A DNA stretch of 36,484 nt, taken from positions 1 to 36,484 of the forward strand of contig NZ_WBZC01000039.1 of NCBI RefSeq assembly GCF_009017275.1, written 5' to 3'. Below the pieces are notes generated by a model. It had not been told where the DNA came from and ran no database searches. It saw only the letters and a program-made list of their open reading frames with translations. Source of the stretch: Alkaliphilus pronyensis (GTDB taxonomy: Bacteria > Bacillota > Clostridia > Peptostreptococcales > Natronincolaceae). The translations under genes were made by a program, and so were the position numbers. Positions 1 to 36,484 of the stretch are shown one piece after another; within the stretch, counting starts at the first letter, position 1, and every line of letters begins with the position of its first letter.

Positions 1-44
1 TTAAAATAGATTAACACTACGGACAATTGGTTAGGAGGGACAAT

Positions 45-1265
45 ATGAAAAACACCAGTAGGATATTGATGGTAGCTGTTGTGCTTATAGCTATTTTTAG
101 TTTAGCTATGTACATAAGGTCAGATAGCCAGCAAACTAAAACTGTAACAGAATATACCTATAATGAAAATGATGATTTGACAGAGTATGACGTTTCAGAA
201 ATTAAATTGGATAACCAACAATATTTTATACAGCCAGATGTTAGCTGGAGTCCTTACAAAGAATATCGCAAGGTAAAAGGCATATTTATGACTGGTCATA
301 GTATAGGATTAACTCAACGATTCAATAGAATGCTTGAGTTAACCGATGAAACAGTTATTAATTCTTGGGTTATAGATGTTAAAGATGATTATGGTACAAT
401 GACCTATAAGTCAAATATAAAAATGGTAAATGAAGCAGGAGCAGATAAAATAATAAAGGTTAAGGATTTTCCTGCAGTTATGGAAACCTTAAGAAAGCAT
501 GATATTTACCCTATAGCTAGAATAGTAACCTTTAAAGACAAGCAGATTACTGCCCATAGACCTGACTTAGCTATAAAAACCAATACAGGTGAAGTGTGGA
601 GAGACCGTAAGGGTGATTCATGGTTAAACCCATATAACAAAGAGTCTTGGGAGTATGTAGTAAGTATTGCTAAAGAGGCGGCTGAAATGGGATTTAAGGA
701 TATACAATTTGACTATGTCCGTTTTCCCACCGATGGCAACAGAGCAATAATTGATTATGGGGAAGCAGGTAAAAATGCAACAATGGCTGAAACTATTGCA
801 GCCTTTCTACAATATGCAAGGGAAGAGCTTAAGGATTATGGAGTCTATATATCCGCAGATATCTTTGGATTAGTAACAACGGTTTCTGACGATATGAGGC
901 TAGGTCAACATTTAGAATCAGTTGCAGTATCAGCCGACATATTATTACCAATGGTTTATCCATCTCACTTTGGTTTAGGATCCTATGGAGTTCCTATACC
1001 AGATTTAGACCCATATACAATAATATTTACAAGCATGAACACGGCAAGAGAAAGAATTGAAGCCATAGAAACAGATAAACCTAAAGCTGTTTTAAGACCC
1101 TGGCTACAGGATTTTACAGCCAGCTATCTAGGAGCAGGATATTATCAGGTTTATGGAACAGAGGAGATTAAGGCTCAAATAAAAGCAACCTATGATGCAG
1201 GCTTAGAAGAATGGGTACTATGGAACGCAGGAAATAGATACACATGGGATGCTTTAAAGGATTAA
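45..1265 (+). CDS. Putative membrane-anchored glycoside hydrolase (DUF4015/COG1306 type)
   Basis: The 406-residue product has a short basic N-terminus and one hydrophobic segment (about residues 5-22), so it is probably membrane-anchored with the rest outside the cell. The body resembles the DUF4015 putative glycosyl hydrolase family: IDVKDDYG near residue 115, an ARIVTFKD strand near 160, and a GFKDIQFDYVRFPTDG segment near 225, which looks like a TIM-barrel strand with acidic catalytic candidates. The substrate is unknown. I chose the ATG at 45 because AGGAGGG at 33-39 sits at good spacing; the in-frame TTG at 27 lies before that ribosome binding site and would be a poor start. The gene stands alone and is closed by a terminator at 1309-1350. 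Family assignment is from memory of motifs; the function is inferred. Confidence 0.8.
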   Translation: MKNTSRILMVAVVLIAIFSLAMYIRSDSQQTKTVTEYTYNENDDLTEYDVSEIKLDNQQYFIQPDVSWSPYKEYRKVKGIFMTGHSIGLTQRFNRMLELTDETVINSWVIDVKDDYGTMTYKSNIKMVNEAGADKIIKVKDFPAVMETLRKHDIYPIARIVTFKDKQITAHRPDLAIKTNTGEVWRDRKGDSWLNPYNKESWEYVVSIAKEAAEMGFKDIQFDYVRFPTDGNRAIIDYGEAGKNATMAETIAAFLQYAREELKDYGVYISADIFGLVTTVSDDMRLGQHLESVAVSADILLPMVYPSHFGLGSYGVPIPDLDPYTIIFTSMNTARERIEAIETDKPKAVLRPWLQDFTASYLGAGYYQVYGTEEIKAQIKATYDAGLEEWVLWNAGNRYTWDALKD

Positions 1266-1308
1266 TTTAGCAACAGCCATTATTAATATAATATAAAAGA
1301 TAATAATA

Positions 1309-1350
1309 AAACTATGGTACAAATAAGTGTATGTACTATAGTTTTTTTTA
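1309..1350 (+). terminator. Rho-independent terminator after the DUF4015-type gene
   Basis: A 12-bp stem (1309-1320 with 1333-1344, one G-U pair) with a 12-nt loop runs into eight T residues at 1342-1349. It ends the first gene and separates it from the nrdJ promoter. Confidence 0.75.
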
Positions 1351-1412
1351 TTTTGGCTATACCCATCAATTATTTTGCTTAGGTTAAGCCTCAAGCCTTA
1401 AACATATAAATA

Positions 1413-1441
1413 TTGACTTTAATAATGGAGGGTGGTACAAT
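1413..1441 (+). promoter_or_regulatory. Sigma-A promoter of nrdJ
   Basis: TTGACT at 1413-1418, a 17-bp spacer and TACAAT at 1436-1441 form a good vegetative promoter. The -10 hexamer lies inside the first NrdR-like box, so repressor binding would block polymerase. The remaining bases up to the nrdJ start (1482-1590) make an untranslated leader of about 150 nt with no cobalamin riboswitch that I can recognise. Confidence 0.7.
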
Positions 1442-1450
1442 ATATAGTGC
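1435..1450 (+). promoter_or_regulatory. NrdR box 1
   Basis: The core CAATATATAG at 1438-1447 matches the core of the NrdR consensus acaCwAtATaTwGtgt at every position, with weaker flanks (GTA before, TGC after). It overlaps the nrdJ -10 element. NrdR is the ATP/dATP-sensing zinc-finger repressor of ribonucleotide reductase genes; its gene is not in this window. Confidence 0.7.
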
Positions 1451-1465
1451 ATAGAAAATATACCA

Positions 1466-1481
1466 ACACAAAATATAGTTG
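1466..1481 (+). promoter_or_regulatory. NrdR box 2
   Basis: ACA-CAAAATATAG-TTG matches the NrdR consensus with one mismatch in the core. It begins 31 bp after box 1, about three helical turns, the paired same-face spacing typical of NrdR operators. Confidence 0.65.
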
Positions 1482-1599
1482 TTTTACCCAAGTTTATATT
1501 AACTAATTAGAATTTATTTCTTTATTACCTTCAGCAACTATATAAAAAAACAAAGGTTATACATAAGAACACATAATATCATAGAGAGGGAGGAATTCT

Positions 1600-3957
1600 A
1601 TGCTAAAGGTTATAAAAAGAGACGGTACAATGGTAGATTTTGATATTAGAAAAATAACTAACGCTATAGAAAAGGCTATGGCAGAAACAAAAGCAGGTAT
1701 TGATTCGAATTTAAGTAATGAAATAAGCGCAAAGGTCATAGATATTTTAAAGCAGAATAACACACCCATAAATGTTGAAGATATACAGGATGTTGTTGAA
1801 GATATGTTAATGGAGAGTTCTCGAAAGGACGTTGCAAAAAAATACATTATATATAGAAGCGAAAGAGACAGGATAAGACATACAAGAAAAAAAAGAGATA
1901 CTAAACAACTTTTATCAAATGAGTTTATTAGCAGATATAAACACAAACCTTCTCCAATGAGTCAATTAGGTGATTTTGTATACTATCGTACCTATTCAAG
2001 GTGGATAGAGGATGAAAGGAGACGTGAATATTGGTGGGAAACTGTAAGAAGAGCAGTAGAATACAATTGTAGTCTAGTAGCTACTACAAAAGAAGAGGCA
2101 GAGAAATTATATGACAACATATATAATTTAAAGCAATTTCTATCGGGCAGAACCTTTTGGGTAGGGGATACACCAGTAGCAAAGCATTATCCAATGTCAA
2201 ACTATAACTGTTCCTTCCTAACTATAGATAGCTTTTCAGCATATAGAGACTTATTTTATCTATTAATGATAGGCTCAGGTGTGGGTGCAAGAGTTTTAAT
2301 AAAGGATGTCGCTAAAGTACCCAAGGTCCGAACTGATTTTGAAATTATCCATAAGGATTATACACCTGTTATATCTAGTGAAAGGGAAGATAGTACTAGC
2401 TTGGAGTTCTTCTATAATAATACTGTTAGAATAACAGTTGGTGATAGTAAAGAGGGTTGGGTTCAAGCTTTAGATTACTTCTTCAAGATTATATACAGCA
2501 ATGAATACAGAAATGTTAAAACAGTTATTGTTAATTATGACCATGTTAGACCAAAGGGAGAAAAACTAAAAACCTTTGGGGGTACTGCCAGTGGACATAC
2601 TAGCTTAAAGAATATGTTCCATAAGATAAGTAAGGTAATACAGAAAAGAGGATTTATTAATAACACCAAAAGGATTAAGCTTAAGCCTATAGATTGTTTA
2701 GATATTGCAAATATAATAGGGGAAAATGTAGTGGTTGGTGGAGTTAGACGAACTGCAGAGATGATTCTTATTGATCAGGAGGACCACGATTGTATAGAGG
2801 CTAAGTCAAATTTATATAAGCAAATAGATGGACAATGGATAGTTGATAAGGATATTATCCACAGACAAATGAGTAATAATTCTATCTATTATACTACAAG
2901 ACCCAGTAGAGAACAGCTACATTGGCAAATAGAAAAGATGAGGTATTCAGGTGAGCCTGGATGGGTAAATTCAGAGGCTGCCTCAAAAAGAAGAGAGAAT
3001 ATGAATGGGGTAAACCCTTGTGGTGAAATTCTACTTGATTCTAAGGGCTTATGTAATCTAACGACAGTAAATGTATATGCCTTTGTAAGACCAGACGGTA
3101 CTTTAGACGTTGATGGTTTATTGTCGGCTCAGCGTCTATCTGTTAGGGCTGGCTATAGAATGACCTGTGTAGAATTAGAAATTCCTGAATGGGATGATGT
3201 TCAAAAGAGAGACAAGCTTGTAGGATGCTCATTAACCGGCTGGCAGGATATGATAAATGCTGTAGGTCTATCAAGAGATGAGGAGGGTAAGCTACTTCAA
3301 AGGCTAAGGGAGGTTGCCCACCAAGAGGTTAATCGATATGCAGAGGAAATAGGAGAAAACCCACCTCTATTAGTTACTACAGTAAAGCCAGAAGGAACAC
3401 TAAGTCAATTACCAACAGTATCCAGTGGAGTTCATTACTCCCATGCACCATATTATATAAGAAGAATTAGAGTGAGTGCCCATGATCCATTAGTTAAGGT
3501 GTGTGAAGAGCTTGGTTATCCTGTATATCCAGAGGTTGGGCAGGATTGGGAAACATGCGTTACTAAAGTGGTTGAGTTTCCAGTTAAGGCACCCATAGGA
3601 AAAACAAAATATGATGTATCGGCTATAGAGCAGCTTGAGAATTACAAGCTCTTTATGACAAATTATGTAGATCATAATTGCTCCATAACAGTACATGTTA
3701 GAAATGATGAATGGGAAGAGGTAGAAGAGTGGGTTTGGAATAATTGGGATGACATAGTAGCAGTTTCTTTTTTATCATTAGATGATAATTTTTATAAGCT
3801 ATTACCTTATGAAGCAATTGATGAAGAGGAATATAACAAAAGAGTGGAGCTAATGAAACCATTTGTACCATCCTTAATTAGCAAATATGAAAAACAAGAG
3901 ATAGAAGTAGAGATAGAAGATGATGGCTGCTCAACAGGAGCATGTCCTATTAGATAA
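1600..3957 (+). CDS. nrdJ: Adenosylcobalamin-dependent ribonucleoside-triphosphate reductase (class II)
   Basis: This 785-residue enzyme reduces ribonucleotides to deoxyribonucleotides using adenosylcobalamin to make a thiyl radical, which suits an anaerobe. Residues 1-90 are an ATP-cone domain (MLKVIKRDG start). The catalytic pattern of the monomeric Lactobacillus leichmannii RTPR type is present: Cys204 in NYNCSFL, Cys474 in NPCGE and Cys485 in LCNLTTVNV (11 residues apart, as C408/C419 in the L. leichmannii enzyme), and the C-terminal thiol pair Cys777/Cys782 in CSTGACPIR with the same spacing as C731/C736. The N-terminal ATP cone makes it somewhat longer than that enzyme. GGGAGGA at 1588-1594 supports the ATG. 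It is a single-gene unit under probable NrdR control. The class call is firm. Confidence 0.96.
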   Translation: MLKVIKRDGTMVDFDIRKITNAIEKAMAETKAGIDSNLSNEISAKVIDILKQNNTPINVEDIQDVVEDMLMESSRKDVAKKYIIYRSERDRIRHTRKKRDTKQLLSNEFISRYKHKPSPMSQLGDFVYYRTYSRWIEDERRREYWWETVRRAVEYNCSLVATTKEEAEKLYDNIYNLKQFLSGRTFWVGDTPVAKHYPMSNYNCSFLTIDSFSAYRDLFYLLMIGSGVGARVLIKDVAKVPKVRTDFEIIHKDYTPVISSEREDSTSLEFFYNNTVRITVGDSKEGWVQALDYFFKIIYSNEYRNVKTVIVNYDHVRPKGEKLKTFGGTASGHTSLKNMFHKISKVIQKRGFINNTKRIKLKPIDCLDIANIIGENVVVGGVRRTAEMILIDQEDHDCIEAKSNLYKQIDGQWIVDKDIIHRQMSNNSIYYTTRPSREQLHWQIEKMRYSGEPGWVNSEAASKRRENMNGVNPCGEILLDSKGLCNLTTVNVYAFVRPDGTLDVDGLLSAQRLSVRAGYRMTCVELEIPEWDDVQKRDKLVGCSLTGWQDMINAVGLSRDEEGKLLQRLREVAHQEVNRYAEEIGENPPLLVTTVKPEGTLSQLPTVSSGVHYSHAPYYIRRIRVSAHDPLVKVCEELGYPVYPEVGQDWETCVTKVVEFPVKAPIGKTKYDVSAIEQLENYKLFMTNYVDHNCSITVHVRNDEWEEVEEWVWNNWDDIVAVSFLSLDDNFYKLLPYEAIDEEEYNKRVELMKPFVPSLISKYEKQEIEVEIEDDGCSTGACPIR

Positions 3958-3966
3958 AAGAGCTAT

Positions 3967-3996
3967 AAAAATAAGAGCTATTTAGCTCTTATTTTT
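3967..3996. terminator. Bidirectional terminator between nrdJ and the SASP gene
   Basis: A perfect 13-bp stem (3967-3979 with 3984-3996) with a 4-nt loop has A-rich and T-rich arms, so it can end nrdJ on the plus strand and the convergent SASP gene on the minus strand. Confidence 0.8.
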
Positions 3997-4075
3997 ATGC
4001 CCAGCATTGGTAATAACATGACGGCGAAAGTCGGTTGTGGGCTTGGTAGTGGAATAACTTGTCAAAGACAAGGTT

Positions 4076-4261
4076 CTAGTTGTTGTTATCATCAATTAAT
4101 TGCCTTTCACCCATTTCAACTAACTTTCTTACTATATAGCCAGTGTGATTAGAAGCTAGAGACTTTGGGTCATTTACCCCAAACTCCTTTGCTACCTCTA
4201 GCTTATAATCTTCCAAGGCTTTACGAGCATTTGGAACTACAAGCTTTCTTTTAGACAACAT
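4076..4261 (-). CDS. Divergent alpha/beta-type small acid-soluble spore protein
   Basis: The 61-residue product aligns by eye with alpha/beta SASPs, which coat and protect DNA in the dormant spore and are degraded by the GPR protease at germination. The N-terminal LVVPNARKALEDYKLEVAKEFGV (residues 7-29) matches the SASP start, including the EVAKEFGV segment where GPR cuts in relatives (EIASEFGV in Bacillus SspA). The second half is shortened and altered: GYIVRKLVEMGERQL replaces the usual glycine-rich GGxxxKRL helix, and the central NG/TSR region is absent. AAAGGAG just upstream of the ATG supports the start. A possible sigma-G promoter lies at 4291-4319. The family call is good; DNA binding by this divergent form is inferred. 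Confidence 0.75.
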   Translation of the reverse strand: MLSKRKLVVPNARKALEDYKLEVAKEFGVNDPKSLASNHTGYIVRKLVEMGERQLIDDNNN

Positions 4262-4290
4262 ACTTCACTCCTTTAAACATAGGATATTTA

Positions 4291-4319
4291 TATGATGTGT
4301 AAAATAATAGGTAGTATGC
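4291..4319 (-). promoter_or_regulatory. Possible sigma-G promoter of the SASP gene
   Basis: On the minus strand GCATA (4315-4319) and CATCATA (4291-4297) are separated by 17 bp, close to the sigma-G pattern GHATR-N17/18-CATWHTA with one mismatch. The position, about 30 bp before the SASP start codon, and the gene type make it plausible, but the motif is short. Confidence 0.35.
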
Positions 4320-4328
4320 AAAAACTAA

Positions 4329-4787
4329 TTAAAATAGAAAATAGCTACATCCTAGGGCAAATAAAAATGAATATATCAACATTTCCAGCTGAAACTTATA
4401 AAAGGAATTAATATTAAAATACCTCTTTCTTAAATACACAAAACCCTCTATGTTATCTGGGCATGGAGCAGCGCTACCTAAATGAGTGTAAATAAACATA
4501 AGTCCTACAAAAAAAATGAAACGTAATGAAAAAGACATTTCTCCAAGGGAGTTTAATACAGGATACAATACTAAAGATAAAATTAGTCCCCTCAATATCT
4601 GAGCAGGTAAAAACCAAATCTCTACATACCTCCTTTCTTTATCATCAGACATATCCTTTAAATAATCCATCACTCTACCCTTGCCCTCATAAATATCTTT
4701 ACTAATTTTTAGTGCTAGAATACCTGCCAATGAATAAGATACAACATGCATTATTACAAACCAGAAGCTAAAAACCAAGTATTTCAT
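4329..4787 (-). CDS. Conserved-looking four-helix membrane protein of unknown function
   Basis: I do not recognise this 152-residue protein. Four hydrophobic stretches are visible: about residues 4-25, 62-80, 88-104 and 136-152. A polar, charged loop (about 30-55, with DMSDDKERRY) separates helices 1 and 2. A short motif, SAAPCPDNIEGFVYLRKRYF (about 105-124), lies between helices 3 and 4 and looks like a conserved loop with a cysteine and acidic residues. AAGGAGG lies eight bases before the ATG, so translation is credible. It reads in the same direction as the SASP gene 67 bp downstream, but the SASP has its own promoter candidate. No function can be assigned. Confidence 0.7.
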   Translation of the reverse strand: MKYLVFSFWFVIMHVVSYSLAGILALKISKDIYEGKGRVMDYLKDMSDDKERRYVEIWFLPAQILRGLILSLVLYPVLNSLGEMSFSLRFIFFVGLMFIYTHLGSAAPCPDNIEGFVYLRKRYFNINSFYKFQLEMLIYSFLFALGCSYFLF

Positions 4788-4965
4788 TACAAAAGCCTCC
4801 TTAAATTATTAGTATAGTTATATTTTAATATCTGTCAAAACAAAAAACTATAAAGTAAAATCACTATTGAGAATTACTTTTGTCATGTTATTAAAACAGT
4901 TGTTTAGAAAGCATATAAATTAGGGTAATAAATAATTAAGCTAAAATAAAAAGGAGAGGATTCAT

Positions 4966-5457
4966 TTGAAGGATAAGGAGCTAAGGATTATACAGCAGGC
5001 AATGCTTATTGAAGTGGAGGGCTTTGAATTTTACCAAATGGCAGCAAAGCAATGCGGAAATAAAGAGTCTGAAAAAGCCTTTATGGAACTAGCTAATGAA
5101 GAGCTAATGCACGGTGAATACTTAAAGGGATTATTTGAAAAGATTCAAAATGGCGATGATGATAAAATAAAATTAGCTTTTTTACCAAAGCCACCAGAAT
5201 CAAAAGTATTTGATTGGAAAAATGTAAATATGAAGTCCACCAGCTTAGCGGTATCGGTTTTTGGTATTGCAGTAGATATGGAAAAGGCATCTATTGAGTT
5301 TTATAAGAATGCTAGAAATAACACATCCAGTGAAGAAGCTCAAAAACTATATGATATGCTTATAGAATGGGAGCAGGTGCATTTAGAACAGTTTACAAAG
5401 CGATACAATGAGTTTAAAGAGGATTGGTGGACCCATCAAGGATTTGCTCCCTTTTAA
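4966..5457 (+). CDS. Rubrerythrin-like ferritin-family diiron protein
   Basis: The 163-residue protein is a four-helix bundle of the rubrerythrin/ferritin-like superfamily (COG1633 type). Two sets of diiron ligands can be seen: EVEGFEFY (16-23) with EELMH (45-49), and the DMEKASIEFY helix with EWEQVH (Glu136, His139), giving the paired E...ExxH pattern. It lacks the C-terminal rubredoxin domain with its Cys4 iron site, so it is not a full rubrerythrin. Such proteins are linked to peroxide or oxygen defence in anaerobes, but the reaction here is inferred. The start is TTG at 4966, supported by AAGGAGAGG at 4951-4959. It converges with sodC and shares a terminator with it. Confidence 0.85.
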   Translation: MKDKELRIIQQAMLIEVEGFEFYQMAAKQCGNKESEKAFMELANEELMHGEYLKGLFEKIQNGDDDKIKLAFLPKPPESKVFDWKNVNMKSTSLAVSVFGIAVDMEKASIEFYKNARNNTSSEEAQKLYDMLIEWEQVHLEQFTKRYNEFKEDWWTHQGFAPF

Positions 5458-5477
5458 AACTTAATAAAGGTTTTATA

Positions 5478-5520
5478 ATGCAAAGGTCCTTATGCTACAA
5501 TAAGGACCTTTGCATGTTTT
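5478..5520. terminator. Terminator between the rubrerythrin-like gene and sodC
   Basis: A perfect 15-bp stem (5478-5492 with 5501-5515) with an 8-nt loop is followed on the plus strand by G and four T. It sits exactly between two convergent genes, overlapping the last bases of sodC, and probably serves both. Confidence 0.75.
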
Positions 5521-6118
5521 ACTTTATAACTCCACAGGCTAAACGCCTACCTGCATTCCCTGTAGGCTGACTTCTATAATCATCAGGATTTTCATGAATT
5601 ATAACTGATTTACCAATTACATTCCAGGGCTTAAAGCGATTAGTAAAAAAGCACATTCTAGCAACTCCATTATTAGAAAATATAACTGGAAAATCCCCAG
5701 CATGATTACCATGGGGCTGATTATCTGGGTTCCAGTGTCCTCCAGCTGCTTGAAAAGGCTCTGTTGGGTCCCCTATCTGGCATGTGCCATTTTCATGAAG
5801 GTGAAATCCATGGGGACCAATGGGATTACCATTATCACCTGCCTGATATGGAGGCAATCCATTTATATTAACACATACCTCTGTACCATTAGGAACATCC
5901 ACAAAGTAAACTATTCCATTAATACTAGGGGCAAGGGGACCTCCCTTTATCTTTGCATAGGTTATGGTTTTTCCTTGAGGATAGAACCAGTAGCTACCAC
6001 CATTGTTTATTTTACTCATCCAGTTATACCAATTCCACCATACTATAGTCTGTAGTCCAGGAGATGTATATAAGTAAGCTTTATTATTATTATTATCATT
6101 ATTAGTATTTGCTATCAT
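5519..6118 (-). CDS. sodC: Cu/Zn superoxide dismutase
   Basis: The 199-residue protein dismutates superoxide. All metal ligands of Cu/Zn SOD are present: His106 and His108 (FHLHE), bridging His128 (GGHWNP), His136 and His139 with Asp142 (QPHGNHAGD), and His175 (SVIIHENPDDY). The active-site arginine (Arg192 in GRRLACG) and the disulfide cysteines (Cys113, Cys195) are kept. Bacillus subtilis YojM, by contrast, lacks copper ligands. There is no signal peptide or lipobox. Instead an Asn-rich stretch (4-12) and an aromatic segment (27-45, rich in Trp and Tyr) precede the SOD domain. AAAGGAGGAG supports the ATG. A sigma-K-like promoter upstream suggests spore-coat or mother-cell use; that location is an inference. 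Confidence 0.93.
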   Translation of the reverse strand: MIANTNNDNNNNKAYLYTSPGLQTIVWWNWYNWMSKINNGGSYWFYPQGKTITYAKIKGGPLAPSINGIVYFVDVPNGTEVCVNINGLPPYQAGDNGNPIGPHGFHLHENGTCQIGDPTEPFQAAGGHWNPDNQPHGNHAGDFPVIFSNNGVARMCFFTNRFKPWNVIGKSVIIHENPDDYRSQPTGNAGRRLACGVIK

Positions 6119-6172
6119 TCTTCACTCCTCCTTTAAGGTTATTTAAATATGTTAATGCTATTAGCTTCACTT

Positions 6173-6201
6173 TATATTATGATGAGGTAAATATTAATGT
6201 T
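6173..6201 (-). promoter_or_regulatory. Possible sigma-K promoter of sodC
   Basis: Read on the minus strand, AAC (6199-6201), 17 bp, then CATAATATA (6173-6181) fits the late mother-cell sigma-K pattern MAC-N16/17-CATAnnnTA. It lies about 55 bp before the sodC start. The motif is AT-rich and could occur by chance. Confidence 0.4.
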
Positions 6202-6222
6202 AATAGGTAATACACAATAAAA

Positions 6223-6240
6223 CTATGACAAATGTCATAG
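6223..6240. repeat. 18-bp palindrome, candidate operator of the ABC/two-component locus
   Basis: CTATGACA-AA-TGTCATAG is a perfect 8-bp inverted repeat about 80 bp upstream of the ABC transporter start. Downstream lies TATAGT (6290-6295) with no good -35 element, as expected for an activator-dependent promoter. It is a natural candidate site for the NarL-type regulator encoded at 10721-11347. This link is inferred. Confidence 0.5.
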
Positions 6241-6320
6241 GCCTTTGTTATTAGAGGCACTATTACTATGGATAGCCAAGTAGTATTATTATAGTAAATC
6301 AATAAAAGGAGGACTTTTAA

Positions 6321-7253
6321 ATGATATTAAAAATAAACAACCTAGTAAAGCGCTATAAGGATGTGTTGGCAGTGGATAATGCCTCCATATCAATTGCAGA
6401 AGGGGAAATATATGGTTTACTAGGTCCTAATGGTGCTGGCAAAACAACACTTATAAGTACAATATTAGGCTTAACAAAATATGATGAAGGTAGTATAGAG
6501 ATATTTGGTAAGGATTTAAAAAAGAATGAATATGAAATAAAAAAAGAAATTGGAATTGTACCACAAGACTTAGCCATATATTTAGATCTTACCGCCTATG
6601 AAAATGTTGAGTATTTTGGAAGATTATATGGATTAAGAGGTAATCTGTTAAAGGAGAGAATTGAAGAGGCCTTAAACTTCACAGGATTATGGGATAGAAG
6701 AAAGGATGTACCTAAAAAGTTTTCAGGGGGTATGAAAAGACGACTCAACATTGCCTGTGCAGTTATGCATCATCCCAAGCTAATAATAATGGATGAACCA
6801 ACTGTGGGAATTGATCCTCAATCACGAAACCTGATATTAGACTCAGTAGTAAAACTAAACAAAATGGGTTCAACCATAATATATACATCCCACTACATGG
6901 AGGAAGTTGAAGCAATATGTAGTAATATAACTATTATTGATCATGGTAGAGTTATAGCAAAAGGTACTAAAGAAGAGCTGAAGTCTATGATTTCCTTTGA
7001 AGAAAGGCTAGCGATTGATATATCTTCAGTAAATTTCAATTTAGTAGATGGATTAAAGAAGGTTATTGGTGTGAAGGAATGTAGCTTAAATGGTAATAAA
7101 CTACTAATAATATCCGAAAAGAATGCCAACAACCTAAGTAGAATAATTGATGTAATTCTAAAGATGGATGTAGAAATAAAGGGTTTAAACATTGAAAAGC
7201 CAACTTTAGAGGGAGTATTTTTAACATTAACTGGAAGGTCCTTAAGGGATTAG
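6321..7253 (+). CDS. ABC transporter ATP-binding protein (Lnr/drug-export type)
   Basis: The 310-residue ATPase powers the two membrane proteins encoded next. It carries Walker A GPNGAGKTT (35-43), the Q-loop VPQDL (80-84), the ABC signature SGGMK (135-139) and Walker B LIIMDEP (154-160), followed by an H-loop in YTSHYMEE. The region after residue 220 is the extra C-terminal domain common in exporters of the DrrA/CcmA type, ending LEGVFLTLTGRSLRD. AAAGGAGG precedes the ATG. The order ATPase-permease-permease with an adjoining kinase and NarL-type regulator resembles Bacillus lnrLMN with lnrJK, which exports the polyene linearmycin; the substrate here is unknown. Confidence 0.92.
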   Translation: MILKINNLVKRYKDVLAVDNASISIAEGEIYGLLGPNGAGKTTLISTILGLTKYDEGSIEIFGKDLKKNEYEIKKEIGIVPQDLAIYLDLTAYENVEYFGRLYGLRGNLLKERIEEALNFTGLWDRRKDVPKKFSGGMKRRLNIACAVMHHPKLIIMDEPTVGIDPQSRNLILDSVVKLNKMGSTIIYTSHYMEEVEAICSNITIIDHGRVIAKGTKEELKSMISFEERLAIDISSVNFNLVDGLKKVIGVKECSLNGNKLLIISEKNANNLSRIIDVILKMDVEIKGLNIEKPTLEGVFLTLTGRSLRD

Positions 7254-7265
7254 GAGGTGTAGTAG

Positions 7266-8405
7266 TTGAATATATTATATATTTTTTATTATACAATATT
7301 GAGGTTTATAAGAGATAGAAAAGGATTTATGAGTATGCTGTTGTTACCTGTTGTAGTTATCCTTGTTTTAGGAACTGCCTTATCCTCTACATTCAAACAC
7401 TCAGATATTAGTATCACTCCAGTTGCTTACTTAAATTTAGATAATGGTACAGCATCAAATGCCTTTAACGAATTTATTAAGCTAGAGGATATAGAAGAAA
7501 TCATATCCGTAAAGACAGTAGCCTCCTATGACGAGGGAATAGAAATGATAAGAAATAGGGAAGTTGCTGCAATGATTTATATTAACGAAAACTATACACA
7601 AAATCTAAAAAATGGTGGTACAGGGGATATTGAAATTATCAAGAGTCAGCATAGTAGTTTTGGTGCATCTGTAGTAAGCAGTGTAATAGATAGCTACGTA
7701 AATGCTGCTAATGCAATAGAAGCTAGTGGTAAACTAGGAAACTTTATACCACAGTTTTCCAGGAGTGATAGCGTAAAGAAAATGCCTATAAATTCCACAG
7801 GAAGAACCCCCACCTCAATGGATTATTACAGTGTAACAATGTTGGTGATGACTATTATGTACGGAGCCCATTATGGTATTGATGAACTAGGGAAAGACTA
7901 TTTTGAAAGTATAGGTCAACGATTAAAGTCAGCACCTATTAAGTCCTATGAAATGTATGTAGGTAAAACAATTGGTATAGTCATTACACTTTTTTTACAG
8001 GCTTTGATATTAGTTCTCTTTACCAAGTATGTATTTAATGTTAATTGGGGCAACAATTTAACAGAAGTCCTGTTTATTTGCTTAATACTATCAATGCTGT
8101 CAATAGGCTTAGGGGTAATGATATGCATGGTCTCCTCCAGTAGACGCAAAGCTACTTCACTAATAAGTATATTGGTGCCTGTATTTACTTTTGTAGCAGG
8201 TGGATATTTCCCGATAGACAATGTTGGGGGTATAATAGAGAAAATAAAGTATATATCACCTAATTATTTAGCACAAAGAGCAATTTTTAACTTAGTTTAC
8301 GAAGCTGGGGCACAGGAAACACAGTTTTTCCTATTAATAATGGTAGGTATAAGCTTAATACTCTTTATTACTTCTGCTGTTGCAGGAAGGAGGAAGCTAC
8401 AATGA
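7266..8405 (+). CDS. ABC-2 type transporter permease, first of two
   Basis: The 379-residue protein has the ABC-2 layout: one N-terminal membrane helix (about 21-39, LLLPVVVILVLG), a large extracytoplasmic domain to about residue 190, and five C-terminal helices (about 195-212, 236-257, 266-290, 297-315 and 350-375). The QRLKSAPI-K-YEMYVGK stretch before helix 3 is a typical amphipathic element of this family. The start is TTG at 7266 with AGGAGGTG at 7252-7259. It follows the ATPase by 12 bp and overlaps the next permease by 4 bp, so the three are translationally coupled. It probably forms a heterodimeric pore with its neighbour. Confidence 0.9.
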   Translation: MNILYIFYYTILRFIRDRKGFMSMLLLPVVVILVLGTALSSTFKHSDISITPVAYLNLDNGTASNAFNEFIKLEDIEEIISVKTVASYDEGIEMIRNREVAAMIYINENYTQNLKNGGTGDIEIIKSQHSSFGASVVSSVIDSYVNAANAIEASGKLGNFIPQFSRSDSVKKMPINSTGRTPTSMDYYSVTMLVMTIMYGAHYGIDELGKDYFESIGQRLKSAPIKSYEMYVGKTIGIVITLFLQALILVLFTKYVFNVNWGNNLTEVLFICLILSMLSIGLGVMICMVSSSRRKATSLISILVPVFTFVAGGYFPIDNVGGIIEKIKYISPNYLAQRAIFNLVYEAGAQETQFFLLIMVGISLILFITSAVAGRRKLQ

Positions 8406-9508
8406 CAATATTTAACTTTACAATAAGAAGAATAATGAGGGATAAAGGACAGTTAATAACCATGCTATTAGTCCCCATTGGCTTTATAACCCTAGTAATG
8501 ATGCTTTTTTCAGGTGGTCAGTTTAATATGTCTATAGGAGTTGTAGATTATGATAACACAGAGTGGACCCAGAGCTTTATTAATAGCTTAGATAACAAAG
8601 GTATCATAGTATCTATTGATGAGGATGAGATAGAAGGAAAACTTTTAAGTAACAAAATAAATCTAGGATTAGTTATACCAAAAGGCTTTACAGATGATGT
8701 TGTAAGCATGGAAAATCCCCAAATACAGGCCTATAGTATTAATGAAACAGATGTTACTGTACCTGTAACTATTTTTATTGATAACTTTTTAGCAGCATCA
8801 AAGCATATTGCTGCTGCAGCTGATGGCAATATAGACACCTTCAACAAAGGTATTTCATTATATATAAATGGTTCAAATAACGTAAAAGAGGCTTTTTATG
8901 ATGTAGGAGAGTCTAAGGGTTCTACAGTATCAGGTATGGGGTTTTTGGTCATGAGTATGCTCTATTTTTCCGTTTCTGCCTCTGGTATAATTATGGAGGA
9001 TAAAGAGGGAAAAACCTTTTACAGAGTTTTGACTGCTCCAGTAAGATTAAGAGAGTATATGCTACAAAAGATTTTAAGCTTTTTAGTTTTATTGCAAGCT
9101 CAGGTAATAACAGTGTTTTTATTAATGAAGTATGTGTTTAAGATGAACATGGGGCCATCACTATTTAATTTACTAGTTGCATTATTTGTTTTTTCCATTG
9201 TATGCATATCCTTTGGAGTAGCATTAACAAGTCTATCGAAGAATACAAGACAACTATCTGCCCTTTCACCAATACTAATTATACCTATGGTTATGCTGGG
9301 GGGAAGCTTTTGGCCTAGAGAAATCATGCCAGAAATATTAATTAAGCTTTCTAACATTGTTCCAACCACATGGATATTAATAAGTATTGAAAAGATTCTA
9401 TATGGGCAAAATTTAGTATCAATAACAACGGAATTAGGTATACTTTTAATGTTTAGCATAGTATTTTTCCTTCTAGGCACTTGGAAAAAAACAGAAATAG
9501 AAGTATAG
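8402..9508 (+). CDS. ABC-2 type transporter permease, second of two
   Basis: The 368-residue protein repeats the plan of the gene before it: an N-terminal helix (about 17-37), an extracytoplasmic domain to about 175, and five C-terminal helices ending near residue 363. RVLTAPVRLREYMLQK before helix 3 parallels the RLKSAPI motif of the partner. Its ATG overlaps the partner's stop in an ATGA junction. The two are diverged duplicates likely to pair in one exporter. The operon is closed by a hairpin at 9573-9605. Confidence 0.9.
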   Translation: MTIFNFTIRRIMRDKGQLITMLLVPIGFITLVMMLFSGGQFNMSIGVVDYDNTEWTQSFINSLDNKGIIVSIDEDEIEGKLLSNKINLGLVIPKGFTDDVVSMENPQIQAYSINETDVTVPVTIFIDNFLAASKHIAAAADGNIDTFNKGISLYINGSNNVKEAFYDVGESKGSTVSGMGFLVMSMLYFSVSASGIIMEDKEGKTFYRVLTAPVRLREYMLQKILSFLVLLQAQVITVFLLMKYVFKMNMGPSLFNLLVALFVFSIVCISFGVALTSLSKNTRQLSALSPILIIPMVMLGGSFWPREIMPEILIKLSNIVPTTWILISIEKILYGQNLVSITTELGILLMFSIVFFLLGTWKKTEIEV

Positions 9509-9572
9509 AATAGCAGTAAATTCACTTTTCATAAGTCGTACAAAGCTTTTTATAGTATAATAGAATTAAGAC

Positions 9573-9606
9573 AAAATGTCCTATGGTAAGTCTCTAGGAC
9601 ATTTTT
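9573..9606 (+). terminator. Terminator or attenuator between the ABC genes and the sensor kinase
   Basis: A perfect 11-bp stem (9573-9583 with 9595-9605) carries an 11-nt loop and ends in T residues. It probably ends the exporter operon. A TATAAT at 9556-9561 just before it, without a clear -35, leaves open that it acts as a leader attenuator for the kinase gene. Confidence 0.6.
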
Positions 9607-9645
9607 CATTAGCTTAAAGCAGCTGATACAGGATGGTGAGGGGTA

Positions 9646-10740
9646 ATGAAAATAGTATTCAAGTTAAGCTTTTTAGCATTTGTAATTATACAAATTATTT
9701 TAAGCAACTCTGTTAATATTGAAGAAGTTGTTTTTATGTTGACCTTACTTTCCTTAAGCATATTTAGGGAAAAATATATAAGCAATATTTGGATTGTTGG
9801 TATAGAGGCTATTATTATTTATATAGCAGGTGGATACAATAGCTTATTTTTACTATTATATGCAATTACTATTTATGACTTAATTGAAATGAGCTATTAT
9901 TTGTTAATAATACCTACTGTTATAATCGGATACATCCATTTATCAATAAACAGCTTTTTATATTTTCTTTTTTTTATCTTTCTAAGCGGACTCTTTTCAT
10001 ATGTTAATCATGGATTATTAGAAAAGGAGAAAATCTTAAAGCAGTCCTTTGATAAGGAAAGAAAGGCTAGATATGAGCTTGAACAAGTACGGGTTAAGCT
10101 ACTGGAGTCCAGTAAAGAAATAGCCCATTTAACTGAAATAAAAGAAAGGAATAGAATCGCAAGGGAAATACATGATAATATTGGACATAGTATAGCAGGT
10201 ATATTACTGCAATTACAGGCTGCTGAAAAATTATTTACTAGAAATAATGAAAAAGCTTTAGAGCTGTTAAAGAAGTCAGTTGAGGGTTTAGCAGAAACGC
10301 TTGTTCATTTAAGAGAAACAGTTCATAATATTAAACCTAAGGATAATCTGGGTATCGAATATATTGAAAGTGTTATAGATCACTTTCAATATTGCCCAAT
10401 TGACTTTAAACACTGTGGTGATTTTAATAGATTATCACAAAACCACATGGAAATAATTGTATACAACATTAAAGAAGCCCTTACAAACATTGCTAAACAT
10501 TCAAAGGCCAGTAAAGTTAATATCACCATAGAGACAAACGAAATGTATACAAGGCTATTGATTAAGGATAATGGAATAGGATGTAATAATATTAAAGAAA
10601 ATTTAGGACTTGAGGGTATGAAGCATAGAATTAGAAATGTTGGTGGTACCATATCCATCAACGGACAAGATGGTTTTTTAATTGTATGTGTAATTCCTAT
10701 GGATAAGGGAGGTTTTATAGGTGAAGGTGCTAATAGTTGA
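9646..10740 (+). CDS. Membrane sensor histidine kinase, NarL-partner type (HisKA_3)
   Basis: The 364-residue kinase has about five or six tightly packed membrane helices in residues 5-118 with almost no external loop, so it probably senses a signal within or at the membrane. A charged linker (120-165, coiled-coil-like) leads to the H-box EIHDNIGHS with phospho-acceptor His176, the N-box NIKEALTNIAKHS (274-286) and the G-box DNGIG (308-312), followed by GLEGMKHRI. This is the LiaS/DesK/LnrJ class. GGTGAGGGG precedes the ATG. The gene overlaps the response regulator by 20 bp, so they are co-translated. The intramembrane sensing fits cell-envelope antibiotics; the signal is unknown. Confidence 0.9.
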   Translation: MKIVFKLSFLAFVIIQIILSNSVNIEEVVFMLTLLSLSIFREKYISNIWIVGIEAIIIYIAGGYNSLFLLLYAITIYDLIEMSYYLLIIPTVIIGYIHLSINSFLYFLFFIFLSGLFSYVNHGLLEKEKILKQSFDKERKARYELEQVRVKLLESSKEIAHLTEIKERNRIAREIHDNIGHSIAGILLQLQAAEKLFTRNNEKALELLKKSVEGLAETLVHLRETVHNIKPKDNLGIEYIESVIDHFQYCPIDFKHCGDFNRLSQNHMEIIVYNIKEALTNIAKHSKASKVNITIETNEMYTRLLIKDNGIGCNNIKENLGLEGMKHRIRNVGGTISINGQDGFLIVCVIPMDKGGFIGEGANS

Positions 10741-11347
10741 TGATGATGCTTTAATTAGGGACAGCTTAAAAATAATATTAGAGCTGGAGGACTCCTTTGA
10801 GGTGGTAGGGGTAGCAGCAAACGGACAAGAGGCATTAAATATATGCAGCCAAAAAAATGTGGAGCTTGTACTGATGGATATAAGAATGCCTGTTTTAGAT
10901 GGTGTTCAAGCTACAAAGGAGATTAAAAGTCGCTTTAACAGCATAAAAGTTGTAATCTTAACCACCTTTATGGATGATGAATATATTAAAGAAGCACTTA
11001 AAAATGGTGCTGAAGGATATATTTTAAAGAGCCAATCCTCCGACAGTATAATTGAAAGCTTAAAAATGGTAATGATGGGCAATGTAGTTTTTGAAAAGGA
11101 TGTAGTAGATACACTAAAGACAATTATAAATAAGGAAAAGCAAAAGCAGGAGCTGAACTTTGATTTAACAAATCGTGAAATGGAAATAATGAAGCTTGTT
11201 GGTGAGGGACTTTCAAATAAGGAGATAGCAGCAAAGCTATTCTTAAGTGAAGGTACAGCTAGAAACTACGTTACTAATCTACTGGAAAAGCTTGATTTAA
11301 GAGATAGGACACAGCTTGCCATTTTCTATTTAAAAAATATTGAATAA
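10721..11347 (+). CDS. NarL/LuxR-family response regulator
   Basis: The 208-residue regulator has a receiver domain (1-120) with acidic pocket DDD (7-9), phospho-acceptor Asp53 in LMDIRMP and the conserved Lys in YILKS, and a C-terminal LuxR-type helix-turn-helix (about 145-205: TNREMEIMKLVGEGLSNKEI, then AAKLFLSEGTARNYVTNLL). It starts with GTG at 10721 inside the kinase gene, with AAGGGAGG at 10706-10713. It probably activates the ABC exporter operon 3.5 kb upstream; the palindrome at 6223-6240 is the candidate site. Confidence 0.93.
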   Translation: MKVLIVDDDALIRDSLKIILELEDSFEVVGVAANGQEALNICSQKNVELVLMDIRMPVLDGVQATKEIKSRFNSIKVVILTTFMDDEYIKEALKNGAEGYILKSQSSDSIIESLKMVMMGNVVFEKDVVDTLKTIINKEKQKQELNFDLTNREMEIMKLVGEGLSNKEIAAKLFLSEGTARNYVTNLLEKLDLRDRTQLAIFYLKNIE

Positions 11348-11350
11348 AAA

Positions 11351-11380
11351 AAGAAGGCAGTAATTGCTAACTGCCTCCTT
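11351..11380. terminator. Bidirectional terminator between the response regulator and hisC
   Basis: A stem of seven pairs plus three more after one mismatch (11351-11361 with 11370-11380) lies between convergent genes. On the minus strand it is followed by a strong T-run, so it suits hisC best; on the plus strand it is followed by TTTTAT. Confidence 0.75.
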
Positions 11381-11392
11381 TTATCTCTGGTT

Positions 11393-12472
11393 TTAAGCTA
11401 AAACTTCCTTTAATAGCTCTATGAATTTTTTATTTTGATCCATTGTTCCAATAGATACACGAATATAGGTTTTAAATATAGGTCTAATAATCATACCCCT
11501 CTTTTGTAGCTCAACAAATACCTCTTGACAATCCTTTTTTGCATCTATGAAAATATGATTTGTTTCAGATGGAGCATACCATATACCCATTTCATCAAAG
11601 GTAGCATATAAAAACTCTTTACCTTCCTTGTTTACCCTATAGCTTTCCTTTACGAAGGCTTGATCCTCTAAAGCGGCAATAGCTGCCATTTGAGCAGCAG
11701 TATTAACATTAAAGGGCCCACGAATTTTATTAATGTTTTCTATTATTTCTTCAGCTGCAATTGTATAGCCTACCCTCAAGGCAGCAAGCCCATATATTTT
11801 TGAGAAGGTTCTCATTATAATTATATTAGGATACTTATCTAATAGAGGTAAGCTGTTTTTAGGATAATCATCACGAGTAACATATTCATTATAGGCCTCA
11901 TCATAAACAACAACAACATCCTTTGGCACCTTATCTAAAAAATCTAATAGCTTTTTTTCGGTAAACATTGTACCAGTGGGGTTATTTGGATTACATAGCC
12001 ATACTAGCTTTGTTTTATCTGTAATTGCCTTTTCCATTGCATCGATGTCATAAGTAAAATCCTTTAAGGGTACTACAACTGGTGTACCACCCATCATGAT
12101 GGCAGTAGATAAATATCTTGGAAATGTCACATCAGCCATAACAACTTCGTCTCCAGAGTTTATAAAGGTTTTTGAAATCTGGTCCACCATTTCGTCAGAT
12201 CCACTACTTGGCAAAATCTGTGAAGGCTTAATTCCTAAGGCTTTAGCCAAGGCTTCCTTTAGGTCAGTAGTATTACCATCTGGATAAAGGTTTAACTCTT
12301 CAGCACATTTAATTATAGCTTCCTTAGCCTTAGGTGATGAGCCTAGAGGATTCTCATTTGAAGCCAATTTAATAACTTCAGTTAGCCCATACTCCCTTTT
12401 TACATCTTTAATAGGTTTACCCGGTTTATAGGGTACTAAATCCTTAATTTCTGGTCGGAATTTCACAGTCAT
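11393..12472 (-). CDS. hisC: Histidinol-phosphate aminotransferase
   Basis: The 359-residue PLP enzyme (fold type I) transaminates imidazole-acetol phosphate in histidine synthesis. Visible marks are LASNENPLG (36-44), NPNNPTG (161-167), the DEAY motif with Asp191 and Tyr194, the PLP-binding Lys225 in TFSKIYGLA, and Arg233 in LRVGY. AAAGGAGG precedes the ATG. No other his gene is nearby, so it may be an orphan copy that also works on aromatic amino acids, as some HisC proteins do; that dual role is a guess. Upstream AT-rich DNA (12500-12550) has TATAAT-like boxes on the minus strand but no clean -35. Confidence 0.92.
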   Translation of the reverse strand: MTVKFRPEIKDLVPYKPGKPIKDVKREYGLTEVIKLASNENPLGSSPKAKEAIIKCAEELNLYPDGNTTDLKEALAKALGIKPSQILPSSGSDEMVDQISKTFINSGDEVVMADVTFPRYLSTAIMMGGTPVVVPLKDFTYDIDAMEKAITDKTKLVWLCNPNNPTGTMFTEKKLLDFLDKVPKDVVVVYDEAYNEYVTRDDYPKNSLPLLDKYPNIIIMRTFSKIYGLAALRVGYTIAAEEIIENINKIRGPFNVNTAAQMAAIAALEDQAFVKESYRVNKEGKEFLYATFDEMGIWYAPSETNHIFIDAKKDCQEVFVELQKRGMIIRPIFKTYIRVSIGTMDQNKKFIELLKEVLA

Positions 12473-12754
12473 CTAGTAAATCCTCCTTTGTTTACACAAA
12501 TATTTTAAATATTATAATATATTATAACACATTTATGATAATGGCAAATATTTTGTTGCTTTTATTTTTAGCATTAAGTGTTTAAATAAGGTATTTTTGC
12601 AAATAATATTTAAGGAATTACATTAACCTTTACAACATAGTTATGTTAAGAAGACTTAATAAAAATTTTACAAACTAAAGAGGGATTTAACAAAACGTAT
12701 AGAATATTGTATGTAATCAAAAAATTCTTACTTTATAGTTGAGGGGGAAAAGTA
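12473..12754. other. Divergent promoter region between hisC and the EF-G-like gene
   Basis: This 282-bp AT-rich gap should drive both genes. For the plus strand a weak TTAACA-N17-TATGTA candidate lies near 12690-12720. A 14-bp palindrome AACATA-GT-TATGTT sits at 12634-12647. No riboswitch or small gene is evident. Confidence 0.4.
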
Positions 12755-14824
12755 ATGAAAAAATACCAAGCAGATGGAATTAGAAACATTGCACTTTTAG
12801 GCCACGGTGGAAGCGGAAAAACATCTATAACAGAAGCAGCACTATACACCACAAAGGTAACAAATAGAATGGGAAAAACTGAGGATGGAAATACAGTTTC
12901 TGATTTTGATAAAGAAGAAATTGCAAGAAAAATTTCTATCAGTACATCAATAATTCCTGTTGAATGGAATGGATATAAAATTAACTTCTTAGACACCCCT
13001 GGATATTTCGATTTTATTGGAGAAGTACAAAGTGCCATTAAGGTTGCTGGAGGAATGATAATTGCGGTAGATGCAACCAGTGGTATTGAAGTTGGTACAG
13101 AAAAGGCTTGGGCCTATGCCATGACTAAAAAAATACCAACCTTTATATTTGTAAATAAAATGGACAGAGAGAATGCAGACTTTGAAAAGGTTCTTGGTGA
13201 CCTTCGAGAAATGTTTGGCAAGAAAATAGCTCCATTTCAAATACCAATAGGTGCGAAGGAAAGCTTCAGTGGAAACGTTAACATAGCTAAAATGGTTGCC
13301 AGAGAATATAATGGAAAAGATTGTGCCGAAAAGCCAATACCAAGTGAACTAATGGAGCAAGCAAACTCAATGCGCGAGCTTTTAATGGAGTCAGTAGCAG
13401 AAAGTGACGAGGAGCTAATGGAAAAGTACTTCTCTGGTGAAGAGTTCACTGAAAAGGAGATTTTGGATGGACTTAGAAAAGGTATTATAGCAGGGGATGT
13501 AGTACCAGTAATATGTGGATGCGCCAGTAAAAATGTTGGTATACATACCCTAATGGATATGATAGTTGATTATTCTCCATCACCAACAGATATGCCACCG
13601 AAAATAGGCAAAAACCCTAATGATAATAAGGACGAGGAAAGGACCTTTGGTCCCGATCAACCCTTCTCAGCTCAAGTATTTAAAACAATAGTAGATCCAT
13701 ACGTAGGAAAAATATCACTGTTAAAGGTTATATCAGGAAAGCTAACCTCAGATATGGAGGTATTAAATGCAAATAAAGAGGAGAAGGAGAGATTAGGTAC
13801 TCCCTTCCTATTGAGAGGAAAAAATCAAATTGAAATAAGTGAGGTGTTCGCTGGAGATATAGCTGCCGTTGCAAAATTACAGCATACCAGCACTGGAGAT
13901 ACCTTGTGTGACATAAATAAACCTATTGTCTACAGTGGAATTGACTTTATTGAACCTCAACTTTACTTAGCTGTTGAACCAAAGGCTAAGGGAGATGAAG
14001 AAAAAATAAGCTCGGGACTTAATAAGCTTGTAGAGGAAGACCCATCCTTTGCCTATGAAAGGAATGTAGAAACAAAGCAAACAATTATCAAGGGTCAGGG
14101 TGAGCTTCATATAAAGGTAATTACAAGTAAGCTAAAAAATAAATTTGCTACAGAGGTTGAATTAAGTGATGTAATTGTACCATACAGAGAAACAATAAGA
14201 GGAAGGTCAGATGTACAAGGAAAGCATAAAAAACAGTCTGGAGGCCACGGTCAATATGGTGATGTAAAAATTAAGTTTGAGCCTTCACAGGAGGAGTTTG
14301 AATTTACTGAAGAAATATTTGGTGGCTCAGTACCTAAATCCTACATTCCAGCAGTTGAAAAGGGATTAAGAGAATGTCTCGATTCGGGTGTTTTAGCTGG
14401 ATACCCTGTTGTAAATGTTAAAGCTATTTTATATGATGGATCATACCATGATGTAGACTCCTCAGAAATGGCCTTTAAGATTGCAGCCTCCTTAGCCTTT
14501 AAAAAGGGTGTTGAAGCAGCTAAGCCTGTATTATTAGAGCCTATTGTTCAGGTTAAGGTCTATGTTCCTGATGATTATATGGGAGATGTTATGGGGGATC
14601 TAAACAAGAGACGTGGACGAATTATTGGAATGGAACCGCAGCAAAATGGAGAGCAGATGGTAATAGCAGAGGTTCCTCAATCAGAAATGTTCAAGTATGC
14701 CAATGATTTAAGATCAATGACTCAAGCAAGAGGTATGTTCACAATGGAGTTCATTAGATACGAAGAGGTACCTCAGAACATTAGTGAAAAAGTAGTGGAA
14801 GCTGCTAAAGCAGCTAAAGAATAA
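12755..14824 (+). CDS. EF-G-like translational GTPase (second EF-G paralogue family)
   Basis: The 689-residue protein has the full EF-G layout: G domain (1-280), domain II, and domains III-V. Motifs are P-loop GHGGSGKT (16-23), G3 DTPGY (80-84) and NKMD (134-137). In standard EF-G and EF-Tu the residue after DTPG is the catalytic His; here it is Tyr84. That is typical of the EF-G-like paralogues (DTPGYADF type) rather than the main FusA, which is normally in the str operon with rpsL and rpsG. The domain IV loop SGGHGQYGDVKIKFEP is present. RBS GAGGGGG precedes the ATG. The cellular role of this paralogue is not established; a distinct translation role is inferred. Confidence 0.9.
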   Translation: MKKYQADGIRNIALLGHGGSGKTSITEAALYTTKVTNRMGKTEDGNTVSDFDKEEIARKISISTSIIPVEWNGYKINFLDTPGYFDFIGEVQSAIKVAGGMIIAVDATSGIEVGTEKAWAYAMTKKIPTFIFVNKMDRENADFEKVLGDLREMFGKKIAPFQIPIGAKESFSGNVNIAKMVAREYNGKDCAEKPIPSELMEQANSMRELLMESVAESDEELMEKYFSGEEFTEKEILDGLRKGIIAGDVVPVICGCASKNVGIHTLMDMIVDYSPSPTDMPPKIGKNPNDNKDEERTFGPDQPFSAQVFKTIVDPYVGKISLLKVISGKLTSDMEVLNANKEEKERLGTPFLLRGKNQIEISEVFAGDIAAVAKLQHTSTGDTLCDINKPIVYSGIDFIEPQLYLAVEPKAKGDEEKISSGLNKLVEEDPSFAYERNVETKQTIIKGQGELHIKVITSKLKNKFATEVELSDVIVPYRETIRGRSDVQGKHKKQSGGHGQYGDVKIKFEPSQEEFEFTEEIFGGSVPKSYIPAVEKGLRECLDSGVLAGYPVVNVKAILYDGSYHDVDSSEMAFKIAASLAFKKGVEAAKPVLLEPIVQVKVYVPDDYMGDVMGDLNKRRGRIIGMEPQQNGEQMVIAEVPQSEMFKYANDLRSMTQARGMFTMEFIRYEEVPQNISEKVVEAAKAAKE

Positions 14825-14833
14825 ATCCTATAG

Positions 14834-14863
14834 GCATGTGCTTAAGCACATGCTTCTTTTTTT
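14834..14863 (+). terminator. Terminator after the EF-G-like gene
   Basis: A perfectly palindromic stem (GCATGTGC with GCACATGC, 14834-14841 and 14846-14853) with a TTAA loop is followed by a T-rich run to 14863. Confidence 0.85.
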
Positions 14864-15025
14864 AGTTAACATTTATCTCCGTGACGTCACTAACACTCTC
14901 ACTTTTTATGTGGGACATAAGTGCCGACAGGCCTCCAAATAACTGGAACTAAGTTTTAGATAATAGAATTAAAAAGGGTTAGCACCTAAGCAAATACAAA
15001 AAAACGAGAATAGCTTTAAAAAAAG

Positions 15026-15076
15026 ACAAAAATAAACGTAAAGGAAATATATTTTCCTCTAAGTGTTTATTTTTGT
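15026..15076 (+). repeat. Long AT-rich stem-loop upstream of ctsR
   Basis: A perfect 12-bp outer stem (15026-15037 with 15065-15076) encloses an inner 6-bp hairpin (15042-15047 with 15053-15058). It ends in a T-rich stretch and lies 34 bp before the ctsR -35 box. It may be a second terminator shielding the operon, or the end of a short transcript. The rest of the 350-bp gap (14864-15025) holds nothing I recognise. Confidence 0.5.
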
Positions 15077-15109
15077 TGTTTTTGTGGAATTATTTAAATA
15101 AAATTGCTT

Positions 15110-15138
15110 TTGAATATTTACATAAAACATTTTATAAT
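15110..15138 (+). promoter_or_regulatory. Sigma-A promoter of the ctsR-mcsA-mcsB-clpC operon
   Basis: TTGAAT at 15110-15115, a 17-bp spacer and a perfect TATAAT at 15133-15138. The CtsR operator begins two bases downstream, over the expected transcription start. Confidence 0.8.
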
Positions 15139-15140
15139 AA

Positions 15141-15157
15141 GGTCAAAGAAGGTCAAA
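15141..15157 (+). promoter_or_regulatory. CtsR operator
   Basis: GGTCAAA-GAA-GGTCAAA is the exact heptad direct repeat with 3-bp spacing bound by CtsR. It covers the transcription start region of the operon, giving autorepression at normal temperature and release under heat or protein stress. Confidence 0.92.
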
Positions 15158-15174
15158 TTTAAGGAGAGTTTTAT

Positions 15175-15633
15175 ATGCCGCGAATAAGTGATGTTATAGA
15201 AGAATTCCTAAAGGAGCTATTAAAGGAAAGCCAAAATCATTCGGTAGAAATACAGAGAAATGAACTAGCCAAGTATTTTAATTGCTCTCCATCACAGATA
15301 AACTATGTTTTAATGACAAGGTTTAATATTCAACAGGGCTATACCACTGAGAGCTTTAGAGGTGGTGGAGGCTACGTAAAAATAACTAGAATAATGGTGA
15401 ATCAAAGCAAACAGCTATATCATATTATTACTAAGGAGCTAGGCAATAATGCATCTAAGAGTGAGGCTACTAGAATTATAGCTACACTTAGAGAAAGAAA
15501 AATTATAACCGATAGAGAAGCCCAGATATTTGAAGCAGCTATTGATGATGGGGCGATAATATCACCTGTAAATATAAAGGATCAAATCAGGTGTTCGATT
15601 TTAAAAAATATGCTGGCAGCCTTATTACTATAG
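15175..15633 (+). CDS. ctsR: CtsR, transcriptional repressor of class III stress genes
   Basis: The 152-residue repressor binds the heptad repeat immediately upstream. The N-terminal winged helix includes NELAKYFNCSPSQINYVL (29-46) and the glycine-rich wing FRGGGGYVKI (61-70). Arg62 in the wing corresponds to the arginine that McsB phosphorylates in Bacillus-group CtsR. The C-terminal domain (about 80-152) is the dimerisation and McsB-contact part. AAGGAGAG precedes the ATG. It heads a four-gene operon; mcsA follows after 11 bp. Confidence 0.96.
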   Translation: MPRISDVIEEFLKELLKESQNHSVEIQRNELAKYFNCSPSQINYVLMTRFNIQQGYTTESFRGGGGYVKITRIMVNQSKQLYHIITKELGNNASKSEATRIIATLRERKIITDREAQIFEAAIDDGAIISPVNIKDQIRCSILKNMLAALLL

Positions 15634-15644
15634 GAGGTGTAAAA

Positions 15645-16157
15645 ATGATTTGTGATGAGTGTAAAAAAAGAAAAGCTGTAGTTCATATGACAAAAATGAT
15701 ACAGGGTCATAAGGAGGAAATACATTTATGTGAGGTTTGTGCAAAGGCGGGAGAAAATAGTGAGGCTATAAACAATTTTTCTATTCCAAGCTTTTTAACA
15801 AGTATTTTAGATGCCAACTATAACTCTAACTCCACTTTAAGAGGCTACGGTGTTACTAATGAATGTAGCAGCTGTGGTACTAGCTTACATGAGTTTAAGG
15901 AGAGTGGAAAATTTGGATGTGATGAATGTCATATAGTCTTTAAAGAGAGGCTAAACCCACTTATTAGGAGAATACACGGCAACTCTAATCATGTTGGTAA
16001 GGTGCCCAAAAGAACAGGTGGAGCAATACATTTAAAAAGAAGGTTAAGCTACTTAAAACAGAAGCTACAGGAGGCAATTGAAGAGGAGGCCTTTGAAAAG
16101 GCGGTTGGCTATAGAGATGAGATTAGGGAATTAGAGGAGGAAATAAAAAAGACTTAA
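15645..16157 (+). CDS. mcsA: McsA, zinc-binding activator of the McsB arginine kinase
   Basis: The 170-residue protein has four CxxC pairs (Cys3/6, 29/32, 74/77, 92/95) that bind zinc, and a C-terminal UVR-type helical motif (about 132-168, LKQKLQEAIEEEAFEKAVGYRD region). McsA activates McsB and serves as a thiol and metal stress sensor for the ClpC system. The start is the ATG at 15645 because AGGAGGTG at 15632-15639 precedes it and the zinc motif begins at residue 3; a longer reading frame from 15591 runs back inside ctsR and is not needed. Confidence 0.95.
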   Translation: MICDECKKRKAVVHMTKMIQGHKEEIHLCEVCAKAGENSEAINNFSIPSFLTSILDANYNSNSTLRGYGVTNECSSCGTSLHEFKESGKFGCDECHIVFKERLNPLIRRIHGNSNHVGKVPKRTGGAIHLKRRLSYLKQKLQEAIEEEAFEKAVGYRDEIRELEEEIKKT

Positions 16158-16202
16158 AGCATAGTTTATTGCTATGACTATATTATGGTAGGAGGGTTTA
16201 AA

Positions 16203-17225
16203 TTGACAAAGTGGCTAAAGGAATCAGGTCCTGAATCGGATATTGTTATTAGTAGCAGAATTCGTATAGCTAGAAACCTATCTGGTTTTCCATTCCCACA
16301 TATGCTTAAGGAGGATAATGGCAAGGATATTGCCAATAGAGTATATAATGCTGTAATTGAAGGCAATGAAAGTCTAGGTAAAGATTTCAAGCTTGTTGAA
16401 ATGCACAGCATAGATAAGGTTGATAGATTAAATTATGTAGAAAAGCATATAATAAGTCCAGCCTTAGCAAAAAACACAGCAACCGGGAGTCTTCTTATTA
16501 ATCAGGATGAGTCTATTGCTATATTAATTAATGAAGAGGATCACATTAGAATACAATGCTTGCTACCGGGCTTTCAGCTTGATAATTCCTGGAACTTGGC
16601 AGATAAAATAGATGATTTAGTTGAAGAAAAGGTTAAATATTCCTTTCATGAGGAACTAGGTTATTTAACTTCATGTCCAACTAATTTAGGAACAGGTATA
16701 AGGGCTTCGCTAATGATGCACCTACCAGCTTTAAATATGACTGGATATATTAATAGTATACTTCAGGCCTCAAGCCAAATAGGAATAGCAGTAAGGGGTA
16801 TATATGGGGAAGGTACAGAGTTTCTAGGTAATATATTTCAGGTTTCTAACCAGGTAACATTAGGTATAACAGAGGAGGAGATTATAAAAAATCTAAAAAA
16901 TGTAGGAATCCAGATAATCCAAAAAGAACGCTATATCAGAGAAAGCCTATTAAAGGATAAAAAAGTAGAGCTGGAGGATAAAGCCTATCGTTCCTATGGA
17001 ATTTTAAAAAATGCCCGTAAAATAACCTCTACAGAGGCAATGAAGCTTATATCACATGTTAAGCTAGGAGTTGTATTAGGATTAATTAAGGATTCCAGCT
17101 TAGAAAAACTTAATCAATTAATGGAGATGATTCAAGTAGGTTTCCTACAGAAATACTATAAAAGTCAGTTATCAGAATACGATAGAGATGTAAAGAGGGC
17201 AGAAATAATACGAATGAACATTTAA
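16203..17225 (+). CDS. mcsB: McsB, protein arginine kinase
   Basis: The 340-residue enzyme phosphorylates arginines on CtsR and on damaged proteins, marking the latter for ClpC-ClpP. It has the phosphagen-kinase catalytic fold: SSRIRIARN (17-25), NEEDHIRIQ, SCPTNLGTG-RAS, and the C-terminal phosphoarginine-binding motif RDVKRA (328-333), the RDxxRA allosteric pocket. I chose the TTG at 16203: AGGAGGG (16190-16196) lies six bases before it and MTKWLKESGPESDIVISSR matches the family N-terminus. The ATG at 16185 lies upstream of that ribosome binding site. clpC follows after 15 bp. Confidence 0.94.
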   Translation: MTKWLKESGPESDIVISSRIRIARNLSGFPFPHMLKEDNGKDIANRVYNAVIEGNESLGKDFKLVEMHSIDKVDRLNYVEKHIISPALAKNTATGSLLINQDESIAILINEEDHIRIQCLLPGFQLDNSWNLADKIDDLVEEKVKYSFHEELGYLTSCPTNLGTGIRASLMMHLPALNMTGYINSILQASSQIGIAVRGIYGEGTEFLGNIFQVSNQVTLGITEEEIIKNLKNVGIQIIQKERYIRESLLKDKKVELEDKAYRSYGILKNARKITSTEAMKLISHVKLGVVLGLIKDSSLEKLNQLMEMIQVGFLQKYYKSQLSEYDRDVKRAEIIRMNI

Positions 17226-17240
17226 TGGAGGTGGAAGCAT

Positions 17241-19679
17241 ATGTCTATATTTGGAAAGTTTACAGAGAAAGCACAAAAATCTATTGTTTTATCACAGCAA
17301 TTAGCTCAAGAGATGGGACATAGCTATGTAGGCACAGAGCATCTTTTGCTTGGGCTAATTCAAGAGGGAGAGGGAATTGCAGCACAGGTTCTGGCAAATA
17401 TGGGGGTTAATGCTGAGGAGATTAGGGAAAAGGTTAAGGCAACAGTTGGCTATACTGATAAAAAAGGTGAACTATTAGGCTTCACCCCTAGAACAAAAAG
17501 AATATTTGAGCTAAGCATTGCAGAGGCCCGTAGCCTAGGACATAACTATGTAGGTACAGAGCATATTTTATTAGGGTTAATTAGAGAGGGTGAGGGTATT
17601 GCAAGTAAGATTTTCATTGAGCATGGTATTAACCCTCAAAAGGTTAGGGAGGCTGTTTTGGCTATGCTAGAAAATGGCATGGGTAAAGCTACTCCAAAGC
17701 CTAGCAAAGCCGGTAAAAACCAGGGTACTCCAACCCTAGATAAGTATAGCAGAGATCTTAATCAAATGGCTTCTGAAGAAAAACTAGATCCAGTTATAGG
17801 AAGGAGTAAAGAAATAGAAAGAGTTATTCAGGTCTTAAGTAGAAGAACTAAAAATAACCCCTGCTTAATTGGTGAGCCAGGGGTGGGTAAAACTGCCATC
17901 GCAGAAGGATTAGCCCAAAGAATAATAGATGGAAATATTCCCGAAATCTTAAAGAATAAAAGAGTAGTATCAATAGACCTACCTTCAATGGTGGCAGGTG
18001 CAAAATATCGAGGAGAATTTGAAGATAGGCTAAAGAAAATAATGGAGGAAATTAGACAGTCTGGAGACATTATACTATTTATTGATGAAATCCATACAAT
18101 AATTGGTGCTGGTGCTGCAGAAGGGGCAATAGATGCTTCTAATATTATTAAACCTGCCCTTGCAAGAGGTGAGATGCAAGCAATAGGAGCAACAACTATT
18201 GATGAGTATCGTAAGCATATTGAAAAGGATGCAGCCTTAGAAAGAAGATTTCAACCTATTACTATTGAAGAACCATCAGTTGATGATACTATTAGCATTT
18301 TAGAAGGACTTAGAGATAAGTACGAAGCACATCATAGGGTAAAGATTACAGATGATGCATTAAAGGCAGCAGCAGAATTATCCCATAGGTATATATCAGA
18401 TAGATTCTTGCCTGATAAAGCAATAGACTTAATAGATGAGGCTGCATCAAAAATTAGACTTAAAACCGTAACAGCACCGCCTGACCTAAAGGACCTAGAG
18501 GAAAAATTGGAGCAACTGGCAAAGGAAAAGGAGGAAGCTATTAGTCTGCAAGATTTTGAGAGGGCTGCCTCCATTAGAGATGAAGAAAAGAAAGCTACTA
18601 TAGAGCTAAATGAGAGGAAAAATAACTGGCAAAGTAAAAGCCAGTCAAATCAGCCAACTGTAGAAGTAGAAGATATAGCAGTAATCATTTCTAGTTGGAC
18701 GGGAATACCTGTTAGCAAGCTCCAACAGGAGGAATCCCAACGGCTACTTAATTTAGAGGAAATCCTTCATCAGAGGGTAATAGGTCAAGAGGAGGCTGTA
18801 AACTCTATAGCAAAAGCAATAAGAAGAGCAAGGGTAGGCTTAAAGGATCCCAAACGACCAATTGGGTCATTCATTTTCTTAGGTCCCACTGGTGTAGGGA
18901 AAACAGAGCTATCTAAAGCTTTGGCAGAGGCTATGTTTGGTGATGAAAATGCCATGATAAGAATAGATATGTCAGAATATATGGAAAAGCATACTGTTTC
19001 AAGGCTTATTGGCTCACCCCCTGGCTATGTAGGCTATAATGAAGGAGGACAGTTAACAGAAAAAATTAGACGTAAGCCCTATTCAGTTGTACTGTTTGAT
19101 GAAGTTGAGAAGGCACACCCAGATGTGTTTAATATCCTTCTTCAAATTTTAGAGGATGGTAGATTGACGGACGCACAGGGGAAGACTGTTGACTTTAAGA
19201 ATACAGTTGTTATAATGACTTCAAACGTGGGTGCCCACACCATCAGAAAGCAAAGGACATTAGGGTTTGTAGCTATAGAAGAGGATAAGGCAAAAAGTGA
19301 GTATGAAAAAATGCGTGAAAATGTTATGGATGAATTAAGAAAAACCTTTAGACCAGAGTTTCTTAATCGCATAGATGATATAATAGTTTTTCACTCATTA
19401 ACCAGACAGGACATTGGAAAAATAATTGATTTACTGTTGATTGATCTAAACAAAAGGCTAAAAGATTTAAATATTGACCTTGATATTAAAGAAAAGGCAA
19501 AGGAGCTTATAGCTGATAAGGGCTATGATCCGCAGTTTGGAGCCAGACCCCTTAAAAGGGCCTTACAAAAGCTAGTTGAGGATAGACTATCGGAAGGAAT
19601 TCTTAAAGGGGAAATACAGGAGGGAACAAATGTTGAGATAGACGTAGAAGGTGAAGAGCTAACAATAAATAGCAAATAA
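17241..19679 (+). CDS. clpC: ClpC, AAA+ unfoldase of the ClpCP protease
   Basis: The 812-residue ATPase unfolds proteins, including arginine-phosphorylated ones, for ClpP. In order: two Clp-N repeats (about 1-145; [20 protein letters not shown] and its copy [19 protein letters not shown]), first AAA+ domain with Walker A GEPGVGKT (211-218) and DEIHT, a middle domain with a UVR-like helix ([13 protein letters not shown], about 436-448), second AAA+ domain with GPTGVGKT (548-555) and DEVEKAH, and a C-terminal ClpB-D2 domain ([16 protein letters not shown]). The middle-domain length fits ClpC rather than ClpB. GGAGGTGG precedes the ATG. It is the last gene of the CtsR operon. Confidence 0.97.
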
Positions 19680-19701
19680 AAAACATGATGAAGGTGTATT
19701 A

Positions 19702-19738
19702 ATAAGACAGGGTGACTTTTAAAAAGCCCCTGTCTTAT
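19702..19738 (+). terminator. Terminator after clpC
   Basis: An 11-bp perfect stem (19702-19712 with 19728-19738) encloses a loop with its own CTTTT/AAAAG pairing. The T-run after it is weak (CTATTTAAATT), so efficiency is uncertain. Confidence 0.6.
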
Positions 19739-19811
19739 CTATTTAAATTCTGATGATCTCCTTTTAAACTCTCGGAAGCTAGTACTTTAGAAATGCCTCT
19801 AGTAGTCAAGC

Positions 19812-19844
19812 TATCATAATTCATTATTACAATGAATTATGATA
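19812..19844. repeat. 13-bp perfect inverted repeat upstream of radA
   Basis: Arms 19812-19824 and 19832-19844 pair perfectly around a 7-nt loop (TATTACA). It lies 35 bp before the radA start. There is no T-run, so it is more like an operator or a 5' mRNA hairpin than a terminator. No clean sigma-A promoter for radA is visible, and the repeat overlaps where one would be expected. Confidence 0.55.
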
Positions 19845-19878
19845 AAATAATAAGGAATATAATAAAGCAGGTGATTAC

Positions 19879-21252
19879 ATGGCAAAATCAAAAAGCAAAT
19901 TTGTCTGTCAGCAATGTGGCTTTGAAAGCCCTAAATGGTTGGGACGTTGCAATGGCTGTAACCAGTGGAATGCTATGGAAGAAGAGCTGGTGGCTACTAA
20001 AGCTGCTTATAAAAGATCTCCCTCCATTGTTAGTCAGGCAAAGCCTCAACCGATAGGTAAAGTTAAGTCTGGCAGTTATCAGAGATTTGATACAAGCATT
20101 AGTGAGCTAAATAGAGTTTTAGGAGGAGGGCTTGTAAAGGGAGCTCTCACTCTAATATCAGGAGAACCAGGCATTGGAAAATCCACCTTAATACTTCAGG
20201 CAGGTAGCAAAATTTCCAAGAAATATGGAACAGTTCTCTATATCTCTGGTGAGGAATCAGAGGAGCAAATAAAAATGAGGGCCGACAGGCTAGACTCCAT
20301 AACAGATAAACTCTATGTAATATCAGAAACTAATATTAGTGTAATAGAGGGGTATATAAATGAGCTGTCGCCAGTATTTGTTATAATAGATTCTGTACAA
20401 ACCCTGTTTAAAGATGAATTAACCTCTGCACCTGGCAGTGTATCTCAAATAAAGGAATCGGTAAATAATCTAATGAGAATAGGCAAATCATTAAACATAC
20501 CTATATTTCTTGTTGCCCATGTAACTAAGCAGGGTGACCTTGCAGGGCCTAGAGTTCTTGAACACATGGTAGACACAGTGCTTCACTTTGAAGGAGAACG
20601 AACACAGGAATTCCGAATTTTGAGGGCATTAAAAAATCGCTTTGGTACCACCAGCGAAATTGGTGTTTTTGAAATGAAGGAGGAGGGCTTAATTGAAGTA
20701 ACCAATCCTTCAGCAATGCTTTTAGACTCGATGACTGAAGAGGCAGAGGGTGCTATTGTAGTAGCAACAGTTGAAGGAACTCGACCAATATTAGTAGAGC
20801 TTCAAGCTCTTGTAACTGCAACAAATACAGGGTTTCCTAGAAGAACTGCTGTAGGAGTAGATATAAACAGATTAAACCTTATAATTGCAGTTTTAGAAAA
20901 AAAAATGGGGTTACCCTTAATTAATTATGACATATATATAAATGTTGTTGGAGGTATAAAGCTAGAAGGAACCTTTGGTGATTTAGGAATAGCAATGGCC
21001 ATTTATTCTAGCTATAAATCCATTAACCTGCCTACTAAAAGGCTAATAGCAATAGGAGAAATTAGCTTAACGGCAGATATACGAACAGTTCCACAGCTGG
21101 AAAAAATGATAAAAGAGGGAGAAAAAATGGGCTTCGAGGAATGTATACTACCTAAGCGTAATAGATCAAAGGTGGGGACCTCAAGAAAAATGAGACTTAT
21201 TGAAGTGGAAAACCTATATAGTGCCTTAAAACATATAGAAAAAACTAAATAG
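19879..21252 (+). CDS. radA: RadA/Sms DNA repair ATPase
   Basis: The 457-residue protein promotes branch migration in homologous recombination. It has an N-terminal zinc finger (Cys10, Cys13, Cys24, Cys27), a RecA-like domain with Walker A GEPGIGKST (95-103), the RadA-specific KNRFG motif (252-256), and a C-terminal Lon-protease-like domain (about 280-457; catalytic Lon residues are not expected to be active). GCAGGTGAT is the likely ribosome binding site. It is followed by disA, the usual partner in Firmicutes, 74 bp later with its own promoter. Confidence 0.96.
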   Translation: MAKSKSKFVCQQCGFESPKWLGRCNGCNQWNAMEEELVATKAAYKRSPSIVSQAKPQPIGKVKSGSYQRFDTSISELNRVLGGGLVKGALTLISGEPGIGKSTLILQAGSKISKKYGTVLYISGEESEEQIKMRADRLDSITDKLYVISETNISVIEGYINELSPVFVIIDSVQTLFKDELTSAPGSVSQIKESVNNLMRIGKSLNIPIFLVAHVTKQGDLAGPRVLEHMVDTVLHFEGERTQEFRILRALKNRFGTTSEIGVFEMKEEGLIEVTNPSAMLLDSMTEEAEGAIVVATVEGTRPILVELQALVTATNTGFPRRTAVGVDINRLNLIIAVLEKKMGLPLINYDIYINVVGGIKLEGTFGDLGIAMAIYSSYKSINLPTKRLIAIGEISLTADIRTVPQLEKMIKEGEKMGFEECILPKRNRSKVGTSRKMRLIEVENLYSALKHIEKTK

Positions 21253-21269
21253 AGTTTTAACTTCTATTT

Positions 21270-21297
21270 TTGACAATCTATGGGTAAAATATATAGT
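21270..21297 (+). promoter_or_regulatory. Sigma-A promoter of disA
   Basis: TTGACA at 21270-21275, a 16-bp spacer and TATAGT at 21292-21297, about 30 bp before the disA start codon. Confidence 0.6.
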
Positions 21298-21326
21298 ATT
21301 ATACCCCATTGGTGAGGTGAGTAAAG

Positions 21327-22403
21327 TTGAAGGAAGATGAAAAAAGGCAAAAACAGCTACTTGACACAATTAAGCTTCTATCCCCTGGTACACCTTTAAG
21401 GGAGGGTTTAGAAAACATTTTGAAGGGTAAAATGGGAGCCTTAATAGTAATAGGAGATAACGAAGCTGTAATGAAACTGGTGGATGGTGGATTCACCATA
21501 AACGTAGACTTTTCTCCAGCCTATCTGTACGAATTAGCCAAAATGGACGGTGCAATCATACTAAGCAGTGACACCAAAAAAATTCATTATGCTAATACCC
21601 AGCTAATACCTGATCCTTCAATTATTACTACTGAAACAGGTATAAGACACAGGATAGCTGAAAGAGTTGCAAAAGAAACAGGTGAGGTTGTAATATCAAT
21701 TTCTCAAAGAAGAAACATAATTACCCTTTATCAAGGCTACTATAAATATATTGTACAGGACACTGGACGGGTATTAACTAAGGCGAATCAAGCAATTCAA
21801 ACCCTAGAAAAATATAAAGTGGTATTAGACTTAGGTATGAATCATTTAAGTGCTTTAGAATATGAAGATTTAGTTACATTATATGATGTGGCTACAGTGC
21901 TACAGCGAACTGAAATGGTAATGAGAATAACAGCAGAGATAGAGAAATTTATTTGGGAGCTTGGTAATGAAGGGCGATTGGTGAGTATGCAGCTAGAGGA
22001 GCTAATTGCAAACGTAAAGGAGGACGGTGAATATGTAGCCCATGATTATAATGCAAATAAAGATACTGAGGTAGAGGGAATTATTAAGCAAATTAAAGGG
22101 CTTACATCGGAAGAACTATTAGACCTAACTAACATATCTAAAATATTGGGATATGATAATAATGTTAGTGCATTAGATATCTCTATTTCACCAAAGGGCT
22201 ATAGATTATTAAATAAGATACCAAGACTACCAAATACAGTTATAGATAATTTAGTAAATGAGTTTAAGAGCTTTCAAAAAGTCTTGAAGGCATCTATTGA
22301 AAAGCTAGATGATGTAGAGGGTATAGGTGAAGTTAGAGCAAGGGCAATAAAAGAGGGCTTAAGAAGATTACAAGAGCAGGTTATGATAGGCAGGCATATA
22401 TAG
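21327..22403 (+). CDS. disA: DisA, DNA-integrity-scanning diadenylate cyclase
   Basis: The 358-residue protein makes cyclic di-AMP from two ATP and stops when it meets branched DNA. The N-terminal DAC domain shows the catalytic DGA (74-76) and RHR (107-109) motifs. A helical linker (about 150-290) leads to a C-terminal helix-hairpin-helix DNA-binding part (DDVEGIGEVRARAIKEGL, about 325-345). The start is TTG at 21327 after GGTGAGGTG at 21311-21319. It sits downstream of radA as in Bacillus, linking c-di-AMP signalling with repair and sporulation checkpoints. Confidence 0.96.
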   Translation: MKEDEKRQKQLLDTIKLLSPGTPLREGLENILKGKMGALIVIGDNEAVMKLVDGGFTINVDFSPAYLYELAKMDGAIILSSDTKKIHYANTQLIPDPSIITTETGIRHRIAERVAKETGEVVISISQRRNIITLYQGYYKYIVQDTGRVLTKANQAIQTLEKYKVVLDLGMNHLSALEYEDLVTLYDVATVLQRTEMVMRITAEIEKFIWELGNEGRLVSMQLEELIANVKEDGEYVAHDYNANKDTEVEGIIKQIKGLTSEELLDLTNISKILGYDNNVSALDISISPKGYRLLNKIPRLPNTVIDNLVNEFKSFQKVLKASIEKLDDVEGIGEVRARAIKEGLRRLQEQVMIGRHI

Positions 22404-22426
22404 AATTTAACTACTTGTACACCTAT

Positions 22427-22464
22427 AAAAACTCAGTATACCAATTGTGGCTACTGAGTTTTTT
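22427..22464. terminator. Terminator after disA
   Basis: A perfect 12-bp stem (22427-22438 with 22452-22463) with T-rich and A-rich arms lies between disA and the convergent gene at 22519-22914, and can work on either strand. Confidence 0.75.
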
Positions 22465-22518
22465 AATAGAAATAAAGCTATATTAATTATTTACAGCTCC
22501 GATATATGTAGCAGGGTA

Positions 22519-22914
22519 TTACAATAATCCGTATTTACCAAGGGCCTTAAGCTGATCATGATGCTTTGTAACTAACTCTTCAATATTTATATCGAATAAG
22601 TTACACAATGTAGTAAAATAAAAAAGATTTGTTGAAAGCTCTGCTTCAATTTTTTCCCTGCAAATATCACAAAGCTCACCCTTAACATGGTTTTCCATAT
22701 AGTTTTTTATCTCAGAATATAATATATCCTTTGGAACCTCTTGTCTTTCTGCATGAATCTTAATACATCCGCAATAGGTTGCAGACTTTGCTACAGCACG
22801 ATTAACCTTAGATGAGGTTTCCTGTAGCTTTGTAATAATATCTAATACACTTCTATGGCGAACTAGAACATCATCCACTTGTGTTTGAAAATCATTTATT
22901 GAAAAATTCTTCAT
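22519..22914 (-). CDS. Clostridial conserved small protein with Cys motifs, function unknown
   Basis: The 131-residue protein is soluble and mostly helical. I recall similar proteins in Clostridia, often labelled as a DUF (DUF1573 in some annotations), but I cannot confirm the family and assign no function. Visible marks are QETSSKVNRAVAKSATYCGCIKIHA, with a CGC cluster, and GELCDICREKIEAEL, with a CxxC pair: four cysteines that could hold a metal or a disulfide. The last third is NLFYFTTLCNLFDINIEELV. The start at 22914 is favoured by AAGGAGA just before it; an upstream ATG at 22950 has no such site. A strong promoter at 22958-22987 serves it. The overall helical look distantly recalls MazG-type folds. 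Confidence 0.75.
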   Translation of the reverse strand: MKNFSINDFQTQVDDVLVRHRSVLDIITKLQETSSKVNRAVAKSATYCGCIKIHAERQEVPKDILYSEIKNYMENHVKGELCDICREKIEAELSTNLFYFTTLCNLFDINIEELVTKHHDQLKALGKYGLL

Positions 22915-22957
22915 AAAGACATCTCCTTGGGGTTTCATAATTTTATCCATATATAAT

Positions 22958-22987
22958 ATTATAAATGCATCACAATTCCCTTGTCAA
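22958..22987 (-). promoter_or_regulatory. Sigma-A promoter of the minus-strand Cys-rich gene
   Basis: On the minus strand TTGACA (22982-22987) and TATAAT (22958-22963) are both perfect, with an 18-bp spacer, 44 bp before the ATG at 22914. Confidence 0.7.
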
Positions 22988-23076
22988 TTAGAGGAAACTG
23001 GATTTTTTGACATTTATGATTTTTTATTATAATAGCCAGTAAAAAACAATGTAAAAAAACTGTTAAATATTTAGCA

Positions 23077-23128
23077 TTTTACTTTACTGTTTACATATAT
23101 TATACTACAATGTAAATATATAGTAAAA
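23077..23128. repeat. Nested AT-rich inverted repeat in the carD-family gene upstream region
   Basis: Outer arms TTTTACT (23077-23083) and AGTAAAA (23122-23128) and inner arms TTTACAT (23090-23096) and ATGTAAA (23110-23116) share one centre near 23103. The flanking DNA also repeats TGTAAA. It lies in a 327-bp gap (22951-23277) and could be an operator cluster or a bent region. In such AT-rich DNA chance is a real alternative. Confidence 0.4.
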
Positions 23129-23174
23129 AAAATATTGTTTAATAACTTTTTTTATTTATTTTCATATAAAAAAA

Positions 23175-23203
23175 TTGACATTAGAAACAGCATGTGATAA
23201 AAT
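23175..23203 (+). promoter_or_regulatory. Upstream sigma-A promoter of the CarD-family gene
   Basis: TTGACA at 23175-23180, 17 bp, TAAAAT at 23198-23203. It is the first of two closely placed promoters. Confidence 0.6.
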
Positions 23204-23214
23204 AATTAATTTAT

Positions 23215-23243
23215 TTGACAATTTCCTTTAACTGGTGTATACT
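23215..23243 (+). promoter_or_regulatory. Downstream sigma-A promoter of the CarD-family gene
   Basis: TTGACA at 23215-23220, exactly 17 bp, TATACT at 23238-23243, about 35 bp before the start codon. It is one of the best-formed promoters in the window. Confidence 0.75.
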
Positions 23244-23277
23244 ATATTTCATAAAGCTGGTTTTAGGAGGATTTCCA

Positions 23278-23754
23278 ATGTATAATATAGGAGATAAAAT
23301 TGTATATCCAATGCATGGTGCAGGAATTATTGAAGCTATAGAAGAAAAAGAAATTCTAGGGGTAAGACGTAAATACTATATCATGAAGATGCCACTAGAC
23401 GACATGAGGGTCATGATTCCTTTAGACACCATAGATGGGATAGGCATAAGACAAGTAATACCTAATGAGGAAGTGGAAAAGGTTATTGCCGTATTAGAGG
23501 CCAATGAAACAAAAATGCCCCAAAACTGGAATAGAAGATACAGAGCAAACATGGACAGATTAAAAACAGGTGATGTTTATGAAGTAGCAGAAGTAGTAAG
23601 AAACTTAGTGTTGAGGGATAGGGAAAAATCACTCTCTACAGGAGAAAGAAAAATACTTAATAATGCTAAGCAAATTCTATTAAGTGAAATTATTTTAGCA
23701 ACTGGTCTTGTGGAGGATGAAGTAAAAGGTTTAATTGAAGAGTCTATTAGGTAA
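23278..23754 (+). CDS. CarD/CdnL-family RNA polymerase-binding transcription regulator
   Basis: The 158-residue protein begins MYNIGDKIVYPMHGAGIIEAIEE, the Tudor-like RNA-polymerase-interaction domain of the CarD family, which contacts the beta subunit (about 1-60). The helical C-terminal part (65-158, including AEVVRNLVLRDREKSLSTGERKILNNAKQILLSEI) matches the CdnL DNA-contact domain. It probably stabilises open complexes at some promoters. I chose the ATG at 23278 because AGGAGG at 23265-23270 precedes it and the domain begins at once; a longer frame from 23215 overlaps the promoter. It precedes the PIN/TRAM and isoprenoid genes, as in other Clostridia. Confidence 0.93.
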   Translation: MYNIGDKIVYPMHGAGIIEAIEEKEILGVRRKYYIMKMPLDDMRVMIPLDTIDGIGIRQVIPNEEVEKVIAVLEANETKMPQNWNRRYRANMDRLKTGDVYEVAEVVRNLVLRDREKSLSTGERKILNNAKQILLSEIILATGLVEDEVKGLIEESIR

Positions 23755-23933
23755 AAGAGCAATTATAAATCCTAAATGACATTTTATAGGGCAGGATTCA
23801 AAATTGGGATTTAGTATTGACTTTTTTACTTTATTCTTCCAAAATTAAATAGAGAAATAACTCATATAAAATAATTGATATGTTTTTAAATCCAATAAAG
23901 TGGGCATAATGATTGATAGGAGGTGAAGATTGA

Positions 23934-25046
23934 ATGATCAATCGAATTATAAGAGGAATACTGGCTGTGCTTGGGGCCCTGTTTGGATTAGCTATGTTCG
24001 AGTATATTACAAATGTGTTTGTGTTGGAGGCTATTCGTAATAACCTTATAACTTATGTATCAGGAATAATAATTTCTTCTTTATTAAGTGGTGGTTTATT
24101 ATTTATATTAGCACCTTGGTTTATTAACAAGGGTAGGAATTTAGCAAATTGGATTAATAAAGAGCTGGCTAATGTGCCAACTTTAAATCTAGTACTGGGG
24201 TCGGTTGGACTTATAGTAGGCTTAGTAATAGCTTATTTAATAAGTGGACTCCTTAATAATTTTCCAATTCCTTTCGTAGGAGCTATACTCTCTGCTGCAA
24301 TATATATATTTATGGCCTATTTAGGAGTTACTGTTGCTACTAAAAAGCTAGATGATCTCTCTAACCTGCAGGCTTTGTTTAAGAAAAATGCAAGTAATAT
24401 TAAAGAAAAAAGCACCAAAAAAGAATCTAAGGTATCACCAAAGGTATTGGATACCAGTGTAATTATAGATGGAAGAATAGCTGATATATGTAAAACAGGA
24501 TTTGTGGAGGGGCCTTTGATAATACCTGGTTTTGTTCTGGAGGAGCTTAGACATATAGCCGATTCATCAGATTCCTTAAAAAGGAATAGAGGTAGAAGGG
24601 GTCTTGATATTTTAAATAAAATTCAAAAAGAACTAGATATTGAAGTGAAAATAAATGAAAAGGACTTTGAAGATTTAGCAGAGGTTGATACTAAATTGTT
24701 AAGGCTTGCTCAGCTGTTGGATGGAAAAGTTCTAACAAATGATTTTAACCTTAATAAGGTTGCGGAGTTTCAAGGGGTTCCAGTATTAAATATAAACGAG
24801 CTGGCAAATGCAGTAAAGCCAATAGTATTACCAGGTGAAGAAATGCTGGTTCAGGTTATAAAGGATGGTAAGGAATCAGGACAGGGATTAGCATATTTGG
24901 ACGACGGTACAATGATTGTAGTAGAAAGTGGTAAAAAGTTCATTGGTAAAAATATCGACGTATTAGTAACCAGTGTTTTACAGACTGCAGCAGGAAGAAT
25001 GATCTTTGCAAAACCCAAAACACTAATGGATAAATCAGCCTCTTAA
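23934..25046 (+). CDS. PIN and TRAM domain membrane protein (YacL family)
   Basis: The 370-residue protein has four N-terminal membrane helices (about 5-25, 36-62, 83-106 and 114-136), then a PIN nuclease-like domain (about 170-285) with acidic residues at [25 protein letters not shown]-like EVDTKLL and [10 protein letters not shown], and a C-terminal TRAM domain (about 300-365: [20 protein letters not shown]). PIN domains usually cleave RNA; the TRAM domain binds RNA. The acidic set looks complete, so an RNase activity is plausible but inferred. AGGAGGTG precedes the ATG. It corresponds to Bacillus YacL in the same neighbourhood. Confidence 0.93.
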
Positions 25047-25058
25047 CATATAATATCA

Positions 25059-25089
25059 AAACTCTTCTAATCATTAGAAGGGTTTTTTT
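25059..25089 (+). terminator. Terminator after the PIN/TRAM gene
   Basis: A 12-bp stem (25059-25070 with 25074-25085, one G-U pair) with a 3-nt loop runs into a T-run to 25089. Confidence 0.85.
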
Positions 25090-25177
25090 AACTTCTTTTT
25101 AATATGGCTTTGAAGTAAATCTTAGTATATAATTGATAATGGAATAACTACAGTCTAAAAAAGGGAGTATATTGATT

Positions 25178-25885
25178 ATGAGTAATAAAAACTATGCAAT
25201 TGTTGTTGCTGCTGGAAAAGGACGAAGGCTTGGAGGAAAAATTAATAAGCAATATATAGAAATTTATAATAAGCCAATAGTTGCATATACATTAGAAGTA
25301 TTTCAACGATGTGAAATGATAGAGGGAATAGTATTAGTAGTAGGAGAAAAGGAAATTGATTTTTGCAAAAAAGAAATAGTAGAAAAATATGGCTTTACTA
25401 AGATAATATCTGTTTTGGCAGGGGGAAAAGAGAGGATAAACTCAGTACATAATGGTCTAAAGGAGCTACCTGACCAATGTGAAATTGTATCAATACATGA
25501 TGGTGCAAGGCCATTTGTAACTAATGAAATGATTAATAAATCAATTATTGCAGCCCAAGAGGTAGGGGGTGCAATAGTTGCAGTACCAGTTAAGGATACC
25601 ATAAAAGCTATAAATAGTAATATGGAGGTAGAAAAAACTATTGATAGAGGTAAGCTATGGTCAGTTCAAACACCACAAAGCTTTAGGTTTAACCAATTAA
25701 AGGAGCTATACAGCAAGTATTTAGAAAATGGTAAAGACATTACTGATGATGCAATGCTATTTGAAAGGGAAGGATACCCTATTAAGGTGATAAAGGGCAG
25801 CTATGAGAATATTAAAATTACTACTCCAGAGGATTTATTCATGGCTGAAGAGATATTAAGAAGGGAAGATAGGAATAATGCTTAG
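25178..25885 (+). CDS. ispD: 2-C-methyl-D-erythritol 4-phosphate cytidylyltransferase
   Basis: The 235-residue enzyme joins CTP to methylerythritol phosphate, the third step of the MEP isoprenoid pathway. The N-terminal nucleotide-binding loop [20 protein letters not shown], the mid-protein [11 protein letters not shown] and the VPVKDTIK segment are typical. AAGGGAG at 25161-25167 could serve either the ATG at 25178 (spacer 10) or the in-frame TTG at 25172 (spacer 4); I favour the ATG. It overlaps ispF by 8 bp, so the two are translationally coupled. Confidence 0.95.
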
Positions 25886-26357
25886 AGTAGGCTTAGGTTA
25901 CGATGTACATAAATTAGTGGAGGGTAGAAGACTAATAATAGGAGGTGTAGATATACCCTTTAATAAAGGTCTTTTAGGACATTCCGATGCAGATGTATTG
26001 CTTCATGCAATTAAAGACAGCCTATTAGGTGCAGCTGCCTTAGGTGACATTGGTAAGCATTTTCCAGACACAGATCAAAAGTACAAAGGAGCCGATAGCT
26101 TAGCTCTTTTGGAGGAGGTCTATAGGCTACTCACAAAGAAGAATTACCTTGTCAATAATATAGATGCAACAATTATTGCAGAAAAGCCCAAAATGGCCCC
26201 CCATATAGAAAACATGAGGGAGAATATTGCAGCGGTTTTAAGGATTAACCATCAGCAAATTAATATTAAAGCCACCACTACAGAAGGGCTGGGTTTTACT
26301 GGTAAAGAAGAAGGAATTGCTGCACAGGCCATAAGCAGCATTTTATTGAAGGAATAG
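25878..26357 (+). CDS. ispF: 2-C-methyl-D-erythritol 2,4-cyclodiphosphate synthase
   Basis: The 159-residue enzyme catalyses the fifth MEP-pathway step, cyclising CDP-ME 2-phosphate with loss of CMP. The zinc ligands Asp9 and His11 (GYDVHKL) and His43 ([12 protein letters not shown]) are present, as are [11 protein letters not shown] and the C-terminal [19 protein letters not shown]. Its length is normal for the family. The ATG lies within the last codons of ispD. The gap to proS (26358-26733) holds the T-box leader. Confidence 0.97.
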
Positions 26358-26421
26358 TTAAGCTAAGTATAATACAATTGTTTAAAGGTAAAAATATATT
26401 TAAAATCTTTTTCTATAGTCC

Positions 26422-26450
26422 TTGACATGGATATAGGTTTCATATATTCT
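26422..26450 (+). promoter_or_regulatory. Sigma-A promoter of the proS T-box leader
   Basis: TTGACA at 26422-26427, 17 bp, TATTCT at 26445-26450. Transcription should begin near 26457. The -10 region also forms a short inverted repeat (26442-26450 with 26459-26467). Confidence 0.7.
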
Positions 26451-26456
26451 AAAAAA

Positions 26457-26700
26457 AAGAATATATTATTGCAATGACAGGAAATAGTAAAATAACAAAG
26501 CTTTAAAGAGAGAAAACCCTAGTCTGGAAGGTTTTTAAGTAGGCTTATTTGAACCCATCCTTGAGCTGAATGATTAAAATTAGTAGATCATTCCGGTTGG
26601 CACCGTTAAGCCATACAAGGGAGCCTTTTGCTAGGCTAATTAGAGTGGTACCGCGGGAAAAATATCTCTCGTCTCTATTTATAGGGATGAGGGTTTTTTT
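26457..26700 (+). ncRNA. T-box riboswitch controlling proS (proline tRNA)
   Basis: The T-box signature AGAGTGGTACCGCGGG is at 26642-26657, followed by a terminator hairpin (CTCGTCTC near 26669-26676 with GGGATGAG near 26684-26691) and a T-run to 26700. Upstream, stem I carries AGAGAG-like and GAACCC elements; CCC at 26554-26556 is the likely specifier, a proline codon, with CCA in the neighbouring register as the alternative. Uncharged tRNA-Pro should favour the antiterminator and raise proS expression. The rest of the gap, 26358-26421, holds nothing notable. Confidence 0.92.
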
Positions 26701-26733
26701 ATTGTTTTTAATATAAAAGAGAGGAGCTTTAAT

Positions 26734-28176
26734 ATGGGTAAAAAAGATAAACAATTTGTAAGTGAAATTACGCCAATGGAGGTGGATTTTCCTCAGTGGT
26801 ATACCGATGTAATAAAAAAGACAGATCTAGTGGATTATTCACCTGTTAAAGGATTTATGGTTATAAAGCACTATGGTTATGAAATATGGGAGAACATTCA
26901 GCAGTTCCTTGATAAAAGATTTAAAGAAACGGGTCATAAAAACTGTTACTTTCCATTGCTTATTCCAGAAAGCTTACTAAAAAAGGAAGCAGAGCATGTT
27001 GAGGGCTTTGCTCCAGAAGTGGCTTGGGTAACCCATGGAGGTCAAGAGGAGCTTGCAGAAAGACTTTGTGTTAGACCTACATCCGAAACAATAATATGCG
27101 AGATGTATTCTAAGTGGCTTAAATCATATCGTGATCTCCCATTTTTATTTAACCAATGGTGTAGCGTAGTACGATGGGAAAAAAGCACTAGACCGTTCCT
27201 AAGAACATCTGAATTTTTATGGCAAGAGGGACATACACTGCATGAAACCTATGAGGAAGCACAGGAAGAAACTATTCAAATGTTAAACATATATAAAGAA
27301 ATGGCAGAGGATGTACTGGCTATACCAGTAATAATTGGGCGTAAGTCTGAAAAAGAAAAATTTGCAGGTGCCCATGCAACCTATACAATGGAGGCATTAA
27401 TGCACGATGGAAAGGCTCTACAGGCAGGAACATCCCATAATTTAGCCCAGCATTTTACTAAAGCCTTTGATATTACTTATTTAGACCGTGCTGGAGAGTT
27501 AAAGAATCCTTACCATACATCATGGGGTGTATCCACTAGACTAATAGGAGGGATAATAATGGCCCACGGTGACAATCGAGGGTTAGTACTTCCACCTAAA
27601 ATTGCTCCTATTCAGGTGGCAATAGTGCCTATAGCAAGTCATAAGGCTGGAGTAATGGAAAAGGCATTGGAGCTTTTCACCCAACTTAAAGAGGAATTCA
27701 GGGTAGAGCTAGATGATAGAGAAAACTACTCACCAGGATGGAAGTTTAATGAGTGGGAGATGAAGGGTGTACCAATCAGAATAGAAATAGGTCCTAAGGA
27801 TATTGAAAAAAATCAAGCAATGCTATTTAGAAGAGACACGCTGGAAAAGGAAGCAGCTTCTTTAGATACCTTAAAGGAAGCAGTTACACAAATGATTGAT
27901 GATATACAAAAGAATCTTCTTCTTAAAGCTAAAAACATGAGGGATGAAAAAACCTATTATGTGAAGAACTTTGAAGAATTAAAGGAAATAATGGGAACTA
28001 GACCAGGGTTTGTGAAGGCAATGTGGTGTGAAGAGGGAAGCTGTGAAGACCATATTAAAGAAGAAACTGGAGTAACTATAAGGTGTATACCATTTGAACA
28101 GGAGAATTTAGGGGATACATGTGCCTTCTGTGAAAAACCAGCAAAGGTCATGGCATACTTTGCAAAAGCATATTAA
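26734..28176 (+). CDS. proS: Prolyl-tRNA synthetase, archaeal/eukaryotic-like type
   Basis: The 480-residue class II synthetase attaches proline to tRNA-Pro. It is the short ProRS form without the bacterial editing insertion: motif 2 [20 protein letters not shown] and motif 3 [13 protein letters not shown] are visible, and the C-terminal extension has a likely zinc site (Cys432, Cys437, Cys463, Cys466) and ends in Tyr480, as in archaeal ProRS. Bacterial-type ProRS would be about 570 residues. GAGGAG precedes the ATG. Expression depends on the T-box leader just upstream. Many Clostridia carry this type, so old lateral transfer is likely but not recent. Confidence 0.95.
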
Positions 28177-28181
28177 AATCA

Positions 28182-28209
28182 TTAGGTCTTTGGGAAACCA
28201 AAGACCTAA
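28182..28209 (+). terminator. Stem-loop after proS, probable terminator
   Basis: A perfect 12-bp stem (28182-28193 with 28198-28209) has a GAAA tetraloop. It starts six bases after the proS stop. There is no clear T-run after it, so it may instead protect the mRNA 3' end. Confidence 0.5.
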
Positions 28210-28257
28210 GCTTGCTTAATAGGCCTATATCCCTCAAAATCAGTGTAGGATTTCGCC

Positions 28258-28286
28258 TTGATATGTGTATAATTATAGTATATAAT
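28258..28286 (+). promoter_or_regulatory. Sigma-A promoter of gltX
   Basis: TTGATA at 28258-28263, exactly 17 bp, and a perfect TATAAT at 28281-28286, 35 bp before the gltX start. Confidence 0.75.
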
Positions 28287-28321
28287 ATGATAAAAAATTG
28301 TTAAAGCTTAGGAGGAAAAAT

Positions 28322-29803
28322 ATGTCTGTAAGGGTAAGATTTGCACCAAGTCCTACGGGGTATGTTCATATTGGTAGCTTAAGAACTGCCTTATATAACT
28401 ATTTATTTGCAAAGAAAAGCAATGGTAAATACATTTTGAGAATTGAAGATACAGATCAAAGTCGATATGTTGAGGGTGCCATTGAAGGTATGCTTTCCTC
28501 CATGGGTTGGGCAGGGGTTAATCATGATGAAGGTGTTGTTATAGATAAAGATGGCAAACTAATTGAAAAAGGTGAATACGGGCCCTATGTACAATCAAAA
28601 AGACTTCCTATTTATAAGGAGTATATAAATAAACTAATAGATAGTGGTGATGCCTATTATTGCTTTTGTACTAAAGAAAGAATAGATAAGATTAGAGAAG
28701 AGCAAAAAGCAGCAGGTCAACTATCTAGGTATGATGGCTTTTGTAAAGGTCTATCTCAAGAAGAAATTAATGATAGAGTTGAAGCTGGTGAATCCTATGT
28801 AATAAGATTAAAGCTACCGGAGAATTATGATATTTCCTTTAATGATGTAGTGCGCGGTAATGTGGTAATTAACACACAGGATATGGATGATCAAGTCCTA
28901 ATTAAGTCAGATGGATTTCCAACCTATCACTTTGCAGTTGTTGTGGATGATCACCTTATGGGAATAACCCATGTAATTAGAGGAGAGGAATGGCTAATTT
29001 CAACACCAAAGCATATATACCTATATGAAGCATTTGGTTGGAATAAGCCACAATATGTGCATTTGCCTAACATATTAAATGCTGACAAGAAAAAGCTAAG
29101 CAAAAGGCAAGGTGATGTAGCAGTAGGTGATTTTGTTAAAAAGGGTTATTTACCAGAAGCCTTAGTAAATTATATAGCTTTAGTAGGATGGAGCTCAGAG
29201 GATAATCAAGAGATATTTACAATGCAGGAGCTAGAGGAAAAATTTTCCCTTGAAAGAGTTTCAAAAAGTGGTGGAGTTTTTGATATAAATAAATTAAACT
29301 GGGTAAACTCACATTATATAAAGGAAGCACCGATAGAACAAATAACAGATCTAGCCATACCACATTTGATTGAAGCAGGTTATATTACAGAAGCTGAAGC
29401 AAGCCATAAATATGAGTGGCTAAAGGATATGGTTGGAGTATTAAAGGAAAGTATTTCTTATGTAGGGGAGATATCAAAAAAAGTTGACATTTTCTTCAAA
29501 ACAGAAATTCAACCAGAGGATGATGAAGCTAGAGACCTATTAAAGCTACAGCATATGCCCTTGTTGCTTAGCAAGTTTACAGAAAAGGTAGAAGCTGTAG
29601 ATACTATTGAAGCTGATTTCGGCAAAAAGGCATTTAAGGAAATTCAAAAAGAAACAGGCATAAAGGGCCCCCAGTTATACAAGCCTTTACGTGTTGCAAT
29701 AACAGGAAAAGCCCATGGTCCAGACATAAATCAAGTTATAAAAGTTTTGGGTAAACAAAACCTTATATCCCGCATACAATATGTAAAAGAACATCTTATA
29801 TAA
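28322..29803 (+). CDS. gltX: Glutamyl-tRNA synthetase
   Basis: The 493-residue class I synthetase charges tRNA-Glu (and perhaps tRNA-Gln, as in many Firmicutes). Signature HIGS (16-19, in [14 protein letters not shown]) and KLSKR (258-262, in [13 protein letters not shown]) are present, and the C-terminal anticodon-binding part is helical. AGGAGG at 28310-28315 supports the ATG at 28322; an upstream start at 28298 lies before that site. It heads the gltX-cysE-cysS cluster, with the cysteine T-box starting right after its stop codon. Confidence 0.96.
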
Positions 29804-30042
29804 AGGCTTAGAACAGGAGAAGTAAATTTAAACCGAATTAAAGAGATGAGCTATCATTGGCTGAAAGTAGCTCTAATTACGGATAAATTGAAATGCACCT
29901 GGGAGCTGTCGCTTGAAATTTAGTAGAGTGAAACGGAAGGTCCCGTTAAAGACCCGAAAGAGGAGCATTATTATGCTTAATTAGAGTGGAACCACGAGGT
30001 AAACCCCGTCTCTAGTGTTAATTACTAGAGGTGGGGTTTTGT
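29804..30042 (+). ncRNA. T-box riboswitch controlling cysE-cysS (cysteine tRNA)
   Basis: The T-box element AGAGTGGAACCACGAG is at 29983-29998. It is followed by a 16-bp terminator stem (30001-30016 with 30024-30039, two G-U pairs) that ends in T residues. The specifier is TGC at 29894-29896, the cysteine codon, within TTGAAATGCACC. No promoter is visible between gltX and the leader, so read-through from gltX is probably gated here by uncharged tRNA-Cys, the same layout as Bacillus subtilis gltX-cysES. Confidence 0.93.
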
Positions 30043-30068
30043 ATTTAAAGGAGAAAGGAGGTTTAACA

Positions 30069-30743
30069 ATGGCAATTTTAAAAACATTAAATGAAGATAT
30101 TAAAGCAATTTTTGAAAGGGACCCTGCTGCAAGAAATACCCTAGAGGTGTTATTATGCTATCCTGGTCTACATGCAATAATTATCCATCGATTCTCCCAT
30201 TATCTCTATAAAAGGGGTTGGGTTGTGTTGCCAAGAATTATCTCCAACATAGGAAGATTTTTTACTGGAATAGAGATACATCCTGCAGCACAAATTGGAA
30301 AGCGACTTTTTATAGATCATGGTATGGGAGTAGTCATAGGAGAAACAACAGAGATAGGTGATAATGTAACAATATATCAAGGGGCCACCCTGGGAGGTAC
30401 TGGAAAGGAAAAGGGTAAACGACACCCAACCATTGGTAATAATGTTGTAATTTCATCTGGTGCTAAGGTATTAGGGCCCTTTAAGGTAGGAGATAACTCA
30501 AAAATAGGAGCAGGCTCTGTGGTGTTAAAGGAAGTACCCGCCAACTGTACAGTAGTTGGTGTTCCAGGTAAAATTGTCATTAAGGATAATAAGCCAATTA
30601 AGCTTTGCAATGAAATAGATTTAGATCATACAAAGCTACCAGACCCAATAGCTGATGAATTAAAGGCTTTAAAGGAAAAGATATCTGAATTACAAAAAAG
30701 ATTAAATGAAAAAGAGAGGAGTAGTGGGGATGAAGCTATATAA
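30069..30743 (+). CDS. cysE: Serine O-acetyltransferase
   Basis: The 224-residue enzyme makes O-acetylserine from serine and acetyl-CoA, the first step of cysteine synthesis. The N-terminal helical part (1-60) is shorter than in E. coli CysE, giving the EpsC/SAT-short form. The left-handed beta-helix (about 70-175) has hexapeptide repeats and the active-site marks [22 protein letters not shown] and RHPTIGNNV. The start is ATG at 30069 with AAAGGAGG before it; an in-frame start at 30015 lies inside the T-box terminator. It overlaps cysS by 14 bp. Confidence 0.95.
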
Positions 30744-32124
30744 TACCCTTACAAGAAAAAAAGAAACCTTTGTTCCAATTGTACCAGGAGAAATAAAAAT
30801 GTATGCCTGCGGTCCAACAGTATATAACTATTTTCATATTGGAAATGCAAGAACCTTTATGACATTTGATGGAATGAGACGCTATTTTCAATATCGAGGC
30901 TATAGGGTGACTTTTGTCCAGAATTTTACTGATATAGATGACAAAATTATACAAAAGGCTCAAGAAGAAAATATAAGCCCAAAAGAGGTTAGTGAGAAAT
31001 ATATTAGAGAATACTTTCAAGATGCGGAAAGCTTAGGTATACAAAAGGCAGACTTTCATCCAAAGGTAACAGAGAATATTTCAGAAATTATTAGCTTTAT
31101 TCAAAGCCTACAGGACAAGGGATATGCCTATGAAGTAAAGGGAGACGTATATTTTGATGTAGATAAATTTAATGGCTATGGAAAGCTATCTAAGCAAAGT
31201 ATTGATGATCTTCAATCGGGAGCACGAATTGAAGTAAATGAAGAGAAGAAAAGTCCTTTAGATTTTGTCCTATGGAAGTCAGCAAAGGAAAATGAGCCAA
31301 GCTGGGAAAGTCCTTGGGGAGAGGGTAGACCTGGATGGCATATTGAATGCTCAGCTATGGCAAAAAAGTATCTAGGTGAAACCATAGATATTCACGGTGG
31401 TGGAGGCGATTTAGTTTTTCCACATCACGAAAATGAACTAGCCCAAACAGAAGCAGCTCAAGATAAACCATTTGCAAACTATTGGGTACACGTTGGTTAC
31501 CTAAATGTTGACAATAAAAAAATGTCAAAATCCTTGAATAACTTCTTTACACCGAGGGATATTTCTAGGGAATATGATTTAGAGGTTATACGATTTTTTA
31601 TGTTTTCTGCCCATTATAGAAATCCAATTAACTTTAGTAAAGAGCTGGTTGAGGCTGCGAAAAATGGATTAGACAGGCTGTATAACTCCAAAGAAAACCT
31701 AGAGCATTTAATAGAAAATGCTAAGGATAAAGAAATAAAAGCTATAGAAAAGGAATGGATAGGCAAGCTGCCTGATTTCAGAGATAGCTACGTAAAAGCT
31801 ATGGATGATGATTTTAATACAGCCGATGGTATAGCAGTTCTATTTGATTTAGTTAGATTTATAAACTCCAACATTTCTCCTGAATCCTCAAGGGCAGCCT
31901 TAAATACAGCATACGAACTGCTGCTGGAGCTGGCAGGAGTATTGGGGCTTTTAAATAAGAGGAAGGAAATTCTCAATACAGAGATAGAAGAATTAATAGA
32001 TAAACGTCAACAGGCAAGAAAAGAGAAAAACTATCAGCTTGCTGATGAAATAAGAAATCAATTGAAGGAAAGAGGAATAGTTTTAGAGGATACCCCCCAG
32101 GGAGTAAAGTGGAAAAGGCTGTAG
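30730..32124 (+). CDS. cysS: Cysteinyl-tRNA synthetase
   Basis: The 464-residue class I synthetase charges tRNA-Cys. Cys27 and the HIGN motif (36-39, in [16 protein letters not shown]), the zinc-site WHIECSAMA and HHENELAQ segments, and KMSKS (264-268) are all present. The ATG at 30730 gives the normal N-terminus [19 protein letters not shown] lies upstream, within cysE. Sharing a T-box with cysE ties cysteine synthesis and charging to the level of uncharged tRNA-Cys. Confidence 0.97.
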
Positions 32125-32157
32125 GGTAGCTAGATAAAAAACAGTAATTATGCTGAA

Positions 32158-32186
32158 TTGCTAAAATAAAAGTATTAACATATAAT
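32158..32186 (+). promoter_or_regulatory. Sigma-A promoter upstream of mrnC
   Basis: TTGCTA at 32158-32163, 17 bp, TATAAT at 32181-32186. It gives mrnC and the following genes their own transcription apart from the T-box. Confidence 0.55.
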
Positions 32187-32287
32187 ATATAATAAGAAAG
32201 CAAAAAAACAGATTAAAAGGGTAAATTATGCAAAATATTACAGGTTTCTATTTATATGCTGTTGTTTTAGTAGAAGGTAGGTTTGTT

Positions 32288-32737
32288 ATGGATAACTTTT
32301 TTAGTTTAATTAAAAGCCCCAAAACCATTAATAGTGAAAGAGATGTTAGAATGATGGCACCTTTGGTCTTGGCCTATATTGGCGATGCAATATTCGAAAT
32401 ATATGTTAGAAACCATATTATTGCTACATCTAATACTTCGGTTAATATAATGCATAAAAGGGCAACAAAATATGTAAAGGCTAAGTCACAAGCAATTATT
32501 GTCCATGCCCTAGAGAATCAACTAGAGGAGGATGAATGGCAGGTTGTTAAAAAGGGTAGAAATCAAAAGACAGCTACCTCCCCTAAAAATGCAGAGCTAA
32601 TAGATTATAAATATGCAACAGGATTTGAAGCTTTACTTGGATATTTATTTTACTTAGGAAAGCATGACAGGCTAATAGAAATACTAGAAAAATCAGTAGT
32701 TATTATCGAAAAGGAATTAAGTATAAAGGGGAATTAA
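32288..32737 (+). CDS. mrnC: Mini-ribonuclease III
   Basis: The 149-residue protein is an RNase III catalytic domain without a double-stranded-RNA-binding domain. It matures 23S rRNA ends in Bacillus. LAYIGDAIFEIYVRN (28-42), with catalytic Asp33, and the second acidic stretch GFEALLGYLFYLG match the family. LKRGRNAK-like KKGRNQKTATSPKN is the conserved mid motif. I chose the ATG at 32288 with GAAGGTAGG upstream; an in-frame ATG at 32228 would add 20 hydrophobic residues that relatives lack, though AAAAGGG precedes it. Its usual place is between cysS and thyX/rlmB. Confidence 0.92.
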   Translation: MDNFFSLIKSPKTINSERDVRMMAPLVLAYIGDAIFEIYVRNHIIATSNTSVNIMHKRATKYVKAKSQAIIVHALENQLEEDEWQVVKKGRNQKTATSPKNAELIDYKYATGFEALLGYLFYLGKHDRLIEILEKSVVIIEKELSIKGN

Positions 32738-32739
32738 TA

Positions 32740-33117
32740 ATGGGGACAAGAACTAAAGCAATGGTAGCCATCACCATAGCACTGCTGGTTATTCTAGCTG
32801 TTAAATCACTTTTAATAGATCCAGTTACAGAATTAGATATAGATTCTAAAAAGTATCATGATTTTGTTTTAGAAAACATTGAGGAAAATTACGATAATGT
32901 AATAAAGCCTCTAATATCCTATAAAATTGTTGATATAAATCAAATAACAGAAGATGGAGAAACTATAATACTAAAAAGGATTAGTCAAGCTGAAGGGTGG
33001 AATAGTGAAGCTATTAAGGGACAATACCAGGCTACAGTCAGATTCTATTTCCTAGGTATATTCCCTTATAGAGATATAGAAGTTCAAATAAAAGGGGGAG
33101 TTGTAAATGGAGACTAA
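32740..33117 (+). CDS. Small membrane-anchored protein of unknown function
   Basis: I do not recognise this 125-residue protein. One N-terminal membrane helix (about 7-27, MVAITIALLVILAVKSLLI) anchors a small external or cytoplasmic domain rich in charged residues; the end, ATVRFYFLGIFPYRDIEVQIKGG, looks like beta strands. It starts 2 bp after the mrnC stop, with AAAGGGG upstream, and overlaps thyX by 11 bp, so it belongs to the same operon. Translational coupling to thyX is likely. Its N-terminus is basic, which suggests an Nin-Cout orientation. Confidence 0.75.
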   Translation: MGTRTKAMVAITIALLVILAVKSLLIDPVTELDIDSKKYHDFVLENIEENYDNVIKPLISYKIVDINQITEDGETIILKRISQAEGWNSEAIKGQYQATVRFYFLGIFPYRDIEVQIKGGVVNGD

Positions 33118-33886
33118 CTGTAGGGTGGTTTTACTTGCCTATACACCTGAACCTGAAAGAATTATTGCTTCAGCTGCAAAGCTTTGCTATTCACCTAGTG
33201 ATATTCAGTCACTTATGAATAGTTTACAGGAGAATGAAATAAAAAGATTTATTGATATGTTAGGCCGCTTGGGCCACGAATCACCCTTCGAGCATATAAA
33301 TTTTACCTTTGGTATAGAAGGTGTTTCCAGAAGTCTAACCCATCAATTGGTAAGACATAGGGTGGGTAGCAGCTATTCCCAAAAGAGTCAAAGGTATGTT
33401 ATGGAGGGAGCCTTTGAATATATTGTACCTCCAGAAATAAAGGAGCTACCAGAAGCTTATAGTGAATATAAAGAAGCAATGGAGCTTCAACAGAAGTCAT
33501 ATGACAAAATAGCCAAAATGTTGCATGATAAGCACTATGATAAACTCTTAGAAGAAGGAAAAACAGAAAAACAAGCCAAAAGCATGGCTGAAAAGCTGGC
33601 CATTGAAGATGCTAGATTTGTTTTACCTAATGCCTGTGAAACGAAAATTGTTGTAACAATGAATGCAAGAGCATTATTTAACTTTTTCCATCACAGATGC
33701 TGCAATAGAGCCCAATGGGAAATTAGGCAGCTGGCTACTAAAATGCTTATGCTGGTAAGACAAGTAGCACCCACCGTGTTTAAATATAGCGGACCAAATT
33801 GTGTTAATGGACCATGCCCAGAAGGCAGTATGACCTGTGGGCTAATTGATGAGGTGAGAAAGCAATTTAAGGCTGAATATAGCTAA
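33107..33886 (+). CDS. thyX: Flavin-dependent thymidylate synthase
   Basis: The 259-residue enzyme makes dTMP from dUMP using methylenetetrahydrofolate and FAD, without forming dihydrofolate. The ThyX motif is RHRVGSSYSQKSQRY (about residues 83-97), the RHRx7-8S signature, here with eight residues between RHR and the Ser. The N-terminal GHESPFEHINFTF and the C-terminal NARALFNFFHHRCCNRAQWEIR and LVRQVAPTVF segments are typical of the clostridial form. The ATG overlaps the preceding gene; GGGGGAG lies before it. With nrdJ it forms the window's deoxynucleotide supply genes. Confidence 0.95.
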   Translation: METNCRVVLLAYTPEPERIIASAAKLCYSPSDIQSLMNSLQENEIKRFIDMLGRLGHESPFEHINFTFGIEGVSRSLTHQLVRHRVGSSYSQKSQRYVMEGAFEYIVPPEIKELPEAYSEYKEAMELQQKSYDKIAKMLHDKHYDKLLEEGKTEKQAKSMAEKLAIEDARFVLPNACETKIVVTMNARALFNFFHHRCCNRAQWEIRQLATKMLMLVRQVAPTVFKYSGPNCVNGPCPEGSMTCGLIDEVRKQFKAEYS

Positions 33887-33895
33887 TAAGCAATG

Positions 33896-33925
33896 AAAAA
33901 GGTAGGTGCTACACCTGCCTTTTTG
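33896..33925 (+). terminator. Terminator after thyX
   Basis: A 13-bp stem (33896-33908 with 33912-33924, one G-U pair) with a CTA loop has five terminal A-T pairs that provide the T-run. Confidence 0.85.
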
Positions 33926-33990
33926 CTAAGATTTCTTTAAAATGTATATTAAATTAAAACCATATACTTATAATTATTATCTAGGTATTA

Positions 33991-33999
33991 TGGTATAAT
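33991..33999 (+). promoter_or_regulatory. Extended -10 promoter upstream of rlmB
   Basis: TGGTATAAT at 33991-33999 is an extended -10 element (TGnTATAAT). No -35 match is seen at 17 or 18 bp, which extended -10 promoters tolerate. Confidence 0.5.
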
Positions 34000-34036
34000 A
34001 TAATAATAGTTTATTTAAAGATAAAACGGAGTGGTG

Positions 34037-34783
34037 ATGATGAGTACAGATAAAATAGTTGGAAGAAATCCAATTATTGAGGCTATAAAGGCTGGGCGAG
34101 AGATAGACAAGCTATTTATAGCTAAAGGTGCAGAAGAAGGCTCAATAAAAAAGCTTGTGGCAATGGCTAAAGATAAAAAAATACCATTGCAATATGTGGA
34201 AAGACCTAAGCTTAATCAACTGGCAGGTGGCGATACCCATCAGGGAGTTGTGGCTCAAGTGGCTGCCTATGAATATAGCCACCTAGAAGCAATAATACAA
34301 GCAGCAAAGGAAGGGGACAGACAGCCCTTTCTATTGATACTAGATGAAATTATGGATCCCCATAACCTAGGATCAATAATGAGAACAGCAGATGCAGTAG
34401 GGGTTGATGGCATTATTATTCCTAAACGAAGATCAGTTGGTTTGACGGCTGTAGTTGCAAAAACCTCTGCCGGTGCAATTGAATATGTTCCTGTTGCAAA
34501 GGTATCTAATATTGCCCAAACCATTGATAAGCTAAAAAATGAAGGAATATGGGTAGCAGGTGCCGATATGGATGGAGAAAAACACCACTATCAGCAAGAC
34601 TTAAAAGGGCCAATTGCTCTTGTTATTGGAAGTGAAGGTAAAGGAATATCAAGACTAATTAAAGAAAAGTGTGATTACCTTGTTAAGGTACCTATGATGG
34701 GAAAGATAGCATCCTTAAATGCTTCCGTTGCTGCTGGAGTACTTATGTATGAAGTATTTCGCCAAAGAGCCGTAAAGGAATAG
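34037..34783 (+). CDS. rlmB: 23S rRNA 2'-O-ribose methyltransferase (SpoU family, RlmB type)
   Basis: The roughly 248-residue SPOUT enzyme methylates a guanosine of 23S rRNA (G2251 in E. coli) with SAM. The N-terminal substrate-binding part begins IVGRNPIIEAIKAGREIDKL. The SpoU motifs are LDEIMDPHNLGSIMRTADAVG (motif 1), IGSEGKGISRLIKEKCD (motif 2) and VPMMGKIASLNASVAAGVLMYE (motif 3), the knot that binds SAM. ATG codons at 34037 and 34040 and GTG codons at 34031 and 34034 are in frame; GGAG at 34028-34031 fits either ATG. The yacP-type gene follows closely, as in most Firmicutes. Confidence 0.94.
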   Translation: MMSTDKIVGRNPIIEAIKAGREIDKLFIAKGAEEGSIKKLVAMAKDKKIPLQYVERPKLNQLAGGDTHQGVVAQVAAYEYSHLEAIIQAAKEGDRQPFLLILDEIMDPHNLGSIMRTADAVGVDGIIIPKRRSVGLTAVVAKTSAGAIEYVPVAKVSNIAQTIDKLKNEGIWVAGADMDGEKHHYQQDLKGPIALVIGSEGKGISRLIKEKCDYLVKVPMMGKIASLNASVAAGVLMYEVFRQRAVKE

Positions 34784-34796
34784 GGTGGGGAGGCCG

Positions 34797-35306
34797 TTGA
34801 AAGAATATCTAATTATTGATGGTTACAATGTAATTAATGGCTGGCCACAGCTGAGGGAAGTATGCAATGATGATTTAGATGAGGCTAGAAATAAGCTTAT
34901 TGAAATGATGATGGAGTATCAGTCCTTTCGTGGAGTACATATAATAATTGTTTTTGACGCCCATTTAGTTAAAAAGAGTAGGGAAAAAAGAGAAAAGATA
35001 AAAGGAATAGAAGTTGTTTTTACTAAAGAAAGAGAAACAGCTGATTTATACATTGAAAGAAAGAGTATAGAACTATCTAAAAAAAATAGAGTTGTAGTTG
35101 CCACTAACGACTGGCTGGAGCAACAGATTGTATTGGGTGGTGGAGCCACCAGAATTTCAGTTAGAGAGCTAGCTATAGATTTTCAACATGTGAAGGGTAA
35201 AATAAACAACAAAACCCAAAAAAGTGTTAAATTAAAGGAAGAATTATCAAATCGCATAGATGATACAATATTGAAAAAACTTGAAAAATTCAGGCGCAAG
35301 CTATGA
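34797..35306 (+). CDS. NYN-domain RNase-like protein (YacP/Rae1 family)
   Basis: The 169-residue protein is a PIN-like NYN domain: LIIDGYNVINGWPQL at the start, IIVFDAH in the middle and ERETADLYIERKS with VVVATNDWLEQQIVLGGGA after it give the conserved acidic residues. Bacillus YacP (Rae1) is a ribosome-associated endoribonuclease. The start is uncertain: TTG at 34797 gives the usual MKEYLIIDGYN N-terminus with GGGGAGG at 34787-34793 but only three bases of spacing; GTG at 34785, after AAAGGA, is the alternative. The C-terminal tail (130-169) is basic and coiled-coil-like. It is coupled to rlmB. Confidence 0.88.
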   Translation: MKEYLIIDGYNVINGWPQLREVCNDDLDEARNKLIEMMMEYQSFRGVHIIIVFDAHLVKKSREKREKIKGIEVVFTKERETADLYIERKSIELSKKNRVVVATNDWLEQQIVLGGGATRISVRELAIDFQHVKGKINNKTQKSVKLKEELSNRIDDTILKKLEKFRRKL

Positions 35307-35312
35307 TTTTTC

Positions 35313-35342
35313 TTGACTTTACATAATGTCATGGTATATAAT
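35313..35342 (+). promoter_or_regulatory. Sigma-A promoter of sigH
   Basis: TTGACT at 35313-35318, 18 bp, and TATAAT at 35337-35342, about 45 bp before the sigH start. Confidence 0.65.
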
Positions 35343-35388
35343 TAAGTCATAATTTTGGGCATTTTACAAATTGTTGGAGGCGATGCGT

Positions 35389-36042
35389 GTGATTGTTGGC
35401 GGGGGTGCTGCTAAGAGAGATATTTTAGAGATTAGTACAGATATACCTGATGAGACAATGGTTGAGGATGCAAAAAATGGTGATATGGTTGCATTAGAAT
35501 TACTTATAAAAAAGTACCGAAACTTTGTACGAGCTAAAGCTAGATCATATTTTCTGATAGGAGCCGATCGTGAAGACATTATTCAAGAGGGTATGATTGG
35601 TCTTTATAAAGCTATTCGTGATTTTAGACCCGATAAACTGTCATCCTTTAAGGCTTTTGCTGAGCTTTGCATAACAAGGCAAATTATTACAGCAATAAAA
35701 ACAGCCACTAGACAAAAGCATATACCACTAAACTCCTACGTATCATTAAACAAGCCTATTTACGATGAAGAATCCGACAGAACTTTACTAGATGTGATTT
35801 CTGGCCATAAAATAACAGATCCCGAAGAATTAATAATATGTCGTGAAGAGCTTGGACACATAGAGGGTAAGATTGGAGAAATACTAAGTGATTTAGAGTG
35901 GAAGGTTTTAATGCTTTATTTACAAGGAAGATCCTATCAAGAAATTGCCATAGATTTAAAAAGGCATGTCAAATCCATAGATAATGCATTGCAAAGGGTA
36001 AAAAGAAAATTAGAAAGATATTTAGAAGTAAGGAATAGTTAA
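35389..36042 (+). CDS. sigH: RNA polymerase sigma factor SigH (sporulation transition)
   Basis: The 217-residue sigma-70-family factor turns on early sporulation genes. Region 2 spans about 20-100 (DKL-type core contact ADREDIIQEGMIGLYKAIRDF, then FKAFAELCITRQIITAIKTATRQKH) and region 4 spans about 155-212 (DLEWKVLMLYLQGRSYQEIA plus RHVKSIDNALQRVKRKLE). I chose GTG at 35389: TTGGAGG (35374-35380) gives 8-bp spacing, and the product equals Bacillus SigH in length (218). ATG at 35383 is only two bases from that site, and a TTG at 35371 lies before it. It supports the inference of a sporulating host. Confidence 0.95.
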   Translation: MIVGGGAAKRDILEISTDIPDETMVEDAKNGDMVALELLIKKYRNFVRAKARSYFLIGADREDIIQEGMIGLYKAIRDFRPDKLSSFKAFAELCITRQIITAIKTATRQKHIPLNSYVSLNKPIYDEESDRTLLDVISGHKITDPEELIICREELGHIEGKIGEILSDLEWKVLMLYLQGRSYQEIAIDLKRHVKSIDNALQRVKRKLERYLEVRNS

Positions 36043-36054
36043 GTTTAAATAGTA

Positions 36055-36084
36055 TTGACAATTATAACTATTACATAGTAAAAT
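36055..36084 (+). promoter_or_regulatory. Sigma-A promoter upstream of the tuf leader
   Basis: TTGACA at 36055-36060, 18 bp, TAAAAT at 36079-36084. Transcription should begin near 36091, right before a terminator-like structure. Confidence 0.6.
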
Positions 36085-36106
36085 ATTTTACGAGTAGGGT
36101 TTTCAT

Positions 36107-36177
36107 CTATGTAGCATACCAAGGCCTTTTATTATTAAAGGCCTTGAAATTATGTATTTACCATAGTTTGTTTTTTT
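36107..36177 (+). terminator. Branched or elongated stem-loop with T-run: sigH terminator or tuf leader attenuator
   Basis: A central 9-bp hairpin (36121-36129 with 36137-36145) is enclosed by weaker outer pairing (CTATG 36107-36111 with CATAG 36062-plus-100, that is 36162-36166). It is followed by TTTG and seven T residues to 36177. It can end read-through from sigH and also any transcript begun at the promoter at 36055. Confidence 0.5.
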
Positions 36178-36363
36178 AGAAACACCCGGCATAGTTTTCA
36201 TATTCACAATGGTCCTTTGAGCTTATAAAGGTCAGACCAAAAATATAGTCCATAACAAAAGTTGTACTCAATTAAAGATAAGGAATATTTTTAGCTTGTT
36301 CCTAAAAAAGGTTTATTGATGCTACTTTTGGATAATACTACTTTATATCAAGGAGGAGAAGAA
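36178..36363 (+). other. Leader before tuf, no recognised element
   Basis: This 186-bp stretch completes a 321-bp gap. It contains several short self-complementary segments (for example AGGAATA/TTGTTCCT-like near 36280-36302) and a GATAATACTA near 36331, but no clean second promoter, small gene or known riboswitch. Confidence 0.4.
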
Positions 36364-36484
36364 ATGGCAAGGCAAAAGTTTGAAAGAACTAAACCCCATG
36401 TAAACATAGGAACAATAGGACACGTAGACCATGGAAAAACAACATTAACAGCGGCAATTACAATTACATTAAACAAGAAGTTTG
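36364..36484 (+). CDS. tuf: Elongation factor Tu, 5' part only
   Basis: Only the first 40 residues are inside the window; the gene runs off the right edge. [27 protein letters not shown] is the EF-Tu N-terminus with P-loop GHVDHGKT (19-26). AAGGAGGA at 36350-36357 precedes the ATG. EF-Tu delivers aminoacyl-tRNA to the ribosome. In Clostridia this copy typically precedes rpmG-secE-nusG and ribosomal protein genes, which would lie beyond the edge. Confidence 0.97.

Follow-up and report, generated by a model that had tools for sequence, protein, structure and literature searches.

In the usual view, bacterial Cu/Zn superoxide dismutases (SODs) are exported, and strict anaerobes rely on superoxide reductase and Fe/Mn SOD. 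The sodC gene of Alkaliphilus pronyensis raises the question of what an intact Cu/Zn SOD with no evident export signal would do in an anaerobe, and when it would be made. The gene lies at positions 5519–6118 (stop included) on the minus strand of contig NZ_WBZC01000039.1, within a stretch of 36,484 nucleotides that was analyzed as a whole and is referred to here as the window. The open reading frame (ORF) starts with ATG, is preceded by an AGGAGG ribosome-binding site (6127–6132, minus strand) and encodes a protein of 199 amino acids, in which Sod_Cu (PF00080) was the sole Pfam family matched (E = 4.8e-33; 114.8 bits against the curated cut-off of 28.9). No other Sod_Cu match occurs in the genome (3.06 Mb), which contains one match each to Fe/Mn SOD and desulfoferrodoxin.

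The catalytic domain spans residues 67–198 (5525–5920, minus strand), as delimited by Pfam. Seven metal ligands are present (H106, H108, H128, H136, H139, D142 and H175), together with the cysteine pair C113 and C195 and the active-site arginine R192; the ligands presumably divide residue by residue between copper and zinc, with one His bridging the two. We aligned 93 distinct SodC proteins, including that of the window and leaving out identical proteins, L020, L021, L023 and the rows that were also dropped before the promoter count described below. Each of the seven ligands was kept in 93/93 proteins and each cysteine in 91/93, while the arginine was found in 89 and replaced by Lys in the other four. 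The claim of the first-pass annotation that all copper, zinc and disulfide residues are retained was thereby borne out, and the domain, ligands, cysteines and arginine place the protein in the PF00080 family, with which it shares all four features (e.g., with the Bacteroidetes CuZnSOD 7b4o/7b4p). The top PDB matches, both by sequence and by fold, were also Cu/Zn SODs. The AlphaFold model, made from an input alignment of 58 sequences (57 of the 78 usable loci plus the window), had ten-residue confidence means of 83–98 from residue 51 onwards, except for residues 181–190 (61), and of 37–53 for residues 1–50, which include a possible helix at 22–38.

The nearest named relative is the protein of Alkaliphilus peptidifermentans DSM 18978 (L029; 75%). 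YojM of Bacillus subtilis is likewise a Firmicute Sod_Cu protein (phmmer E = 3e-13 to 1xtm), but its copper site is reported to be disrupted and the protein to have no activity (PMC10432803), whereas the window SodC keeps every ligand. The same report describes PaSOD of Paenibacillus lautus, an active Cu/Zn SOD from a Firmicute that, like the window SodC, has additional sequence at its N-terminus. In PaSOD, however, export is predicted, both cysteines are missing and a folded dimer domain is present at the N-terminus (PMC10432803).

In a crude hydrophobicity scan, no export signal was found in the window SodC, which starts with a hydrophilic, Asn-rich sequence that contains no hydrophobic segment. 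The same scan (which is not SignalP, and used script-chosen starts) flagged a signal in 0/93 SodC tails, in agreement with the first-pass statement that the protein has no export signal. By this measure SodC does not belong with the exported bacterial SodC proteins, which carry an N-terminal signal or lipoprotein peptide, and differs in this respect from the PF00080 examples above.

Upstream of the gene is a sigma-K-like promoter, AAC-N17-CATAATATA (6173–6201, minus strand; -35 at 6199–6201 and -10 at 6173–6181), with the -10 element starting 63 nt before the ATG. Taken alone, such a string is weak evidence, because the pattern MAC-N17-CATANNATA matched the same genome 30 times, compared to 33 matches for the reversed control pattern, and the own-genome motif was rejected as sufficient evidence. 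Among relatives, 41 of the 95 distinct upstream regions (40/94 without the window) had the strict motif AC-N16/17-CATANNNTA no more than 130 nt from the start, compared to 200 dinucleotide shuffles, in which the mean was 0.64 and the maximum 3, and to 4/498 for the other ORFs of the same loci. A relaxed motif, ending in TA or TG, was present in 61/95 sodC upstream regions versus 9/498 other ORFs. With one gene per 85%-identity cluster, the counts were 35/83 (strict) and 54/83 (relaxed), and a second set of loci gave 8/20 and 12/20, or 7/16 and 11/16 after removal of near-copies. The motif occurred in 11 of the 12 loci bearing Bacillales names; it was absent from the Haloplasma locus (L088), which was not counted among the 12. 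Neither form of the motif was found within 130 nt of the script-chosen starts in 34/95 regions of the first set and 8/20 of the second. All of these counts take kin as independent, and many of the loci are from metagenome-assembled genomes (MAGs).

The 95 regions of the first set were those left after dropping L001 and L002 (copies of the window gene), the fragments L024–L028, L087 and L099 (whose starts were wrong), genes truncated by the edge of their stretch, proteins of fewer than 130 residues and identical upstream regions. The second set comprised 29 loci, less three without a start, five copies of first-set genes and one at an edge. It includes L125 and L129, which are at least 85% identical to first-set genes, and both L139 and L149, which share an N-terminal part and each remain among the 16.

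The -35 element could be assessed independently by collecting CATANNNTR boxes located 20–100 nt upstream, unconditioned on any -35. Among the 71 boxes found, 50 had AC at a spacing of 17, and no alternative spacing accounted for more than 7. Immediately before AC, A or C occurred in 78% and G in only 8%, a preference more in line with sigma-K than with sigma-A. Judged against these controls, the conservation of the promoter upstream of the relatives is not due to chance, and constitutes strong evidence for a sigma-K-type promoter at sodC. The same bases can also be read as a sigma-70 site, TTAACA-N16-CATAAT, with 10/12 matches. This reading, along with a sigma-K string that is no commoner in the genome than its reversed control, would suit an ordinary cytosolic antioxidant enzyme expressed during growth from a sigma-A promoter, with the resemblance to a sigma-K site arising by chance. 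However, sigma-70-like sites were about as frequent as in shuffles (5 vs. 4.2), and the mAC element and its 17-nt gap were kept in relatives, with few G residues before AC. Together with the distribution of the gene described below, these observations make expression as a vegetative antioxidant quite improbable.

In C. difficile, a -35 element of AC was reported to distinguish sigma-K from sigma-E promoters, which have ATA, the -10 elements being very similar (PMC3789822). The same source describes the C. difficile SodA as a spore-surface protein under sigma-G control (PMC3789822), a precedent for assigning sodC to the forespore; alternatively, it might be an early mother-cell gene under sigma-E. 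The prevalence of AC at 17 nt, in place of the sigma-E ATA, speaks against these assignments, which we regard as highly improbable. The conserved mAC-N16/17-CATAnnnTA promoter would instead place sodC in the sigma-K regulon, a dependence that we infer from the promoter and its conservation.

If sodC were a late mother-cell gene, it might be expected mostly in spore formers. In a survey of 391 genomes of the class, with SpoIVA as the only marker used for sporulation, Sod_Cu was found in 114 genomes (including the remnants in G080, G088, G109 and G162) and SpoIVA in 280. Both were present in 108 genomes, Sod_Cu only in 6, SpoIVA only in 172 and neither in 105, corresponding to an odds ratio of 11, uncorrected for ancestry. 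In other words, SpoIVA accompanied Sod_Cu in 108/114 genomes, compared to 172/277 genomes without Sod_Cu. The six exceptions are G065, G161, G187, G222, G267 and G374, three of which are 61–85% complete. Among 60 closer relatives, including the A. pronyensis genome itself, sodC was present, whole or in part, in 23/32 genomes with SpoIVA and in 0/28 without it; thus, 23/23 sodC genomes have SpoIVA, and nine SpoIVA-positive genomes lack sodC. The absence from all 28 SpoIVA-less relatives is a further point against a vegetative role. Since 172/280 SpoIVA-positive genomes have no Sod_Cu, sodC is not essential for sporulation; it looks like an optional part of the sporulation program, rather than a general stress gene.

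The N-terminal tail of the window SodC (residues 1–54; 5957–6118, minus strand), most of which belongs to the low-confidence part of the AlphaFold model (to residue 50), reads MIANTNNDNNNN...IVWWNWYNW. It is Asn-rich at first and then aromatic (QTIVWWNWYNW), much as had been noted from the sequence at the outset. Within the first locus set, the WxNW stretch is common only to the window and three close relatives (L003/L029, which are one gene, L004 and L005). The tail preceding the domain varies in length across the SodC relatives, with a median of 21 residues, and is rich in tyrosine (12.1% in tails vs. 3.2% in the domain, for the 93 proteins taken together). In two loci, L055 (4857–5504; Tepidanaerobacter sp. 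GT38) and L067 (4791–5456; a Firmicutes MAG), the tail is a LysM domain that scored above the Pfam cut-off. Neither LysM-SOD has an evident signal peptide or the strict promoter motif, and the LysM match comes with a weak SafA/ExsA match below its cut-off. LysM also occurs in the morphogenetic coat protein SafA. The variable tails suggest interchangeable targeting parts. These tails, whether Tyr-enriched or LysM, set the lineage apart from the PF00080 examples, as do the sporulation-type promoter and the mostly spore-forming hosts. The first-pass annotation had considered the AAC-N17 element to fit late mother-cell transcription, and this gained strong comparative support from the promoter kept in relatives, with its sigma-K-type AC and 17-nt spacing, from the occurrence of the gene almost exclusively in genomes with SpoIVA and from the LysM fusions, as well as from sigma-K-like sites that precede some further genes of sporulation type in this genome (see below).

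An intact active site, no evident signal peptide, a sigma-K-type promoter and near-restriction to spore formers can all be read from the genomes. The explanation that best accommodates them, and which we consider likely, is that sodC encodes an active Cu/Zn SOD that is not exported but produced by the mother cell under sigma-K control and incorporated into the spore envelope. In this scheme, sigma-K RNA polymerase would transcribe sodC from 6173–6201 after engulfment, and SodC would fold and take up copper and zinc in the mother-cell cytoplasm. The variable N-terminal tail would then place the protein onto the developing spore from the outside. An export signal would be superfluous, as the mother-cell cytoplasm is the side from which coat proteins are assembled. 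Once the mother cell lyses, SodC would be exposed at the spore surface, where it may dismutate superoxide and protect the envelope when the spore of an anaerobe meets air. Alternatively, peroxide made by SodC may drive oxidative cross-linking of coat proteins; the coat location and the SOD activity are presumed here, and so is either use.

The Tyr-enriched tails would also suit a protein that is made in the mother cell under sigma-K but serves mainly as a structural or cross-linked component of the coat, its SOD activity being incidental, and coat enzymes such as SodA and CotJC are reported not to need to act through their nominal activity (PMC3533761). For a purely structural protein, however, retention of the seven ligands in every aligned sequence and of the Cys pair in nearly all would be needless, and we think such a role unlikely. 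An enzymatically active envelope SOD remains the preferred reading.

Superoxide dismutases have been associated with spores before. SodA belongs to another family, with another metal, than Cu/Zn SOD. In B. subtilis, C. difficile and the B. cereus group, SodA-type SODs are found in or on the spore, where they are proposed to act in protection or in cross-linking of the coat (PMC3533761, PMC3789822, PMC4750369); for B. subtilis SodA, the cross-linking role was proposed by Henriques in 1998, as cited in PMC3533761. The CotA laccase of B. subtilis, although from a different family, provides a precedent for a copper enzyme that is synthesized under sigma-K control and ends up in the coat (PMC9484137). 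Csp3 was proposed to supply the copper of CotA in B. subtilis (PMC9484137), but no match to this copper store (PF03860) was found in the A. pronyensis genome. According to the same source, no enzymes of B. subtilis spores are known to require copper other than CotA and the two cytochrome oxidases (PMC9484137).

The 30 motif matches in the A. pronyensis genome comprise 17 inside open frames of at least 150 codons and 13 outside. Seven of the sites outside such frames are followed by an ORF whose ribosome site looks credible, namely sodC, a multicopper oxidase, YunB, a SpoIID-amidase, a hexapeptide transferase, a GGDEF protein and an unmatched 61-residue protein. YunB and SpoIID are sporulation families. 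The SpoIID ORF (L154:4–1431, minus strand, on G000:C1) is a fusion of a SpoIID domain to an amidase_3 (CwlD-like) domain, and lies downstream of a sigma-K-like site. The multicopper oxidase ORF (L159:397–1860, on G000:C11) is located behind CAC-N17-CATATGATA and presumably resembles the coat laccase CotA; it is a candidate for a second copper enzyme of the spore envelope in this anaerobe.

In two relatives (G007 and G019), the sodC gene is split. The 5′ and 3′ parts are 43 kb apart in G019 (2292001–2292327 and 2248812–2249012) and 108 kb apart in G007 (22048–22374 and 130798–130995), and the breaks occur at the same place, in the loop containing the zinc ligands H136 and H139. The 5′ part ends, and the 3′ part begins, with a short core encoding Pro-His-Gly; its two copies are identical in G019 and differ at one base in G007. 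Given this common core, excision would restore the sodC frame (Pro-His-Gly-Asn-His). Both halves are open and in frame in both genomes, a protein of 531 residues containing Resolvase, Recombinase and zinc-ribbon domains is encoded directly next to the 5′ part, and AAC-N17-CATAYTATG is present 107–113 nt before the start of both 5′ halves. The intervening elements are ICE-like, with ParA-like and conjugation-like genes (named by reading the ORFs).

A split gene, a serine recombinase at the junction and a frame-restoring core are the features of skin-type elements. The skin, SP-beta/spsM, vfbin, gin and yin systems are described as having a split sporulation gene, a serine recombinase and a short core repeat (PMC5595907, PMC10747680), and in skin and yin the recombinase gene follows the 5′ part, as it does here (PMC10747680). 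The known intervening elements interrupt sigK, spsM, spoVFB, gerE and yabG (PMC10747680, PMC5595907). In those systems the gene is rebuilt by excision, whereas excision from sodC is putative; the present cases also differ in their target, in the ICE-like nature of the elements and in their occurrence in only two relatives, and not in the window. If sodC joins the interrupted sporulation genes, this would support a late mother-cell role, with simple disruption as the other possibility.

Between G007 and G019, dS is 0.7–2.2 for the element genes (1.13 for the recombinase) but 0.13–0.15 for the flanking host genes, and sodC itself has a dS of 0.16 and a dN/dS of 0.13. The far higher dS of the elements points to two separate insertions of related elements at one site, and the idea that the split gene had been kept by selection since a common insertion was rejected on these grounds. 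With separate acquisitions, the low dN/dS of the halves need not postdate the insertions. This, the single-base difference between the core ends in G007 and the extra island within its 108-kb span would be consistent with genes that were merely inactivated by insertion of an ICE, and that are uninformative about excision timed to sporulation. The open halves, the adjacent large serine recombinase in both genomes, the restorable Pro-His-Gly-Asn-His junction and the retained promoter argue the other way, and we consider the chances to be even. The two recombinases at sodC are 85% identical to each other, but a sodC-specific recombinase was rejected, as 44–47% homologues exist in G000, G001 and G008, where they sit on contigs other than that of sodC.

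The extra island consists of host-like genes. In G019 it is found outside the ICE-like element (G019:C1:2206531–2248812; L109–L111), flanked by a second, decayed sodC 3′ end (L028), and in G007 the same island lies inside the 108-kb interruption (G007:C4:65700–103000; L116–L118). The sodC gene looks like a hot spot for piled-up elements. In another genome (G080), a C-terminal sodC remnant (L150:6522–6773) is located immediately downstream of a CATAATATA box, beside ORFs that we take to resemble GerQ and CwlJ. This was considered as a third split gene, but rejected, since only the C-terminal remnant is present and a deletion fits better.

Within the titles and abstract openings of the open-access literature matches listed, there was no report of a sigma-K or mother-cell Cu/Zn SOD, or of an element intervening in sodC. 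The fold, the enzyme and the idea of spore SODs are already known. As far as that literature was searched, the lineage of signal-less, intact Cu/Zn SODs with a sigma-K-type promoter across Clostridia and Bacilli appears to be new, as do the LysM-SOD fusions and the interruption of sodC by recombinase-bearing elements. A bolder proposal, tentative and rather doubtful when all of its parts are taken jointly, is that Clostridia and Bacilli share a hitherto unrecognized class of Cu/Zn SODs of the spore envelope, which the mother cell produces under sigma-K, alongside coat multicopper oxidases, as a copper-dependent module for the oxidative maturation or the guarding of the coats of strict anaerobes, and that in some species sodC is rebuilt when an ICE-like element leaves the mother-cell chromosome. 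Were a conserved Cu/Zn SOD without export indeed tied to sigma-K, anaerobes would be charging an enzyme with copper in a mother cell that is about to die, in preparation for the spore's encounter with air. SodC would also be a candidate, open to experiment, for the origin of the peroxide or protection invoked in coat assembly, and its gene would be a new target among the interrupted sporulation genes.

The surroundings of sodC were also inspected for a conserved operon or neighbor, but none was seen: the 218 immediate neighbors formed clusters of at most 5, and sodC was treated as a single-gene unit for that reason. None of the 8 stretches matched in the viral_contigs scan for sodC on phages encoded a relative. 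In the window, a rubrerythrin-family gene (PF02915; 4966–5457, plus strand, TTG start as called) converges on sodC, and a gene for an alpha/beta-type small acid-soluble spore protein (PF00269) is found at 4076–4261 on the minus strand. A 16-bp hairpin between the rubrerythrin-like gene and sodC (5478–5515), terminator-like on the plus strand, is possibly a terminator common to both convergent genes. In the divergent region on the other side, about 22 nt upstream of the sodC -35, is a near-perfect inverted repeat, CTATGACAAATGTCATAG (6223–6240). The repeat precedes an ABC transporter operon (from 6321), which is followed by a histidine kinase/response regulator pair (9646–11347), and is possibly the operator of the transporter operon.
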